Assembly: GCF_021184045.1 (NCBI RefSeq)
Contig: NZ_CP073710.1
Coordinates: 2,428,685-2,492,684, forward strand
Reading direction: 5' to 3'
Length of the DNA stretch: 64,000 bases
Source of the DNA: Methanococcoides orientis
Lineage (GTDB): Archaea > Halobacteriota > Methanosarcinia > Methanosarcinales > Methanosarcinaceae
Each line of letters opens with the position of its first letter. Position 1 is the first letter of the stretch. Made by a program: the position numbers and the translations under genes. A model generated the notes under the pieces. The model did not search any database. It worked only from the letters and a program-made list of their open reading frames with translations, and was not told the DNA's origin. Positions 1 to 64,000 of the stretch are shown in pieces.

Positions 1-1055
1 ACGGGGAAATCCCAAACTGTGAATACATCATGGTAGAATCAGAGTTCTCTGCCCTTTCCGCATTGGTAGGTTCATCCGCAGCAGGCGCAAGAAGCTACTC
101 TGCAACAACTTCCCAGGGTCTTGAACTCATGCACGAGGTCCTTTTCAACGTTTCAGGTATGAGATTACCTGTTGTAATGACCGTTGCAAACAGGGCAGTA
201 AGTGCACCTATCAACATCTGGAACGACCAGCAGGATTCCATCTCCCAGAGAGACACTGGCTGGATCCAGCTCTATGCAGAGGATACACAGGAAGTTTCCG
301 ATATGACTGCACAGGCATTCAAGATCGCTGAGGACCCTGATGTCCTGCTTCCGGTAATGACCTGTATGGACGGTTTCATCCTGTCCCACGTCTACGAACC
401 TGTTGTACTTCTTGACGATGACCTTGTAGCAGAATACCTGCCACCATTCGAGCCTGAGTTCAAGCTCGATCCGAAGAACCCAAAGACCTTCGGTGCATTC
501 GCAGATCCAAACTCTTACACTGAGTTCAGATTCCTGCAGCAGCAGGCAATGAACAAAGCACTGAAAACGATCGAAGATGCTGCAGACGAGTTCTATGACC
601 TCTTTGGCAGGTACTACGGTGGCCTTATTGACACATATGAGACAGATGATGCAGATATCGTCCTCATGGCAATGGGCTCAATTGTAGGTACTATCAAGGA
701 TGTCATTGACACGCTCAGGGCAAAAGGCGTCAAGGTCGGCTTATTGAAGGTAAGGTCCTTCCGTCCGTTCCCAGTTGAAGCTATTCATAATGTTATCAAG
801 GATGCAAAGGTCGTTGTGGCACTCGATAAGAACATCTCTATCGGTCTTAACGAAGGTGCGCTCTTCACTGAGACCAAAGCAAGCCTTTACAACACTAAGA
901 TCGATGTTCCTGTGATCGGCTTCATGATCGGTCATGGAGGTCGTGACATTCCTGTAGAGACCATCGAGAACATCATCGATGAGGCAAAGAAAGTAATCGA
1001 TTCAGGTATCAGTGTCGAAAGTCAGTTTACTGACCTGAAGGAGGAGTTGTTATGA
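1..1055 (+). CDS. porA: pyruvate:ferredoxin oxidoreductase alpha subunit, 5' partial
   Basis: Alpha (PorA) subunit of pyruvate synthase, which interconverts pyruvate plus CoA and acetyl-CoA plus CO2 with ferredoxin as electron carrier in the cytoplasm. The reading frame is open from base 3 with no start codon inside the window; the residues before the first ATG (30) read GEIPNCEYI, typical of the PorA pyrimidine-binding domain, so the true start lies upstream. The visible part contains the end of the PP domain ([21 protein letters not shown]) and the C-terminal transketolase-like domain ([13 protein letters not shown]). It overlaps porB by 4 bases (ATGA), showing translational coupling. The gamma and delta subunits would be expected just upstream, outside the window. 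Confidence 0.95.
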
Positions 1056-1927
1056 AATCACTTTTAGCACCAGGACACAGGGGATGCGCAGGTTGCTGTG
1101 ACGCAATGGCTGCAAAGTTCACACTCATGGCTGCCGGCGAGGACTGTATTGTTGTAAGTCCTACCGGATGTCTTGAAGTTATGACCACCCCATATCCTGA
1201 ATCCTCATGGGAAATCCCATGGATCCACTCACTCTTTGAGAACAACGCAGCAGTCGCATCAGGCATTGAAGCTGCACTCAAGGCAAAAGGCGAGATGGGC
1301 AACACAAAGATCATTGCAATGGGCGGTGACGGTGCAACCCTTGATATCGGTATGCGCTCCGTATCCGGTGCATTCGAGCGTGGACACGATTTCACATTCG
1401 TCTGTATCGACAACGAAGCATACATGAACACCGGTGTACAGAGAAGTGGTGCAACACCATTTGCTGCATCTACCACAACAAGTCCATCCGGTACAGTATC
1501 TTTCGGTAACATCCGTCCAAAGAAGAACATGCCTGCTATCATAGCTGCACATGGTTCACCATACATTGCTACAACTTCCATCGGATATCCAAAGGATATG
1601 ATCAGGAAGGTCAAGACAGCAGTCGATGTAGAAGGTCCTACCTATGTGCATGCACATTCACCATGTACAACAGGATGGGGATTCGATACTTCCAAGACCG
1701 TAGAGGTCGCAAAGATGGCAGTAGAGACATGCCTCTGGCCACTCTATGAAATGGAAGATGGTGAGATCACCAAGGTCAAGAAGATCAAGAATCCAAAACC
1801 AGTAGAAGATTATCTCAAGATGCAGCGCCGTTTCAAGCACCTTTTCACAAAGGAAGGCGGAGACGATTTCATAAAACAGATCCAGGCGCTCGCTGACAAG
1901 AACATTGAGAAATTCGGGTTACAGTAA
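1052..1927 (+). CDS. porB: pyruvate:ferredoxin oxidoreductase beta subunit
   Basis: Beta subunit of pyruvate synthase, which binds thiamine diphosphate and one [4Fe-4S] cluster. The 291-residue length is normal for the family. The N-terminus has the CAGCC cysteine motif that helps bind the cluster, with a further Cys in PTGCLE. The TPP-binding segment starts at [10 protein letters not shown] and continues to DNEAYMNTG. The conserved C-terminal cysteine is in HSPCTTGW. The start ATG overlaps the porA stop, and GGAGG sits just upstream at about 1040-1045. The stop codon lies inside a terminator hairpin, so porB is the last gene of the operon. Confidence 0.96.
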
Positions 1928-1935
1928 ACCCGAAT
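1912..1935 (+). terminator. probable terminator of the por operon
   Basis: A perfect 9-bp inverted repeat (ATTCGGGTT / AACCCGAAT) with a 6-base loop spans the porB stop codon. It is followed by a long T-rich tract (about 1937-1967). No ORF follows on this strand for more than 1.6 kb. Hairpin plus pyrimidine tract fits intrinsic termination; archaeal RNA polymerase may need only the T-tract. Confidence 0.65.
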
Positions 1936-2036
1936 CTCATTTCTTTTTATTTTATTCTATTTTTTATCGTTCCTGGTCTTGTATAACTGTTACTTTCCTG
2001 TTTTTCCTGCCCTTATTATTTCAATTCAAATATAGC

Positions 2037-3437
2037 TCAATAGCTGTCTTTTTCCTCTTTAAGCCCATCAAAGTATTTTCTGGTCTCATGAGATATTATC
2101 TTGCGTAATGCCAGGATAGCTATCAGGTTCGGGATCACCATAAGTCCGTTGACAATGTCTGCAAGGATCCAGATGGTATCAAGTGTAAGGTAGACTCCGC
2201 CTCCTACAAGTGCGATGTAGATGATCCTGTAGGGCATGATCCCCCGGACACCCACAAGGAATTCCACACATCTTTCTCCGTAGTAGTTCCAGCCAAGTAT
2301 GGTCGTAAATGCAAAGAACATCAGTCCTATTCCGACAATGTAGATCCCGATGCTTTCAAGACCTGTGGAAAATGCATAGCTGGTCATGTAAGCACCTTCG
2401 TATTCACTTGTCCAGGATCCTGTCATTACAAGGACGATCCCCGTCATTGTGCAGAGGATTATTGTGTCGAAGAATGTCCCTGTCATAGAAATGAGGCCCT
2501 GTTTGGCAGGCTCCTTTATCCGGGCTGCTGCTGCTGCTATTGGTGCACTTCCAAGTCCCGACTCATTGGAGAACACTCCTCTTGCGATCCCCATCTGGAC
2601 CGCGAGGATCATGGTGGAGCCGAGGAAGCCACCTGCTGCAGCTGTCGGTGTGAAAGCGGAATTTATGATCAGTGAAATCGTTGAAGGGAGTGCGGTGGCA
2701 TTTGTGGCTATTATGAGCAAACATCCCAGCACATAGGCTATTGCCATGAATGGAACTGCTACCTGTGCGACCTTCGATATGCTTCGGATACCGCCGATCG
2801 TTACCATGGCCACAAGTACAGTAATTACAACTGCAGTGTAGAATGGGGGGACATTGAGTGTTATAGCTGCTGAATCAGCGATCGCATTGACCTGTGGGAA
2901 GATGCCTATCCCGAAGAATGCAACACCGATGCCACTAAAGGCGAAAAAGACCGCAAGTGGTCTGCTATAGAACTTGTCCGAAAGGCCGTTAGTTATGTAG
3001 TGCATGGGTCCGCCTGCCATCTGTCCGTTCTCATCGACGGTCCTGTACTTTACTGCAAGCATGCATTCGGCATATTTTATTGCCATTCCGAAGAACGCTG
3101 CCAGCCACATCCAGAAAAGAGCACCAGGTCCTCCTGCCTTGATAGCAGTGGCAACACCCACGATGTTCCCTGTTCCAATTGTAGCTGCAAGGGCCGTTGT
3201 CAGGGCTGCGAAGCTGGAAATATCTCCAGCATTATCGTTGTCTGAAGGCTCTGGGCTTATCACATAACGCAATGCCAGAGGTAACCTGAAGACCTGTATG
3301 AAACCGAGGCTAAGCGTGAGGTATACTCCTGTTCCCACAAGGAAGAGCAGCAATGGTGGTCCCCAGACAAAGCTATCGATGTTCCTGAGAATACTGAGAA
3401 TATCAGTTTCGGGACTGAACAGGTTCAGAAAATCCAT
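2037..3437 (-). CDS. sodium:alanine/glycine symporter, AGCS family
   Basis: Polytopic membrane protein (466 aa) of the alanine/glycine:cation symporter family, importing a small neutral amino acid with Na+ (or H+). Seen directly: the family signature around GGPGALFWMWLAAFFG, the ion-binding-type segment ATIGTGNIVGVATA, and about ten hydrophobic helices over the whole length. The start ATG is followed by a short soluble N-terminus before the first helix. The gene stands alone, convergent with porB, with an AT-rich upstream region (3440-3480). Substrate (alanine or glycine) cannot be read from sequence alone. In marine methanogens such carriers may serve nitrogen supply or osmolyte uptake, which is inference. 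Confidence 0.9.
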   Translation of the reverse strand: MDFLNLFSPETDILSILRNIDSFVWGPPLLLFLVGTGVYLTLSLGFIQVFRLPLALRYVISPEPSDNDNAGDISSFAALTTALAATIGTGNIVGVATAIKAGGPGALFWMWLAAFFGMAIKYAECMLAVKYRTVDENGQMAGGPMHYITNGLSDKFYSRPLAVFFAFSGIGVAFFGIGIFPQVNAIADSAAITLNVPPFYTAVVITVLVAMVTIGGIRSISKVAQVAVPFMAIAYVLGCLLIIATNATALPSTISLIINSAFTPTAAAGGFLGSTMILAVQMGIARGVFSNESGLGSAPIAAAAARIKEPAKQGLISMTGTFFDTIILCTMTGIVLVMTGSWTSEYEGAYMTSYAFSTGLESIGIYIVGIGLMFFAFTTILGWNYYGERCVEFLVGVRGIMPYRIIYIALVGGGVYLTLDTIWILADIVNGLMVIPNLIAILALRKIISHETRKYFDGLKEEKDSY

Positions 3438-3626
3438 ATTATTCTCTATAGGCTCTTAAAGTATATTTATTTCAATGGTTCTTTCTGTATGTCTGTTGCA
3501 GGATACTTTCCTTAATTCAATTGTTGAGTCACTTATTAGCTCAACTCTTGATCCAATTCAATTCATTTCATTTCATTTCAGGAAAACGTTTTGTATTGTG
3601 CTAACAAAATAGCTGTGAGGATCACA

Positions 3627-4259
3627 ATGGACAATACAGAGAACTTCGACCAGATATGGTCTATACTTAAAAACGAATATCCTGATCCGCAACCTGAGCT
3701 GGATTACACTAACGAGTTCGAGCTCCTGATCGCGACTATCCTTTCAGCACAGTGCACAGATGCACAGGTGAACAGGGTTACAGCTGAGCTTTTCAGCAAG
3801 TATCCTGACGCAGGGTCTCTTGCTGCAGCTGATATCAATGATCTTGAAAAGGAGATATATTCCACCGGGTTCTATCGGGCAAAATCTAAGAACATCAAAA
3901 GGTCATCACAGCTGATAATCTCTGATTTTGAAGGCAAGGTTCCGGATACCATGGAAGACCTGACCTCTCTCCCCGGGGTCGCAAGGAAGACTGCCAACAT
4001 CGTTCTTGCGAGGGGGTTTGGCAAAGTTGAAGGCATTGCCGTGGACACACACGTGAAAAGGGTCTCCGGCAAACTTGGGCTTACTGAGAATACTGACCCG
4101 AAGAAGATCGAACAGGATCTTATGAAACTTGGGGATCAGGCTGAATGGGATGATCTTTCAATGACACTTATCCTTCACGGACGTCGGGTTTGTGATGCAA
4201 AAAAGCCGAAGTGTGGAATTTGTGTTGTTGCAGATCTGTGTCCTTCAAGGATCGAATAA
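3627..4259 (+). CDS. nth: endonuclease III (DNA glycosylase/AP lyase)
   Basis: Base-excision repair enzyme that removes oxidised pyrimidines and cleaves the AP site. Seen: helix-hairpin-helix LPGVARKTANIVL with the catalytic lysine in VARKTA, the catalytic aspartate in AVDTHVKR, and the C-terminal [4Fe-4S] motif C-x6-C-x2-C-x5-C (Cys in CDAKKPKCGICVVADLC). I chose ATG 3627 because GTGAGG lies 6 bases upstream; a TTG at 3591 would add 12 residues without homology-like features. At 210 aa the length is standard. An unrelated membrane protein gene starts 23 bases after the stop, so co-transcription is likely. Confidence 0.95.
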   Translation: MDNTENFDQIWSILKNEYPDPQPELDYTNEFELLIATILSAQCTDAQVNRVTAELFSKYPDAGSLAAADINDLEKEIYSTGFYRAKSKNIKRSSQLIISDFEGKVPDTMEDLTSLPGVARKTANIVLARGFGKVEGIAVDTHVKRVSGKLGLTENTDPKKIEQDLMKLGDQAEWDDLSMTLILHGRRVCDAKKPKCGICVVADLCPSRIE

Positions 4260-4282
4260 AAATAATGTTGGGAGTAATTAAG

Positions 4283-5023
4283 ATGAATATCCGTTCAAAA
4301 TATTTAATGTTTGGATTTGGCCTTGTTCTGGTATCGGCTATCCTCCACCTGATACATTACCTCATATTCCATGACATGCACCATATCTCGATCTATCTTG
4401 TAGGTAGGATAGCCTTTGTACCAATGGAAGTTCTGATTGCCTCTTTGATCATCCACCACTTCCTTGAGCGTATCGAGAAAAAACACCAGGTGGAAAAACT
4501 GAACATGATTATTGGGAGCTTTTTCAGTGAGGTTGGTACCAATCTTCTTACAGTGATCTCTGACGCAGATCCGGACCTTGGCAGGGTAAGGGAGAAATTT
4601 GTCATAAAGGACGTGTGGTCAGAAAGTGAGTTCTCAAACCTTGAGAGCTTTCTTAAGAATTATGATTACAATGTTGATGCAAGTAAGATCGATCTGGTGC
4701 CATTTTCTTCGTCACTGGTCAGCAAAAGAGCGTACATGGCATCTCTGTTACAGAACCCGATAATGTTCGAGCATGATCCCTTCACCGAGCTCCTCAGGGC
4801 TGTATTCCACATGACAGAGGAATTGGATTACAGGGAAGACCTTTCAGCTCTTCCGGATTCTGACAAGATGCATCTTTCAGGTGACATTAAAAGGGTTTAC
4901 AGTTTACTGGCACGCGAATGGCTGGTGTACATGCAGTATCAGAAAGCCAATTATCCGTTCCTGTTCTCACTTGCGATGAGGACGAATCCATTCGATAAGA
5001 ATGCAAGTGTGATAGTTCAGTAA
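4283..5023 (+). CDS. unknown membrane-anchored protein
   Basis: I do not recognise the family. The 246-residue protein has two hydrophobic N-terminal helices (YLMFGFGLVLVSAILHLIHY and a second from about residue 40, IAFVPMEVLIASLIIHHFL), then a KK-rich turn and a soluble, mostly helical domain of about 180 residues. The His-rich HDMHHISIY loop lies between the helices. ATG 4283 is preferred over ATG 4265 because GGGAG (4270-4274) sits at normal spacing before it. It follows nth by 23 bases and is followed by a long hairpin (5058-5127). No catalytic motif is visible; a sensor or scaffold role would be speculation. Confidence 0.7.
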   Translation: MNIRSKYLMFGFGLVLVSAILHLIHYLIFHDMHHISIYLVGRIAFVPMEVLIASLIIHHFLERIEKKHQVEKLNMIIGSFFSEVGTNLLTVISDADPDLGRVREKFVIKDVWSESEFSNLESFLKNYDYNVDASKIDLVPFSSSLVSKRAYMASLLQNPIMFEHDPFTELLRAVFHMTEELDYREDLSALPDSDKMHLSGDIKRVYSLLAREWLVYMQYQKANYPFLFSLAMRTNPFDKNASVIVQ

Positions 5024-5057
5024 CGACTTAATGCTGTTTGGCAACAATTCGCTGATG

Positions 5058-5127
5058 ACCTAAATATGAAAATTCATGAGAGTTTCCATGAGCATTTCAA
5101 ATTCATGGAAGTTCTCATCTATTAGGT
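5058..5127 (+). terminator. long hairpin between an unknown gene and dinB
   Basis: Arms 5076-5091 and 5103-5118 pair over 16 bp with only two G-U wobbles and an 11-base loop. A second outer stem, ACCTAA/TTAGGT (5058-5063 and 5122-5127), encloses it. A pyrimidine-rich tract (about 5131-5155) follows. Position just after the stop at 5023 suggests a terminator or 3' processing/stability element; it could also lie in the dinB leader. Confidence 0.5.
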
Positions 5128-5204
5128 TGAGTTTTCTTCTTTCTTCACTTTCACTCCACTTGCCAAATACTTAAAACCAACTTCCTATATACTATCTCTT
5201 TACA

Positions 5205-6299
5205 ATGTCCCGAGTTATCCTCCATGTTGATATGGACTACTTTTATGCCGCCATCGAAGAGCGTGAAGACCCTTCAATTAAGGACAAGGCGGTCGTTGTG
5301 TGCATGTATTCCAACAGGGGTGAGGAAGGGGGGGCGGTAAGCACCTGCAATTACATTGCAAGGGAGGCAGGGATACATTCGGCAATGCCCTGCAGGCTTG
5401 CGAAGTCCATCAAGCCGGATGCTGTATACCTGCCGGTCAGGAAAGAGTTCTATACAGAGGTCTCAAACCGGATAATGGAGATCCTCAGGTCATACGCTGA
5501 TGGTGATGGCGAGCTTTTTGAGAAGATAAGTATCGATGAGGCTTTCATAGAGATCACCGATGGGGCAGGTGGTGACTTTGGCAGAGCAGAGCAGATCGCA
5601 GAGCGTATCAAAGCGGATGTAAAGGAGATGGAGGGTCTTACCTGCTCGGTGGGTATTGGTCCTAACAAGATCATTGCCAAGATGGCATCCTCCCGGCAGA
5701 AACCGGACGGTATCACTCTTATCCGGGAAGGGGAGGTAGGAGATTTCCTGAATGAGATGCCTGTTTCAAAGCTCTGGGGTATAGGCAATGTCACCGAAGA
5801 TAAGCTGGCAGAGATGGGCATTGAGACCGTGAGCCAGCTTGCAGGGCGGGATGTTCAGGAGCTGATCGGAGCTTTCGGAAAGACTCGTGGTACGTGGCTC
5901 AAAATGGCTGCATCGGGTATCGATGACAGTCCGGTAAAGGAGAAGACCAGCTCTGACCAGATAGGGAGGATGGCTTCGCTGACCCATGATACTCGCAAGA
6001 GCGATCTTGTGCTATCTCTGCTGGATGAGCTTGTGGACGATGTGTTCGGAAAAGTTCAGGCACGAAGTGTATCTTTCAGGTCTGTTACAGTAACTGCTAT
6101 TTATTCGAACTTCAAGACCGTAACTAAAAGCCACACTCTAAATCATCCTGTTGCAGAAAAGGCAATTCTTCGGGAGGTATCCTATCAGATAATGGGTGAG
6201 TTGCTGGATAACAGTAGGCTTAATCTCAGGCGTATCGGTGTGCGTGTTGGGAATCTTCAGGAAAACAAGGGTCAGAAAACACTGGCGGAGTTTTTCTAA
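5205..6299 (+). CDS. dinB: Y-family DNA polymerase IV
   Basis: Translesion DNA polymerase (364 aa). Seen in order: catalytic palm motif HVDMDYFYAAIE with the Phe-Tyr steric-gate pair, the finger-domain segment CNYIAREAGI, the second catalytic cluster KISIDEAFIEITD (Asp-Glu), the SVGIGPNKIIAKMASSRQKP block, an HhH thumb (LWGIGNVTEDKLAEMG) and a little-finger domain. The last eight residues, QKTLAEFF, form a PCNA-interacting PIP box, so this polymerase probably binds the sliding clamp whose gene lies at 27726-28463. The start lacks a clear Shine-Dalgarno site; AT-rich promoter-like sequence (about 5166-5192) suggests a very short leader. Confidence 0.95.
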   Translation: MSRVILHVDMDYFYAAIEEREDPSIKDKAVVVCMYSNRGEEGGAVSTCNYIAREAGIHSAMPCRLAKSIKPDAVYLPVRKEFYTEVSNRIMEILRSYADGDGELFEKISIDEAFIEITDGAGGDFGRAEQIAERIKADVKEMEGLTCSVGIGPNKIIAKMASSRQKPDGITLIREGEVGDFLNEMPVSKLWGIGNVTEDKLAEMGIETVSQLAGRDVQELIGAFGKTRGTWLKMAASGIDDSPVKEKTSSDQIGRMASLTHDTRKSDLVLSLLDELVDDVFGKVQARSVSFRSVTVTAIYSNFKTVTKSHTLNHPVAEKAILREVSYQIMGELLDNSRLNLRRIGVRVGNLQENKGQKTLAEFF

Positions 6300-6366
6300 G
6301 AATTATCTTTTGGTATGGTGAAAGTTACTGATATTTATTTATTCATAATAAAAGGGACGATGGCTA

Positions 6367-7089
6367 ATGTTCTTAAGGACAATTTCACTAAGGGACTCGA
6401 AAGAAATTGATGAAAATACTTACCCTTTTACAATTCCTGTTATCAGGAACTTTCGGGAACTTGAACTAACAAGCAATGTAACTTTCTTTGTAGGTGAGAA
6501 CGGATCCGGTAAATCCACTTTGCTGGAAGCCATAGCCCATCAGGCAGGTTTCAATACTGCAGGGGGAAGCCGCAACAACCTTTACGATGTTGAAAAGTCT
6601 TCATCCGTGTTCGGTGAACATCTTCGTTTCTCGTGGATGCCAAAGGTAACTGAAGGCTTTTTCCTGAGGTCGGAAACGTTCTACAATTTTGCATCTCATA
6701 TTGATGAGCTTCAGAAAATTGACGGGAGGGCATATGATGCCTATGGTGGAAAATCCCTTCACGAACGCTCTCATGGTGAGTCATTCCTTACTCTTTTCAA
6801 CAACCGTTTTGGAAATGGCCTCTATCTCCTTGATGAACCGGAAGCTGCACTCTCTCCTTTGAGGCAGTTGTCGCTGCTGAAGATAATACATGACATGGAA
6901 TTGAGGGGCAAGGCACAGTTCATTATTGCCACACATTCTCCTATACTCATGGGTTATCCCAATTCCCAGATCCTCGACTTTGATGGCGACCGCATAACCG
7001 AAGTCGAGTATGGGGATACAGACCATTACAATATCACAAAGGATTTCCTCAATGCAAGGGAGCGGTATTTCAGGGAACTTTTCCGCTGA
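6367..7089 (+). CDS. AAA/ABC-type ATPase (COG3910-like)
   Basis: Cytoplasmic ATPase of 240 aa resembling the small predicted-ATPase group of the SMC/ABC superfamily. Seen: Walker A GENGSGKSTLLEAIA, an ABC-signature-like segment SHGESFLTLFNNR, Walker B plus catalytic Glu in GLYLLDEPEAALSP, and a switch His in IATHSPILMGY. There is no transmembrane partner nearby, so a nucleic-acid or regulatory role is more likely than transport. The stop lies 17 bases from the convergent oxoprolinase-like gene. The true substrate or partner is unknown. Confidence 0.85.
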   Translation: MFLRTISLRDSKEIDENTYPFTIPVIRNFRELELTSNVTFFVGENGSGKSTLLEAIAHQAGFNTAGGSRNNLYDVEKSSSVFGEHLRFSWMPKVTEGFFLRSETFYNFASHIDELQKIDGRAYDAYGGKSLHERSHGESFLTLFNNRFGNGLYLLDEPEAALSPLRQLSLLKIIHDMELRGKAQFIIATHSPILMGYPNSQILDFDGDRITEVEYGDTDHYNITKDFLNARERYFRELFR

Positions 7090-7106
7090 CTATTATTTTT
7101 TAACTT

Positions 7107-10100
7107 TTAATCTGGCTGCCCGAACCCGCCGCCGCCTGGAGTCTCTACCACAAAGACATCGCCCTCATACATATCTATCTGAGCAGTCCCTTCGATCTCC
7201 TCGCATTCTCCACTCTTTCTGATTACTATGTTCCTGCCGCATTTGCCTCCATCTGCACCGCTCATTCCGAAAGGGGGGTATTTCCTGTGTGAAGAAAGGA
7301 TCGCTGCTTTCATTTTTTCAAGGAAGCGTACCTTGCGGACCACGCCGTTACCTCCATTGTATCGACCCTTTCCTCCGCTTCCTTCCCTTATTGAGAACTC
7401 TTCAAGCAGTACGGGGAAACGCAGTTCAAGTACCTCCGGGTCGGTTATCCGGGAGTTGGTCATATGTGTCTGCACAGCATCGGTTCCGTTAAAGCCATCT
7501 CCTGCTCCCGAACCTCCGCAGATGGTCTCATAATACTGGTATTCGTGGTTACCGAAGGTGAAATTGTTCATTGTCCCCTGTGATGCTGCCATTACTCCTA
7601 ATGCAGCATAGAGGGAATCGACAATGTACTGTGAAGTCTCGACATTTCCTGCCACCACTGCAGCAGGATATGATGGATTCAAAAGGCACTCCTGTGGTAT
7701 GATGATCTCAAGTGGTTTCATGCATCCTGCGTTCAGCGGGATGTTCTCTTTTACCAAGGTGCGGAAAACATAGAGCACAGCAGCCCTGCAGATCGAGGCA
7801 GGTGCATTGAAGTTACTCTCCTGCTGTGGCGAGGTGCCGGTAAGATCGATGCATGCAGAGCGTTTCTCATGATCGATGGTAATATTGACACATATCTGGC
7901 TGCCGTCATCAAGTGTGTAGGTAAAACTGCCGTCATGCAGTACTTCGATAACCTTTCTGACAGCTTCCTCGGCGTTGTCCTGTACATGCTGCATGTATGA
8001 ACTGACAGTTTCAAGTGAATATTTTTCCACCATTTTCTCAAGCTGTTGTATCCCTTTTTCATTGGCAGCCACCTGGGCTTTGAGGTCTGCGATATTCTGT
8101 TGAGGATTGCGTGATGGGTGGTCGTTCGATGTCAATAATTTCAGGGTATCCGCTTCCTGGAATGCTCCCTTGTCCATCAGTTTGAAATTCTCTATCAGGA
8201 TCCCCTCTTCGTATATTCTCCTGCTCTTTGGTGGCATGGACCCGGGTGTCAACCCTCCTATGTCCGCATGATGGCCACGGGAAGCCACATAGAAATGCAC
8301 TTCTTCTGTTTCGCAAAAAACAGGTGAGATAACAGTAATATCTGGAAGATGTGTGCCTCCGGCATATGGGGAATTGAGCATGTAGGCATCACCTGCTTTC
8401 ATTTTTCCTTTAGTGGATCGGATCATTGCCTTGACCGATTCCTCCATTGATCCCAAGTGAACCGGGATGTGGGGGGCGTTTGCTATAAGGTTCCCTTTGT
8501 TGTCGAAAAGAGCACAGGAAAAGTCCAGACGTTCCTTTATATTGACCGAATGTGCGGTGTTTTGCAAACGGTACCCCATCTGTTCGGCAATGGACATGAA
8601 GCGGTTGTTGAAAACTTCTAGCATTACAGGGTCAGCATCAGTGCCAATAGCAACGTGTTCTGCCGTTGGTTCTGTGCGAGTTAGTACAATGTGGTTCTGC
8701 GGCGTGATCTCTGCTTTCCATGAAGGCTCCACAACAATGGTGGTCGTGTCTTCGATTATGAGCGCAGCCCCTTTCACCACATGCCCGGGTTTCAGGCATT
8801 TTCTTATGAATACTGGAGTCTGGTGGTATTCTCCGTATGCGTACATCTCAACGGTTGTTTCATGGGAACACTCGCCTTCTGCTACTTCGTTACTGATGTT
8901 CTCTTCCGGGATCTCATTTAGTCCAATGATCTCCAGTGAAATGCTGGAAATTACAAGGTTGCGGTCTTCCATGACAAAACCGAACTGATCTTTGTGAGTT
9001 TCAAGGAAGTTTTCCACGATCGTTTCGATCTTTCCAAAGCCGATCTCAAGGGATGTGTCAGTGCCTCCATATTTCACATGCACCTTACGTTCGAGGACAA
9101 TATTTTCTTCCGAAACTCCCTGTTCTTTCATTTCAGCAGAGCCCTCTTTTTCCAGTTCTTCGAACGATCTTTGGATCTCACTGATCACTTTACCTGTAAG
9201 TTCTTTTTCCACAGATCTCTCAAGGATCATCCTCTGGTCTGCAAGCCCCATTCCATACGCTGATAATACTCCGGCATGGGGATGTATGAACACACGTGAC
9301 ATTCCGAGGGAATCCGCAACGAGACATGCATGCTGGGCACCTGCACCGCCGAAACAGCACAATGTGTAATCCTTCAGGTCATATCCTCTCTGCGTTGAGA
9401 TCTTCTTGATCGCGTTTGCCATGTTCTCCACGGCAACGGTCAGGAAACCTTCAGCAACCTGTTCAGGTGTTGTCTTCTCTCCTGTGTCTGCAGATATTTT
9501 CGATGCAAGTTCGGAAAAATGAGAGCGTACTACATCAGCATCCATTTGCATTGTTCCGGATTGTCCGAAAACATTGGGGAAGAACCCGGGGATGATCCTG
9601 GATAGCATCACATTGCAGTCTGTAACTGTCAGTGGACCTCCACGTCTGTAACAGGAAGGGCCGGGATCGGAACCTGCAGAATCAGGTCCAACCTGATATC
9701 TTCCTTCTTCAAAATGGAGGATGGACCCTCCTCCGGCTGCAACTGTATGGATGTTCATCATTGGTGAATAGAGGTGTATTCCCGCGACCTCGTTCTCAAA
9801 GGAACGCTCATATTCTCCTTTGTAATGTGCAACATCGGTGGATGTTCCTCCCATGTCGAAACCGATGATCTTTTCAAATCCTGCCATCTCCGAGACCCTG
9901 GCAGCTCCAACTATCCCTCCTGCAGGTCCTGAAAGGATGCTGTCCTTCCCCCTGAAGGACATTGCATCGGTCAATCCGCCATTGGATTGCATGAACAGCA
10001 ATTTTGTATTGTGCCCCTCCGCATGGAGGGTCGAAAGTATCCTGTCCACATATCGCTGCAGGACAGGCGAGAGGTAGGTATCGACCATGGTGGTCTCTCC

Positions 10101-10721
10101 ACGACCCACGATCTTTATCAGTGGACTGACGTTGTGGGAAAGTGAGATGCTGTTAAAACCGATCTCCTGTGCAATTCTCTCAATGGTAAGTTCATGTTCG
10201 GGGTATCTGTATGAGTGCATGAGCACAACTGCAAGCGAACGTATCCCGTTAGCATAGACGAGTTCTAGATCCCTTCTGATCTTTTCTTCATCAGGCACGA
10301 TCAGTTCTTCACCTTGGGAACTGAACCTCTCTTCTACTTCGATTACTTGCTCATAGAGAACTTCAGGCAGTTTGATGTCCAGTGCGAAGATCTCCGGACG
10401 GTTCTGGTAACCTATCCGCAGTGCATCCCTGAAGCCTTTGGTTATCACAAGTGCAGATGGCTCGCCTTTCCTTTCCAGAAGTGCATTTGTTCCCACGGTG
10501 GTTCCCATCTTGATGCACTCTATTTTCTCTGTGGGGAGTTCATCATTTTTTGATAGCCCGAGTGTCCGGCGTATACCCTGTATGGCTGCATCTTCATAGT
10601 GCTCCGGGTCTTCTGAGAGCAATTTTTGTGTAATGATCCTTCCATCCGGTCTCATGGCGACAACATCAGTGAACGTACCGCCTCTGTCGATCCAGAAATG
10701 CCATTTTTTACTATTGGACAT
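7107..10721 (-). CDS. hydantoinase A/B fusion, 5-oxoprolinase-like
   Basis: A 1204-residue protein in which a HyuA-type ATPase half and a HyuB-type half are fused, as in ATP-dependent 5-oxoprolinase. N-terminal half: ASKHA nucleotide-binding motifs WIDRGGTFTDVVA, LSGPAGGIVGAAR and GFDMGGTSTDVAHY. C-terminal half: from about residue 690 (DPVMLEVFNNRF), with DPGPSCYRRGG before it and HSVNIKERLDFSCALFD, HADIGGLTPGSMPP and the glycine-rich end TPGGGGFGQ after it. Likely reaction: ATP-driven opening of 5-oxoproline or a hydantoin, cytoplasmic; the substrate is not proven. GAGGTT lies before the ATG. The gene is divergent from the PAP2 gene with only 55 bases between start codons. Confidence 0.88.
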   Translation of the reverse strand: MSNSKKWHFWIDRGGTFTDVVAMRPDGRIITQKLLSEDPEHYEDAAIQGIRRTLGLSKNDELPTEKIECIKMGTTVGTNALLERKGEPSALVITKGFRDALRIGYQNRPEIFALDIKLPEVLYEQVIEVEERFSSQGEELIVPDEEKIRRDLELVYANGIRSLAVVLMHSYRYPEHELTIERIAQEIGFNSISLSHNVSPLIKIVGRGETTMVDTYLSPVLQRYVDRILSTLHAEGHNTKLLFMQSNGGLTDAMSFRGKDSILSGPAGGIVGAARVSEMAGFEKIIGFDMGGTSTDVAHYKGEYERSFENEVAGIHLYSPMMNIHTVAAGGGSILHFEEGRYQVGPDSAGSDPGPSCYRRGGPLTVTDCNVMLSRIIPGFFPNVFGQSGTMQMDADVVRSHFSELASKISADTGEKTTPEQVAEGFLTVAVENMANAIKKISTQRGYDLKDYTLCCFGGAGAQHACLVADSLGMSRVFIHPHAGVLSAYGMGLADQRMILERSVEKELTGKVISEIQRSFEELEKEGSAEMKEQGVSEENIVLERKVHVKYGGTDTSLEIGFGKIETIVENFLETHKDQFGFVMEDRNLVISSISLEIIGLNEIPEENISNEVAEGECSHETTVEMYAYGEYHQTPVFIRKCLKPGHVVKGAALIIEDTTTIVVEPSWKAEITPQNHIVLTRTEPTAEHVAIGTDADPVMLEVFNNRFMSIAEQMGYRLQNTAHSVNIKERLDFSCALFDNKGNLIANAPHIPVHLGSMEESVKAMIRSTKGKMKAGDAYMLNSPYAGGTHLPDITVISPVFCETEEVHFYVASRGHHADIGGLTPGSMPPKSRRIYEEGILIENFKLMDKGAFQEADTLKLLTSNDHPSRNPQQNIADLKAQVAANEKGIQQLEKMVEKYSLETVSSYMQHVQDNAEEAVRKVIEVLHDGSFTYTLDDGSQICVNITIDHEKRSACIDLTGTSPQQESNFNAPASICRAAVLYVFRTLVKENIPLNAGCMKPLEIIIPQECLLNPSYPAAVVAGNVETSQYIVDSLYAALGVMAASQGTMNNFTFGNHEYQYYETICGGSGAGDGFNGTDAVQTHMTNSRITDPEVLELRFPVLLEEFSIREGSGGKGRYNGGNGVVRKVRFLEKMKAAILSSHRKYPPFGMSGADGGKCGRNIVIRKSGECEEIEGTAQIDMYEGDVFVVETPGGGGFGQPD

Positions 10722-10776
10722 GCTTGGGAACCTCTATTGCAAAAATGTTTATCCTATACAGTTCCTACAATTATTT

Positions 10777-11295
10777 ATGTCGTTCTCATCCCTGGAGGTC
10801 CAGATAGTTCAGATGCTGAACTCCTATCCAGTACTGGATCCTCTTATGGTGTTCCTTTCTGTTATGGGTGAAGGTACTTTGTGGTTATTAATGGGGTCAT
10901 ATCTTTACCTTTCCGGCTCAAAAAGAAAAGCAGTGTATTTTGGTCTGGTGATATTATCTGTGTGGGTAACGGCCACTGTTCTTAAATCCTGGCTAACGGT
11001 GCCAAGACCTGAGGACGTACGGTTTGTTGTAGAAGCATCAGGATATTCAATGCCAAGTATTCACTCAGGCATGGCATTTGCAGCAGCAATGTTCTTGCAT
11101 TCAATGGCAGGGAGGTACAGTTCCCTTTTGTGGACTGGTGCTTTAATTATGGCTATTAGCCGTGTGTTTGCAGGGGTCCATTATCCATCAGATGTGATAG
11201 CTGGTGCTATTCTTGGTATTGTGATAGGATACCTCTGGATAAGAATGGAGGCTCTTACAATTGTATATGTACAAAAAAGAGAGAATATGGATTAA
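10777..11295 (+). CDS. PAP2-family membrane phosphatase
   Basis: Small membrane phosphatase (172 aa from ATG 10777) of the type 2 phosphatidic acid phosphatase family. All three active-site motifs are present: K-x6-RP in KSWLTVPRP, PSxH in MPSIHSG, and SR-x5-H-x3-D in SRVFAGVHYPSD. About five hydrophobic helices surround them. I prefer ATG 10777 because an earlier start would overlap the divergent gene and adds non-membrane sequence. A TATA-like stretch lies about 25 bases upstream. It probably dephosphorylates a lipid phosphate such as a polyprenyl diphosphate; the substrate is inferred. Its stop overlaps the convergent purF stop by 4 bases. Confidence 0.88.
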   Translation: MSFSSLEVQIVQMLNSYPVLDPLMVFLSVMGEGTLWLLMGSYLYLSGSKRKAVYFGLVILSVWVTATVLKSWLTVPRPEDVRFVVEASGYSMPSIHSGMAFAAAMFLHSMAGRYSSLLWTGALIMAISRVFAGVHYPSDVIAGAILGIVIGYLWIRMEALTIVYVQKRENMD

Positions 11296-12716
11296 TTCTC
11301 GTTCTTGAACTCATTAAGTTTGAGTTGCTTGCGGTGGCACTTTTCACCGGGGATCTCTACTGGGTAAATTTCAGTGAGGCATCCAAGGCAAAGTTCACTC
11401 CTGTCAATACCGATCGCCTTGACAAGACCATCGATGCTCAGGTATCCAAGTGAATCTGCAATTATGGCATCTTTGACCATTTCAAGTGGTTTTTTGGCAG
11501 CTATAAGCTCGTCCCTTGAGGCCATATCAATTCCAAGGTAGCATGGGGCAATGATCGCAGGACTTCCGATCCTTGCATGTATCTCTTTTGCACCGGCGTT
11601 GCGTACCATTTCAATGATGCGGCGTGATGTAGTTCCGCGTACGATGCTGTCATCGATAAGAATGACCTTTCTGTCCTTGAGGTTCTCGGAAATAGTGTTC
11701 ATCTTAAGACGTACTGCTGTTTCCCGCATTGCCTGTCCGGGCAGGATGAATGTTCGGCCGATATAACGGTTCTTCATCAGGCCTTCCCGATAGTCGATGC
11801 CGGACTCTTCGGAATATCCGATGGCGGATGTGATCCCTGAGTCGGGTACGGGGGATACCATGTCGGCTTCTACAGGATGCTCGCGTGCAAGTTCCCTTCC
11901 GATCTTTTCACGAACCTTGTAAACAAGCTGTCCGTCAATAATGGAATCCGGTCTTGCAAAATAAATGTACTCGAAAACACAATGTGCAGCGTTCTTTTCG
12001 TTGAACATCTGGTGGCTTTCAAAGCCATTGTCTGTGATCTCTACAACTTCGCCGGGTTTTACATCCCTTGTAAGTTTGCCGTTGAGCGTGTCAATAGCCA
12101 CACTCTCTGATGCAACAACATATCCGCCGCTGATCTCCCCTATGCATAATGGTTTGAATCCCAGGGGGTCACGGGCAGCAAATAGCCTGTCATCGATCAT
12201 CAGGGCAAGGGAGTAGGATCCCTTAAGTCTTGACATCACGGCTTTGATAGATTGCACAGGATCATGTTTTAGCAGTTCCTTAACAAGAAGGTGTGCTATG
12301 ACCTCTGTATCAGAATTAGTAATAAAGATTCGACCTTCGGATTCAAGTTCGTCCCGAAGTTCATGGCCGTTCACAAGATTGCCGTTGTGTGCAATGGCAA
12401 CGTTACCACTCTTGTAATTGACCATTAATGGCTGACAGTTCTCGATCTTTGAGTCGCCGGTAGTTGAGTATCGGACATGGCCGACACCAATGTTACCTTT
12501 GAGTTTCAGAAGATCCTCTTTGGCATAAACTTCCGGGACAAGACCCATGCCTTTAATGGACTTGACGGTCTTTCCACATTTGACCGTAATTCCGGTAGAT
12601 TCCTGTCCTCTATGCTGTAAGGCATAGAGAGCATAGTATATCTGAAGTGAAGCGGGTTTCGTCTGTGCATCTGCGTCATGCATCAACACCCCGACAACGC
12701 CGCATTCTTCTTTCAT
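11292..12716 (-). CDS. purF: amidophosphoribosyltransferase
   Basis: First committed enzyme of purine synthesis: PRPP plus glutamine gives 5-phosphoribosylamine. The N-terminal glutaminase has the nucleophile in MKEECGVVG (Cys5, exposed after removal of a 4-residue propeptide), followed by HNGNLVNG. The phosphoribosyltransferase domain has the PRPP loop VILIDDSIVRGTTSR. Cysteines consistent with an Fe-S cluster occur at CVFEYIYFARPD and in the C-terminal LCLGCLTE. The length of 474 aa is normal. The gene follows rpl37e by 29 bases, so lsm, rpl37e and purF form one transcription unit, an arrangement seen in many Euryarchaeota. Confidence 0.96.
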   Translation of the reverse strand: MKEECGVVGVLMHDADAQTKPASLQIYYALYALQHRGQESTGITVKCGKTVKSIKGMGLVPEVYAKEDLLKLKGNIGVGHVRYSTTGDSKIENCQPLMVNYKSGNVAIAHNGNLVNGHELRDELESEGRIFITNSDTEVIAHLLVKELLKHDPVQSIKAVMSRLKGSYSLALMIDDRLFAARDPLGFKPLCIGEISGGYVVASESVAIDTLNGKLTRDVKPGEVVEITDNGFESHQMFNEKNAAHCVFEYIYFARPDSIIDGQLVYKVREKIGRELAREHPVEADMVSPVPDSGITSAIGYSEESGIDYREGLMKNRYIGRTFILPGQAMRETAVRLKMNTISENLKDRKVILIDDSIVRGTTSRRIIEMVRNAGAKEIHARIGSPAIIAPCYLGIDMASRDELIAAKKPLEMVKDAIIADSLGYLSIDGLVKAIGIDRSELCLGCLTEIYPVEIPGEKCHRKQLKLNEFKNEN

Positions 12717-12745
12717 TTATGCTCCGATCGAGAATAAGTCCTTAT

Positions 12746-12916
12746 TTAGTATTTGCACTTTCTCTGCCACTGGTAGCTTCTCATGCGTGATGTTTTTCCG
12801 AAACCGCATGATGTGCACTGTTTTGTATGGATGTTGAGTGAAACGCTTCCACAGCGTCTGCATTTAGCGTGTGTGCGTTTTTGCCTCTTACCCATTGATG
12901 GAGTACCTTTTGACAT
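12746..12916 (-). CDS. rpl37e: 50S ribosomal protein L37e
   Basis: A 56-residue, highly basic protein starting [16 protein letters not shown] and ending [11 protein letters not shown]. Four cysteines in two CxxC pairs (CRRC and CTSC) form the zinc site of eL37. Start and length match the archaeal/eukaryotic family exactly. It lies between lsm and purF on the same strand, the usual archaeal position. The upstream gap to lsm is 124 bases and AT-rich, so an internal promoter is possible. Confidence 0.96.
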
Positions 12917-13040
12917 CTCTTAATCACCTTTTGTAAATCTATAATGTACTATAATGTAATATGTTCCAGTATATCTCAACTGTTGTTAGCTGTAATTATA
13001 TTGGTGGGTTTATCCCTGATGCACCTATTATTCTTATAGG

Positions 13041-13271
<231 letters not shown>

Positions 13272-13508
13272 CTAATGCATTATATGATTTTGATAAGCTA
13301 TGTTATTTCCGAACTTAATAAGGTTTTAATTCTTGATTTAGTTCTTGATTAGAATCTCCATTGTTGCAAATACTCTATATAAACCTGTCGAAGATCGGTC
13401 TATGTTGGGATATTTCTTTAATGATCCTGGCAGATAGTTCCGATGTAACCACTTGGTTTTTATTTAACAAGTTCAATCTTGAACTTCATGATTATGGAAG
13501 GCAAGAAC

Positions 13509-14858
13509 ATGGATGAGATGGATGTAACTCCCGTAGTATTGACCATCGCCGGGTCTGATTCCGGCGGTGGGGCAGGTATAGAGGCTGACATCAAGACATT
13601 TGGGTCACTTAATGTGCACGGGACATGTGCCATAACCTCAGTAACGTCACAGAACACCACAGGCGTGAAGAGTGCATATGATCTCCCTCCTTCAGTGGTA
13701 TCTGACCAGATCGAAGCTGTATGCACTGATATGGACGTCAGGTGGGCAAAGTCAGGCATGCTTTCATCCGCTGACATTGTCAGGTCAGTGGCAAAAAGTG
13801 TGAAAGAATATGGTCTTCATATCATCGTGGATCCTGTAATGGCCGCAGAGGCTGGCGGGGATCTTCTGAAGGAAGATGCCGTTTCCGTCCTGAAAGAAGA
13901 GCTGCTGCCCCTTAGCTATGCTACAACCCCCAACATCGGTGAGGCACAGCTACTTTCCGGCATCACAATAAATTCACGTGAGGATGCCAAAGAAGCGGCA
14001 AAGGTTATCGCTTCTCTCGGGGTAAAGAATGTAGTGATCACAGGAGGGCATTCTGATGCAGTGGACCTTGTCTACGAATCTGAAAGTGATCTCTTTGCAG
14101 AGGTGCCCGGAAGGTTCATTGAAGGTGGTACCCATGGCTCAGGGTGCACTTACTCCTCAGCACTTACGGCTTATCTTGCAAGAGGCTACTCTATTGTAGA
14201 TGCTGCCATAGCTGCAAAAGAATTTGTTGAATACGGCATCCTTCTGAGCAAAAATGTCGGTAAGGGTGTATCACCTGTGAATCAGATGGGTTATCTTCAG
14301 ATGATGGCAACAAAGGATGATGTGTTAAATAATACCGAAAAAGCCGTTAGGATGCTTGAGGACAGTCTCAATTTCTCCAGGCTTGTCGCAGAAGTTGGTT
14401 GTAACATAGCAATGGCCCTGCCGCACGCAAGGAAGGTCTCTGATGTTGCTGCTGTCAATGGTAGGATCGTCAGGCTTCAGGGCAGGCCAAAGGTAGTAGG
14501 TTGTGTCAGCTTTGGTGCAAGCAGCCATGTTGCAAGGATCGTTCTTGCGGCAATGGAGTTCGATCCGGAGATCCGTGCATCGGTCAACATAAGCTATTCA
14601 GGGAACGTGTTGGCTGTCTGTGAGGATATGGGACTTACAATGTCCTCTTTTAGCCGTGCAGAAGAGCCGGAACACACCCATACCATGGACTGGGGTGTGA
14701 CCTATGCAATTGATTCCTATGGAAGGGTTCCCGCCATTATCTCTGATGCGGGCGGTATGGGAAAAGAACCAATGGTCCGTGTTCTGGGAAGGGATGCAAT
14801 AGAAGTTGCAAGTATCGCCCTGGAGATCGCAGACCGTCTTGCAGCTCTGGAGGCTTAA
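13509..14858 (+). CDS. thiDN: HMP/HMP-P kinase fused to thiamine-phosphate synthase ThiN
   Basis: Bifunctional thiamine biosynthesis protein. The N-terminal ThiD half (about residues 1-255) carries [19 protein letters not shown], the alanine-anion loop [14 protein letters not shown] with the catalytic Cys region, and phosphorylates hydroxymethylpyrimidine and its phosphate. The C-terminal half (from about residue 285, [19 protein letters not shown]) is an archaeal ThiN domain ending near [12 protein letters not shown], which joins HMP-PP and thiazole phosphate in place of ThiE. I chose ATG 13509 because GGAAGG (13496-13501) is 7 bases upstream; ATGs at 13488 and 13494 and TTG 13479 are in frame but have no such site. 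A TATA-like stretch lies at about 13457-13467. Confidence 0.93.
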
Positions 14859-14967
14859 CGTCTCCTTCTTCCTTTTTTAATATTTTTATCTTAATCTGAC
14901 CTTTATCTAAGATTGCATCTATGATCATATCTAAGGTCATATTTATCTTAAAGATCGCCTTGATCCT

Positions 14968-15498
14968 TTATCTGACGACCAGAAGTTCTGTCGGTGAATT
15001 TCTTATCACCTTTTCCGCAACACTTCCAAGCCTGAACCTGCCGTCAGCGGTCTTTCCAAGTGTCCCGATAACCAAAAGGTCCACGTTCTCTTTCTCTGCA
15101 ATATCAAGAATAACGTTTGCAGGATGCCCCTCCTCTACGCGGGGTTCGAACTCTGCGCCAAGCTCTTTGCAAAGGTCTTCTACATAGGATGTAACCGCAT
15201 TGCCTTTCTCTTCGAGGTGCTTGTGCCTTTCGGTTTTCCACATCTCATCTGCCACCCGGGCAAATTCATGCCATTGTTCCCTGGTCATGTGTTCGGTGAC
15301 CGCCATTTTCATTGATGCGACGTAGTCCCTGTGGACGGCTTCAGGAGTAACACCTACGGTCTCCATCTCAACAACATAAAGTGCAAGTACTTTAGCACCG
15401 CTTAAAGCTGCTATCTTCACTCCTGATCTTGCAGCTTTCTCTGCATTCTCAGAACCGTCGGTAGCTATCAATATTTTGTTGTACTCTTTATTAACCAT
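14968..15498 (-). CDS. universal stress protein, UspA family
   Basis: Cytoplasmic nucleotide-binding alpha/beta protein (176 aa). The N-terminus KILIATDGSENAEKAARSG and the C-terminal ATP-binding pattern IGTLGKTADG followed by LGSVAEKVIRNSP match ATP-binding Usp proteins. A charged insertion of about 30 residues (EQWHEFARVADEMWKTERHK) lengthens it beyond the usual 140. It lies downstream of valS on the same strand, but a hairpin ending in a T-run immediately before its ATG separates the two, so it probably has its own leaderless transcript. Confidence 0.92.
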   Translation of the reverse strand: MVNKEYNKILIATDGSENAEKAARSGVKIAALSGAKVLALYVVEMETVGVTPEAVHRDYVASMKMAVTEHMTREQWHEFARVADEMWKTERHKHLEEKGNAVTSYVEDLCKELGAEFEPRVEEGHPANVILDIAEKENVDLLVIGTLGKTADGRFRLGSVAEKVIRNSPTELLVVR

Positions 15499-15504
15499 AA
15501 AAAA

Positions 15505-15539
15505 CCCCCGCTTTTAGTTATATAAAACTAGAGCGGGGG
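15505..15539 (-). terminator. valS terminator overlapping the uspA promoter
   Basis: The 8-bp GC-rich arms CCCCCGCT and AGCGGGGG are perfect, with partly complementary flanks. Read on the minus strand, the hairpin follows the valS stop and is followed at once by six T residues, a classic intrinsic terminator. Its loop contains TTTTATATAA, a TATA-like box about 24 bases before the uspA ATG. Confidence 0.7.
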
Positions 15540-15557
15540 CAAAAATAACTGTTTTGG

Positions 15558-18155
15558 TCAGCGGACTATCACTACGACCGTACCATTGACATCAAGAACA
15601 TCCACAGCCCTGCCGGCAGAGATGACCTCTTTCTCAATTACAACACTTTCAGGCTCAAGTTCAATATCCTCGCCATCAACTGTTATGTTGATGTTGCCCT
15701 TTGAAGCGATGTCGGCAACTTCCACAGGATCCATTGATGTGAGGGTCTTGATGATTGCTCCTGCCTGCTTCCTGAACTTTGGACCAATGATGCCCATGTT
15801 CGGCTTGATGTTCACAGGAACATGCTCAAAGTCAGGTTCGCCTTCGATGATCTCTACGGTTGAGTTCGTCACGCCGATAAGGTCGGAAGCGTCTCCAAGT
15901 GTGCCGTATACCTCTATTTTCTCAAGAGGAGCATTTAGTGCCATGCCTGATTCGGACTTGTATCTTCTGACATTGCTAGCGATTTCCTTGATGAGCTCCC
16001 CGTCCTTTTCGATGGATTCACTGATGAGTGACTCGTCAACTTCCGGCCAGGCCTGTGCGTGTACGCTGCCTTCTCCGATCCTTGAGTACATCTCTTCAGC
16101 AAAGAATGGTGCGAAAGGTGCAAGCATGCGTGAGAGAGCATCGATAGCCTGGTAAAGCGTGTATTGTGCAGCTTTACGGGCATTTTCGTCATCTCCGTAT
16201 AGTCTGGATTTGACAAGCTCGATATAGTTGTCTGCAAGGATCTCCCATGCAAATCCCCTGATGGACTTGTAAGCCTCATCGAACTGATATGCATCAAGAC
16301 TTTCGGTTACTGACACGATAAGCTTGTTAAGGTTGCTCAGAAGCCATTTGTCAATGATCGCAAGGTCTTCAGGTTTGGTGTTCACGATGTCGGAAAGGTT
16401 CTCCTCAAGGTGTGACATAGAGAACCGGTAGATACTCCACATCTTTGTAAAGAATCGTGATGCTGATACGACATCCTTCCACCTGAACATAACATCTGAT
16501 CCGGTGGAGCCACCTACGGCAGCCCACTGCCTGAATGAATCTGCACTGTACTTTGCAATTACTTCTTCCGGTGAGATGATGTTTCCAAGTGACTTGCTCA
16601 TCTTGTGACCATCTTCTCCAAGTACCATTCCGTTGACAAGTATGGAATCCCAGGGTTTCTCGCCTGTCAGCGCCTTTGAGCGCAGGATACTGTAGAATGC
16701 CCATGTGCGTATGATATCGTGTCCCTGTGGACGCAGCTGTGTTGGGTTTCTCATCTCCTTGTCGCTTAACCAGCCTGCTACGTGCAGGGCTGTGAGGGAA
16801 GAGTCCATCCAGGTGTCAAGTACATCTTCTTCTGCTTCGAAGTCAGTGGAACCACATTTACATGCTACAGGTGGCTGTTCCTGTGTAGGGTCCATTGGTA
16901 ACCATTCTTCTTCTGCTACCATGACCTCTCCACATTTCTTACAGTACCAGACAGGTATTGGTGTTGCAAATATCCTCTGGCGTGAGATACACCAGTCCCA
17001 TTCCATGGTTCCTGTCCAGTTCTGGAGCCTTACCTTCATGTACTCAGGCAACCACTCGATCTCATCGGCGGTCTTGAGTATGTCCTCATTATCGATCTTC
17101 ACGAACCACTGGCGCTCGGAAAGGATCTCAATGGGGGTCTTGCATCTCCAGCACATACCGACATTCTGGTCGAGTGTTTTCTGGTCATAGAGGTATCCTT
17201 CCTTCTTAAGGTCCTCAATGATAGCTGCCTTGCATTCAGGAATTGTCATGCCTGCATACTTGCCTGCGATCTCTGTGATGAGGCCGTTCTTGTCAATGGC
17301 CTTCCTCAGTGGAAGATCGTGCTCTGCCCACCATCTGACATCCTGCTTGTCACCAAAGGTACAGATCATGACAACACCTGTGCCAAATGCCGGATCTACA
17401 TCCTTGTCCCCGATGACCTTTACATCGTGGCCGAACAATGGTACCTTCACGGTCTGTCCGATATTCTCATTGTATCTCTCGTCATCAGGATTGATGGCAA
17501 CTGCCACACATGCTGCAAGCAATTCAGGTCTTGTGGTTGCTATTTCCAGTTTGTCGAAGTGCAGGAAGTTCAGTTTTGTATCCCTTGCATCGTATTCGAC
17601 CTCAGCAAAAGCAATAGCTGTTTCACATCTTGGACACCAGTTCACAGGGTGCTCTGACTGGTATAAGCGTCCCATTTCCTTCATCTTGACAAAGGATCTC
17701 TGGGTCTTGACATAGTAGTCAGGGTCCATTGTGATGAACTCATTGCTCCAGTCAGTGGAGAATCCGAGGCGAAGCATTGTGGCGCGCATCTTCTCGATGT
17801 TGCCGACTGTCATCTCCTCGCATAGTTTTCTGAACTCGGTACGTGGTATCTGGTTCTTGGTAATGCCGTGGATCTCCTCTACCTTTACTTCGGTAGGAAG
17901 GCCGTGACAGTCCCAACCCTGTGGGAACATTACATTGAATCCCTGCATTCTCTTGTATCGTGCAACGAAATCGATGTAACACCAGTTGAGTGAATTCCCG
18001 ATGTGGAAATTTCCTGTAGGATATGGTGGTGGTGTATCTATTATGTACTGTGGACGGCTTTCATCCTTCCAGTCAAAATGATACATAGACATATCCCAGG
18101 TGTCCTGCCATTTTACTTCAATTTCATTAGAATCGTATTCTTTAGGAATCGCCAT
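15558..18155 (-). CDS. valS: valyl-tRNA synthetase
   Basis: Class I aminoacyl-tRNA synthetase (865 aa) charging tRNA-Val. The HIGH motif is HIGN in [14 protein letters not shown] and the KMSKS motif is intact in GHKMSKSLG. The CP1 editing domain contains [16 protein letters not shown], and the zinc-binding cysteine pairs are visible (CPRC, CWRC, CKKC, CKCG). The length of 865 residues and the TTRPELL segment fit archaeal ValRS rather than IleRS, which is about 1050 residues. It is expressed alone, ending at the hairpin before uspA. Confidence 0.93.
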
Positions 18156-18299
18156 TAAAACACTCCGATTATTTGTAAACAGTTATCGCATATTTTGTTA
18201 GATTGAGAGGTTTTAGATTATTTAAAATATCTGGTTGGAACTATGGTATGGCTTTGTATGAGTTCGTATAAAAAAGCTAAAAAACAAAAAAAGAAGGTT

Positions 18300-19370
18300 T
18301 TAGTTGGAATCTGTTTCTTTTGGTTCCCATCCAAACCTTTTCATGACCATCTTGATACGGGCATTGATCTCTCTTTTATCAAATGGTTTTGAGATGTAGT
18401 CATCGATTCCAAGCTGCATACCTTTGAGCTTGTCCTCTACCTCTGTCTTTGCAGAGACCATTATGACTGCAATATCCTGGGCATCGCTGTTCTGCTTGAG
18501 TTTCTCTACGACCTCATATCCATCCATGTCCGGCATCATGATATCCAGCAGGATCAGGTCGGGGACTTCTTCGATGGCTTTCTTTACAGCTTCTTCTCCG
18601 CTATATGCTATCAGGAAATCGTAGGGTTCTGTGGCAAGTGAGAGTCTGATCAGTTCAGGAATATCTGGTTCGTCGTCCACGACGAGGATCTTCAGTCTTT
18701 CCTTTTGCATCTTTTTCTGACTGTAGCTCAGGTCGATCTTTCCATCAACGATGGTATAGCGGGCATCAAGAATGTTCATTCCGATGTCTGTATGCAATTT
18801 ACCCTGTTCCGTAATATCAATGATCACTTCAAAGAAAGATCGCATCAGGCCTTCGGTCTCAGCCGGAAGGGCGCCTTTTCCAAGCATGGAGATGATACTG
18901 CCCTGATTTTCACGAACGTTTCGTTCAAGGAATTTAATAAAATTCTCTACTATCTGCAGGTTGTCCTTGGAAAGTACTGTAAGGTCGTCAAGAACGAGGA
19001 TAGATCCGGGTTTTTGACCAAATATCTTTGATGTATGTGAACCGATCTTTATGTAATCTGTCACAGAATTGCAATAAAATGTATTAGGATCGTTCTTGCC
19101 AGGTCCCTCTGTATCAATGAACCACATTCTTTCCATAAACTCATCGACTTCAAGACCGTATTCTTCAAATTTTTCAAGAACATGCTTCCTGGAGGTCTTA
19201 AGGCAAAGCCATACAATGTTGCGCGAAGGATCAAACTTCATTGCAGAATGCGTGTAATGATAGATCATCCTTTCACTGAACACATTGATCGGTGCTAACA
19301 ATAATGCATTCTTTGTGGTTAGTTCCTTACAAAGCGTGCCCATGATCTCATCAGTTTCTTCTGCAGACAT
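18300..19370 (-). CDS. response regulator with degenerate RecA/KaiC-like N-terminal domain
   Basis: Two-domain cytoplasmic signalling protein (356 aa). Residues 1 to about 225 resemble a RecA/KaiC-like fold but lack a Walker A motif (NALLLAPINVFSERM occupies that place); a Walker B-like strand SILVLDDLTVLS remains. Residues 230-345 are a CheY-type receiver: acidic pair VVDDEPD, phospho-acceptor Asp in LILLDIMMPDMDGY, Thr/Ser and Lys in VSAKTEVED and ISKPFD. No DNA-binding output domain is present, so output is probably by protein contact. No histidine kinase is adjacent; a candidate lies at 34989-36182. Confidence 0.85.
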   Translation of the reverse strand: MSAEETDEIMGTLCKELTTKNALLLAPINVFSERMIYHYTHSAMKFDPSRNIVWLCLKTSRKHVLEKFEEYGLEVDEFMERMWFIDTEGPGKNDPNTFYCNSVTDYIKIGSHTSKIFGQKPGSILVLDDLTVLSKDNLQIVENFIKFLERNVRENQGSIISMLGKGALPAETEGLMRSFFEVIIDITEQGKLHTDIGMNILDARYTIVDGKIDLSYSQKKMQKERLKILVVDDEPDIPELIRLSLATEPYDFLIAYSGEEAVKKAIEEVPDLILLDIMMPDMDGYEVVEKLKQNSDAQDIAVIMVSAKTEVEDKLKGMQLGIDDYISKPFDKREINARIKMVMKRFGWEPKETDSN

Positions 19371-19651
19371 CTTACCCTCACAATTTCAGTACATTCTATT
19401 GTTTTTTTTCTAATATTAATCTTTTCAAATCAAATGGTATTTTTTAATGTGGTAATACCTGTATTTTCTGATCACATGGCATAATTATCAGGTTTTAGGA
19501 TAACGAATGTAAAAAAAGAGCAAAAAAGTAAAGAATGGCAGAAGATCTGCTTCAAATAGTAAGTTCTGATCAGCACTTGAACATTATTAAAAGGTGCTCT
19601 TTTTTGGCAGTGCCGCAAAAGAACTCCTTTTTGTTTAAGTTCAATTCCCGG

Positions 19652-22423
19652 TCAGTCGAGCTGTTCTTTTAACAGCTCAATGCCACGATCCAGGGCGCCG
19701 GTCATGTTTGATGGGTCAGTTCCTCCGCCGCGGGCCATGTTAGGACGTCCTCCGCCACCGCCTCCGACAATTGCGGACATCTCTTTGACGATCAGGCCAA
19801 CGTTGACGCCGTTCTTAACAGCTTCATCGCCAGCTGCTGCCACGATCTTAACACCGTCCATCTCGCTTATCAGCACAGCAACGACATCGTTCTCCTGTGT
19901 CAGTTCACCAGCTGTTTTTGTAAGTTCATCGCTATCTGCATGCGTGACCGCCTTTGCGATCACCCTGATGCCGTTGATGGTCTCAGCGTCTGTGATCAGC
20001 TGGCTTACTCTTACATGAGCAAGTTCGTCTTTGAGCTTTGTGTTCTCTTTCTTGAGGTCCTTCCATTCGTCAAAGAACCTCTCGATAGTAGATGGCAGTT
20101 GTTCTGCTGATACGCGCAGTGTTTCGGATGAATCGCGCACAAGTGTTTCGAGATCCTGCATTGCTTTGATAGCAGCTTCTCCCGCAGCATATTCCAGACG
20201 TTCGACACCGTCCTGTATGCGTTCGGTCTTCAGTATCTTGATCGGTCCCACAAGTCCTGTGTTCGTACAGTGGGTACCTGCACATGCCTCGATGTCATTG
20301 CCTACCTGCATGACGCGTATCATCTTTCCTGGGGGTACACCACCCTGGTAAAGGCGGAATCCGTATTTCTGTTCTGCCTCTGTCCTGTCCATCCAGTCAC
20401 TAAGCACACGTTTGTTCTCCATGACTGTACGGTTTGCGATCAGCTCGATCTGGTCCAGCTCTTCCTGTGTGATACGTTTGTAGTGTGAAAGGTCAAGGCG
20501 CGCCCTGTCCCTGAACTTCTGGGCACCTGCCTGCCAGATATGGCTTCCAAGGACATCCCTTGCAGCATCATTGATTATGTGGGTTGCAGTGTGATGTCTT
20601 GCATGTGCCATACGGCGCTCTTCATCAACCCTGCCGACCACAAGGTCACCTTTTCTGATGTGCAGTTCATCCTCGATATTATCAATGGTATGGACCACCA
20701 CTCCGTTGTAGATCTGGGTGTCCACCACATTAAGTACAACATCCTCAACGGTCAATGTTCCGTGATCAGCTGGCTGTCCGCCGCCCTCCGGGTAGAGGAG
20801 AGTATTGTCAAGTACGATATGCTTCTCAAATATGTCGAGGACAACACCTTCGAACTCCATCCTGTTGGGCTCGTCATAGAACAGGCGCTTTGTCTTTGGC
20901 AACTTTGCGATCCTGTCTGCAAAAGGAATGACCTTTTCTTCTTTCTCTTCGGACTTGCTGTGCTTATCTGCTACCAGTGAATAGAAATTGTCCGGAAGGT
21001 CTACTTCCACACCGACCTCTGATGCAACAGATTTTGAGATCTCTGGTGGGATTCCCTGACTGTCATACATGTCGATTATGGTCTCAAGAGGGATCTTTTC
21101 TCCACTCTTCTTGTAATGTTTGGCAGATTTCTCCATCATTCTCCTGCCACGGTCAAGTGTGTCCGCGAACTTGCGTTCCTCGTGGGCCAGAATATCCTCT
21201 ATGACATCGAAGTTCTCCTGGAATTCCGGATATTCCGGCAGGTTGTCGATATGCATCTGAACGATCTCAGAGATCGGGATCTTGATGTCAAGGTCTTTCA
21301 TCATCCTGAGTGTCCTGCGTATGACAAGCCTTGCAAGGTATCCTGCCTTGACATTTGATGGTATGCCGCCGTCACCGAGCATGAATGTGAGGCATCTTGT
21401 GTGATCTGTGATTGCGTAGACGCTTTCCACAGGTTCCATTATGGAACTGAGCTTTTCGACGGTGGTTCCGATGCTGGATGCGACCTGCTTCCTCAATTCG
21501 AACAGGTTTGCTTTCTCACTGACATCCATGAGCCCTGCCAGGCGTGCATTCTGTGAAAGGATATTGGTGTACTCTTCGTTCTCAAGCTCATGCTCGATAC
21601 CTGCAAGTCCCATTAGCTCGTTCACAATGCCGGGGAAGACTGCATCATAGATGGTAGGTGAACCCTTTGATGCCCACACGAACCTCTCAAGGCCGTATCC
21701 GGTATCCACGATGTAATTATCCATCTTGGAATACTGGTCACCCTTGATGTTTATGTCTCCCTTTTTGTCCTGCTTCAGATCCATGAAAACAAGAGTTGCA
21801 ACCTCAAGTCCGCCGATAAGTGTCTCCACACACGGTCCTGCATTTCCGCCGCCTGCCCATGGTTCTTCTTTGTATGTGACGGCCATTGGGTCTGCACCAA
21901 GAGAGTTGAGAAGCCCGTCACACAGTTCAAGGGTGTGGTCTTTCCAGTATATCTCTTTCTTCTGATTGTTGAAGGCATGGTGTGCCATCATTTCAAAAGT
22001 GGTAAGGTGCCTGCCACTTCTTCCCACAGCATCGAGGTCAGAAAGCCTGATGCATGGCTGGGAAATTGTGAGTGGGTTTGCCGGTGGTGGTACCTGTCCG
22101 GATGTTACAAATGGCTGGAAGTCGGCAATTGATGCAATTGTCAGGTAAATGTCGTCTCTCCATCTGGCAATGACCGGGTATCTGTCAATACGGGTGTGAT
22201 CCTGTTCCTCAAAAAATTTAAGGTAGAACTCCCGCATGTCGGCAAGTTCCATCTTTTTCTTGAATACAGGATTGCCTATGAATGAATACGGGTCGCATGG
22301 TGCATCTCCGCATGTTGACCTTTCCTGGTCTCGTGTCCAGAAGTATTTTCCACATTTAGGACACTGTTTTCTGATAAATCCGTTATCAGAGAAAAAATCG
22401 ATTTGATATTCATCTTCAAGCAT
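19652..22423 (-). CDS. alaS: alanyl-tRNA synthetase, archaeal type
   Basis: Class II synthetase (923 aa) with editing domain. The N-terminus begins with an archaeal zinc-type extension (CPKCGKYFWTRD) before the catalytic core (RWRDDIYLTIASI, VTSGQVPPPANP). The editing domain has HHTATHIIND and the distal cysteine-histidine CAGTHC. The C-terminal C-Ala domain ends in the glycine-rich GGGGGGRPNMARGGG segment typical of DHHA1. The gene is monocistronic; its 5' side is separated by about 300 bases from the next gene. Confidence 0.96.
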   Translation of the reverse strand: MLEDEYQIDFFSDNGFIRKQCPKCGKYFWTRDQERSTCGDAPCDPYSFIGNPVFKKKMELADMREFYLKFFEEQDHTRIDRYPVIARWRDDIYLTIASIADFQPFVTSGQVPPPANPLTISQPCIRLSDLDAVGRSGRHLTTFEMMAHHAFNNQKKEIYWKDHTLELCDGLLNSLGADPMAVTYKEEPWAGGGNAGPCVETLIGGLEVATLVFMDLKQDKKGDINIKGDQYSKMDNYIVDTGYGLERFVWASKGSPTIYDAVFPGIVNELMGLAGIEHELENEEYTNILSQNARLAGLMDVSEKANLFELRKQVASSIGTTVEKLSSIMEPVESVYAITDHTRCLTFMLGDGGIPSNVKAGYLARLVIRRTLRMMKDLDIKIPISEIVQMHIDNLPEYPEFQENFDVIEDILAHEERKFADTLDRGRRMMEKSAKHYKKSGEKIPLETIIDMYDSQGIPPEISKSVASEVGVEVDLPDNFYSLVADKHSKSEEKEEKVIPFADRIAKLPKTKRLFYDEPNRMEFEGVVLDIFEKHIVLDNTLLYPEGGGQPADHGTLTVEDVVLNVVDTQIYNGVVVHTIDNIEDELHIRKGDLVVGRVDEERRMAHARHHTATHIINDAARDVLGSHIWQAGAQKFRDRARLDLSHYKRITQEELDQIELIANRTVMENKRVLSDWMDRTEAEQKYGFRLYQGGVPPGKMIRVMQVGNDIEACAGTHCTNTGLVGPIKILKTERIQDGVERLEYAAGEAAIKAMQDLETLVRDSSETLRVSAEQLPSTIERFFDEWKDLKKENTKLKDELAHVRVSQLITDAETINGIRVIAKAVTHADSDELTKTAGELTQENDVVAVLISEMDGVKIVAAAGDEAVKNGVNVGLIVKEMSAIVGGGGGGRPNMARGGGTDPSNMTGALDRGIELLKEQLD

Positions 22424-22673
22424 AATGATTCCAACTGTAAGTGTTATTTTGTAATCATGCTGTATGCAATATATGTAGTACGTATAATGTGTTCTACCAC
22501 GTATCGTTCAATAGTTTAAATAAATATCTCATTTTGAGCACAATCATGTGTCACTACCTGCTTCACTTCTTTGTTTCTTAATGACCCATTGTGTCTGCTG
22601 GTCCTTTTATTAGACGTATTTTTAATTTTGTCTTTTCCGATGTGTCCATATTTTCTTCATTTCTGCAAAAATC
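22424..22673. other. intergenic region upstream of alaS and of a small gene
   Basis: No ORF with coding character is visible. AT-rich stretches (about 22505-22535) are suitable for the alaS promoter on the minus strand. The rest is T-rich without clear structure until the palindrome at 22674. Confidence 0.5.
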
Positions 22674-22702
22674 ATGGACATGCTGGATATATGCATGTCC
22701 AT
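22674..22702 (+). promoter_or_regulatory. perfect palindrome enclosing a TATA-like box
   Basis: A 10-bp perfect inverted repeat, ATGGACATGC and GCATGTCCAT, brackets a 9-base spacer that reads TGGATATAT. The spacer holds the likely TATA box of the gene at 22732. A protein bound here would cover the TBP site, so this is a candidate repressor operator. Confidence 0.5.
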
Positions 22703-22731
22703 AGAAACTATGTATTGTACGTTAGGAATAG

Positions 22732-23016
22732 ATGATCACAATGCAAGCAGTCAAATATATGTCATTGGTCTTCAGGGGCGCAATAGAAGAGTATGATGCT
22801 ACAGGTGTTCGCCCATCAGTTTTCCTGGATGGCTCCGGGGATCTGCAGATATATCTTTGTGACCCTATACTTGATGATCCGGAGATGGGTGAATCTGTAC
22901 CTGATATGGAACTTGAGGTTAATGGTGGACAGTTTGCAGGGTCCATTGGTGACAGCTTTAATGTTACCTACAACAAGGTAAGGTCAGAAGTAGGATCTGA
23001 ACAGTTACCAATTTAA
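22732..23016 (+). CDS. small protein of unknown function
   Basis: I do not recognise this 94-residue protein. It is acidic (many Asp/Glu in YLCDPILDDPEMGESVPDMELEV), lacks signal peptide or membrane helix, and looks like a small beta-rich domain. ATG 22732 and ATG 22741 are both possible starts. The palindrome enclosing a TATA-like box 30-58 bases upstream supports it being a regulated gene. It precedes surE on the same strand by about 140 bases, with a T-rich gap, so linkage is uncertain. Confidence 0.65.
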   Translation: MITMQAVKYMSLVFRGAIEEYDATGVRPSVFLDGSGDLQIYLCDPILDDPEMGESVPDMELEVNGGQFAGSIGDSFNVTYNKVRSEVGSEQLPI

Positions 23017-23153
23017 TTCCTCTCTTTGAATAAGAACTTTTTAATGGCATTGGTCCCGGTCTATTTTCTGAAGTTCGCATTCCACAACTCCCTTTTTCTT
23101 TTTCTCTTTTTGTTCCATTAACTATAATACTACAGAGAACAAAGAAAGCAACA

Positions 23154-23939
23154 ATGTCAACACGAATACTGCTCACTAATGATGACGGTGTCTACGCTGC
23201 CGGTATCAGGGCAGCCTATAGAAGTGTATCTGATCTGGGTGATGTCACAGTTTCAGCACCTGCTATGCAGCAAAGTGGTGTGGGACGCTCTATATCCATA
23301 TTTGAACCACTGCGCATTAATCGTACAGTCATAGACGGCATAGAAGTAAATGCAGTGGGCGGCACTCCTACAGATTCTGTAATACTTGGAATATTTACTA
23401 TCATGAAGGAATTGCCTGATCTTATCCTCTCTGGCTTCAATATCGGGGAGAACATAAGTACTGATACTATCACAACATCCGGCACCATAGGTGCTGCACT
23501 CGAAGGTGCAAGTTATGGTGTTCCTGCCATTGCAGCCTCCATTCAGGTAAAGGAAGAAGGTCTTAAATTCGATGATCTCAGGGATTTCCAGCATGACTTC
23601 GATGTGGGAGTGAAGTTTGTAAACAGGGTGGCAAAAAAAGTGTTGAAGGAAGGTCTTCCTGAGAATGTGGACCTTTTGAACATCAACATCCCACATTTTG
23701 CAGAAGATGATTGTGAAGTGGAAATCACAAGGCTTGCACGCAAGTTCTTCGACACTGATGTGGAAGAGCGTCATGATCCTCGGGGGACGTCATATTACTG
23801 GATCACAGGTGACCTGATCCATGAAGCAGAAGAGGGAACTGACGTCAACGCCATTGAGAACGGTCATATATCCGTGACACCGATCTCGCTGGATGCTACA
23901 TCTCCGATAAATTTCTTGGATATAGAACATCTGGTCTGA
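23154..23939 (+). CDS. surE: 5'-nucleotidase SurE
   Basis: Metal-dependent survival-protein phosphatase (261 aa) that dephosphorylates nucleoside monophosphates. The N-terminus ILLTNDDGVYAAGIRA carries the Asp-Asp metal ligands, SGVGRSIS the conserved Ser, GGTPTDSV the substrate loop and LSGFNIGENISTDTITTSG the Asn ligand and glycine-rich segment. Start ATG 23154 has no strong Shine-Dalgarno site. The gene converges on a small ORF downstream of moaA. Confidence 0.95.
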   Translation: MSTRILLTNDDGVYAAGIRAAYRSVSDLGDVTVSAPAMQQSGVGRSISIFEPLRINRTVIDGIEVNAVGGTPTDSVILGIFTIMKELPDLILSGFNIGENISTDTITTSGTIGAALEGASYGVPAIAASIQVKEEGLKFDDLRDFQHDFDVGVKFVNRVAKKVLKEGLPENVDLLNINIPHFAEDDCEVEITRLARKFFDTDVEERHDPRGTSYYWITGDLIHEAEEGTDVNAIENGHISVTPISLDATSPINFLDIEHLV

Positions 23940-23976
23940 TGTTTTGATACCTCTGGCCAGATGAAAATAATTATAT

Positions 23977-24126
23977 TTATTTTTTAAGTTTGATGGTGAG
24001 GTTTTTCCAGTTCTCATCGACACCGTGAAGTGTCTCCACAGAAGAACTTGTCATTGCTCCAAGTATCTTCTGTACGAAATGGTTGATCTCGATATCATTA
24101 CCGTCTACTGTAAGTTCTACTTCCAT
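23977..24126 (-). CDS. small conserved-looking protein after moaA
   Basis: A 49-residue ORF starting MEVELTVDGNDIEINHFVQ and ending LTIKLKK, with an alternating pattern of hydrophobic and charged residues suggesting a beta-alpha-beta mini-domain. ATG 24126 is only one base past the moaA stop (24128), so translation is probably coupled. An upstream in-frame ATG (24159) would overlap moaA. Function is unknown; a partner or regulator of molybdopterin synthesis is a guess from position only. Confidence 0.7.
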   Translation of the reverse strand: MEVELTVDGNDIEINHFVQKILGAMTSSSVETLHGVDENWKNLTIKLKK

Positions 24127-24127
24127 T

Positions 24128-25084
24128 TTATTGATCTCCAATAATTGTTTTTTTCTCAATGATCCTTCTTTCTTTAGAGTCCCTGTAAAAAGGAATTCTA
24201 CGTTCGATGGATGCTCTCAGGAGCTCTGGAAGGTCTTCGGGATCAGCATTTGAGAAATCTATAAGATTATCATTGACAAGAAGGCAGGGTTTTAACTTAC
24301 CATCCGCAGTTATCCTGAGCCTGTTGCAATTAGCACAGAATTCTGCATTGTCAATAGGTCGTACGAACTCAACTTCTGCCCCGTCGATAATATAGCTTTT
24401 ACGGTGATGCATTTTGCGCATCCTTGTGGTATCTGCACGCCTTTCAAGATCTTTCTCGATCTCTTCAGCATCGAGGTTGTATTGTGCACCTTCCCTGAAG
24501 TCCATGACCTGTATGATTTGCAACACGAGGTCTCCCTTGTGAGCTCGAACGAAATCCAGCATATCATCTATCTCATTCTCATTTATGCCCTTGAGGAGGA
24601 CCATGTTGATCTTCACAGGGGTAAGGCCAGCATCTATGGCTGCATTTATCCCTTCGAGGACATCATTCAGGTTTTCCGGTTTTCCATGTGTGATGTAAGC
24701 ATATTTTTCCGGATCAAGGGTGTCAAGACTTATATTAACGCGGTCCAGTCCCGCTTCTTTCAGAGCGTATGCTCGGTCTTTCAGGAGAACGCCGTTGGTT
24801 GTCACTGAGACGTCCTTTAGTTCCGGCAATGCCCTGAGTATATCCTCGAAATCTTTCCTGACAAGAGGTTCACCACCTGAGAACTTGACCTTATTGACGC
24901 CGAACTTTGCTGCTGTGGTCACTATGTCTGAGATCATTCCAACCGTCATCTCATTTCTGCTGCCTTCATCTCCTTCACTGTGGCAATAGATGCAGTCAAG
25001 GTTACAGCGGTTGGTAAGTGATATCCGAAGACTTTTGACCGTTCGTCCGAACTTGTCTGTAAGAAGATCATTTGAAGTTTTCAT
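24128..25084 (-). CDS. moaA: GTP 3',8-cyclase (molybdopterin biosynthesis)
   Basis: Radical SAM enzyme converting GTP into 3',8-cyclo-GTP, the first step of molybdenum cofactor synthesis. The SAM cluster motif C-x3-C-x2-C is in CNLDCIYCHSEG, KFSGGEPLVRKD follows, and the second [4Fe-4S] site with C-x2-C-x13-C is in FCANCNRLRITADGKLKPC. ATG 25084 (MKTSN) is preferred; GTG 25096 would add four residues. The start is 44 bases from the divergent cfbB start, so the two promoters must overlap. Methanogens need the product for formylmethanofuran dehydrogenase. Confidence 0.95.
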   Translation of the reverse strand: MKTSNDLLTDKFGRTVKSLRISLTNRCNLDCIYCHSEGDEGSRNEMTVGMISDIVTTAAKFGVNKVKFSGGEPLVRKDFEDILRALPELKDVSVTTNGVLLKDRAYALKEAGLDRVNISLDTLDPEKYAYITHGKPENLNDVLEGINAAIDAGLTPVKINMVLLKGINENEIDDMLDFVRAHKGDLVLQIIQVMDFREGAQYNLDAEEIEKDLERRADTTRMRKMHHRKSYIIDGAEVEFVRPIDNAEFCANCNRLRITADGKLKPCLLVNDNLIDFSNADPEDLPELLRASIERRIPFYRDSKERRIIEKKTIIGDQ

Positions 25085-25128
25085 GTTCGTATACACTAGA
25101 ATGGATTATGTTATGAACAGGAATAGTA

Positions 25129-26481
25129 ATGGATATATATAAAACCAACTCAATTAGTGGCATGAAACGATCGGTCCTAATTGCAGGAACACATAGCGGT
25201 GTAGGCAAAACCACCGTGGCAATGGGTGTTATGGCCGCCCTTACGAAAAGGAATATGAAAGTACAGCCTTACAAGGTTGGTCCTGATTACATAGATCCTA
25301 CTCATCATACTGCTATCTGTGGCAGATCTTCAAGAAATCTTGATACATTCATGATGGGTGTTGATGGTGTTCGCAGAACTGTTGATAACAGCTACAAGGA
25401 TGCTGATATCTCTGTCATCGAAGGTGTAATGGGTCTTTATGATGGTATGAACTCAACGGAGATCGCCAGCTCAGCCCATGTTGCCAAGTCTCTTGGTATC
25501 CCTGTTATTCTGGTAGTGAATGTGCACGGCATGTCAAGAAGTGCGGCTGCCATAGTCAAAGGATTCACCGAGTTCGACAAGGATGTGAACATTGCCGGCG
25601 TTATCCTTAACAGGGTGGGAAGCCCCCGACATGCCCAGATGATCAAAGATGTTCTTCCCGACATTCCTGTTGTGGGAACTGTTCCAAGGAACAACGACAT
25701 AAAGGTACCTTCAAGGCATCTTGGCCTGCACATGGCTTCTGAACAGGATTATGATGTTGGTAAGCTTGCAGAGTTCATTGAGGAGAATGTTGATATCGAT
25801 GAGATCCTCTCCCTTGCTTCCGAGCCAAAGAAGCCTGAGGTGGAAGATGAACGATGTGTTGGTAATATGTCTGAGGTCACAATTGGCGTTGCCCGTGATG
25901 ATGCATTCTGTTTCTATTATGAAGAAATGTTCGACATGTTCCGTAAATGTGGTGCAAAGATCGAGTTCTTCAGTCCTCTTGATGGCGACATCCCTGAAGT
26001 GGATGGTATGTACTTTGGTGGTGGATATCCTGAGCTTAACATTGCTGAGCTTGAAAAATCAAGGACGACCAAAAAGCTCAAAGACTTCTCAGCAGACGGC
26101 ATGCCTATCTACGGTGAATGCGGAGGACTACAATACCTTTGCAGTTCCTATGAGATCGAGGACGTTGTTTACAAGATGGCAGACCTTTTCCCTGCAGAGA
26201 CTATCCTTACAAAGAGACTTCAGGCACTGGGATACACTGAAGGTGTTGCAAAGGGCAAGTTCATAAATGGACCTGTCAGGGGACATGAGTTCCACTACTC
26301 TCTCACAGAATGTGACAGTGATTCAAGGCTTATCTATGAAATGTCACGTGGAAAAGGCATCATGAATGGCAAGGATGGTATCACAGAGCACAATTCTCTG
26401 GCAAGCTATATGCACGCACATCCGGGTTCTTTCCCTGTGGACAGTTTTGTGGAGCAGTGCCGCAAATATAGCCGAAAATAA
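25129..26481 (+). CDS. cfbB: cobyrinate / Ni-sirohydrochlorin a,c-diamide synthase
   Basis: ATP- and glutamine-dependent amidase that converts two side-chain carboxylates of a tetrapyrrole to amides, for coenzyme F430 (CfbB) and/or corrinoid (CbiA) synthesis. The N-terminal dethiobiotin-synthetase-like domain has the P-loop GTHSGVGKTTVA and VGPDYIDPTHH. The C-terminal glutaminase has the nucleophile in YGECGGLQYL and the ESxxx-like His in YMHAHPGSF. At 450 aa it is full length. ATG 25162 is an alternative start 11 codons later. Sequence alone cannot separate the F430 and cobalamin roles; in methanogens one enzyme may do both. Confidence 0.93.
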   Translation: MDIYKTNSISGMKRSVLIAGTHSGVGKTTVAMGVMAALTKRNMKVQPYKVGPDYIDPTHHTAICGRSSRNLDTFMMGVDGVRRTVDNSYKDADISVIEGVMGLYDGMNSTEIASSAHVAKSLGIPVILVVNVHGMSRSAAAIVKGFTEFDKDVNIAGVILNRVGSPRHAQMIKDVLPDIPVVGTVPRNNDIKVPSRHLGLHMASEQDYDVGKLAEFIEENVDIDEILSLASEPKKPEVEDERCVGNMSEVTIGVARDDAFCFYYEEMFDMFRKCGAKIEFFSPLDGDIPEVDGMYFGGGYPELNIAELEKSRTTKKLKDFSADGMPIYGECGGLQYLCSSYEIEDVVYKMADLFPAETILTKRLQALGYTEGVAKGKFINGPVRGHEFHYSLTECDSDSRLIYEMSRGKGIMNGKDGITEHNSLASYMHAHPGSFPVDSFVEQCRKYSRK

Positions 26482-26567
26482 AGTAATGGGAAAACAGAAG
26501 TTATTGCTGGTGTAGGTGAAATCTGATACTCAGTATGATCTGATGTTCACTGGGAACTGAAGATCAA

Positions 26568-26642
26568 TAGAAACTGATGCCAGTACTAAATGAAAACTAG
26601 TAGAAACTGATGCCAGTAATAACTGAAATTCAGTAGTAACTG
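26568..26642. repeat. short tandem repeat, 33-bp period
   Basis: An 18-base sequence, TAGAAACTGATGCCAGTA, occurs identically at 26568 and 26601, and the start of a third unit (TAGTAACTG) follows at 26634. The period is 33 bases and the second half of the unit is diverged. It lies in the gap between the convergent cfbB and priL genes. No ORF uses it. Confidence 0.7.
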
Positions 26643-26665
26643 TTCGAAGTTCAAAAGGAGGGTCT

Positions 26666-27724
26666 TCAAGCCTTCTTTTCTCTTTCTTTTTCCATTTTGT
26701 TCTTGAGCCACATCCTTCTGCTGTAGTAGCCTAACGGATGCTTTGTGTTCTTGCAGATCTCATCCGGATTATAGCAGTTACCATATGTACGCATTGTATT
26801 GCAGGATGGTGGTTTATAAGATGTTCCTGATGAGCCGGCAATATGCTGGATCTGGTATCTTGTCTTCTCCTCGTCAAAGTCAGGAGATACATTGAACATG
26901 GCTACGACCTCGTCCACGGTCATTCCGATGTTCAACAGGAACGATGTCATTGCAAATCTCATTGAATGGGCAAGATTCACTCCTGCCCTGACATTTGCAA
27001 TAGCCTGCACAATACATGGAGGGAACAGTTCGCTTTCTACTTTCTGGAACTCCCCAACTCCAAAGTCGGATTTTTTCTCCTCAAGGGTTTCATTGATATC
27101 TGCAAGGTATGGTGTGCATGCCTCGCTGATCTCCTCAGGAATTGAAAGTGGAAGGGCATTCTGTATGCGTGAACGTATGGCTTCCTGCAGCAGGCGGGCA
27201 AATTCTTCCTTGCTGATCCTGACATGGCCTGCTTTCATTTTCCTGTTGACCAGTTTCCAGTTGAGGTCCTTTAAGGTAGTTGCAAGTTTGATGTAATCTG
27301 TAAAATGAAGGTCAAAAAGGATATCGTGGGACTCCACGTTCTCGTAGGTCTCTGCATTGATCTGGAAATCAAGGCCAAGCTCCTGTAGGAACTCCGGTTG
27401 CTGGGTCTTAAGAATCTTGTATGCAGCTTTTGCTTCGGCAAGTGCATATTTTCTTATCAGGAACTGGTCATCGATACAGGATACAAGTATCCTTGCAAAA
27501 GGGTATGACAAAAGTTCGGTGAGGATCTTTCCCTCTTCCGAAGCTGAAGGTGACGGTTTTTCGATCTCACCTGTAAGCGATTGTATCACACGCTCCTTTC
27601 CCCTCATGCGGGCAGAGTCAAGTGCGCGGGAGGATAAGAGCTTCTCTGGTGAAAAACCGAGGCCACCGACATACTCGGATGCCTCGGATACAAAAGGATA
27701 TAAGGCGAGATCTCTGCTGTCCAT
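26666..27724 (-). CDS. priL: DNA primase large subunit
   Basis: Regulatory, iron-sulfur subunit of the archaeal/eukaryotic-type primase, partner of PriS (not in the window). I start it at ATG 27724 (MDSRDLALYPFV), one base after the pcn stop; a longer in-frame start at 27778 would run into pcn. The four cluster cysteines are in FPPCIVQAI and in CNTMRTYGNCYNPDEIC near the C-terminus. The 352-residue length fits archaeal PriL. The C-terminal basic tail (MEKEREKKA) is typical. It is the last gene of nudix-tfs-pcn-priL. Confidence 0.93.
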   Translation of the reverse strand: MDSRDLALYPFVSEASEYVGGLGFSPEKLLSSRALDSARMRGKERVIQSLTGEIEKPSPSASEEGKILTELLSYPFARILVSCIDDQFLIRKYALAEAKAAYKILKTQQPEFLQELGLDFQINAETYENVESHDILFDLHFTDYIKLATTLKDLNWKLVNRKMKAGHVRISKEEFARLLQEAIRSRIQNALPLSIPEEISEACTPYLADINETLEEKKSDFGVGEFQKVESELFPPCIVQAIANVRAGVNLAHSMRFAMTSFLLNIGMTVDEVVAMFNVSPDFDEEKTRYQIQHIAGSSGTSYKPPSCNTMRTYGNCYNPDEICKNTKHPLGYYSRRMWLKNKMEKEREKKA

Positions 27725-27725
27725 T

Positions 27726-28463
27726 TTAGTCAGATTCGATCCTTGGTGCCAGGAGATATCCGATAGTACCGGCTCCATTAGCGATGGAGAAGTTGATCTT
27801 TATCGGGAAGTCCTTTCCAAGGTGTAGTGTAACTTCATTGGATTTTGAAGCGGGTTTGATTATATCTGACAGGTAGTCCAATGAGAACAGTGAACGTGTG
27901 TCATTTGCCTTGATATCGATCAGCTGGTCGCGTGACATTGTGAGTTTCACACGGTCAGTATCGCCTTCAGCTTCCATGAAGAAATTCTCTCCTTCAACGC
28001 CAAGTAACATATGGTCACTTATCTTCTCTGCAGCTTTGACAGCCTTCTGGAGATCCTTGCCGTTGAGGACGATCTCTGCTGGAAGCTCAAGCTGTGGGAT
28101 CCTTGGCTCTGCACGAATGGTTGACGGGTCAAGTAATGAGAGGGTGTATGAGAAACCTCCGATCTGGATCTTTAGTTTCTTTGTATCTTCATCAAGTTCC
28201 ATCTGGACCTTGTCATCCCTGTCTGCAACTGCAAGTATATCACTTACTCTTGACAGGTCTAATCCCAATTCGCAGTCATCTGCACTGAAATCATCAAATG
28301 CATCAGTTGCCAGGTCAAAACTGACCATTGCAACATTTGCAGGGTCTACTGCCCGAACCGCGATTCCTTCCGGTGATATCCTGAATCTTGCTTCATCTAC
28401 GAGTACAGATAATGTTTCGACTGAATCTTTTAGAAGATATGCATCAATTGTCGCCTTGAACAT
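27726..28463 (-). CDS. pcn: DNA polymerase sliding clamp PCNA
   Basis: Homotrimeric clamp (245 aa) that tethers polymerase and repair proteins to DNA. Both PCNA domains are present: MFKATIDAYLLKDSVETLSV at the N-terminus, the interdomain loop near PRIPQLELPAEI, and the C-terminal acidic-hydrophobic end AGTIGYLLAPRIESD that contacts PIP boxes. In this window, DinB (QKTLAEFF) and RfcL (QRTLFDF) carry such boxes. It is flanked by tfs and priL on the same strand, with 1 base to priL. Confidence 0.97.
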   Translation of the reverse strand: MFKATIDAYLLKDSVETLSVLVDEARFRISPEGIAVRAVDPANVAMVSFDLATDAFDDFSADDCELGLDLSRVSDILAVADRDDKVQMELDEDTKKLKIQIGGFSYTLSLLDPSTIRAEPRIPQLELPAEIVLNGKDLQKAVKAAEKISDHMLLGVEGENFFMEAEGDTDRVKLTMSRDQLIDIKANDTRSLFSLDYLSDIIKPASKSNEVTLHLGKDFPIKINFSIANGAGTIGYLLAPRIESD

Positions 28464-28550
28464 GTTGTTTCTCCGCCAAATAGTTTCGATTTCAACTTCT
28501 TTATATCATTTACAGTATATATGCTTTCACTGTTCTTCGCACATATATCT

Positions 28551-28862
28551 TCAGTCGTATTCACGCCATGTGAAGCTGCATTTGGTGCACTTGAAGAACC
28601 TGGTCTCAGATTCATCAGCAGATCTGAGTTGTCTTAGCCACCAGTATGCTATGTTGTTTTCACATTCAGGGCATCTTGCTGTAGTTGTAGGAAGTCCTTC
28701 GTCAATATCGCCTTCAAGTACAGTGACCTCTCTTTCTTCACGGTTTGATCTTGATACCAGTTCAGGGTTTGTTTCCTTATCTTTTTCGTACCCACATTTT
28801 TTACATTTTAATGACCCTTCGATGGGGAACATCATGCTCTTACATTTTGGACAGAATTCCAT
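28551..28862 (-). CDS. tfs: transcription factor S (TFIIS-like)
   Basis: Cleavage factor of archaeal RNA polymerase (103 aa) that rescues backtracked complexes. The N-terminal zinc ribbon is CPKC...CKKC and the C-terminal one CPEC...CTKC. The catalytic acidic pair is in LRSADESET, the hairpin loop inserted into the polymerase channel. ATG 28862 (MEFCPKC) is the natural start; it overlaps the 3' end of the NUDIX gene by 23 bases. The gap to pcn is 87 bases. Confidence 0.95.
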   Translation of the reverse strand: MEFCPKCKSMMFPIEGSLKCKKCGYEKDKETNPELVSRSNREEREVTVLEGDIDEGLPTTTARCPECENNIAYWWLRQLRSADESETRFFKCTKCSFTWREYD

Positions 28863-29259
28863 TAATATCATCTCCTGCGTCGTCAATCATTTTTCGGTGG
28901 TCAAAAGCTATATCCGGTAGCTCCTTCAGGTCGAATGAGGCTACTTCAGCTGCGTCAGTTGCGGCTTTTGGTTCGCCGTGGCCTATCGCAAGGTAGCATA
29001 CCGATACAGTATGTCCTCTTGGATCTCGCGAAGGCTCTGAATACACTCCTATCAATTTGACAAGATCGATAGATAGTCCGGTCTCTTCATATGCTTCCCT
29101 AATTGCCGCAGCTTCGGTCGTCTCGCCTATCTCCACGAAACCACCCGGTAGTGCAAATCCGTTTTTGAAAGGGGGATTCTTTCTTTTTATCAGTATAATC
29201 TTACCATTTAAGATGATTACGGCATCAACTGTGAGCAGGGGGGTGGTGGGGACTGTCAT
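28840..29259 (-). CDS. NUDIX hydrolase, ADP-ribose pyrophosphatase-like
   Basis: A 139-residue cytoplasmic hydrolase of nucleoside diphosphate derivatives. The Nudix box (G-x5-E-x7-REUxEExGU) is complete, from GGFVEIGETTE to REAYEETGL. The downstream EPSRDPRGHTVSVCYL segment resembles ADP-ribose pyrophosphatases, so that substrate is the best guess. It heads the operon with tfs, pcn and priL and is divergent from artA, with 60 bases between starts. Confidence 0.9.
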   Translation of the reverse strand: MTVPTTPLLTVDAVIILNGKIILIKRKNPPFKNGFALPGGFVEIGETTEAAAIREAYEETGLSIDLVKLIGVYSEPSRDPRGHTVSVCYLAIGHGEPKAATDAAEVASFDLKELPDIAFDHRKMIDDAGDDINGILSKM

Positions 29260-29319
29260 TTGAACAAAACCTTAATACATTTAGCAAGATACTATATATG
29301 ATACCTGTGATAAAGGTGT

Positions 29320-30138
29320 TTGATAATGATAGAAAACGTACTATGGATTGCAGTTGCCCTGATGGTATTATCCTCGATCATACCTGCAACAAGAGGAATA
29401 AAGTTCCTCACAGGTGGGGTAGGGTGGATATTCTTTTCTCTTCATTGGGCATACCAGCCGCTACATTATATTGAGATCAGTGACTATTTTAATGTAGTTC
29501 TGACCCTGGCAATTGCTGCCTTCTGCCTTTTCATGGCACATAATATGATACGTGAGTACAGGGAACCTTCAGAGTCCGGACTGTCTCAGGATACCAATAT
29601 AATTCTGATGGTTACGAGCGCAACGGCAATAGGTTCATTGTTCTACTTCCCTTTCGCGAACATTCCTTCCCTGAACCAGTGGATTATATCCAATGTGACC
29701 AATGCTACAGCTGGTTTGCTTGGCCTTCTGGGTTACAATGTGGAGTCTACATGGCATAAGATAACCTATAATGGTTACACCGTGCAGATCATACTTGCCT
29801 GTACTGCCATCGAAAGTATCGCTCTCTTCACTGGTTTGATAGTTTCCATCAATGTTTCTTTCAAAAGGCTCATGTCAGCTTTCATGATCTCTGTGCCGGT
29901 AATATTTGCACTGAACATTGTCAGGAATGTTTTCGTAATTGCAGCTTATGGTGACCAGTGGTTCGGACCTGAAAGCTTTGAGATAGCTCATCATGTGATC
30001 GCGAAGTTCGGTTCAGCTATTGCGCTCTTTGTGATAGCATATGCAGTGATGCGAATATTGCCTGAGCTCCTTGACATGATCGATGGATTATGGCAAATGA
30101 CAACCCGGCAGATCAGGGATATATTACGGAAAAGCTAA
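29320..30138 (+). CDS. artA: archaeosortase A
   Basis: Polytopic membrane transpeptidase (272 aa, about seven helices) that processes surface proteins with a PGF-CTERM sorting signal and links them to a membrane lipid. The catalytic triad of the exosortase/archaeosortase family is visible: Cys in ILACTAIES, Arg in NIVRNVFVI, and His in AHHVIAK. Two phospholipid genes follow directly. In Haloferax the homologues of all three are required for C-terminal lipid attachment (established knowledge), so the operon here suggests the same pathway. Target proteins are not in this window. Confidence 0.92.
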   Translation: MIMIENVLWIAVALMVLSSIIPATRGIKFLTGGVGWIFFSLHWAYQPLHYIEISDYFNVVLTLAIAAFCLFMAHNMIREYREPSESGLSQDTNIILMVTSATAIGSLFYFPFANIPSLNQWIISNVTNATAGLLGLLGYNVESTWHKITYNGYTVQIILACTAIESIALFTGLIVSINVSFKRLMSAFMISVPVIFALNIVRNVFVIAAYGDQWFGPESFEIAHHVIAKFGSAIALFVIAYAVMRILPELLDMIDGLWQMTTRQIRDILRKS

Positions 30139-30149
30139 GGACTTCAGAA

Positions 30150-30779
30150 ATGTTAGCTAAAGATTCGACTTCATGGGTCGCTATTGTGGGCCTGTTAGCT
30201 CTGGCGAGCACAATAGTATCCAATTTTACAGGTCTTGGATTACTTCGTTACCTGTCATATCTTTGTCTTGCTCTCTTTATCTTTGTAGTATGGTTCTTCA
30301 GGGACCCTGAAAGGACAACAAAGATATGTGACCATTGTCTGTTCTCTGCTGCTGATGGTAAGGTAATAGATATCAGCAATGGCAAGGTCTGCGTTTTCAT
30401 GAACGTTCATAATGTTCATGTCAACCGTGCCCCTATCTCCGGAACCATCCGGGGCATAACTCATATAAAAGGCGGGCATATACCAGCTTTCAATAAGGAT
30501 TCTGAAAGGAACGAGCGTACGATCACAGTTATTGAAAGCAGCCACGGGGATGTGGAAGTTACTCAGATAGCTGGTGTTCTGGTTCGTAGGATAGTGTCAT
30601 ATTTGAAGGTGGGGGACAAGGTGGCCAGTGGACAAAAGATCGGGATGATACGCTTTGGTTCCCGGGTCGATGTGACAATTCCCTCTGATTTTGAGATATC
30701 GTGCAAGGTCGGTGACCGTGTGTATGCAGGGGAAACCATGATCGCAAAAGAAAAAGGATTCAAGAGGAAAAAACAATGA
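30150..30779 (+). CDS. asd: archaetidylserine decarboxylase
   Basis: Pyruvoyl-dependent decarboxylase converting archaetidylserine to archaetidylethanolamine. It has N-terminal hydrophobic helices (WVAIVGLLALASTIVSN and LSYLCLALFIFVVWFF) and a soluble catalytic domain with VFMNVHNVHVNRAP. The self-cleavage site is Gly-Ser in IRFGSRVDV, whose Ser becomes the pyruvoyl group. I chose ATG 30150 because AAGGA is 8 bases upstream; ATG 30090 would overlap artA by 49 bases and add 20 residues. The stop overlaps the pssA start by 4 bases. Confidence 0.92.
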   Translation: MLAKDSTSWVAIVGLLALASTIVSNFTGLGLLRYLSYLCLALFIFVVWFFRDPERTTKICDHCLFSAADGKVIDISNGKVCVFMNVHNVHVNRAPISGTIRGITHIKGGHIPAFNKDSERNERTITVIESSHGDVEVTQIAGVLVRRIVSYLKVGDKVASGQKIGMIRFGSRVDVTIPSDFEISCKVGDRVYAGETMIAKEKGFKRKKQ

Positions 30780-31456
30780 TGTTCAAAACCCTCCGGGTCC
30801 CGGATCTTATGACACTTGGGAATGCCCTTTTTGGCATGATGGCGATCTTCAGTGCATGCTCCGGGTATGATGACCTTGCTTTCATACTCATCCTTTTCGC
30901 AGCTATTGCTGATGGCATGGATGGTTTTCTGGCACGTCGGATGCCTAACAGTGCTATCGGTGAGTATCTGGATTCCCTTGCAGATGCTATCTCCTTTGGT
31001 GTTGCACCTGCAGCTGCCTTATATTTCATCTATGGTTATTCTCATCCTTACCTAATGGCCATTGTGGCATGCTTCTATCTGTTCTGTGGAATTATAAGAC
31101 TTGCAAGGTTCAACACAAAACAGAAAACTATCTCTGATTTTGAAGGTCTGCCTATAACCGCAGCTGCTGTAGTGATTGCTTCCTATCTGCTCATGGCAGA
31201 CAGGTACGTCCAGTTCTACGGAGTTATCGCAATTATGCTGTTGCTCTCTTTGCTTATGGTAAGTGAGTATCCTTATCCTAAGTTGAGGGGTTCAAAAGCA
31301 ATGGCTTTTGTAGCCATCGTATTCATTTTACCCATAGCATCCTACATTGTATTGCCTGCATATCTTCCAATATTCTCAACAGCAATGTTCCTGCTTCTAT
31401 TACTTTATCTTGAGTCTCCTATTATGAGGGTTCCAAGAAAGTATTATGAGGATTAA
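30776..31456 (+). CDS. pssA: archaetidylserine synthase
   Basis: Membrane CDP-alcohol phosphatidyltransferase (226 aa) joining CDP-archaeol and serine. The family motif D-G-x2-A-R-x8-G-x3-D-x3-D is intact (DGFLARR ... GEYLDSLAD). About six membrane helices follow. It overlaps the decarboxylase by 4 bases, so translation is coupled: PssA makes archaetidylserine, Asd decarboxylates it, and ArtA may use the product as lipid anchor. A terminator hairpin follows. Confidence 0.93.
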   Translation: MMFKTLRVPDLMTLGNALFGMMAIFSACSGYDDLAFILILFAAIADGMDGFLARRMPNSAIGEYLDSLADAISFGVAPAAALYFIYGYSHPYLMAIVACFYLFCGIIRLARFNTKQKTISDFEGLPITAAAVVIASYLLMADRYVQFYGVIAIMLLLSLLMVSEYPYPKLRGSKAMAFVAIVFILPIASYIVLPAYLPIFSTAMFLLLLLYLESPIMRVPRKYYED

Positions 31457-31487
31457 TGGGGCTTGAGTGGGAATTTAAAATAGAGAT

Positions 31488-31508
31488 GGGGGCTTCAAAC
31501 CCCCTTTT
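31488..31508 (+). terminator. intrinsic terminator of artA-asd-pssA
   Basis: GGGGG and CCCCC separated by 7 bases, followed by TTTT. It stands between the convergent pssA and clpB genes; the T-run orientation fits the plus-strand operon. Confidence 0.7.
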
Positions 31509-31514
31509 AATGTC

Positions 31515-34121
31515 TTATTCTTCAGCCTGACTGGTCACTTCCACAGTTATGCCGCGTTCGTTCGCATCCACAACGATCGTGCATCCTTCGAGAGCTTTAC
31601 CTTCAACGATCAGTTTTGCAACTGCTGTCTCGACCTCGTTCTGAATGACACGTTTAAGTGGTCGTGCTCCGAAAGACTCGCTGTATCCTGCATCTCCAAG
31701 ATAATGCTTTGCAGCATCGGTGAGCTCAAGGCTAATCCTCTTCTCCTTGAGCCTGTGGACAAGGTCTGCAACCTTAATATCTACGATCTGCACAAGCTGG
31801 TCCTTTGTCAGCGGCCTGAAGATGGCAAGTTCATCGATACGGTTGATGAACTCCGGTCTGAAGTGTTTGGTCAGCTCGTTCTGTGCCATCTCCTGCATAC
31901 TGGCGTATTCTTCCCCCTTCTCGAGCTTTGAGATGGCGTAGTCCACGCAGATGTTCGATGTCATGATGATCAACGTGTTCTTGAAGTTCACAGTTCTTCC
32001 GTGTGAATCTGTCAGGCGTCCATCATCAAGTATCTGGAGCATGACATTGAATACATCATGGTGGGCCTTTTCGATCTCATCGAACAGAACCACTGAATAT
32101 GGTCTCCTGCGTACTGCTTCGGTAAGCTGCCCTCCTTCTTCATGGCCGATGTAGCCCGGCGGCGCACCGATCAGCCTTGATACAGTGTGCTTTTCCATGT
32201 ATTCGGACATGTCGATGCGGATCATGTTGTTCTCATCATCGAAGAGCTCAGTTGCCAGTGCTTTGGCAAGCTCTGTCTTACCCACGCCGGTAGGTCCGAG
32301 GAAAATGAAGCTTCCGATAGGCCTCTTCGGGTCCTTGATGCCTGCATAGGCACGGATGACAGCGTCGGAGACAGCTTTTACTGTTTCATCCTGTCCGATC
32401 AATCTCTCATGGAGCTTGTCTTCCAGGTGGATAAGCTTCTCTCGTTCTCCTTCCATGAGCTTCGTGATCGGGATGTTCGTCCACTGGCTGACTACCTGTG
32501 CAATCTCCTCTTCACCAACTTCTTCTTTGAGAAGCATCTCCTCCTGCTGCTCCTGAAGCTTTGCTTCCTCCTCATTATACTGGTGCTCAAGAGGTGCCAG
32601 TGTGCCGTATTTCAGCTTTGAGGCCTGTTCAAAGTCCCCGCTGTTCTCAGCAAGTTCAAGCTGGATCTTTATCTCTTCGATCTGTTGTTTTAAGGAACTC
32701 AGGTTTGCGATGATGTCCTTCTCTCCCTGCCATTTTGCACGCATTGCGTCGGACTCGGCACGGATGTCTGCAAGCTCTTTCTCAAGGTCTGCAAGCCGTT
32801 CTTTTGAAACCGCATCCTTCTCTTTCCTGAGTGCTTCGCGCTCGATCTCGAGTTGGAGGATCTTCCTGTCGGCTTCGTCCAGTTCCGGTGGTTTGCTGTC
32901 TATGGATGTCCTGACCTTTGCAGCAGCCTCGTCCACAAGATCGATGGCCTTGTCAGGCAGGAACCTGTCCGAGATGTAACGGTCGCTGAGAACTGCTGCT
33001 GCCACAAGTGCAGTATCCTTAAGCCTCACTCCGTGGTGGACCTCATATCTCTCTTTCAATCCTCTCAGGATGGAGATGGTGTTCTCTACATCTGGCTGGT
33101 CCACCAGTACAGGCAGGAAACGTCTCTCAAGAGCTGCATCCTTCTCGATGTACTTGCGATATTCATCAAGGGTCGTAGCACCGATACAGTGTAGTTCCCC
33201 CCTTGCAAGCATTGGTTTTAGCAGGTTGCCTGCATCCATGGCGCCTTCAGTGGCACCTGCACCTACTATGGTGTGTAACTCGTCGATAAAGAGGATGATC
33301 TGTCCTTCTGAGTCTGCAACTTCCTTCAGGACCGCTTTGAGGCGTTCCTCAAACTCTCCTCGAAACTTTGCTCCGGCGATCAGTGAACCCATGTCAAGTG
33401 CGATGATCTTCTTATCTTTCATGGCATCGGGAACATCTCTTTTTGCAATACGCAATGCAAGACCTTCGACAATCGCGGTCTTTCCTACACCTGCTTCTCC
33501 GATGAGGACGGGGTTGTTCTTCCTGCGCCTGGAAAGGATCTCTATGGTGTGTCTGATCTCCTGGTCCCTTCCGATCACAGGGTCAAGCTTTCCCTGTGCA
33601 GCAAGTTCGGTAAAGTCAATTCCGTATTTTTTGAGCGGTTCCATGGTGTCTTCGGGATTTTCACTTGTAATGCGTCGGTTCCCCCTTAGTTCTTTTATGG
33701 CCTGTAAAGCGGCTTCAAGTGTGATCCCAGCTTCTCCAAGTATGCGATAGCTGGGACTTCCTTTCTCTTTTAGTAATGCTATGAGCAGGTGCTCAACGCT
33801 GACATATTCATCGTTCATTGAACGAGCTTCCTTGTCAGCAGTATCGAGTACCCTGTTATATGACTGGCTTACGTATGCCTGCTCACTTCCCGGGCCTGAT
33901 ACCTGTGGGAGTCCGGATAAATGCTCCTCTAGCTTTTGGACAATCGTCTGTGTGTCAGTACCCATATTGTTGAGAAGTGTAGGTACAAGGCCGCTATCCT
34001 GTTCCATTAATGCAAGGAACAGATGTTCACAATCTGTCTGCTGGTTATAGTACCTTGCAGAAATGGTGAATGATTTCTGGACAGCTTCCTGTGCTTTCTG
34101 TGTAAAACGGTTTAGATCCAT
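31515..34121 (-). CDS. clpB: ClpB disaggregase (Hsp104/ClpB chaperone)
   Basis: Hexameric AAA+ protein (868 aa) that, with DnaK, resolubilises aggregates. Order: N-terminal Clp repeats ([15 protein letters not shown]), first AAA domain with Walker [14 protein letters not shown], a coiled-coil M domain (about residues 400-530, [17 protein letters not shown]), second AAA domain with [12 protein letters not shown] and Walker [15 protein letters not shown]. It has no ClpP-binding tripeptide loop that I can see. A strong Shine-Dalgarno, AAGGAGG, precedes the ATG. The divergent wHTH gene (34451) is a likely regulator. ClpB is usually bacterial, so an ancient transfer is plausible. Confidence 0.96.
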
Positions 34122-34450
34122 TTGAACCTCCTTATGTTATGGTCATGTAATGGTTTGTTCTACTTCATGTGATCAATATATGGATTACATGTGCGTACTC
34201 AACAATGACCCAATTGCATCTTGAAGCATACTCCCCTTGCTTACTTGATAGCATAATTGTATTTCCAGATCACAATCGGGTATTTTTGTGAGCTGCATTA
34301 TTTAACACTTCAAATTGTTTGTTCTAGTACTTAAGCATTTTGTATAATTCGGGAATACATTTCTATTTTATGCTATTCATTTTAATTTTATCGATATCAT
34401 ATAAACAAAAACAAGAAGGTATATATGCTTTGAACCTCAATGTATAATTG
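34122..34450. promoter_or_regulatory. divergent promoter region of clpB and its putative regulator
   Basis: For clpB (minus strand) a TATA-like CATATATT lies near 34174-34182 and a strong SD near 34127-34134. Two inverted copies of CATGTAAT/ATTACATG, at 34144-34151 and 34184-34191, bracket the clpB core promoter. For the plus-strand gene, GGTATATATGC at about 34419-34429 is a TATA box 25 bases from ATG 34451, implying a leaderless transcript. The middle part is AT-rich without an ORF. Confidence 0.55.
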
Positions 34451-34858
34451 ATGGCTCATCAGATCATTCTTATCAATATTGAAAAACCTGTGGAAAAAGA
34501 TCTCGAGAAAGATATTCACTGGTTTTGCGATAGCTTTGGTCTTTCCTCTGGCAGGGATGTCGAGAATATTTCCAAAAAGATCGTCATGGACCTGCTTTCA
34601 AATCTGTCTCATGATGAAGGAGTTACTTCTGAAATGCTTGCACGCTCTCTGGGTATCAATTTATCCCGGGTAAATCATCACCTTCGCAACCTTATAGGTT
34701 CTGGTCTTGTATATCGAAGAAAAAAGCTGCTGTATCTTCGTGGAGGGAGCCTTAAAGCTGCTGTCTGTGAGATGAGGAAAGATTCTGAAAGGATATTCGA
34801 TGAACTGGAGAAGATCGCAGAAGATATCGATAATGAGGTCGGCTTGAGAAGTAGATGA
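34451..34858 (+). CDS. winged-helix transcriptional regulator beside clpB
   Basis: DNA-binding protein of 135 aa. The central region (DLLSNLSHDEGVTSEMLARS then INLSRVNHHLRNLIGSGLV) is an ArsR/MarR-like winged helix, followed by a wing (YRRKKLLYLRGG) and a C-terminal helix probably for dimerisation. The N-terminus is a short acidic-basic extension. Divergence from clpB and the paired half-sites around the clpB promoter suggest a heat-shock or stress repressor; that link is inferred. ATG 34451 is used rather than TTG 34448. Confidence 0.82.
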   Translation: MAHQIILINIEKPVEKDLEKDIHWFCDSFGLSSGRDVENISKKIVMDLLSNLSHDEGVTSEMLARSLGINLSRVNHHLRNLIGSGLVYRRKKLLYLRGGSLKAAVCEMRKDSERIFDELEKIAEDIDNEVGLRSR

Positions 34859-34988
34859 GCTTTAGCTTCCTGTTTTTGATGTCTTGATTAGAATGGTTCG
34901 GCACTCTTATATATTGCATGCTTATATATTATATTTTGAATGATTGTGGGGTACAGTTATTCATATTCGGTTTCAGGGAGGTATTCCT

Positions 34989-36182
34989 ATCACCGCAAAT
35001 GATGCATCTGGCGTAAAAGATGATCCTGACGCAGATCAGATGAGATCTTCTTCTAAAGAAAAGTTCAAGGGGGTAATCTCCGGTAATAAAAATATGGAGG
35101 GGATGATCAAAAGCAGAGAGTCCCTTTTAAGGAATGTTCTGGAAGCTACAGATGATGGTATATCCTTTTTTGATAACCACGGAACGATCAGGCTGACGAA
35201 CAATAAGTTCAGGGAGATCTGGGATATTCCTGATGAGTCTGAAATTGGGAAGGATTATATCGAGGCATTTACCAAATATGGTGTACCTCAACTGAAAAAT
35301 GCAAGTGAGGTCCTTTCAAAGGTTAAGACGTTTTCAAGATCGATTGAAAGAGATTCAGATATCCTTTATTTCAGTGATGGTCGCATTTTTGAGTACCATC
35401 TTTTCCCTGTTATCACAGATGGTATGGTCAAAGGACATGTTTGCAGTTATCGTGATATCACGATGAGGAAAAAGGTGGAGTATGATCTTCAGGAATATGC
35501 CCGGGAACTGGAACGCTCAAATGAGCTTAAGGATCTTTTCACTGATATCATACGCCATGACCTGCTGAATCCTGCAGGTCTTGTCAAAGGATTTGTTGAA
35601 ATATTACTTAAAAGGGAGTTCGATCCGGATACTACTGGAAAACTCCTTGCTATTGAAAGAAGTAATAAAAAGCTTATCGACATGATCGAATCAGCTTCCA
35701 AGCTTTCAAGGCTGGAATCTACAAGTGAACTGGAATTCAAGGAATTGAATGTTGGTGCATTTTTGAGGATGGCAATAGAGGCTCTTCGTGTTCAGTTCAA
35801 AAGTAAGAATATAGTTCTTGAAAACAATGCAAATGGTATCTATAAAGCAAAAATAAGTCCGGTGCTGGAAGAAGTTTTTGCGAATTTACTTTCAAATGCA
35901 GTAAAATATAGTCCTGAGAACAGCAAGGTGATTGTTGATATTCTTGACAATGGTGAAGAGTGGAAGGTAACAGTAACTGATTTCGGTGAAGGGGTTGCTG
36001 ATGAGGATAAACCGTACGTTTTCGAAAGGTTCAAACGTGTTAACAAGGCTGCAGTGAAAGGAACGGGCTTGGGTCTTGCTATTGTCAAAAGGATAATTGA
36101 CCTGCACGGCGGTGAGGTAGGCGTGGAAGATAATCCTGCAGGCAATGGAAGTGTTTTCTGGGTAACTGTAAAGAAAGCCTGA
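34989..36182 (+). CDS. PAS-domain sensor histidine kinase
   Basis: Soluble histidine kinase. After a charged N-terminus comes a PAS domain (LLRNVLEATDDGISFFDNHG to CSYRDITMRKKVE), a coiled-coil linker, a HisKA domain with the phospho-accepting His in DIIRHDLLNPAG, and a HATPase with N box NLLSNAVKYSPENSK, G1 DFGEGV, F box YVFERFKR and G2 GTGLGLAIVK. No membrane helix. The start is uncertain: TTG 34944 lies only about 15 bases after a TATA box (34921-34935); the best SD (GGGAGG, 34976-34981) points at an in-frame ATC (34989); the first in-frame ATG is 35040. All give an intact PAS domain. Confidence 0.85.
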   Translation: MTANDASGVKDDPDADQMRSSSKEKFKGVISGNKNMEGMIKSRESLLRNVLEATDDGISFFDNHGTIRLTNNKFREIWDIPDESEIGKDYIEAFTKYGVPQLKNASEVLSKVKTFSRSIERDSDILYFSDGRIFEYHLFPVITDGMVKGHVCSYRDITMRKKVEYDLQEYARELERSNELKDLFTDIIRHDLLNPAGLVKGFVEILLKREFDPDTTGKLLAIERSNKKLIDMIESASKLSRLESTSELEFKELNVGAFLRMAIEALRVQFKSKNIVLENNANGIYKAKISPVLEEVFANLLSNAVKYSPENSKVIVDILDNGEEWKVTVTDFGEGVADEDKPYVFERFKRVNKAAVKGTGLGLAIVKRIIDLHGGEVGVEDNPAGNGSVFWVTVKKA

Positions 36183-36274
36183 TATTTCTTCCTGTTCTAT
36201 TGCTTTCAGGTGACCGTATTAACTTTATATTTTCAGGTCAATTTCGCTGCAGCAATGATCATGGTAGGTAACAT

Positions 36275-36631
36275 ATGGCCGAAAACACAATAACTGACAG
36301 GGATAACGTCTTTTTTGAAGCTGGAATTAAACTTGGAGCTTTGTATCATCAGTTCACCGGTTCTCCTGTGAGCCTGAGGACGGTGGAAAGTCTTGAGACT
36401 GCTATTGCGCAGAGTATCTCGGTTCAACCTTGTGTGGAGGGGATAACCGTTTCTATCGACAGGGATATGGTACGCTCAAAGCTTAATGATGAGTTTGGTT
36501 ACTGTGAGCTGGAAGGTCGCATGCTCAATGTCCAGATCGATGCAAAATACGGCTCTGTAAGGGCACATGTTTCAATGGAGTTCAACAAAGAACTGGATTA
36601 TCCGTTAATGAAAATAGATGAGATCTATTGA
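36275..36631 (+). CDS. mptD: dihydroneopterin aldolase, archaeal MptD type
   Basis: Archaeal 7,8-dihydroneopterin aldolase (118 aa) of the methanopterin pathway, unrelated to bacterial FolB. The N-terminal segment FFEAGIKLGALYHQFTGSPVS is diagnostic for the family; a conserved acidic end EFNKELDYPLMKIDEIY follows. It releases glycolaldehyde to give 6-hydroxymethyldihydropterin. The gene stands alone between the kinase and the convergent hisC; the stop codon lies in a hairpin. Confidence 0.9.
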   Translation: MAENTITDRDNVFFEAGIKLGALYHQFTGSPVSLRTVESLETAIAQSISVQPCVEGITVSIDRDMVRSKLNDEFGYCELEGRMLNVQIDAKYGSVRAHVSMEFNKELDYPLMKIDEIY

Positions 36632-36651
36632 CTGCCTTTATCAGGCAGTCA
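36629..36651. terminator. hairpin between convergent mptD and hisC
   Basis: A perfect 9-bp inverted repeat, TGACTGCCT / AGGCAGTCA, with a 5-base loop begins at the mptD stop codon. There is no T-run, so it may act as a 3' end or stability element for both convergent transcripts. Confidence 0.5.
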
Positions 36652-36678
36652 GATAGATGTCTTTAAGGTGTGAACGGC

Positions 36679-37767
36679 TCAGATGGAAGAAAAGCCTTCC
36701 ACTATCCTTTTGTTCTGTTCTTCTGTTCCAATGGTTATGCGTATGAGTGAATCTCCTGCATTGGCAAAGGATGTACAGTCACGCACAATGATCCCTTTTT
36801 TGAGTAATTCTGTGGTAACATCACGTGCTTTGTGTGGGGTTACGTCAACAAGGACAAAGTTTGCCTGAGTGTCATATACTTTGAACGGGATGTTATCCTG
36901 AAGATACTTCTTGCCCGTACGTGCCAGATCAATGCTTTTGTTGAGGTGCTCGGTATCTGAAAGCGCAGCAACACCTGCAGCTACTGCTGCGGAGCTTACA
37001 TTGAATGGAGTTGCTATCTTCATGTATTCTTCCTTGAGCCATATTGGGAGCATGCCGTATCCGATCCTCATTCCGGCAAGACCGAATGCTTTTGAGAATG
37101 TCCTTCCGACGATGATATTGTCATATTTTGGAACAAGATGTGCGATATTCTTGTCAGAAAATTCCACGTATGCTTCGTCAACGAAAACAAGGGCTTCAGT
37201 GGCTTCTGCGATCCGCAGTATGTCTTCTTCCGGTACTACATTGCCTGAAGGGTTGTTGGGTGAGCACAGGAAAATTATCTTTGTTCGTGGTGTGATTGCA
37301 TCGAGTACTTTTTCAACATCCACTGAGAAATCCTCTTCACGCTGTACATAAACAGGAACTGCACCGTTTGCACGTGCAGATATCTCATAGTAGGAGAACG
37401 TTGGCGTTGTAAGGATGACCTCATCACCGCGGCTGATGACAAGTCTTGTGAGTCCGTCCAGAAGTCCGTCCATGCCGGGGCCCGATGCTACAATATGGTC
37501 TGCATCTATGCCGGTGTATTCTGATATCGCTTCCACGAGCTCACGGGCATCGGCAGATGGATAAATACTGATCGCCTGTGCATCTTTTATGAGCGCTTCC
37601 ACTGCTTTTGGTGATGGGCCCAGGGGGTTCTCGTTCGAACCAAGCTTGATGACAGATGCAGGGTCCAGTCCATAGGTCCTGACAATATCATCAATTGATT
37701 TGCCGGGAACATATTTTGCAATGGATGCTATTTCTTCCTTTATCAGATCATATCTGGGCAAGTACAT
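36679..37767 (-). CDS. hisC: histidinol-phosphate aminotransferase
   Basis: PLP-dependent class I/II aminotransferase (362 aa) of histidine synthesis. Seen: substrate segment [12 protein letters not shown], the SPNNPSGN motif, Asp in FVDEAYVEF, the PLP-lysine in [18 protein letters not shown], and the C-terminal Arg in SLIRITIGT. The start overlaps the end of argD by 20 bases, indicating translational coupling of two amino-acid aminotransferase genes. The rest of the his pathway is not nearby. Confidence 0.95.
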
Positions 37768-38932
37768 CCACCACCGTGTCGATCTGTTCTTTGGTGATAA
37801 CCAGAGGAGGTGCGATACGGATTACTTTCTCGGATGTACAGTTAAGGAGCACTCCGTTTTCCCTTGCAAGGTCTACAATGTCTGCACAGGGTTTGTTGAT
37901 CTCCACGCCGATCATAAGGCCACGTCCGCGAACTTCCACGATGTTGTCGAGTTCAAGTGAGTTGAGCTTGTCCATGAAGTACTTGCCCATCTGTGCTGAG
38001 CGGTCCACAAGACCTTCGTCTCTGATCACGCCTATGGATGCAAGGGATGCAGCACATGCCAGTGGTCCGCCTCCGAAGGTTGCAGCATGCTGGCTCTTTC
38101 CAAAGGATATGCCATCACGTGCCACAATGGCACCCATGGGGAATCCTCCGCCGATTGCTTTTGCCATGGTCATAATGTCAGGAACTACCTTTGAATGGTC
38201 TTTACAGAACCACTTTCCTGTCCTTCCAAAACCAGTCTGGACCTCGTCGAATATCAGGACCATATCGTTCTCGTCACAGATCTCACGTACCTCTTTTAGG
38301 TACTCATCTGATGGGACATTGATTCCACCTTCTCCCTGTATTGGTTCGACGATAACTGCTGCAGTATCTTTTGTTATTTCATCCCTGATCGCCTGTGCAT
38401 CATTGTAGGCAACGAACTTTTCACCCTGTATAAGAGGTTCAAATGGTGTCCTGTAAATGGATTTGTGTGTAACTGTGAGGGAGCCCATTGTACGGCCGTG
38501 GAATGAGTGTTCCGCTGCGATGAACTCGGTCTTTCCTGTTGTGACCCTTGCCAGTTTCATTGCAGCCTCAACGGCTTCGGTACCGGAGTTACAGAAGAAT
38601 GCACGGCCCATGTTGGTAATATTGATAAGTTCCTCGGCAAGTTGTGCCTGCACATCGGTATAGTATATGTTTGAAACGTGTATGAGCTTCTCCGCCTGCT
38701 TACTGATCGCTTCTACGACGCGAGGGTGGCAGTGTCCCACATTGTTCACGGCAATCCCTGCCACACAATCGATGAACTCATTACCGTTTATGTCGCGGAC
38801 AACTGAGCCTTTCCCGCTCTCAAGAGCGATGGGCTGGCGTGTGTATGTCTGCATTACGTACTTTTCATCCTGTTCTACAATTGATTTGTAATCTTTTGAT
38901 AGGGTAGTCTCTTTGGTCATAGAATACCTCAA
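37748..38932 (-). CDS. argD: acetylornithine aminotransferase
   Basis: Class III PLP aminotransferase (394 aa) converting N-acetylglutamate semialdehyde to acetylornithine in arginine synthesis. Markers: [43 protein letters not shown], the Asp in [14 protein letters not shown] and the PLP-lysine in [15 protein letters not shown]. Could also act on succinyl-diaminopimelate as in other dual enzymes. First gene of argD-hisC. Confidence 0.95.
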
Positions 38933-38947
38933 AATTAGTTATGTTCG

Positions 38948-39778
38948 TCAAATATCGAGTGTCATCAATTCTTTCTCATTGAGGACATCCTCTTCTTCAC
39001 GGTCGAAGACGATCCCGCCTGATGCTCTCATGACACCGTCCACACGTGCGCTTTCATGTATCCTTATGGAATTGGCATTGATCTCTCCAAGGATGTGTGT
39101 ACCTTTATTGATGTGTACATCTCCACGTGAAACTATGTTCCCGTGTATGGTGTTGTTCTCACCAAGGTTCACTGTGTTCATGGTACGTATGCTTCCGTAG
39201 AGTGTAGTGCCATTTGCCAGGTCAAGTGAAGTGGCGCGGATGTTTCCCACAAGGCGGCAATCGCTTCCGATAACAGCATTTGAAGGAACTCTTATGGAAT
39301 CGATGGAGATCTTGGAGCCGTTTGGTATGATCATGGCAGTAGTGCCGATGGTCTCAACTTCTTCGTCAAACATTTCACTTAATGCCTTTTCGACCTCTTC
39401 ATCCTTGCCCATGCGTAAAAGTTCGGTCAGGTACAGGAAAAGATATGCTATTACGGGGACCGGGTTCCTTACAACGATCCATCCCTTTGCCTCGAATCCG
39501 TCACTGATCTTTACATTGTTGCCGATATCAAGGTCACCTTTGACCACAAGCTTCCCGTCAATGGAGACGAACTCTCCGATGTAGGCGTTCTCTTTTGTCT
39601 TGACAGTTCCGCCAATGTGGGACCAGATATCGATCCTGATGTCTGATCTGGCATTGATATCGCCGGAAACCTCAACCCTTTCTCCGAGGATCGCAGAATC
39701 AGCTATCAGGCCATATCGTATATCTGAATGGTTACCTACTATGATGTCTCCATCCAGCACGATATTGTGCTCTTCCAT
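38948..39778 (-). CDS. polymer-forming (bactofilin-like) protein
   Basis: Beta-helix-like protein (276 aa from ATG 39778) with regularly spaced turns such as VVKGDLDIGNNVKISDGFEAKG and LVGNIRATSLDLANGTTLYGSI, typical of polymer-forming cytoskeletal/bactofilin and DUF342-type folds. A central insertion (about residues 105-150, IAYLFLYLTELLRMGKDEEVEKALSEM) is helical and may be a membrane or partner contact. The in-frame sequence continues upstream of the ATG with protein-like character (EIIAEEELFKTFVIPDNTK), and a strong GGAGG lies before an in-frame ATC there, so the true start may be near 39829. It precedes argD divergently only in order, being 15 bases upstream of it on the same strand. Confidence 0.72.
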   Translation of the reverse strand: MEEHNIVLDGDIIVGNHSDIRYGLIADSAILGERVEVSGDINARSDIRIDIWSHIGGTVKTKENAYIGEFVSIDGKLVVKGDLDIGNNVKISDGFEAKGWIVVRNPVPVIAYLFLYLTELLRMGKDEEVEKALSEMFDEEVETIGTTAMIIPNGSKISIDSIRVPSNAVIGSDCRLVGNIRATSLDLANGTTLYGSIRTMNTVNLGENNTIHGNIVSRGDVHINKGTHILGEINANSIRIHESARVDGVMRASGGIVFDREEEDVLNEKELMTLDI

Positions 39779-39953
39779 TTTTGTATTGTCAGGAATGACA
39801 AACGTTTTAAAGAGTTCCTCTTCTGCGATGATTTCACCCTCCGGCGAGATGAATTTGAGGCGATATATAAGCTCACAGCTTATTTAACCTGTTGCTATAT
39901 GTATATTTTGACGTTAGTTTCCTCTGGTGTGGTTCTTCCGGATGCCTGCAGAG

Positions 39954-40385
39954 TTACTGTTCACATCCGCAACGTACGTCCACTGCAGCGCCGGTATCAA
40001 GTGCTTCAACCTCATCGGGTGAAAGCATGAGCTGTCCGGTAGCAATGGCCCTGTCGTTCTCATCTACAATGATTACCTCATCGCCGCTTCGAAGACCGGG
40101 GTCTATGGATGTCACATGTTTTGCGAATGTGGTCTTTCCTTTTGAAACAAAAGGTACTGCATCATCGCATACTGTCACTCTAAGGCCAGGTGCAGGAACG
40201 TGTGCGTGGATCGCTGTGGCCGCGTCCATGCTAAGTGTGAGCATTCCATCCCTTGCTCTTGCTGTTGCGATACGCTTGCCATCGATCATGATCTGCCTGA
40301 TACGTTTTGTCCTTGAGAGCTGGAAGGTCACGTCATCAGAAAAAAGAATATCTCCACATCCCTTGCCGAACTGGTAGTCAGCCAT
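39954..40385 (-). CDS. PUA-domain protein (ArcTGT C-terminal-like)
   Basis: A 143-residue RNA-binding protein. The C-terminal half (about residues 65-140, AKHVTSIDPGLRSGDEVIIV to ATGQLMLSPDE) is a PUA domain; the N-terminal half (DYQFGKGCGDILFSDD) resembles the region preceding PUA in archaeosine tRNA-guanine transglycosylase. It could be the detached C-terminal part of a split ArcTGT or a general tRNA-binding accessory protein. ATG 40385 is chosen because AAGGT lies upstream and earlier ATGs add unrelated sequence. Two adjacent cysteines end the protein (RCGCEQ). Confidence 0.82.
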   Translation of the reverse strand: MADYQFGKGCGDILFSDDVTFQLSRTKRIRQIMIDGKRIATARARDGMLTLSMDAATAIHAHVPAPGLRVTVCDDAVPFVSKGKTTFAKHVTSIDPGLRSGDEVIIVDENDRAIATGQLMLSPDEVEALDTGAAVDVRCGCEQ

Positions 40386-40846
40386 AATACGAACCTTTTT
40401 GATCATCTTCGCCTTTTTATCCATGGGCGCAAGATTAATGATAGAACTTAAAATGGTTGACGGTCGGATATTGGAAAAATACATTGCAATTAATTCGTCA
40501 TAACCTCTTTTATATTTAAACGATATCGAACATCTTTAAATATTATTATCTCTATCTATTATTTGAGGAAGCGGACAGATTGCTTGCAAACTTTTGTGTT
40601 GTAAATGACTGTAATCAAGCAAACCATTCATCCCCTCAAACGAAGCCGTTTCCTCACTCTCTTGTAGTTTTTTTAATGTTGTTCAACTGCTATGATCATT
40701 TCTGAATATCTTTCAATCGATCATGTCTTAACTCTACTGGTTATTTCTTAATTCTACTGATCATCTTTTCACATCAGACAACTCTAAGCAAAGCTATATC
40801 GTTCTAGTATCCTGCCAGATCAGTTCTTATGATATATTCTGTCCGA
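40386..40846. other. intergenic region between a PUA gene and rtcB
   Basis: Contains the candidate small RNA (40562-40674) and its promoter. The rest, 40675-40846, is AT-rich with no ORF or repeat that I can support; it separates the RNA from the convergent rtcB 3' end. 40386-40500 presumably holds the promoter for the PUA gene. Confidence 0.5.
40562..40674 (+). ncRNA. candidate small structured RNA
   Basis: No ORF on this strand. The 11-bp outer stem 40564-40574 / 40646-40656 pairs fully (one G-U), and an inner 7-bp stem TTGCTTG / CAAGCAA (40580-40586 / 40616-40622) is perfect. A TATA-like TTTAAATATTA (40535-40545) lies about 25 bases before the 5' end, and seven T residues (40668-40674) follow the stem. 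The 5' segment TTTGAGG can instead pair with CCTCAAA (40634-40640). Size about 105-110 nt. I cannot assign it to a known family; it lacks clear C/D or H/ACA boxes. Confidence 0.55.
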
Positions 40847-42307
40847 TCAGCCTTTAACAACACCAAGGGGCATCATTCTGGCAACCTTTCTTGCGATGCC
40901 AAGATCATGCACAACATTGACAACATCACTGCTGGACTTGTAAACTCCAGGTGCTTCCTCCGCGATCACGGATGGATGTGCAGCCCTTACCATGATCCCG
41001 CTTTTTTCAAGATCGCTCTTGATGTCTTCGCCGTGGAACTCCTTCTTTGCATGTGCACGGCTCATTACCCTGCCCGCTCCGTGGCATGCGCTTCCGAAAG
41101 AGATGTCCATTGAAGCTTCTGCTCCATGAAGTACGAACGAAGCTGTTCCCATGCTTCCAGGTATCAATACCGGCTGGCCCACATCGCGGTATGCCTGTGG
41201 AACGTCCTTATGTCCTGGGGGGAATGCTCTTGTAGCTCCTTTCCTGTGGACGTAGACATTCTTTTTCTTACCGTCCACGGTATGCTCTTCCAGTTTTGCT
41301 ACATTGTGTGCAACGTCATAGACCAGATCGAGCCCAAGCTCGTCGATGTCAGACCTGAAAACATCTGAAATGATCTCTCTGGTCCAGTGGGTGATTATCT
41401 GCCTGTTGTTCCATGCATAGTTGGCAGCACATATCATGGACCTGAAGTAGTTCTGTGCTTCATCGGACTGTGCCGGAGCACATGCAAGCTGTTTGTCAGG
41501 AAGTGCTATCTTGTACTTCTTTGAAGCCTGTGAGATGGTACGCAGGTGATCGGTACAGATCTGGTGACCAGTGCCTCTTGAACCACAGTGGATCATGAAT
41601 GATACCTGTCCTTCTTCCAGACCAAAGTTATCAGCAACTTCCTGATCGTATATCTTATCGACATACTGCACTTCAAGGAAGTGGTTGCCGCTGCCTAATG
41701 TTCCTGCCTGTGGCCGTCCCCTCTTGCGTGCCTTGGTGCTTATGTGGCTTACATCTCCGCCTTCTATGCATCCGCCACCTTCACAGTGTTCAAGGTCTGC
41801 CTTCTCACCGTAACCGTTCTCAACTGCCCAGCGGGAGCCATGCAGGAAAATATCATCCAGTTCGCTATCAGATGCCCTCAGTCGGCTTTTGGAACCTACG
41901 CCCGCAGGTACTGACTGGAATAGTTTCTCAGTAAGTTCTTTCATTACCGGACGGACATCTTCAACAGTGAGGTTGGACCTGACAAGGCGTACTCCGCAGT
42001 TGATGTCAAAACCCACGCCTCCCGGGCTGATAACCCCCTCTTCCTCATCAAAGGCGGCAACGCCTCCTATGGGAAACCCGTATCCAAGGTGTGCATCAGG
42101 CATCGCCATGGAGTATTTCTGTATTCCGGGGAGCATTGCCACGTTTGCGACCTGGTCGAGTGCTTCCGGTTCAAGGTTGTGGATAAGTTTGTCTGAGAGA
42201 TATATCCTTCCCGGGACGTTCATTCCTGGTTTCGATCCGATCGGGATCTCCCATATATTATCGTCTATCCTTTTGAGTGATTCCTTTATGCTGCCTGCAT
42301 CTTCCAT
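40847..42307 (-). CDS. rtcB: RNA-splicing ligase RtcB
   Basis: GTP- and Mn-dependent ligase joining tRNA exon ends with 2',3'-cyclic phosphate to 5'-OH. Seen: metal-site Cys in GVGFDINCGVRLV, IHCGSRGTGHQ, the conserved histidines in YVHRKGATRAFPPGH, GSMGTASFVLHG, and the guanylylated His in SFGSACHGAGRVMSR. I start at ATG 42307 because GGGAGG is 7 bases upstream; GTG 42322 would include that site in the protein. 486 aa. The archease gene lies directly upstream, its known activator. Confidence 0.96.
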   Translation of the reverse strand: MEDAGSIKESLKRIDDNIWEIPIGSKPGMNVPGRIYLSDKLIHNLEPEALDQVANVAMLPGIQKYSMAMPDAHLGYGFPIGGVAAFDEEEGVISPGGVGFDINCGVRLVRSNLTVEDVRPVMKELTEKLFQSVPAGVGSKSRLRASDSELDDIFLHGSRWAVENGYGEKADLEHCEGGGCIEGGDVSHISTKARKRGRPQAGTLGSGNHFLEVQYVDKIYDQEVADNFGLEEGQVSFMIHCGSRGTGHQICTDHLRTISQASKKYKIALPDKQLACAPAQSDEAQNYFRSMICAANYAWNNRQIITHWTREIISDVFRSDIDELGLDLVYDVAHNVAKLEEHTVDGKKKNVYVHRKGATRAFPPGHKDVPQAYRDVGQPVLIPGSMGTASFVLHGAEASMDISFGSACHGAGRVMSRAHAKKEFHGEDIKSDLEKSGIMVRAAHPSVIAEEAPGVYKSSSDVVNVVHDLGIARKVARMMPLGVVKG

Positions 42308-42368
42308 GCGTGTCCCTCCCACTGTGATCTATAATTATTATGTTTCCTTGTATGATCCTGTGATCTGA

Positions 42369-42809
42369 TCATGTGTCAACTGTTACCTGTACCATGAAAC
42401 CTTCCGGAACTTCCTCTGCCTTCAGGTCATTGTAGGTCACAGCTTTGACTTCGGTATCGATCTCGTGTTTTTCAAGATCGATCTCTTCACCGCTTGCTTG
42501 TGCTGATATTGTGTATTCGCCATTCACCTGTGTGATACTCTCCACTTTGAACTCTCCGAAGGCTATGAAATCCACTTCGAAGAGGAACAGAAGTTCTGAG
42601 AGCCAGTCAACCAAAAGATCGTCTATGTCAGGTGCTGTAAGTTTGATTTCTTCTGTGTGTTTGCAGTCAACCTTTGATGTATTGATCATTACGTTGAACA
42701 TGGCAACAGCTGCGTTCTCAAAAGCCTCTTCCATTGTTTTTCCGTAGGCTTTGAACTTTGCATCTGCGGTATGTTCAAGATATTCATATTTCAGGTCAGG
42801 AAACTGCAT
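42369..42809 (-). CDS. archease, RtcB cofactor
   Basis: Small protein (146 aa) that accelerates guanylylation and turnover of RtcB. The N-terminal LEHTADAKFKAYGKTMEEAFENAA segment, an acidic metal-site region (DIDDLLVDWLSELLFLFE) and the C-terminal AVTYNDLKAEEV match archease. Gap of 61 bases to rtcB on the same strand. The RNA repair pair is thus co-transcribed. Confidence 0.95.
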   Translation of the reverse strand: MQFPDLKYEYLEHTADAKFKAYGKTMEEAFENAAVAMFNVMINTSKVDCKHTEEIKLTAPDIDDLLVDWLSELLFLFEVDFIAFGEFKVESITQVNGEYTISAQASGEEIDLEKHEIDTEVKAVTYNDLKAEEVPEGFMVQVTVDT

Positions 42810-42878
42810 GATTTTTAAATGGACTTTGCTCTACTTTAAACTATTCCAAAAATAATCGGGGTCAGAAGGCCAAAACGT

Positions 42879-43487
42879 TTAGAGGCGCTTCCATATGCTG
42901 CCCATTCTCTGTATCGTTGTGATATGGCTTCCGAGACCTATGACGATTATGCACCAGCCTATCATTGTGTATCCCAGGACAGGTTCACTGTAGATGTAAT
43001 ATGCTAGTGAGGCAACCAGTATCAGCACCAGTCTGTCAGCTCTGCCCATGATCCCGCCGTAGAATCTTCCGATACCCAGTGCCTGTGCCTGTGTTCCCAA
43101 ATAGCTTACAAGCAAGACCAGGATGATGGTTATGGTGCCGATCTGCCATTGCACATGCCCGCCGAAGAACATTCCGCAGATGATGAACACATCGGAATAA
43201 CGGTCTATTACATGGTCAAGGAAGTCGCCTTTCTTGCTATCTGTGCGAAGGTACCTTGCTACCGCGCCGTCAAGTGCATCAAAGGCTGAATTGAGCCCGA
43301 CAAAAAGTATGGCTGCAAGTGCAAAGTATGGCCTTTCGACCGAGAAATAGAAACAGATACCTGCCAGTACTGCAAATCCAAAGGAAGCTATCGAAAGGGA
43401 ATTTGGTGATATTCTCCTTCTTGCGATCGCTATAGCTACCGGATCAAGTATTCTTGTGGCAGCAGGTCTTAATGCGTCAATGGTCAT
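42879..43487 (-). CDS. CDP-alcohol phosphatidyltransferase, probably archaetidylinositol phosphate synthase
   Basis: Integral membrane enzyme (202 aa, about six helices). The CDP-OH motif is intact: D-G-x2-A-R-x8-G-x3-D-x3-D (DALDGAVARY ... KGDFLDHVIDRYSD). The sequence N-terminal to it (ARRRISPNSLSIASFGFAV) matches the archaeal archaetidylinositol phosphate synthase type rather than the serine type at 30776, so inositol-1-phosphate is the likely acceptor. It lies in the fucA-archease-rtcB strand group with 54- and 69-base gaps. Confidence 0.85.
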   Translation of the reverse strand: MTIDALRPAATRILDPVAIAIARRRISPNSLSIASFGFAVLAGICFYFSVERPYFALAAILFVGLNSAFDALDGAVARYLRTDSKKGDFLDHVIDRYSDVFIICGMFFGGHVQWQIGTITIILVLLVSYLGTQAQALGIGRFYGGIMGRADRLVLILVASLAYYIYSEPVLGYTMIGWCIIVIGLGSHITTIQRMGSIWKRL

Positions 43488-43541
43488 GGACTAACCTTTA
43501 TCTTGCTCTTTCTTATTAGGTGTTATGGTTTTCCCTTATCT

Positions 43542-44093
43542 TCACTTCTTTGCAAGATCTACAAGATATTTGATCCTGCAGGAATGCTCTATCTGGGTTG
43601 TGATTATGTAAGCATCAGTAAGCGTCTTTCCTATTGCAAAGGTGCCATGGCTGTATGCGATCGCTCCTCGGTGTTCAGAAAGTGCTTCTGCTGCTCCCTC
43701 TGCCAGTTCAGCGGTTCCCATCATTCCTTTGAATATGGGTATCTCGTGAAGGAAGTGTATGCCTTCACTGTCAAGGGGGATTATATTGTCTGAATCTGCT
43801 AAAAGGGTCTGGGTCACCGAATATGGGCAGTGTGCATGCAGGATAGCAAGAGCAGTTGTGTTCCTGTAAATGGCACGGTGTACGATGGTCTCTGTGGACG
43901 CTACCTTGTCGAGTTCCGATGTTCTCTCAATGGGAACTTCCACTACACTGTTCTCAGTGATCTCATCAAGTGCTGCACCACTCCGTGTTATTATCATTTT
44001 GTCTGCGATACGTACGCTGATATTTCCAAAATTGGACTCTACCAGTCCATGATCTACCAGCTTTTTCCCATATTTTGCCATTTCTTGCCACAT
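43542..44093 (-). CDS. class II aldolase, L-fuculose-phosphate aldolase-like
   Basis: Zinc aldolase of 183 aa. The metal-binding histidines are in ILHAHCPYS and YSHGTFAIGKTL, with an acidic catalytic residue in ASTETIVHRAIY. N-terminal ESNFGNISVRI is typical. Methanogen homologues cleave fuculose-1-phosphate and may serve methylglyoxal or sugar-phosphate metabolism (known for Methanocaldococcus FucA). It is the first gene of the strand group ending at rtcB and starts about 75 bases from the divergent tRNA-Thr. Confidence 0.88.
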   Translation of the reverse strand: MWQEMAKYGKKLVDHGLVESNFGNISVRIADKMIITRSGAALDEITENSVVEVPIERTSELDKVASTETIVHRAIYRNTTALAILHAHCPYSVTQTLLADSDNIIPLDSEGIHFLHEIPIFKGMMGTAELAEGAAEALSEHRGAIAYSHGTFAIGKTLTDAYIITTQIEHSCRIKYLVDLAKK

Positions 44094-44167
44094 GATAGTT
44101 CTACTATGCTAAAATCAACCATAACATTTATTTGTTATTATGCATTGTTAGGGTACGTTTCAATAGC

Positions 44168-44241
44168 GCCTCGATGGCTCAGCCCGGCAGAGCGAGTGAT
44201 TTGTAATCACTAGGTCGCGTGTTCAAATCACGCTCGAGGCT
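44168..44241 (+). tRNA. tRNA-Thr (anticodon TGT)
   Basis: Cloverleaf drawn by eye: acceptor GCCTCGA/TCGAGGC, D stem GCTC/GAGC, anticodon stem AGTGA/TCACT around loop TTTGTAA, T stem GCGTG/CACGC around TTCAAAT, discriminator T. CCA is not encoded. No intron. Its 3' end is repeated at 56142 and 58239, marking it as an integration site. Confidence 0.97.
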
Positions 44242-44256
44242 TATTTTCCTTTTTTT
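44231..44256 (+). repeat. att-like direct repeat, copy 1
   Basis: Last 10 bases of the tRNA-Thr acceptor and T arm (CGCTCGAGGC) followed by TTATTTTCC and T-run. Identical to 56142-56167. The sequences just inside also align loosely (CAC-ATT-ACCA-AGAT pattern), suggesting the elements share left ends. Confidence 0.75.
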
Positions 44257-44464
44257 TGCACGATTGAACCATTGTTTAGATTGGTAATCCTATTGTTCAA
44301 CAAACTTTATTTTGTTTCACATTAATGTTTGTAATCAAGTTATTCAATGCTTTTAGTGATGGAACTCCGATGTTTTAGTTTTCTGGATGAAAACCCTTCC
44401 ACGGTTTTAATGATGTTTTCTTATATAGAAATCCTCTTTAAGAAGAAAACAAATATGTAATATA

Positions 44465-46096
44465 ATGTTGGAAAAATCCAAACGATATGGGGCTATCATT
44501 AGAGTGTTCTTGAAGTATAATCTATTTTCACTGATGTATAAGGATATTCATAAAGATTACATTTCCAACAAGAAATGCACATGTGCTTTAGATTTAAAGA
44601 ATCGTAGCAATGCTGCAAAGCTTCGTCTTGCTTTTGAGGAACTTGGACCAAGTTTTATTAAATTAGGTCAGATGTTGAGCAAGCGTCCTGATTTAGTTCC
44701 ATACACCTACCTATTGGAACTCGAAGAATTACAGGATAAAGTCAAACCGCTTGACTTTGATAAGATGCGTGAATCCTTTGAAACCGAATGCATCTGCGAG
44801 ATGGGGAAGGGGAAACATGAACATAATCCAACCTGTTATCATTGTAATGACATATTGGACGTATTCGATGAACTTGATACAACACCAATAGCAAGTGCAT
44901 CAATAGGCCAGGTATACCAAGGGGTTCTTAATGGAAAGAAGGTTGCAGTGAAGATTGCGCGTCCAAATCTAATTGATACAATTAATTTAGACCTCGAAAT
45001 AATCAATGATCTAAAACCAATCTTTATAAAATTAATGGGAGTTGGAGACAACTTTGATTCTGACCTATTTCTTCGAGAATTTAGAGAAATGCTTCATAAT
45101 GAGCTTGATTACAAAACCGAAGCCATGAACATGATGCGCTTCTATGAGAATTTTGAAGACGTAAAAGATGTTATCATTCCAAAGGTCCACCTTGATTACT
45201 GTAGAGAAAGCGTACTGGTAATGGATTTTGTAGAAGGAACTTTGGTTAAAGATGTAGATGACATTGGTCAGGAACTAAAATCTCGATATGTCCAACTTAT
45301 AAGCTCGAGTTACCTGAAGCAAGTATATCTGGATGGATTTTACCACGCCGATCCACATGGTGGAAATATTGTAGTAAAAGATGGTACAATAGCGTTCATT
45401 GATTTTGGTGCAGTGGGTAAAATCGATGATGAGTTAAGGCGTAATATGTTGAACTTGTTCTATGCTATAAACAAAAAGAAAGTGGATATGGCAGCGGATG
45501 CATTTTTGAAAATAGGTAAGCTGAACAAAGAGGATCTCGATATTTCAAGATTTAAGTGGGATATTGATGAACTAATTACAAAGCAACATAGGGGTATTGG
45601 AGAACGGAAAAGTGATAATTATGCACTTCTTGCTTTGAAATACAATATGTCCCTTCCGAGTGCATTTTCTACACTCGAACGTGCACTTATACTTGTTGAA
45701 GCGGTCTGCCTTAACCTTGATTCGAACTACAATGTCATGGATGAAGTGCGTCCAATCATATCCAAAGCCCTAAAAGAACGGTATTCACCAATGCATGCTG
45801 TTGAATTCGTCCAAATGGAAGGCGATGAATATGTAGACATATTCAAAAACCTACCGTCTGGAATCAATGACGTAATTGAAACTATCCGTGGATACAAACT
45901 TGAAAGATTAGAAGCCAAGAGCAATACTCTCAAAAGATACCGCCTACTTGGGGAATCAATGAGATATACATTACTAATAGCCTTGATAATCTCATCTGTG
46001 TATCTGATTATTCAAGGAGACTTCAGTTCTTTGGGAATTGTTGGATTTTTAGTATCACTGATCATGAGTGCCTATACGTTGAGAAGCTCTTTATGA
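44465..46096 (+). CDS. ABC1/UbiB-family protein kinase-like ATPase
   Basis: A 543-residue member of the atypical-kinase ADCK/UbiB family. Seen: KxGQ-like motif FIKLGQMLSKRPDL, the alanine-rich loop PIASASIGQVYQG, VAVKIARP with the ATP-binding Lys, the catalytic loop FYHADPHGGNIVV and DFG in AFIDFGAVGKID. A CxC/His cluster (CICEMGKGKHEHNPTCYHC) inserted near residue 110 could bind metal. Two C-terminal membrane helices (LLIALIISSVYLII and GIVGFLVSLIMSAY) anchor it. UbiB proteins support isoprenoid-quinone or lipid metabolism; in a methanogen the target may be methanophenazine, which is inference. First gene after the att site. Confidence 0.9.
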   Translation: MLEKSKRYGAIIRVFLKYNLFSLMYKDIHKDYISNKKCTCALDLKNRSNAAKLRLAFEELGPSFIKLGQMLSKRPDLVPYTYLLELEELQDKVKPLDFDKMRESFETECICEMGKGKHEHNPTCYHCNDILDVFDELDTTPIASASIGQVYQGVLNGKKVAVKIARPNLIDTINLDLEIINDLKPIFIKLMGVGDNFDSDLFLREFREMLHNELDYKTEAMNMMRFYENFEDVKDVIIPKVHLDYCRESVLVMDFVEGTLVKDVDDIGQELKSRYVQLISSSYLKQVYLDGFYHADPHGGNIVVKDGTIAFIDFGAVGKIDDELRRNMLNLFYAINKKKVDMAADAFLKIGKLNKEDLDISRFKWDIDELITKQHRGIGERKSDNYALLALKYNMSLPSAFSTLERALILVEAVCLNLDSNYNVMDEVRPIISKALKERYSPMHAVEFVQMEGDEYVDIFKNLPSGINDVIETIRGYKLERLEAKSNTLKRYRLLGESMRYTLLIALIISSVYLIIQGDFSSLGIVGFLVSLIMSAYTLRSSL

Positions 46097-46149
46097 CAAA
46101 AACAGCAAACGTGGGGGTTGGGTATCCCACCTTAAAACAGATTAATCGA

Positions 46150-46704
46150 TCAAAGTGTTTTCAGATAGTTAATCAGATCTTCAATATCCGCATCTGACAT
46201 GTCCCACTTTGGCATTGTGTAATCAAGTTCCTCACCAGAAGGATCCTTGCCTTCCCTTATGGCAACCTTGATTGTTTCGTCGGTATATGGAGGATGTTCC
46301 TCATGTTCATCCTCGTGCTCTTCTTCAGCAGTCAGAGTTTCATAGGTTATATCTGGAGGAATCACAGTGCCCATCATGATTGGTACTCCACCTTTGCCAT
46401 CTACTCCATGACAACTTACACAACTACCACCGTGAACATAAAGCCAATGAGGTCCACCACTTACTGGTATTTGTTGTTCATTCGCATTAAACCCAGTATA
46501 ATAGATCATTTCTCCGTTAGAGTCAAATTCTGTAATAATATTGGAATCCAATGATGGATCATATTGATCAGGATACATGAATCCAGGCTCATTCCATCCA
46601 TACTCTTGATGTGGCATGTTGTAAGGAGTCCTTTCGTACACACATCCAGCCACTGCTAGTACTATTCCAATCAAAACAAATGTCATGACAATTCTTTTTG
46701 CCAA
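46150..46704 (-). CDS. c-type cytochrome lipoprotein (monohaem)
   Basis: Exported electron-transfer protein (184 aa). A signal sequence ends in a lipobox, VLAVAGC, so the mature protein should be lipid-anchored at the outer face. One haem-binding CxxCH is present (GGSCVSCHGVDGKGG) and a likely axial Met in DYTMPKWDMS. The C-terminal DADIEDLINYLKTL is the usual last helix of cytochrome c class I. A His/Glu-rich insert (EEEHEDEHEEHPPY) may bind metal. Function requires a cytochrome c maturation system elsewhere in the genome. It is transcribed with the downstream-oriented small membrane gene at 46979. Confidence 0.88.
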   Translation of the reverse strand: MAKRIVMTFVLIGIVLAVAGCVYERTPYNMPHQEYGWNEPGFMYPDQYDPSLDSNIITEFDSNGEMIYYTGFNANEQQIPVSGGPHWLYVHGGSCVSCHGVDGKGGVPIMMGTVIPPDITYETLTAEEEHEDEHEEHPPYTDETIKVAIREGKDPSGEELDYTMPKWDMSDADIEDLINYLKTL

Positions 46705-46736
46705 ATTGAATTCCCCCTTTTTTTACAATTTATCGA

Positions 46737-46979
46737 TTACATTAATTTGTTGTACAAAAATGCAAAAGCATAGCCGAACACAAATGAAATTATGCCTGCT
46801 TCAATCATTCCTGCAACAATCCCACCCATGCTCGGTGAAAAAAACATGTGCCATTGTTGCATCATCTCAACTGCACCTGTGTATATTCCTAAATTTCCAA
46901 GAATTCCAAGTAAAAGCATTACTATTGCAGATAACACAGCTAATGATAATCCAAACGCAGATGGTTTTAATGTTTGCAT
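46737..46979 (-). CDS. small membrane protein, DUF5676-like
   Basis: An 80-residue protein with two membrane helices (FGLSLAVLSAIVMLLLGIL and GMIEAGIISFVFGYAFAFLY) joined by a short loop with MMQQWHMFF. The GxxEA...FGxxFAxxYN end resembles DUF5676 proteins, which often occur beside metal-transport genes. It lies 32 bases upstream of the cytochrome gene on the same strand, so the two probably form an operon. Confidence 0.75.
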   Translation of the reverse strand: MQTLKPSAFGLSLAVLSAIVMLLLGILGNLGIYTGAVEMMQQWHMFFSPSMGGIVAGMIEAGIISFVFGYAFAFLYNKLM

Positions 46980-47212
46980 AGTTTGCCCCCCAACTTTCGT
47001 TAAATGAATACATTAGAAGTTAGATAATACAACAATAAGTATTTTTTGTAGCAGATGGTGTCTAAACAAATCGTTATTAAATTGCTTCATTTTGAGCTAA
47101 CTTTTTAGGATTCTTGTGTCTTGCCCGATTGGGGTTTATTGCATTTTATTTACTCTTTTTAAATCGGCTGTGATTATTTTCAGCACAATCCTTATATGCC
47201 AATGAGTACATG

Positions 47213-47256
47213 TGTAACATATAGGCTACATATACAAACTATGGTTACATAGTTTG
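47213..47256 (+). promoter_or_regulatory. two palindromic operators upstream of the 47281 gene
   Basis: TATA-like CTTATATG lies at 47191-47198. An imperfect 18-bp palindrome, TGTAACATATAGGCTACA (47213-47230), covers the expected transcription start, and a perfect one (arms CAAACTATG / CATAGTTTG, 4-base centre, 47235-47256) follows. Both contain a GGYTACATA word. Placement fits a repressor, possibly the wHTH protein at 48421. Confidence 0.55.
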
Positions 47257-47280
47257 AAGTAAGTTAAGGATGTGGACAAA

Positions 47281-47766
47281 ATGAAAAAAATAACAAACAT
47301 GTTTTTGGTCGGTGCTATACTTCTTGTGGGTGCAGGAATGATTGGCTTGACGGTACAAACTGACACGGCTCAGGCTGCTTATGGATCAGGATGGGGTGGA
47401 TGCCCTGCATATGGTTCAGGATATTCGGGTTATTACCAGCCAGCTGCCTATTCAGGATATTCTGATCTGAATGTCGAAAGCATTGAAGATGCACTGGATA
47501 TAGCCAGGGAGCAAATCGATGCTGATGTGAATGAGGAGAATATCTACCAGATGGGCAGATGGTGGATTGTGTATTACACGAACGATGATGGTGTCGTAAT
47601 GCAAAGCTACATCGATGCATTCACAGGAGAAGTGGTAGATACTACAGATCAAACATACAACTATGCCAATACAGGACGTGGATATGGCATGATGTACGGT
47701 GCTGGCTATGGCTATGGTATGGGTCATGGTCCAGGAATGGGCTATGGCAGAATGTATCGTTACTGA
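47281..47766 (+). CDS. secreted PepSY-like protein with Gly/Tyr/Met-rich tail
   Basis: Exported protein (161 aa) with an N-terminal signal sequence ending TDTAQA-AYGSG. A central domain (SIEDALDIAREQIDADV to SYIDAFTGEVVD) has the helix-strand pattern of PepSY domains. The C-terminal 35 residues are rich in Gly, Tyr, Met and one His (YGMGHGPGMGYGRMYRY), a composition seen in copper- or silver-handling proteins. I use ATG 47281; GTG 47272 is too close to AAGGA. The regulated promoter upstream and the next membrane genes (47879, 48181) suggest one transcription unit. Metal binding is inferred. Confidence 0.75.
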   Translation: MKKITNMFLVGAILLVGAGMIGLTVQTDTAQAAYGSGWGGCPAYGSGYSGYYQPAAYSGYSDLNVESIEDALDIAREQIDADVNEENIYQMGRWWIVYYTNDDGVVMQSYIDAFTGEVVDTTDQTYNYANTGRGYGMMYGAGYGYGMGHGPGMGYGRMYRY

Positions 47767-47878
47767 TTTACGAACTATGTGGATTCCCTGCCATTAAATT
47801 TTAAACCCCACACAGCCTTTGGCAGGGTTTATCCACTGAATCCACACGAGACTTTGGTCTTAGGAAGGATGTGATACT

Positions 47879-48106
47879 ATGATGGGATATGGAATGTATG
47901 GTGATTATGGATTCTTCGGAGGTTTAGGAGGTTTCACTATGATATTCAATCTGCTTATACTGATAGTGCTTATCTGGTTCGCTTTTTCATATTTCAATAA
48001 TAAATCGTCTAACAACAGCGATGAAGGTACACGACTATCACGTATCGAACAACAAGTAGAGAGCAATCGTGAGTCTCTGGAAAAGATCTTGAAGAAACTG
48101 GAGTAA
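47879..48106 (+). CDS. small membrane protein with Met/Tyr/Gly N-terminus and coiled coil
   Basis: A 75-residue protein: MMGYGMYGDYGFFGGLGGF, then one membrane helix (IFNLLILIVLIWFAFSYF), then a charged coiled-coil tail. AGGAAGG lies at normal spacing before ATG 47879. The N-terminus repeats the composition of the tail of the preceding secreted protein, hinting at a shared ligand. Family not recognised. Confidence 0.68.
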   Translation: MMGYGMYGDYGFFGGLGGFTMIFNLLILIVLIWFAFSYFNNKSSNNSDEGTRLSRIEQQVESNRESLEKILKKLE

Positions 48107-48180
48107 GACCTTAAGATGACCTTTTGATAATGGACTTTAGTAAAGATTAATATGAATACAAAAACATCTTATAAACAACT

Positions 48181-48390
48181 ATGATGCACTATTACAATAC
48201 ATTTGGTCTATTAGATTTCTTTTTGGAAATTCTCCTCATACTATTGGTTGTTGGCATAGTTATTTTCTTCCTCAACAAATCTGGCTTTGCAGGTTCTGAT
48301 AACAACGAGAAGCTTGTGAGCATGGAGAAAGATGTTGCTGAGATTAAGAAGACTGTAGAGGAGATTAAAGAAAAACTAGAAGAGATCTAA
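48181..48390 (+). CDS. small membrane protein with coiled-coil tail
   Basis: A 69-residue protein with one N-terminal membrane helix (FFLEILLILLVVGIVIFFLN) and a heptad-patterned acidic/basic tail (MEKDVAEIKKTVEEIKEKLEEI). It has the same architecture as the previous gene, so the two may pair. Located 74 bases after it and 30 bases before the regulator gene. Confidence 0.65.
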   Translation: MMHYYNTFGLLDFFLEILLILLVVGIVIFFLNKSGFAGSDNNEKLVSMEKDVAEIKKTVEEIKEKLEEI

Positions 48391-48420
48391 TAGTAATTCA
48401 AATCCTCAGCAGGTCTTATT

Positions 48421-48714
48421 ATGGGAAAAACAATGCAGCAGATAGTATCTGTAGGTGAGGCTATTTCACATCCACTAAGACTCAAGCTTCTCTATATGCT
48501 TTCAGAGAGGGAATGGTATGTGTATGAACTTGCTAAAGAGCTCAGCGTTTCCCGACAGGTCCTGTATCTCCACTTGAAACGCCTCGAAAAAGCTGGATTT
48601 GTGGAAAGTGATCTTCGTCTTGAAGATGACGACATGAGAGCAAAGAAATTCTTCAGGCTCAAGGAATTTAAAGTTTCACTTGGTATTGATGATCTGAAAA
48701 AGCTCTTTGAGTGA
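48421..48714 (+). CDS. winged-helix regulator, ArsR-like
   Basis: A 97-residue DNA-binding protein: helices ISHPLRLKLLYMLSEREWYVYE, recognition helix ELSVSRQVLYLHLKRLEKAGF and wing ESDLRLEDDDMRAKKFFRL. No cysteine metal site is visible, so sensing may be indirect or by another ligand. It ends the 47281-48714 group. A decayed near-copy lies at 52234-52454. Confidence 0.85.
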   Translation: MGKTMQQIVSVGEAISHPLRLKLLYMLSEREWYVYELAKELSVSRQVLYLHLKRLEKAGFVESDLRLEDDDMRAKKFFRLKEFKVSLGIDDLKKLFE

Positions 48715-49116
48715 TTTTTTCCATTCGCCGGGAAGCACATCAAGGAGTTTCTTTCTCAACAGATGTAATCATATTGGGAACTGATTACTAATTTTAGCGT
48801 ATTTCACTGGTGCGATTTGAACCTTATTCAAGTAATGTGCACTTCAAATATTAGTTGGCACACATCTAAGTTATACAGGTCTGGCTAGGAATTCTTGAAA
48901 ACGATTATGACACTTCCTGTATCACCTAAGTAAATACTCATTCTTTTCTCGCATAGCGAAAACGGAATAATTTACAATTCTCAAAACAAAATTAATATAA
49001 TCTCAGTACTTCACTAATTTCACTATCATATCGATATGCACTTTGATATCTTTCTTTATATGTGGTTAAATCAGCTTTTCCGAAATTAGATCTCCTTTAT
49101 TTCAATCTGCAAGTTC
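48715..49116. other. intergenic region between convergent genes
   Basis: I see no gene here. One perfect 12-bp palindrome, CATATCGATATG (49027-49038), stands out, but no promoter is needed between two 3' ends. The remainder is AT-rich with no repeat or hairpin worth calling. Confidence 0.5.
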
Positions 49117-50097
49117 CTAACATCCCCATCCTTTCCTGATCCATAGCAAGGTATGAGATATGATTCCCAACACGGGTAGCTCTATTAAAGGACCGATTAC
49201 CAGTGCCAATGCAATCAATGGTTCCTCTGGAAAAGCAGTGAGTGCAATTGCTAACACTATCGGGGAGTTGCGGGCAAGAGTTGTCAGATTTAAACTGGCA
49301 GTATCCTTGTAAGAAAAACCAAGATACCTTCCAACAATCTGTCCAACAATGAATACAATTATAAAAAATAGCAGGATTGGGGTTAGAAGTTCCAACAGGA
49401 TCAGTGGGTTTTGAATTAATTGCTCTCCCTGTGAAGCAAACATAGAGATGATTGCAAGATTTAAAAAAGAAAACTGTACATGATCAAGTTTTGGAAAGAT
49501 ACTTTCTTCAAGCCAATATTCTCCCTTAATTTTTGGAACTGTTATCTTTGAGATAAGTGATAGAGAAAAAGGAATAAAGAGCACAAGGAGTACACTCTCA
49601 ATAAGTAAAGAGGAATCAATAGTTGCAATAGTTCCTGTAAAAATTAATAGATATATGGGCAGTAATATCAATTGAAGGATGAGATTCATAGGAAGGATGG
49701 ATGCTGAAAGTGGAACATTACCGCGTGCAATACCTGTAAAAAGCAAATACCAATCAGTGCAGGGAGTTACCATGAGCATAATAAAACCTATCCACAATGT
49801 AGGCGTATCTTTTAAGAAGAAAAATCCTAGCACAAAGGCTAACAGTGGATTAAATATGAAATTTATACTAGCGCTTACCTTTGCAAACTTCCAATTTTTA
49901 AAAGAATTCTTCAATTGATGGAGAGGAACCTGTAAAAAAATACCATATAACATAACCATTAGAAAAGGAACAATAAAAAACCCTGCATATTTTTGGATTA
50001 TTGGTATGTGACCAAGAATTAATCCAGATACTACGGATGTTAAAATAAAGACGGATTGGTACTTTTCAATGGAACTCATATATTTCGCCTTTTCCAT
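49117..50097 (-). CDS. ACR3/BASS-family exporter, probable arsenite efflux
   Basis: Polytopic membrane protein (326 aa, about ten helices) of the bile acid/arsenite/riboflavin transporter superfamily. MVTPCTDWYLLFTGIARGN carries the conserved Cys of ACR3-type arsenite permeases, and ARNSPIVLAIALTAFPEEPL the second signature near the C-terminus. This supports arsenite export, though related carriers move other anions. No ArsC or dedicated ArsR adjoins it. Confidence 0.78.
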   Translation of the reverse strand: MEKAKYMSSIEKYQSVFILTSVVSGLILGHIPIIQKYAGFFIVPFLMVMLYGIFLQVPLHQLKNSFKNWKFAKVSASINFIFNPLLAFVLGFFFLKDTPTLWIGFIMLMVTPCTDWYLLFTGIARGNVPLSASILPMNLILQLILLPIYLLIFTGTIATIDSSLLIESVLLVLFIPFSLSLISKITVPKIKGEYWLEESIFPKLDHVQFSFLNLAIISMFASQGEQLIQNPLILLELLTPILLFFIIVFIVGQIVGRYLGFSYKDTASLNLTTLARNSPIVLAIALTAFPEEPLIALALVIGPLIELPVLGIISHTLLWIRKGWGC

Positions 50098-50233
50098 TAG
50101 AATATTGTGATTAACTCTTAATTGTGAGTCTTTAACATTCAGACTTAAGTAATTATTGTTATTACTTCCAGTTTATAGTTTTTTCACCTCAAACACTCCA
50201 CTACCAGTTGAATCTCAACCTTCTCTAAAGCCA

Positions 50234-50762
50234 ATATTCTGGAGAACGTAGAAAAACTCAGCAAATTGAAACCCTTTGATCTTCTTCTACTATCGCTTAC
50301 TTCCATTATTATTGGAAGCGAGATGCTGGTCACTGGCTCTGATTCGATCATTGGGCACCTTGGACTCTCAGATACAGTTTTTGGAATGACTATTCTTGCC
50401 TTCATAGTAAGTATCGAGGAACTGGCAAGAGAGCTCCCAGCAGCGATGAAAGGAAGATCTGAGATAAGTTTTGGAAATGTAGTTGGTTCCGTTCTTGCTT
50501 TTTCTTGTTTAATGCTGGAATCATAGCTTTGGTAAGTCCTGTCACAGTCGAGACCCAAGTCTTAAAGTTCTATCTTCCTTTATGCTTCAGTACAGTTATT
50601 GTTGTTTCACTCTTTATGGTGACTAAAAAGATACCCCACTGGGCTGGTGGAATTTTAATCATTCAAGTGTTTTTCAGAAAGAAAGATCGATTGAATTTAA
50701 GACATTATGTAGACTATCACAGTGGAGTACAAAATAGGAAGTTGGAAAAACAATTAACTTAA
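50234..50762 (+). pseudogene. decayed sodium/calcium exchanger (CaCA family)
   Basis: The frame from about 50234 encodes LLLLSLTSIIIGSEMLVTGSD and FIVSIEELARELPAAMKG, the second alpha-repeat of CaCA cation exchangers, to 50526 (TAG). The homologous continuation, FNAGIIALVSPVTVETQVLKF, is in another frame, so there is a frameshift near 50505-50512. The N-terminal half is missing. No start codon with a ribosome site. Confidence 0.75.
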
Positions 50763-50894
50763 GGTTGAGATGTTGGCAGAATTTACCGCAACCAATGCTA
50801 CTATATTTCACACGCTAAATGTAATCTAACAACGAATCGAGAATAGAGTATATGGTACATAGTGCCTATCTTACTGATAAGGGGCAGAGAAATT

Positions 50895-51305
50895 ATGAAG
50901 ATATTAATGTTTGATACCGAATATTTTTGGTATGATACTTTCAGCAAGACCCTTGACCACGTAGAGGACACCGAAAAAGAGGAAAAAATAGCAGATAATG
51001 CTGTTGTTTTCATTCATGTTGAAGTTGAGGATGAAGAGAGAAAAAATAAGGTCGTAAAAAGTGCAGTGAAAAGTTTGAAGTGGTATCTTAATAAAGTAAA
51101 TAAAGAAAAAATAGTCCTGCATTCTTTTGCACATCTCTCATCAAGTACGTCATCTCCTGAATTTGCAGCAGAAGTTATTTCTGAAATTAAAGAAAAACTG
51201 GAAAATAAAGGAATAGAGGTCCATACAACACCCTTTGGATACTTCTCTGAGTTTTCGATTCATGTTCGCGGCGAATCCCTTGCAAAAGTTTTCAAAGAAA
51301 TTTGA
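50895..51305 (+). CDS. free-standing threonyl-tRNA synthetase editing-domain protein
   Basis: A 136-residue protein matching the archaeal ThrRS N-terminal editing domain (D-aminoacyl-tRNA deacylase-like fold) without the catalytic synthetase. Seen: MKILMFDTEYFWYD start, HSFAHLSSSTSSPEFAAEVI with the family's conserved histidine region, and TTPFGYFSEFSIHVRGE near the end. It probably hydrolyses mischarged Ser-tRNA-Thr in trans. ATG 50895 follows a purine-rich leader; the longer ORF start 50862 adds unrelated residues. It sits in the island that uses tRNA-Thr as target, followed 42 bases later by a methyltransferase. Confidence 0.85.
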   Translation: MKILMFDTEYFWYDTFSKTLDHVEDTEKEEKIADNAVVFIHVEVEDEERKNKVVKSAVKSLKWYLNKVNKEKIVLHSFAHLSSSTSSPEFAAEVISEIKEKLENKGIEVHTTPFGYFSEFSIHVRGESLAKVFKEI

Positions 51306-51347
51306 AAAACTGAGGAAAATATCTTATCAGCAAATTAGGACTGGGAA

Positions 51348-51917
51348 ATGAAAATTAGAGAAAGTGGAATGCCTGATGAAGGTAAATGGGAAGGATTTTT
51401 TGAACCATATGAAATCCTTAAAACATTAGGTCTGAATAATAGTACTATTGATGTAGCAGATTTTGGTTGCGGTTATGGAACTTTTACAATTCCAGTTTCA
51501 AAGATAATAAATGGGAAGGTCTACGCTATCGACATAGAGTCGGAAATGATAGATATCACAGAGCAAAAGGCAAAAGTTGAGAATTTAAGTAATGTTGAAA
51601 CGGCGCTTCGTGATTTTATGTCAGAAGGTAGCGGTCTTAAAAAAGAAAGCGTAGATTATGTTATTCTTTCTAATATTTTACATGGGGAAGAGCCAGAAAA
51701 ACTACTCAGAGAGGCTTACAGAATCCTGAGTCCAAAAGGAAAAGTAGGTATTATTCATTGGAATCATGATCCGACAACTCCAAGAGGACCACCGATGAAA
51801 ATTCGAATTAAGCCAGAACAATGTATTGAATGGGCCATATCTTCAGGATTCAAAATTTCAGGCGTATATGATCTTAAACCATATCATTATGGAATTGTCG
51901 CTAATAAGGAGAGATGA
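51348..51917 (+). CDS. class I SAM-dependent methyltransferase
   Basis: A 189-residue methyltransferase, substrate unknown. Motif I is VADFGCGYGTFTIPV, the acidic SAM-ribose residue is in VYAIDIESEM, and motif IV/post region is DYVILSNILHG. The GKVGIIHWNHDPTTPRGPP stretch is characteristic of the UbiE/arsenite-methyltransferase-like subgroup, but the arsenite-binding cysteines are absent. Same strand as the editing-domain gene with a 42-base gap and close to a decayed DsrE-like gene, so probably co-transcribed. Confidence 0.85.
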   Translation: MKIRESGMPDEGKWEGFFEPYEILKTLGLNNSTIDVADFGCGYGTFTIPVSKIINGKVYAIDIESEMIDITEQKAKVENLSNVETALRDFMSEGSGLKKESVDYVILSNILHGEEPEKLLREAYRILSPKGKVGIIHWNHDPTTPRGPPMKIRIKPEQCIEWAISSGFKISGVYDLKPYHYGIVANKER

Positions 51918-51920
51918 TAT

Positions 51921-52073
51921 ATGAAATTTGGAATTGTTATAAGTACAAATGAACCGGAAATTGTTTGAAACGCTTTTAGATTTGGAGTTACATCGCTGAA
52001 AGCAGATCATGAAGTAAAGGTTTTTTTGTTGAATAAAAGAGTTGAAGTAGAGAATATTAAAGATGAAAAATAA
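51921..52073 (+). pseudogene. decayed DsrE/F-like protein
   Basis: ATG 51921 follows AAGGAG and encodes MKFGIVISTNEPEIV, then TGA (51966-51968) where relatives have a Trp codon, then in-frame NAFRFGVTSLKADHEVKVFL and an early TAA at 52071. DsrE/F-like small sulfur-relay proteins are about 115 aa, so this one is both interrupted and truncated. TGA is not a pyrrolysine codon, so readthrough is unlikely. Confidence 0.75.
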
Positions 52074-52233
52074 AATGTAAGAGTACAGATAGATTAATTT
52101 ATTGAGATTGATAAAAGAATCTGATAAAATTTTAACTTTTGGATAATATGATATTTAATAAGTTATTTTTGAAGCCTATATACTTTTATTTAGTTACTTC
52201 ATAGAGGATACACTGAAATTTGAAGAGTTTCCC

Positions 52234-52454
52234 ATATGCTTTCAGAGAGGGAATTGCATGTTTATGAGCTTGTCAAAGATCTCAGCGTTTCCTGACAGGT
52301 CCTGTATCTTCATTTAAAACGCCTTGAAAAAGCTGGATTTGTAGAAAGTGATCTTCGCCTTGAAGACGACGGCATGAGGGCAAAGAAATTCTTCAGGCTA
52401 AAGGAATTCGAGGTTTCACTTGGTATTGATGATCTGAAACTGAACTTTGAGTGA
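52234..52454 (+). pseudogene. truncated copy of the 48421 regulator gene
   Basis: The 221 bases align without gaps to 48494-48714. The 5' third of the gene is missing, and CGA (48553) has become TGA (52293), so it cannot encode the full winged helix. Mostly silent differences suggest past function or recent duplication followed by decay. Confidence 0.85.
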
Positions 52455-52586
52455 GCTTTTTCACATAAAGTGGCAATCCGTTCAAAAGTTGTCTTGCAGT
52501 TGGAAACATGATTGGTTTAATCATCCCATTAAGTTAAATTTGAATTTACTTCCTATTTTATAGAACTTATTAACAAGGCAATAACT

Positions 52587-52640
52587 GGTCATCTTATGAC
52601 CGTGATATGTCAAATAATGACAAAATACAAACATTTATAA
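52587..52640 (+). promoter_or_regulatory. tandem palindromes upstream of the 52665 gene
   Basis: Two 15-bp inverted repeats, GGTCATCTTATGACC (52587-52601) and TGTCAAATAATGACA (52608-52622), share the pattern KGTCAW-N3-WTGACM and have centres 21 bp apart, two helical turns. A TATA-like ATTTATAA follows at 52633-52640, about 25-30 bases before the start codon. The sites lie upstream of TATA, so an activator or a dimer-of-dimers regulator is plausible. Confidence 0.6.
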
Positions 52641-52664
52641 TCAACAGGAATAGATGGGATCATA

Positions 52665-52895
52665 ATGTCCAAAGAACTGAAAACTCTTCCTATGGTAACC
52701 CGTGAACAAGAATCTAAAGAGAGTTGTGGTACCAAAGGGTGTGGAACTGGTGCTTGTGCTGGAGGCTTTGGGATAAAAGCAGGATCTGAAAAAAGTGTCG
52801 TATACAGGAACATTCTTGTCTATTTACTTATAGGGATTGTAATGTTAGTCACGGCATATGTAGTCCTTAATATGATTACTTCAATCATCAACTAA
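52665..52895 (+). CDS. small Cys-rich single-pass membrane protein
   Basis: A 76-residue protein of no family I recognise. The soluble N-terminus holds a compact cysteine cluster, CGTKGCGTGACAGG, suited to metal or cluster binding; one C-terminal helix (NILVYLLIGIVMLVTAYVV) anchors it. ATG 52665 follows a TATA box closely. The tandem operators upstream show it is regulated, and the next gene is a copper ATPase, so a role in metal sensing or delivery is a reasonable guess. Confidence 0.65.
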   Translation: MSKELKTLPMVTREQESKESCGTKGCGTGACAGGFGIKAGSEKSVVYRNILVYLLIGIVMLVTAYVVLNMITSIIN

Positions 52896-53240
52896 TTATT
52901 ATTCCCTTTCCTCTTTTGTCAACACAAACCTCAATTTCTACCAATGTATTAACATGTTACTTCAATTCAGAAGAAGCATGTGCATTTTGAACATTTTTAA
53001 TTGTCTTCAAATTACAGATGCTCGATTTCTTCTTTTGTGCAACCGAATTACAAGCGGTGTCGAAAATATTTATATAAGTCAAAATGAGATATCATTATGG
53101 TAAAGAAGTGGGGCAAGTATGATGGGACATAATTGTTGGAATGATCGAAACTAAAATCATTTCATTTATTATTGCATATTTGTTCAGGGTATTCTATAAC
53201 AAATTTACTTTTTATTGGGGTGTGTGGAGTGAACCATGAA

Positions 53241-55262
53241 ATGAGTTCAGACAAAAATCATGAGCCAGATGAAAATATGGAACATGAGCATGAAATGCAC
53301 GGGATGGAACATGAAGGTAAAAGTCATCACGCTATGATGATGGAAGATTTCAAAAAGAGATTTATTGTTTCGTTAATTCTTACATTCCCTGTTCTTATTC
53401 TATCACCAGCTATACAATCACTTTTAGGTTTTGAGCTTAAGTTTTTTGGATCACTCATTGTCCTCTTCATATTATCTTCAGTAATTTACTTTTATGGAGG
53501 GCACCCCTTCCTTAAAGGGATCTTTAACGAGCTAAAAACCAGACAGCCAGGTATGATGACACTTATTGCAATTGCTATAAGTGTAGCCTACTTCTACAGT
53601 TCTGCAGTAGTTTTTGGATTACCAGGGAAGTTCTTTTTCTGGGAATTAGTTACACTGATAGATGTCATGCTTTTGGGCCACTGGACTGAAATGCGGTCTG
53701 TGTTGGGTGCATCAAGGGCTCTGGAAGAACTTGTAAAGATAATGCCTTCCGAAGCTCATCTTATAAAAGATGGGGGCACAGTTGATATTCGTGTGGATGA
53801 ACTGAAGGTTGGTGACCGAGTACTTGTCAAACCTGGTGAGAAAATACCGATTGATGGAGTTGTGATTGAAGGAAAAACCAGTGTTAATGAAGCAATGCTG
53901 ACAGGAGAATCCAAACCAGTATCTAAGAAGAGTGGGGATGAAATTATCGGTGGAGCTATTAATGGTGAAGGCTCCCTGCATATAGAAGTCAAGAAAACTG
54001 GAAAGGATACATATCTTAATCAGGTTATTGAGCTTGTTAGGACTGCACAAGAAAGCAAATCCAAGACACAGGATCTGGCAAACAAAGCAGCTTTGGTACT
54101 TACAATCATAGCCATAAGTGTTGGCACGTTGACCCTTGTGGCATGGCTATCCTTTGGGCAGGAGTTTGTTTTTGCTCTTGAGAGAGCGGTTACTGTTATG
54201 GTGATTGCATGTCCACATGCTTTGGGTCTGGCCATTCCTCTTGTTGTCGCGGTATCCACATCTCTGGCAGCAGGCTCAGGTCTGCTTATCAGAGAAAGAC
54301 AGGCTTTTGAGAGAGCAAGGAATCTTCAGGCAATTGTTTTTGACAAAACTGGAACACTTACAGAAGGTAAGTTTGGAGTCACGGATATAGTACCACTTGC
54401 AGATACAGATAAAGATGAAATACTAAGATTATCTGCTTCTCTGGAATCGGACTCCGAGCATCCCATTGCTCTCGGCGTTGTAAACAGTGCAAAAGAACAA
54501 AACCTTGAACCAGATAATGTTGAAGATTTCAAATCAATTCCTGGAAAAGGTGTTGAAGGTTCAATTCATGGAAGAAGATTGAAGGTAGTAAGTCCTGGGT
54601 ACCTTAAAGAAAATGGGATCGAGCTTCAAAATGATCAAATCGAGAAAATAAAACAGCAGGGTAAAACCGTTGTGTTTTTGCTTGAAGGTGATAGGCCGTT
54701 GGGTGCAGTGGGACTTGCAGACATCATAAGAAAGGAATCAAAAGAAGCTATTGAGAAACTCAGGTCTATGGACATTAAGTGCATGATGCTTACAGGTGAC
54801 AATAGGTTTGTTGCTCAATGGGTGGCTGAAGAACTCGGACTTGATGATTACTTCGCTGAAGTTTTACCTCATGAAAAATCCCAGACAATAAAAGAAATTC
54901 AGGAAAAGTATACTGTAGCCATGGTTGGAGATGGTATTAACGATGCTCCCGCTCTTGTTCAGGCAGATGTGGGTATTGCTATCGGAGCTGGAACAGATGT
55001 AGCCATTGAAAGTGCAGATATAATCCTTGTGAAAAGCGATCCAAGAAATGCAATTGACATAATTCGTCTTTCAAAGAGAACTTACTCAAAGATGTTTCAG
55101 AATATTCTCTGGGCGACGGGTTATAACGCCTTTGCAATTCCTTTGGCAGCTGGAGTCTTAATTAGCTATGGAATATTGCTAAGTCCTGCGGCAGGAGCGG
55201 TTCTAATGAGTCTTAGTACGGTCATAGTATCCATAAACGCAAAGTCGCTGAAGATGGGTTAA
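53241..55262 (+). CDS. copB: CopB-type P1B ATPase (copper/silver exporter)
   Basis: Heavy-metal P-type ATPase. The N-terminus is His/Met-rich (EHEHEMHGMEHEGKSHH), the metal motif in helix 6 is CPH (VIACPHALGLAIPLVVAV), as in the CopB subgroup, and actuator TGES, phosphorylation DKTGTLTEG and hinge VGDGINDAPALV motifs are intact. CPH pumps export Cu(I)/Cu(II) or Ag(I). I take ATG 53241; GTG 53229 or TTG 53172 are in frame. The YHS protein, DUF4405 protein and the Cys-rich protein around it are likely partners. Confidence 0.93.
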   Translation: MSSDKNHEPDENMEHEHEMHGMEHEGKSHHAMMMEDFKKRFIVSLILTFPVLILSPAIQSLLGFELKFFGSLIVLFILSSVIYFYGGHPFLKGIFNELKTRQPGMMTLIAIAISVAYFYSSAVVFGLPGKFFFWELVTLIDVMLLGHWTEMRSVLGASRALEELVKIMPSEAHLIKDGGTVDIRVDELKVGDRVLVKPGEKIPIDGVVIEGKTSVNEAMLTGESKPVSKKSGDEIIGGAINGEGSLHIEVKKTGKDTYLNQVIELVRTAQESKSKTQDLANKAALVLTIIAISVGTLTLVAWLSFGQEFVFALERAVTVMVIACPHALGLAIPLVVAVSTSLAAGSGLLIRERQAFERARNLQAIVFDKTGTLTEGKFGVTDIVPLADTDKDEILRLSASLESDSEHPIALGVVNSAKEQNLEPDNVEDFKSIPGKGVEGSIHGRRLKVVSPGYLKENGIELQNDQIEKIKQQGKTVVFLLEGDRPLGAVGLADIIRKESKEAIEKLRSMDIKCMMLTGDNRFVAQWVAEELGLDDYFAEVLPHEKSQTIKEIQEKYTVAMVGDGINDAPALVQADVGIAIGAGTDVAIESADIILVKSDPRNAIDIIRLSKRTYSKMFQNILWATGYNAFAIPLAAGVLISYGILLSPAAGAVLMSLSTVIVSINAKSLKMG

Positions 55263-55355
55263 TAATTTTATTAACATTGCAGTAGGCACTAAAATAGTTC
55301 GTAGAAAGTTTAATTTCATTCCAGTATGCATATTTAAATTGGGAGTGGTAACATT

Positions 55356-55532
55356 ATGGAAACTACAGATTCAACAGTGGTGTTAGTTAAGGATCCTGTG
55401 TGTGGTATGAGTATTGATAAAAGGACTGCAAAGTTCAAAAGTGAATATAATGGAGAAACCTACTATTTTTGTTCCCTTTCATGCAAGAAAACGTTCGATG
55501 AAAATCCAGAAAAAGTACATTTAGTTAGTTAA
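55356..55532 (+). CDS. YHS-domain protein
   Basis: A 58-residue YHS (TRASH-like) domain. The metal-binding pattern is visible: DPVCGMSI near residue 15, EYNGETYYFCS and SCKKTFDENP, with Cys-x39ish spacing typical of the fold. Such proteins accompany copper ATPases and may bind copper for delivery. It lies about 93 bases after copB and starts behind GGGAGTGG. Confidence 0.88.
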   Translation: METTDSTVVLVKDPVCGMSIDKRTAKFKSEYNGETYYFCSLSCKKTFDENPEKVHLVS

Positions 55533-55649
55533 TTGTCAGAATGTGCATAGATCAAGTAAGTAAAATTTCCTTATGGTATGAGCATAAGTTCACACAGTCT
55601 TCAAGCATGGTAAAATAATTAGGAGCAAGGAGGAGATTCTATAAAGGAG

Positions 55650-55949
55650 ATGAAACTTAATTTTCTTATTGAAGCTTTGATGTTCTTAGTTCTCATGGCA
55701 TTAGTTGGAATAGGGCTTTCTTTACTACTTGAAATGCATTTATTTGGAGACATCCATCTCTATTTGGGTTTGCTATTAGTTGGTTTAATTTTAGTTCACA
55801 TATATCTTCATTGGAATTTAGTCATGAATATATATCAAAAAATTATAATTGATCCGAGAGATCGGAAAATTATCGGTATAATCTACATAATCACTTCTTT
55901 AGCATTGTTGATTGTAGTTATAGTTCATCATCTTCTTTATCCCAATTGA
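55650..55949 (+). CDS. DUF4405-like membrane protein
   Basis: Membrane protein of 99 aa with three helices. Histidines in GDIHLYLGLLLVGLILVHIYLHW and VIVHHLLY are placed as in cytochrome-b-like DUF4405 proteins, so haem binding is possible. ATG 55650 follows AAGGAG with no spacer; the better-spaced GGAGG (55629-55633) points at an in-frame ATA (55641). Confidence 0.75.
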   Translation: MKLNFLIEALMFLVLMALVGIGLSLLLEMHLFGDIHLYLGLLLVGLILVHIYLHWNLVMNIYQKIIIDPRDRKIIGIIYIITSLALLIVVIVHHLLYPN

Positions 55950-56085
55950 AGTTTAAGCTTTAAATTAACTGAAAATCAGTCGACTCACGGATGTGCAGCA
56001 TTCGCACTCAACCATCATGATGTTTCTGTTCGATAACCCTTAACAAAACCTTTTAATAATAATCATACAAAAGTTAAATTGTAAA

Positions 56086-56151
56086 TTAAAATGTTCTTTT
56101 CAAGGCAGTGACAGGGTAATCTCAACACGAGGTAAATAGTCCGCTCGAGGC
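56086..56151 (+). repeat. right-arm repeat of element 1
   Basis: 66-bp sequence ending in the att core, 57 of 66 positions identical by eye to 58183-58248. The conserved part includes CTCAACACGAGG and AGTCCGCTCGAGGC. Such arm sequences next to the core often bind integrase or host factors. Confidence 0.75.
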
Positions 56152-56167
56152 TTATTTTCCTTTTTTT
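56142..56167 (+). repeat. att-like direct repeat, copy 2
   Basis: Identical to 44231-44256 (tRNA 3' end plus TTATTTTCC plus seven T). Boundary between the two tandem elements. It is not part of a tRNA: the upstream sequence has no cloverleaf. Confidence 0.8.
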
Positions 56168-56280
56168 CACAATTTTACCAGATTCAGATCGATGGATTTG
56201 TTTTTTTAAAAATCTATATGGGGGCATTATAAAAAGGAAAGTTGAGAGTTTCCTATTTATTTCCATATTGATAGTTTCAA

Positions 56281-57378
56281 TTACACACGTTTCCGTATTT
56301 CATCCAACAAAACAACTAGAACTAAAAGCCAACCGCTAAAAATTCCAACATAAACAATTGTTCTCAATTTGAGCATGTACTCAAAATCAAAAAGCATCAT
56401 TCCAAGGGGTACAAATACTCCCAATATTGAGAAAATGAACAAACTGATTAGATTTACCCTCAAATTAGCTACTTCATTACTTGCTTGGAGTAATCTTTCC
56501 TTGGATTCTATGAGAACGAGATAATAATTGCATTCTGCTTCTTTATCGGGAATCTCTTCTACATATTTGTGATATTTATCCCATTTTAAAGTAGAAACGA
56601 TTGAAAAATAATTGTCTTCTGATGGATGCGGGTAGAGATCTTCAGAAAGGATTGTTGATCGATCATCTGTAAGCCAGGGACTGGAAGTTTCAGGCATAGT
56701 AGATTCTACTATTTCTTGATGTGGTGCTTTCGCTTCCGTGAGATATTTTAGGTTATACCTCTCTTCAAGAACAGACTTTTTGATGTTTGGAATATCTCTG
56801 CTAGCCTCATCATAAAGTTCATCTGTCGAAGGTGGGTTTGCTAAATCAATATCCTTTTTCTTTTTTCCCAAAAATTCATCAACTAACTTTTCATGATAGT
56901 TGGCAACTTTTATCAAATAGTCCTGATTATATTTATCTTCTAAAACTGATCTGTTAATGTGTGAATAATTTTCATCGAACCGTGCCTTATTATAAAGCTC
57001 ATCTACATTAAAGGAGTTGTAAGGATCGATGTGAGCAACCATGCCTTCAAGATACTTTTCGACTAACTTACAATCTTCTTCGTAAGCAATCTCATCCACA
57101 TACTTCTGTTTCTTATCTAGTTCCGATTGAACATAATTCATTTTTTCTTTGTAATCGGAGATCTCTGATTTTAACTGCCTTACATGCATTTTGTTGTCTA
57201 CCATTTTAGTTATGATAAACGCCCCCATTAGCCCAACAATTGCAGCGGCACTTTGTGCGGAAGCAGCGTAAAACCAGTTTGGATCGATCGTATTTGTATT
57301 TATGAAACTGGGTACAATTGATTCATTGAATAAACCAGACGGATCAGATAAAATGGATTCATTCCCACCCACATCCAT
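56281..57378 (-). CDS. unknown membrane protein with duplicated helical module
   Basis: A 365-residue protein of no family I can name. One N-terminal membrane helix (WFYAASAQSAAAIVGLMGAF), a coiled coil (residues 65-95), two copies of a module of about 45 residues (124-168 and 183-226; shared pattern DELYxxA ... SVLExxYNxxYL), a linker with many Ser/Thr/Pro, and two C-terminal membrane helices. Both copies keep the same spacing, so the duplication is real. AQSAAAIVGL-type helices occur in several uncharacterised membrane proteins; function unknown. Base composition matches the island. Confidence 0.75.
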   Translation of the reverse strand: MDVGGNESILSDPSGLFNESIVPSFINTNTIDPNWFYAASAQSAAAIVGLMGAFIITKMVDNKMHVRQLKSEISDYKEKMNYVQSELDKKQKYVDEIAYEEDCKLVEKYLEGMVAHIDPYNSFNVDELYNKARFDENYSHINRSVLEDKYNQDYLIKVANYHEKLVDEFLGKKKKDIDLANPPSTDELYDEASRDIPNIKKSVLEERYNLKYLTEAKAPHQEIVESTMPETSSPWLTDDRSTILSEDLYPHPSEDNYFSIVSTLKWDKYHKYVEEIPDKEAECNYYLVLIESKERLLQASNEVANLRVNLISLFIFSILGVFVPLGMMLFDFEYMLKLRTIVYVGIFSGWLLVLVVLLDEIRKRV

Positions 57379-57567
57379 AGTTAAGAATAGTGCTTGTTAC
57401 CTTTTAAGCGTTACCTTCATAGGAAATATTTTTCAAACTGCGAGTCCTCTTTATTAATAAACCGTATGTGTGCAGATGAGCTATGAGGGCATAAAATGGA
57501 AAGTTGACAATCATGCAGGATTAGATTAAAGTAATGCTACTACAATATTAATTTAGGGAGTGTTTAT

Positions 57568-57735
57568 ATGCCTTATGAAGAAAAAAGTCACTGGGAATAT
57601 CTTGTCGACGTAATCGATGAGGACGATTTTGAAAGACAACTAAATAAACATGGATCTTCAAATTGGGAACTCGTTGCCATATGTGGGAACAGCATTATCT
57701 TTAAACGCCAAGTCACAGAGGTCAATAAATATTAA
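57568..57735 (+). CDS. small DUF4177-like protein
   Basis: A 55-residue ORF starting MPYEEKSHWEYLVDVIDEDD and ending FKRQVTEVNKY, preceded by GGGAGTG at good spacing. The pattern (WEYLVDVI, then NKHGSSNWELVAICGN...IIFKR) resembles the short DUF4177 proteins. Function unknown. Confidence 0.72.
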   Translation: MPYEEKSHWEYLVDVIDEDDFERQLNKHGSSNWELVAICGNSIIFKRQVTEVNKY

Positions 57736-57854
57736 ACCCTTAACCCATCACTAAACCCAAACGTCTGTTATTTATCTTACAATCTTCAATAGATGTTCCA
57801 TCATTATGAATCAGGCTTATTACCTGAAAGCAAGTTCTTTAGCTTTGCCTTTTC

Positions 57855-58032
57855 TTAGGGGTTGAAATATTTGATCCCATTTTCCATACTGTCTTTTGAA
57901 AAATAGTCCTTATTCTTTTTAATGAAGTTAACTGCCAATTCCCGATCAAATATTGACAATTTCCTAAGTGCCCACCCTCCTTACATGAGCATTGAGAGAA
58001 AATGGTTTCTCATTTCTGGCATTCTGCTTCAT
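57855..58032 (-). pseudogene. degenerate fragment, HEAT/AlkD-like
   Basis: An ATG (58032) opens a frame reading MKQNARNEKPFSLNAHV; an extra base near 57975 breaks it, and the next frame continues WALRKLSIFDRELAV to an in-frame stop at 57855. The WALRKL pattern recalls DNA-alkylation-repair/HEAT proteins, but the fragment is too short to be sure. Confidence 0.45.
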
Positions 58033-58182
58033 ATATTGCAATTACCTTTAGAGAACCTCCTCTTCTTCCATTGAGCTCTTCAACAGTGACTCCAATTGCT
58101 AAAGATGAGGTAAGGCAATCTATAGATTTGGTTTGCTGGATAAAAATCTTTTATTAGTGTCAGTACTAACTATTAATTGAAA

Positions 58183-58248
58183 ATCAAACGTTCCTTACAA
58201 GGCAGTGGCAAGGTACTCTCAACACGAGGTTAATAGTCCGCTCGAGGC
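58183..58248 (+). repeat. right-arm repeat of element 2, with third tRNA 3' end copy
   Basis: Second copy of the 66-bp arm. Its last 10 bases (CGCTCGAGGC, 58239-58248) again equal the tRNA 3' end, but the following TTATTTTCC of copies 1 and 2 is absent, consistent with being the junction to the original chromosome. Confidence 0.75.
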
Positions 58249-58335
58249 CCCATTCTTCTTTTTATTGTTCTTGTTGATGCAGAGCCACAGGCTTGTTTTA
58301 GGATGGTCGTTTTTTAGAAAAAATAAAGAAGTAAA

Positions 58336-59199
58336 TTACTTCAAAACAGCATCCCTGAATTTTTCGATACCTTCTCTATCCATCACATCACCAAGCCTCT
58401 CATCTTTCCCGCCATTTTCGCGGTAGTATTCGATGGTTCTGTTGACGATGTCATACATTTCTTCCTCGGTAAGAACTTCCACAATCCTTGTACCGTCGCG
58501 CGGGAACCTGCCAACTTTCCCGCCTGCAAATATTGTATATCCCGTCTTTGAAGGTACGATAGCATCCTTTGGGCAGGCGAGGACACATTCACCGCAGAGT
58601 ATGCACTTGTCCATGTCTATATGGACGCTGCTCTCGTCTATGTTTATGGCATTGGCCTTGCAGCGTCTTACACACACGCCACATTCTGTGCACGTGTCCG
58701 TTTTCCATTCAGGATGGACCGTGCCCATGATCCCAAGGTCGTTTTCCTGAGGCTTAAGACATGCTGCGGGACAACCAGTGATAGCTATTTTGAACTTGTA
58801 GGGAACATCTCCTCCGAAATGTGCCTCGTCTATTTTCTCAGCAAGGCCCTGGCAATCGATCAACCCATGGTTGCAGACCCGGTTGCCCTGGCATGCGACG
58901 ACCGCACGCACTCTCCTTCCGGCAACACCCGGGCGAACGGCTGCATTTTTCATATCTTCCTTCGCAGCTTCCACGCTCTCAAAATTAACAAAAGGTACTT
59001 CGATTCCCTGTCTGGAGGTTATGTGTACATGTCCCTGTCCATACTTCTCAGCAGCATCTGCAATGGCTCTTAACTGGGCAACTTCAACATAGCCGCCAGT
59101 GATGCCAACACGCATGGAACACAAGTTATCCTGTCTCTGGGGGAGAAATCCATCTTTCTTTAATTGTTCTTTGCTAATCTTATTTTGCATTGATTTCAT
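58336..59199 (-). CDS. siroheme sulfite/nitrite reductase-like ferredoxin protein
   Basis: A 287-residue Dsr-LP type protein: N-terminal half-domain of siroheme reductases, then two [4Fe-4S] ferredoxin sites. The siroheme-cluster cysteines are C-x5-C (CQGNRVC) and C-x3-C (GCPAACLK). Ferredoxin cysteines are CTECGVCVRRC and CILCGECVLAC. Such small proteins occur widely in methanogens and their physiological substrate is unproven; sulfite detoxification or assimilation is inferred. ATG 59199 is used; a second ATG is four codons on. Confidence 0.85.
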   Translation of the reverse strand: MKSMQNKISKEQLKKDGFLPQRQDNLCSMRVGITGGYVEVAQLRAIADAAEKYGQGHVHITSRQGIEVPFVNFESVEAAKEDMKNAAVRPGVAGRRVRAVVACQGNRVCNHGLIDCQGLAEKIDEAHFGGDVPYKFKIAITGCPAACLKPQENDLGIMGTVHPEWKTDTCTECGVCVRRCKANAINIDESSVHIDMDKCILCGECVLACPKDAIVPSKTGYTIFAGGKVGRFPRDGTRIVEVLTEEEMYDIVNRTIEYYRENGGKDERLGDVMDREGIEKFRDAVLK

Positions 59200-59485
59200 C
59201 TCTGTTTGATGATGTTAATCCACTCAACTTGAGTTGGATGGGGCTGGCTATGCTGAACTGGTATATACAGATTGTGATTTGATGATGCCGAATATCATCT
59301 TCAAATTTATCTCTTACAGACTCCAGTGTTTCAGGATTTTACCAATTGAATAAGACTTTCGGCCATGGTGCTATCTAGAATTATGGATGACAATTTGTTC
59401 AGCAAGAAAATAAACTTGTTCAGCTTTATCCTGAATGAATTCTGCATAACGTTTTTGACGTTGTTTGATGTTATTGGTGGATTAG

Positions 59486-60652
59486 ATGAAGTTCAAGCCC
59501 TATCACCTCCTGTTCCTTGCAACAACCGTATTTTTTGCAATGGCAGGGGGTGCCATACTTGCCCCGGTACTACCACAGATGGTGGAACCATTAAGCAGCA
59601 CTCCCAATGAAGTGGCACAGCTCATGGCAGTCTACACCATATCCACGGCTATCTTCTCCCTTGTCATCGGTCACTTTGTTGATCGTGTGAACAGGAAGGC
59701 AGTGCTGGTCCCCTGTCTTATTATCAATGGGCTGATGGGTCTTTTCAGCTTCTTTGCTACCGACCTGCATACTCTGCTTATATTGAGGTTTGTTCAGGGT
59801 ATAGGGATAGCCGGTATGATGTCATTGGTGATGCTGGTGATTGGGGATGTTTATAAGGGGCTTGACAGGGTCCATTCTATGGGCAGGGTCAGTATGGCAA
59901 TAGCCATTGGTTCGGTTACCGCACCCCTTATTGGTGGAAGTTTGGCCACCATTGGGTGGAACTATCCTTTCCTTTTTTATGTCCTTTCACTACCATTTGC
60001 TTTGCTGGTTTTCCTGTTGCTTCCTGAAACAAAAGAATGTGATGCATCCCATGGCAGCGGACTGGGGAATGCAGTCCGTGAACTCGGGGATTTCAGGATA
60101 CTTTACACCGTTTTCCTGAGCTTTGCTATCTTCTTCCTGTTGTTCGCTATCGTTGTCTTCCTTCCATTCATGCTCAAGGATGTTTTCGGCTTTGCTGCAA
60201 AAGAGGCCGGAATGGTGCTTTCCATTCAGGGACTTGCTATCATCATGGTGGCATCTAACATAAAGAAGCTCGCAGAAAAAGTTCCATTGATAGTCCTCAT
60301 TGGTTTGGGTTTTTCCCTTGTAGGAATATCCATTTCCCTTATCTCATGGACCGGATCCCTTCCTGTACTTTTCTTGTTATTGCTGGTGTTTGGAGGTGGC
60401 TTCGGGCTTTGCCAGACTGCCATTGACTCCCAGATAATTCAGATATCACCGCCACAGTCCCGCGGTGGGGTCCTTTCTATTCACAATACTATGAAATATG
60501 TGGGTCAGAGTGCCTCGCCTGTGGTCCTGGGTGTCATATTACTTTACTTCGACCTGCAGATAGTGTTCCTGCTTTCAGGTATCTTTGGAATATTGGTGGC
60601 GGTCGTGACCCTTGCATTCAGGAAAAGGTTTGTTGTGGAAAGTAATATCTAA
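59486..60652 (+). CDS. MFS transporter
   Basis: Twelve-helix major facilitator (388 aa). The loop 2-3 motif is present in modified form (GHFVDRVNRKAVLV). ALLVFLLLPETKE after helix 6 and a linker of about 20 residues before helix 7 mark the two halves. The pattern resembles drug/proton antiporters, but the substrate is unknown. The ogt gene starts 22 bases downstream. Confidence 0.9.
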   Translation: MKFKPYHLLFLATTVFFAMAGGAILAPVLPQMVEPLSSTPNEVAQLMAVYTISTAIFSLVIGHFVDRVNRKAVLVPCLIINGLMGLFSFFATDLHTLLILRFVQGIGIAGMMSLVMLVIGDVYKGLDRVHSMGRVSMAIAIGSVTAPLIGGSLATIGWNYPFLFYVLSLPFALLVFLLLPETKECDASHGSGLGNAVRELGDFRILYTVFLSFAIFFLLFAIVVFLPFMLKDVFGFAAKEAGMVLSIQGLAIIMVASNIKKLAEKVPLIVLIGLGFSLVGISISLISWTGSLPVLFLLLLVFGGGFGLCQTAIDSQIIQISPPQSRGGVLSIHNTMKYVGQSASPVVLGVILLYFDLQIVFLLSGIFGILVAVVTLAFRKRFVVESNI

Positions 60653-60674
60653 TTCAAAACTGATGGCATATTGA

Positions 60675-61181
60675 ATGTATTATGATCTCATAAGAACGAA
60701 ACTTGGAACTATACTGCTGGCCGGAGATTCTGAAGGTCTGAAGGTGCTTAATATCCAGGGGGGCAAGAGAAAATATGCCATTCCCTCTGACTGGAAGCAG
60801 AACAGCGCTTTCTTTAAGGCGGTCAAAGAACAGCTAGACCGGTATCTTGCAGGGGAGTTGAAAAAATTCGATGTGGAACTATCTCCGGAAGGTTCCGATT
60901 TCCAGAAGAAGGTCTGGAATGCTTTGACAAAGATCCCTTATGGAAAGGCCGTATTCTATGGGCATGTGGCCGAAATGATCGGTAATCCAAAGGCTTCAAG
61001 GGCAGTTGGGCATGCAAATTCTTTGAATCCGATCCAGATAATTATTCCATGCCACCGTGTTGTAAGCTCCAACGGGAAACTGGCAGGTTATGCCGGTGGA
61101 CTTGATGTTATGGTGCAACTTCTTGAGATCGAAGGCATAAAGACCAAAGATAATGGCTCTGGGAAGATCAGCATTAATTAA
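60675..61181 (+). CDS. ogt: methylated-DNA-protein cysteine methyltransferase
   Basis: Suicide repair protein (168 aa) that takes O6-alkyl groups from guanine. The acceptor Cys is in IIPCHRVVSSNGKLAGYAGG, with the Asn and Arg of SRAVGHANS and the DNA-binding helix PYGKAVFYGHVAEMIG before it. ATG 60675 starts 22 bases after the MFS stop; no strong Shine-Dalgarno site, so translational coupling is likely. Confidence 0.95.
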   Translation: MYYDLIRTKLGTILLAGDSEGLKVLNIQGGKRKYAIPSDWKQNSAFFKAVKEQLDRYLAGELKKFDVELSPEGSDFQKKVWNALTKIPYGKAVFYGHVAEMIGNPKASRAVGHANSLNPIQIIIPCHRVVSSNGKLAGYAGGLDVMVQLLEIEGIKTKDNGSGKISIN

Positions 61182-61297
61182 TGAGACCTGTCTCAGTTAA
61201 AAGTAGGTATTTCATTTATGGCAGATGTATGCGAAAAAGAATATTGCGGGACATGGATCGATCCATTATCCCTTTGACAGATCTGCCTGAAGCTGTT

Positions 61298-62818
61298 TCA
61301 GAAGTCGAATAAGGTTCTTTGAGGCTTTGCTTTTGCAGCCGGTTTGGGGTCTGGTTTTGGATCATCCTTTGGAACTGAGTTCACTGTCTTCGAAGTTTCT
61401 GCAGCTTCTGAATTTCCTTTGGAAGCAGCACTTTCCATTATCTGGTTCAGGTCCATCTGCTTTTTATCCTGTACCTTCTTCACCGCTTTCTTCTCAAAAA
61501 AGACCGGAGCGTCGTCATTGCCATAAGTGCTGCGCTGTGCCTGTGCAAGATCATATATCTTCTGTATTCCTTTTGTGACCTTCTTGCCACCTGTGAGGTA
61601 GACGATCTCATCAACGCTCAGCTCAAGGTCTACAGCTACATCCACTGCATAGGCATCGTCCTTCAGCATCCTGCCGTAGAGGTGTGCCAGGTCTGTGCGG
61701 GAATAACGCATGGATTCGTTGCAATGGTAGCCGATCCTGGAAGCAATGTTATCCCTCATGTCACGTTTTGCCCTTAACTGACCCATTTTACGCCAGAAAG
61801 AGGGTGGCTGGTATTTCGTGAACCCGCGACTGACATGAGTCTTAGATACCACTGTTCCGCAGGTCATGAGGACGCTTGCATATCTCCAGAGACGATAGCT
61901 CTGTCGTTTTCTAACACGACCGAGATACCTGTCTGCCTTTGAAAGGTATCTGTATCCTGTGATAATATCCTCTTCGGTCCCTTCCTGGGTGCCATATTGT
62001 AATGGCAGGTTCTCATCGATCCAGTGGATGAGGTTCTCAGGTGTTTCGTCCAGACCGTATGTAGCCTGCAATGCGCTTTTTGGGTCCGTGCTCTTGAAGA
62101 TCTTTCCCAGAGCCTTGAAGATCGATTCCTTCGTGTCCCTTTCGGAGGTTGCGATGTCTTCAATGTAGATCTCATCCCTTCCCAATGCCACAGCCTGAAG
62201 ATCCTTGACAGCACTTCGAAGGTCTCCGCCGGCGTTGTCTGCCAGTTTTTCAAGGACGCCAACACCGCACATGATATTCTCTTCGACGCATATTCTCTTG
62301 AGCGCCGGTATCATTGATCTTGCCTGCACAGAATTGAACTTGAGCTCAATACAGCTGGAGCGTATCGAAGGTGTTAGTCCGTAAAGGTCGTTGGCGATCA
62401 GCACGATGGGCTGGTCAGTTGTTTTGATAATGCCGCCCACAGCACGTGCTCCGCCTCTGTCGGCATTACCGTGCATGTTGTCGGCTTCGTCCAGAATTAT
62501 AAGTCTCTTTGTGGAAGTTCCCGTAAGTGAGCTCATCTTTGAAGCTGAACCTGCGACCCTTTCAATAGCACCTGCTGTTCGCTGGTCACTTGCATTCAGC
62601 TCGATGGTCTCCCACTCGAAGTCTTTTGCAAGTGCGTGCGCAGCGGATGTCTTTCCAACTCCTGCAGGTCCGTGGAGTATGACTGCACGCTTTTCCGGAA
62701 CACCGGAGAGCCATGACTCTGCCCACTCGCGCATATCAACGACTGATTTCTTGTTCCCCACAAGATCTGATAGGGATTTGGGCCTGTATTTTTCAACCCA
62801 TTCGATAGATTCTTCCAT
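61298..62818 (-). CDS. rfcL: replication factor C large subunit
   Basis: AAA+ clamp loader (506 aa) that opens PCNA with RfcS. Walker A is [16 protein letters not shown], Walker [12 protein letters not shown], and sensor 1 [12 protein letters not shown]-terminal collar and a Lys/Pro-rich tail end in the PIP box QRTLFDF. Its partner subunit is not in the window. The gene is divergent from mtxX with about 120 bases between starts. Confidence 0.96.
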
Positions 62819-62938
62819 CTGTGATCATACCTTCAATAAAAGGGAAAATTAATTAATGTTTGCATCTCTTTGTTGATTCTGATTAATATCATTTCTGGCA
62901 GGTGATCCGGCATGTAGAACAATAGCACGACAGGTCTT

Positions 62939-63763
62939 ATGGATGTTGTTCGGAAAAGGGCTCTTTCAAACACTGCAAAGGTGGCTATTGGTGTACGTGA
63001 TCCGACCCCTAAGATGATCTCAAGTATCGAGACCGCACACAATGAGGGATATGCACACGTTATCCTTGTAGGGGATAAACAGGATATCGATGCTATCGGC
63101 ACTTCTCTTGAGATCATCAACACCCATGAGCCTGAGTTAGTTCTTGGCGATCTGCTGGCATCGGGTTCGGTTGATGCAGCGGTCAGGGGAACTGCAAAGG
63201 CTTCAGGCACTCTTTCCCATCTCAAGGATGTCCTGAAGATAGAGCGGCTTCATCGCATGGCTTTTCTGCTAACATCTGAAGGTGTGCCTTTCTTCCTCGC
63301 ACCTGTGGGGATCGACGAGGGCAATAACCTCTCTGACAAGATAACTCTTGTTAAGCTTGGTGTGGAGCATATGCGCAGGTTCGGCGTTGAACCGGTGGTA
63401 GGAGTCCTCTCGGGTGGCCGGATGGGCGATCTTGGAAGGCATGAGACGATCGACCGGACACTTGCAGATGCTGACTTCCTCGCAAGCCGGCTTCGGGAAA
63501 ATGGTATATGTGCAAAGCATTATACAATACTCATTGAGGACGCCATAAAGGAGGCGAATTTCATCTTTGCTCCTGACGGGATAACCGGTAACCTGATATT
63601 CAGGACACTTGTGTTCCTTGGAGGAGGGGACGGCATTGGTGCACCGGTATTAATGGACGACCATGTCTTCGTGGATACATCACGTGTTGGTGGCCACTAC
63701 ACAAAGGCTATCATGCTTGCAAGTGCCCTTGTGGATATGAAAAACGAGAGAAACAGATCCTGA
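62939..63763 (+). CDS. mtxX: methanogenesis marker 4 / MtxX-like protein
   Basis: A 274-residue protein resembling phosphotransacetylase-fold MtxX, one of the methanogenesis marker proteins. The family segments VRDPTPKMISSIE, AVRGTAKASGTL and ITGNLIFRTLVFLGGG are visible. The reaction is not established; methyl-transfer involvement is suggested by its constant neighbour mtxA. The next gene (mtxA) starts about 27 bases later, so the two form an operon. Confidence 0.88.
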   Translation: MDVVRKRALSNTAKVAIGVRDPTPKMISSIETAHNEGYAHVILVGDKQDIDAIGTSLEIINTHEPELVLGDLLASGSVDAAVRGTAKASGTLSHLKDVLKIERLHRMAFLLTSEGVPFFLAPVGIDEGNNLSDKITLVKLGVEHMRRFGVEPVVGVLSGGRMGDLGRHETIDRTLADADFLASRLRENGICAKHYTILIEDAIKEANFIFAPDGITGNLIFRTLVFLGGGDGIGAPVLMDDHVFVDTSRVGGHYTKAIMLASALVDMKNERNRS

Positions 63764-63789
63764 TCATATTAGATTTATGAGGTGTTGAC

Positions 63790-64000
63790 ATAGAAAACGT
63801 TGCGTGTGGCTGGCCTGTTGTGAAAGGAGATTGTATCGCCGGAAATAACGATTCCTGTATTGCGGTCATAACTCTTGCAAGCTCATTTGAACCTTATGAA
63901 GAAGCTGCCATGTGGGGTAGCTGCAAGACCGAGAACCTTGGTGCAGAGAAGATCATCATAAACACGGTATCAAATTCAAATATCCGGTATCTCCTGATAT
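63790..64000 (+). CDS. mtxA: MtrA-like corrinoid protein, 3' partial
   Basis: Start of a homologue of the MtrA subunit of methyl-H4MPT:CoM methyltransferase, cut by the window end. The translation ENVACGWPVVKGDCIAG and then TENLGAEKIIINTVSNSNI agree with MtrA-type proteins. In this frame the codons before are TGA GGT GTT GAC, so no ATG, GTG or TTG lies at the expected start; ATA (63790) is preceded by GAGGTG at 5 bases. The first in-frame GTG (63820 region) would delete the conserved GWPVV. The adjacency to mtxX matches the mtx gene group of Methanosarcina. Confidence 0.85.
   Translation, partial: MENVACGWPVVKGDCIAGNNDSCIAVITLASSFEPYEEAAMWGSCKTENLGAEKIIINTVSNSNIRYLLI

Follow-up and report, generated by a model that had tools for sequence, protein, structure and literature searches.

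To our knowledge, very few archaeal intergenic sRNAs with known targets have been described, and the methanogen sRNAs that were compared by name (sRNA154, sRNA162 and sRNA41) come from Methanosarcina. In Methanosarcina mazei, sRNA162 (Jager 2012, PMC3510493) is an intergenic RNA of 191 nt that has stem-loops and pairs with mRNA through a single-stranded linker. It masks the RBS directly, its target is the mRNA of an ArsR-type (winged-helix) regulator, and homologues were reported only in Methanosarcina (PMC3510493). sRNA154 of M. mazei, a trans-encoded RNA of ∼130 nt with conserved structure, is nitrogen-regulated, conserved in Methanosarcina, and acts through an anti-RBS loop on several targets including the mRNA of the regulator nrpA (PMC3177094, PMC5867862, PMC11549558). 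Its promoter carries the NrpR operator GGTA-N6-TACC (PMC3177094). In Methanolobus psychrophilus R15, 195 intergenic sRNAs are reported from dRNA-seq (PMC5378194).

Here we describe an sRNA gene in a 2.49-Mb Methanococcoides genome, at positions 40535-40674 of the window (the whole stretch of 64,000 nucleotides that was analysed). Judged from sequence, it is, with a probability of about 0.77, a trans-acting antisense sRNA that would invade two hairpins in the leader of a winged-helix regulator gene and control, probably repress, translation of the regulator. Like sRNA162, it is intergenic, with stem-loops and a single-stranded linker predicted to pair with an mRNA for a winged-helix protein. 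Unlike sRNA162, it was not found in the searched Methanosarcina genomes, and its two predicted pairing sites are hairpins that precede the RBS. It shares with sRNA154 the trans-encoded nature and the conserved structure. Nevertheless, it is not sRNA154, because the NrpR operator was not seen when its promoter region was read and because of its absence from the Methanosarcina genomes searched. The sRNA is probably present in M. psychrophilus R15 and may be among the unnamed sRNAs of the published list, although the main text describes neither this RNA nor its target (PMC5378194). A first-pass annotation of the locus had listed a TATA-like box, an 11-bp terminal stem, a 7-bp inner stem and a run of seven T, and on re-reading the sequence all of them were found at the positions claimed. 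The parts of the locus are as follows.

40528-40542, forward strand: putative sRNA promoter, a purine-rich BRE-like stretch upstream of box A TTTAAATA (40535-40542), from the TATA spacing in homologues and the alignments
40562-40674, forward strand: body of the sRNA gene, a conserved unit without a conserved ORF, detected by covariance model in the family and in f4 (a second family of the order)
40565-40574, forward strand: 5′ strand of the terminal stem, GAGGAAGCGG, which covaries and is replaced in f4
40646-40655, forward strand: 3′ strand of the terminal stem, CCGTTTCCTC, which covaries likewise
40580-40586, forward strand: 5′ strand of the inner stem, TTGCTTG, largely invariant (one pair changed on both sides) and absent from some g9 sequences
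40616-40622, forward strand: 3′ strand of the inner stem, CAAGCAA, from the covariance alignment, its final three bases shared with the antisense core
40620-40638, forward strand: antisense core CAAACCATTCATCCCCTCA of 19 nt, complementary to target leader sites 1 and 2 and mostly single-stranded in the predicted fold
40668-40674, forward strand: T7 run, a possible oligo-T terminator
39954-40484, reverse strand: TGT_C2/PUA-domain protein gene, the divergent neighbour (Pfam PF14810 and PF01472)
40847-42322, reverse strand: rtcB RNA ligase gene, the convergent neighbour (Pfam PF01139)

The sRNA gene lies in the 362-nt gap between the TGT_C2/PUA-domain gene and the 3′ end of rtcB. Transcription is predicted to start at about 40562 and to end at about 40656-40674. 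The terminal stem consisted of GAGGAAGCGG and CCGTTTCCTC plus one T-A pair, giving 11 bp including one G-U pair, and the inner stem of TTGCTTG with CAAGCAA (7 bp). The folding energy was ordinary (z of −1.27), and 19 of 200 shuffles were equally good. Because the following gene is the convergent rtcB, the RNA is not an mRNA leader, and the earlier remark that no ORF follows it was correct. Rfam 15 contained no family above the gathering cut-off, and permissive E-values gave two chance-level matches (E of ∼5), in agreement with the failure of the first-pass annotation to recognise a family.

A covariance model built on 34 distinct sequences detected the sRNA in 65 of 112 genomes of the family, distributed over eight genera. 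A blastn-type search recovered the unit from each of the 11 genomes of the genus, and the segment from GCTTGCAAAC to CATCCCCTCAAA was invariant in every aligned copy within it; among the named genomes, only that of Methanococcoides vulcani matched the 5′ part of the sRNA exactly. No covariance-model match, and so no homologue of the kind known for sRNA154, sRNA162 and sRNA41, was obtained in genus g13 (taken as Methanosarcina) under strict filters that could miss weak matches. A TTTAWATA-type box started 30-33 nt ahead of the terminal stem in 65/65 copies. In the 34 sequences, 5 of the 12 pairs of the terminal stem were changed on both sides and 94% of cells were standard pairs, so the check by covariation in related genomes that had been suggested did reveal compensatory changes. 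An identical core, a terminal stem that covaries across genera and a constant TATA spacing place the locus beyond chance, and thus bear out the proposal of a small RNA gene that is new, independent and equipped with a promoter of its own. The accompanying proposal of an own terminator was borne out only in part: the T7 run is present in the window, but a run of at least five T within 60 nt 3′ of the stem was found in only 33 of the 65 copies. By a loose motif test, 57 of the 65 loci had an rtcB-like CDS downstream on the opposite strand, with contig ends cutting several of the others.

The matches of the model in f4 were weak but recurrent, with a TATA-like box upstream. The f4 terminal stem (GGAATTCGGG/CCCGAATTCC) was rebuilt from standard pairs with a wholly different sequence, while the core (CCATCCATCCCCTCAAA) was retained. 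At least two f4 genomes had two sRNA loci with the same core (L169 and L173 versus L164-L168 and L172). A covariance match in f3 (L171) was discarded, as neither the stem nor the core agreed.

Two further observations concern the RNA itself. The stretch ACTGTAAYCAAGC (window 40608-40620), which precedes the antisense core, was nearly as invariant as the core, for which the known target gives no explanation; it is possible that it serves as a second pairing site or as a protein site. In genus g8 (L157 at ∼533-600 on the forward strand, and L158 on the reverse strand), a second hairpin RNA was observed directly after the stop of a coding frame, with AAGGTTGG and CCAACCTT around CCATTCATCCCCTCAGA, followed by TTCTTTTTTTT. 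Its antisense core was the same and its structure unrelated.

The invariant part of the sRNA was an antisense core, CCATTCATCCCCTC, with the complement TGAGGGGATGAATGG. TGAGGGGATGAATGG was virtually confined to the 5′ leader of a single winged-helix regulator gene, in which two hairpins in tandem carry it. In the genus search, a 19-nt opposite-strand match TGAGGGGATGAATGGTTTG recurred across the genus, 50-70 nt upstream of the start codon of a gene for a 284-aa protein, and a second copy was located 33 nt further on. The two sites are as follows.

G000:C1:60241-60259: leader site 1, perfect complement of the 19-nt core CAAACCATTCATCCCCTCA
G000:C1:60274-60288: leader site 2, 15 nt complementary to the core, including one G-U pair

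The target is ∼85 kb from the sRNA if the chromosome is circular. A search of the 112 genomes for TGAGGGGATGAATGG with at most one mismatch yielded ∼3 matches per sRNA-bearing genome, corresponding to the sRNA and the two leader sites; the reversed control pattern yielded 0-1 matches, and TGAGGGGATGAATGG gave nearly none in Methanosarcina. The leader position of the sites was identical in all target genes, and the two sites were 31-38 nt apart throughout the family. Each site was a hairpin ATCT-GAGG-GGAT with a variable outer stem. The GAGG motif, which is the Shine-Dalgarno core in these archaea (16S 3′ tail), lay inside the hairpin loop at 40 of the 41 first-family sites tested (mean z of −2.7). 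With other stems, the hairpin element recurred in f4 and at site 2 of f3. The own RBS of the target, GAGGC...ATG, was conserved just 3′ of site 2 and outside the sRNA pairing. Masking of the RBS of the main ORF was rejected, as this RBS is downstream of both sites. A reading of the sites as uORFs, each with a Shine-Dalgarno sequence and ATG, was also rejected, because frames and stops varied by species and left no conserved peptide.

In the encoded protein, a Gln/Pro-rich linker joins a short N-terminal domain to a C-terminal winged helix. PF03965 (penicillinase-repressor family) matched weakly in 20 of 20 aligned members, the member shown scoring less than the curated cut-off, and fold comparison gave the DNA-binding domains of Fur, BlaI and RosR with weak scores. 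The protein is probably a transcription regulator. Across the order the winged helix was conserved, with g13 and the genera next to it as exceptions. The gene is flanked by uvrB and by a divergent AAA ATPase gene, the product of which we read from its sequence as being of the proteasome-activating type.

The sRNA and the target gene occurred together. Both were listed in 63 of the 112 genomes and neither in 45, and either one was found alone in two genomes each; these four discordant genomes were only 60-83% complete. The co-occurrence was clumped in the phylogeny and may stem from a small number of losses. Co-variation of the two partners was also observed. The f4 core has C where that of the first family has U, and the f4 sRNA (CCATCCATCCCCTC) and the f4 leader (GAGGGGATGGATGG) formed a perfect Watson-Crick match. 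In one species (G071), the sRNA had CCGTTC and leader site 2 GAACGG, while site 1 retained a G-U pair. In g10 and g11, where site 1 had a mismatch (GATAAATGG or GATATATGG), site 2 was a full match in nearly all cases. The calculated interaction energy of the sRNA and the target was −15.7 kcal/mol, a value that shuffled sRNAs also reach (mean −11.6, sd 3.6), so that energetics alone fail to single out the pair. The argument for pairing comes instead from conservation, uniqueness and co-variation, from which we infer that the sRNA and the leader pair in the cell. In four close relatives, the 5′ end of the sRNA also matched a DEAD-box helicase gene, within its coding sequence; this match looked like chance.

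The RNA was thus found to be a discrete noncoding unit with its own promoter, away from its target, with a complementarity that is conserved and co-varying, and on these grounds it is filed with the trans-acting antisense sRNAs, the layout of its target being unusual. The mechanism that we propose starts from a trans-encoded sRNA of ∼95-110 nt, in which the terminal stem and the inner hairpin would hold the core CCATTCATCCCCTC mostly single-stranded. Pairing of the core would begin at the GAGG loops, and the core would then invade the 3′ arms to form duplexes of 14-19 bp at one site or at both. This would keep ribosomes from docking at the upstream GAGG loops and lower regulator translation, an outcome that we regard as likelier than its opposite. 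Because the RBS is downstream of site 2 and uncovered, the sRNA would act through ribosome standby or the stability of the mRNA and not by masking the RBS directly. In bacteria, the anti-standby sRNA IstR-1 reportedly acts on tisB in this manner, antisense at an upstream ribosome-docking site instead of the RBS. The sequences of such RNAs are unrelated to the present one, which differs in being archaeal and in having two tandem sites with Shine-Dalgarno-like loops. Since the sRNA is conserved across genera and antisense to two repeated hairpins before one regulator gene, it probably serves as a switch dedicated to that gene. More tentatively, and with the balance somewhat against it, it might represent the founding member of a family of archaeal sRNAs whose single dedicated target is shared by more than one family of the order, invading tandem GAGG-loop standby hairpins and with an antisense core independently re-invented, as in the g8 second hairpin RNA after a coding frame and the two loci in f4.

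Repression does not follow automatically, because the sites avoid the main RBS. A serious rival, although on present analysis we consider it rather unlikely, is that the same pairing would activate: by opening hairpins that trap the 30S subunit on decoy Shine-Dalgarno loops or leave a nuclease site exposed, the sRNA would stabilise the mRNA or raise translation. This would agree with the position of the main RBS outside the duplexes and with the finding that sRNA154 of M. mazei stabilises its targets, the nifH and nrpA mRNAs (PMC5867862). It would also agree with the conservation of the leader hairpins past the range of the sRNA: the GAGGGGA element was present in f5 and f3 leaders, while a search for an antisense partner found none in the f5 genomes and turned up none in f3, where the search patterns were poorly chosen. 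The persistence of the element there suggests that it may predate the sRNA or have a role independent of it. But a Shine-Dalgarno-like sequence in an accessible loop would suit a standby site blocked by an antisense RNA as well. In the f5 leaders (L188-L194), the orthologous gene had CATCGGAGGGGAATCCGGATG or a closely similar sequence at the corresponding position, with no antisense partner found. In two other leaders (L092 and L093, of G029 and G028), hairpin 2 had lost its GAGGGG loop and was a tight GAATCCACC-TTCT-GGTGGATT, leaving one sRNA site.

It was also considered that the core might be a general anti-Shine-Dalgarno RNA binding many RBSs, for example that of ftsZ. UCAUCCCCUC is known to resemble the 16S 3′ tail, GAGGGGATGAA, complementary to the core, was found at the ftsZ starts of the sRNA-bearing genomes checked (L203-L207, L212-L220), and the RBS-like GAGGGGATG also occurred at ftsZ starts. 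Yet the ftsZ starts of Methanosarcina and g5, located by translated frames, fit a similar GAGGGGAT(T)GAA in genomes without the sRNA. The ftsZ match is thus explained by its likeness to an RBS, and ftsZ was rejected as a second target. As the extended, doubled and co-varying match was confined to the winged-helix leader, we regard a general function as quite improbable.

Slightly less credit still can be given to a switching RNA, the fold proposed by the first-pass annotation, in which the 5′ strand TTTGAGG (40562-40568) would alternate between CCTCAAA (40634-40640) and the distal CCGTTTCCTC. Both pairings are contained in the window sequence, and the GAGG/CCTC complementarity was kept in nearly all first-family homologues. 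However, only this half of the alternative pairing was kept, and the pairing as a whole showed no covariation (0.018, compared with 0.022 in shuffles) and was formed in 82% of cells, no better than in shuffles, while the terminal stem covaries. Moreover, the f4 5′ strand GGAATTCGGG is unable to pair in this way with the core CCCCTCAAA. The invariance of CCTCAAA is accounted for by its being part of the antisense core complementary to the two distant leader sites. Two exclusive conserved pairings, as in a riboswitch, were therefore not found among the homologues, nor is the RNA the leader of a downstream gene, given the convergent rtcB. A guide RNA (C/D or H/ACA) or other housekeeping RNA would likewise be archaeal and strongly conserved, with a hairpin and a single-stranded antisense segment, but it is scarcely credible here, as no Rfam family was reached at gathering level, no C/D or ACA arrangement was seen by eye and the antisense element matches an mRNA leader.

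For the trans-acting antisense sRNA, the pair described here supplies a predicted target, exact sites and compensatory changes that can be used in mutants. Methanosarcina would be a natural clean host, since the sRNA and the target gene both appear to be absent from it. Control by an archaeal sRNA upstream of the RBS would become directly testable, and the pair points to an uncharacterised winged-helix regulator that is conserved over much of the order.
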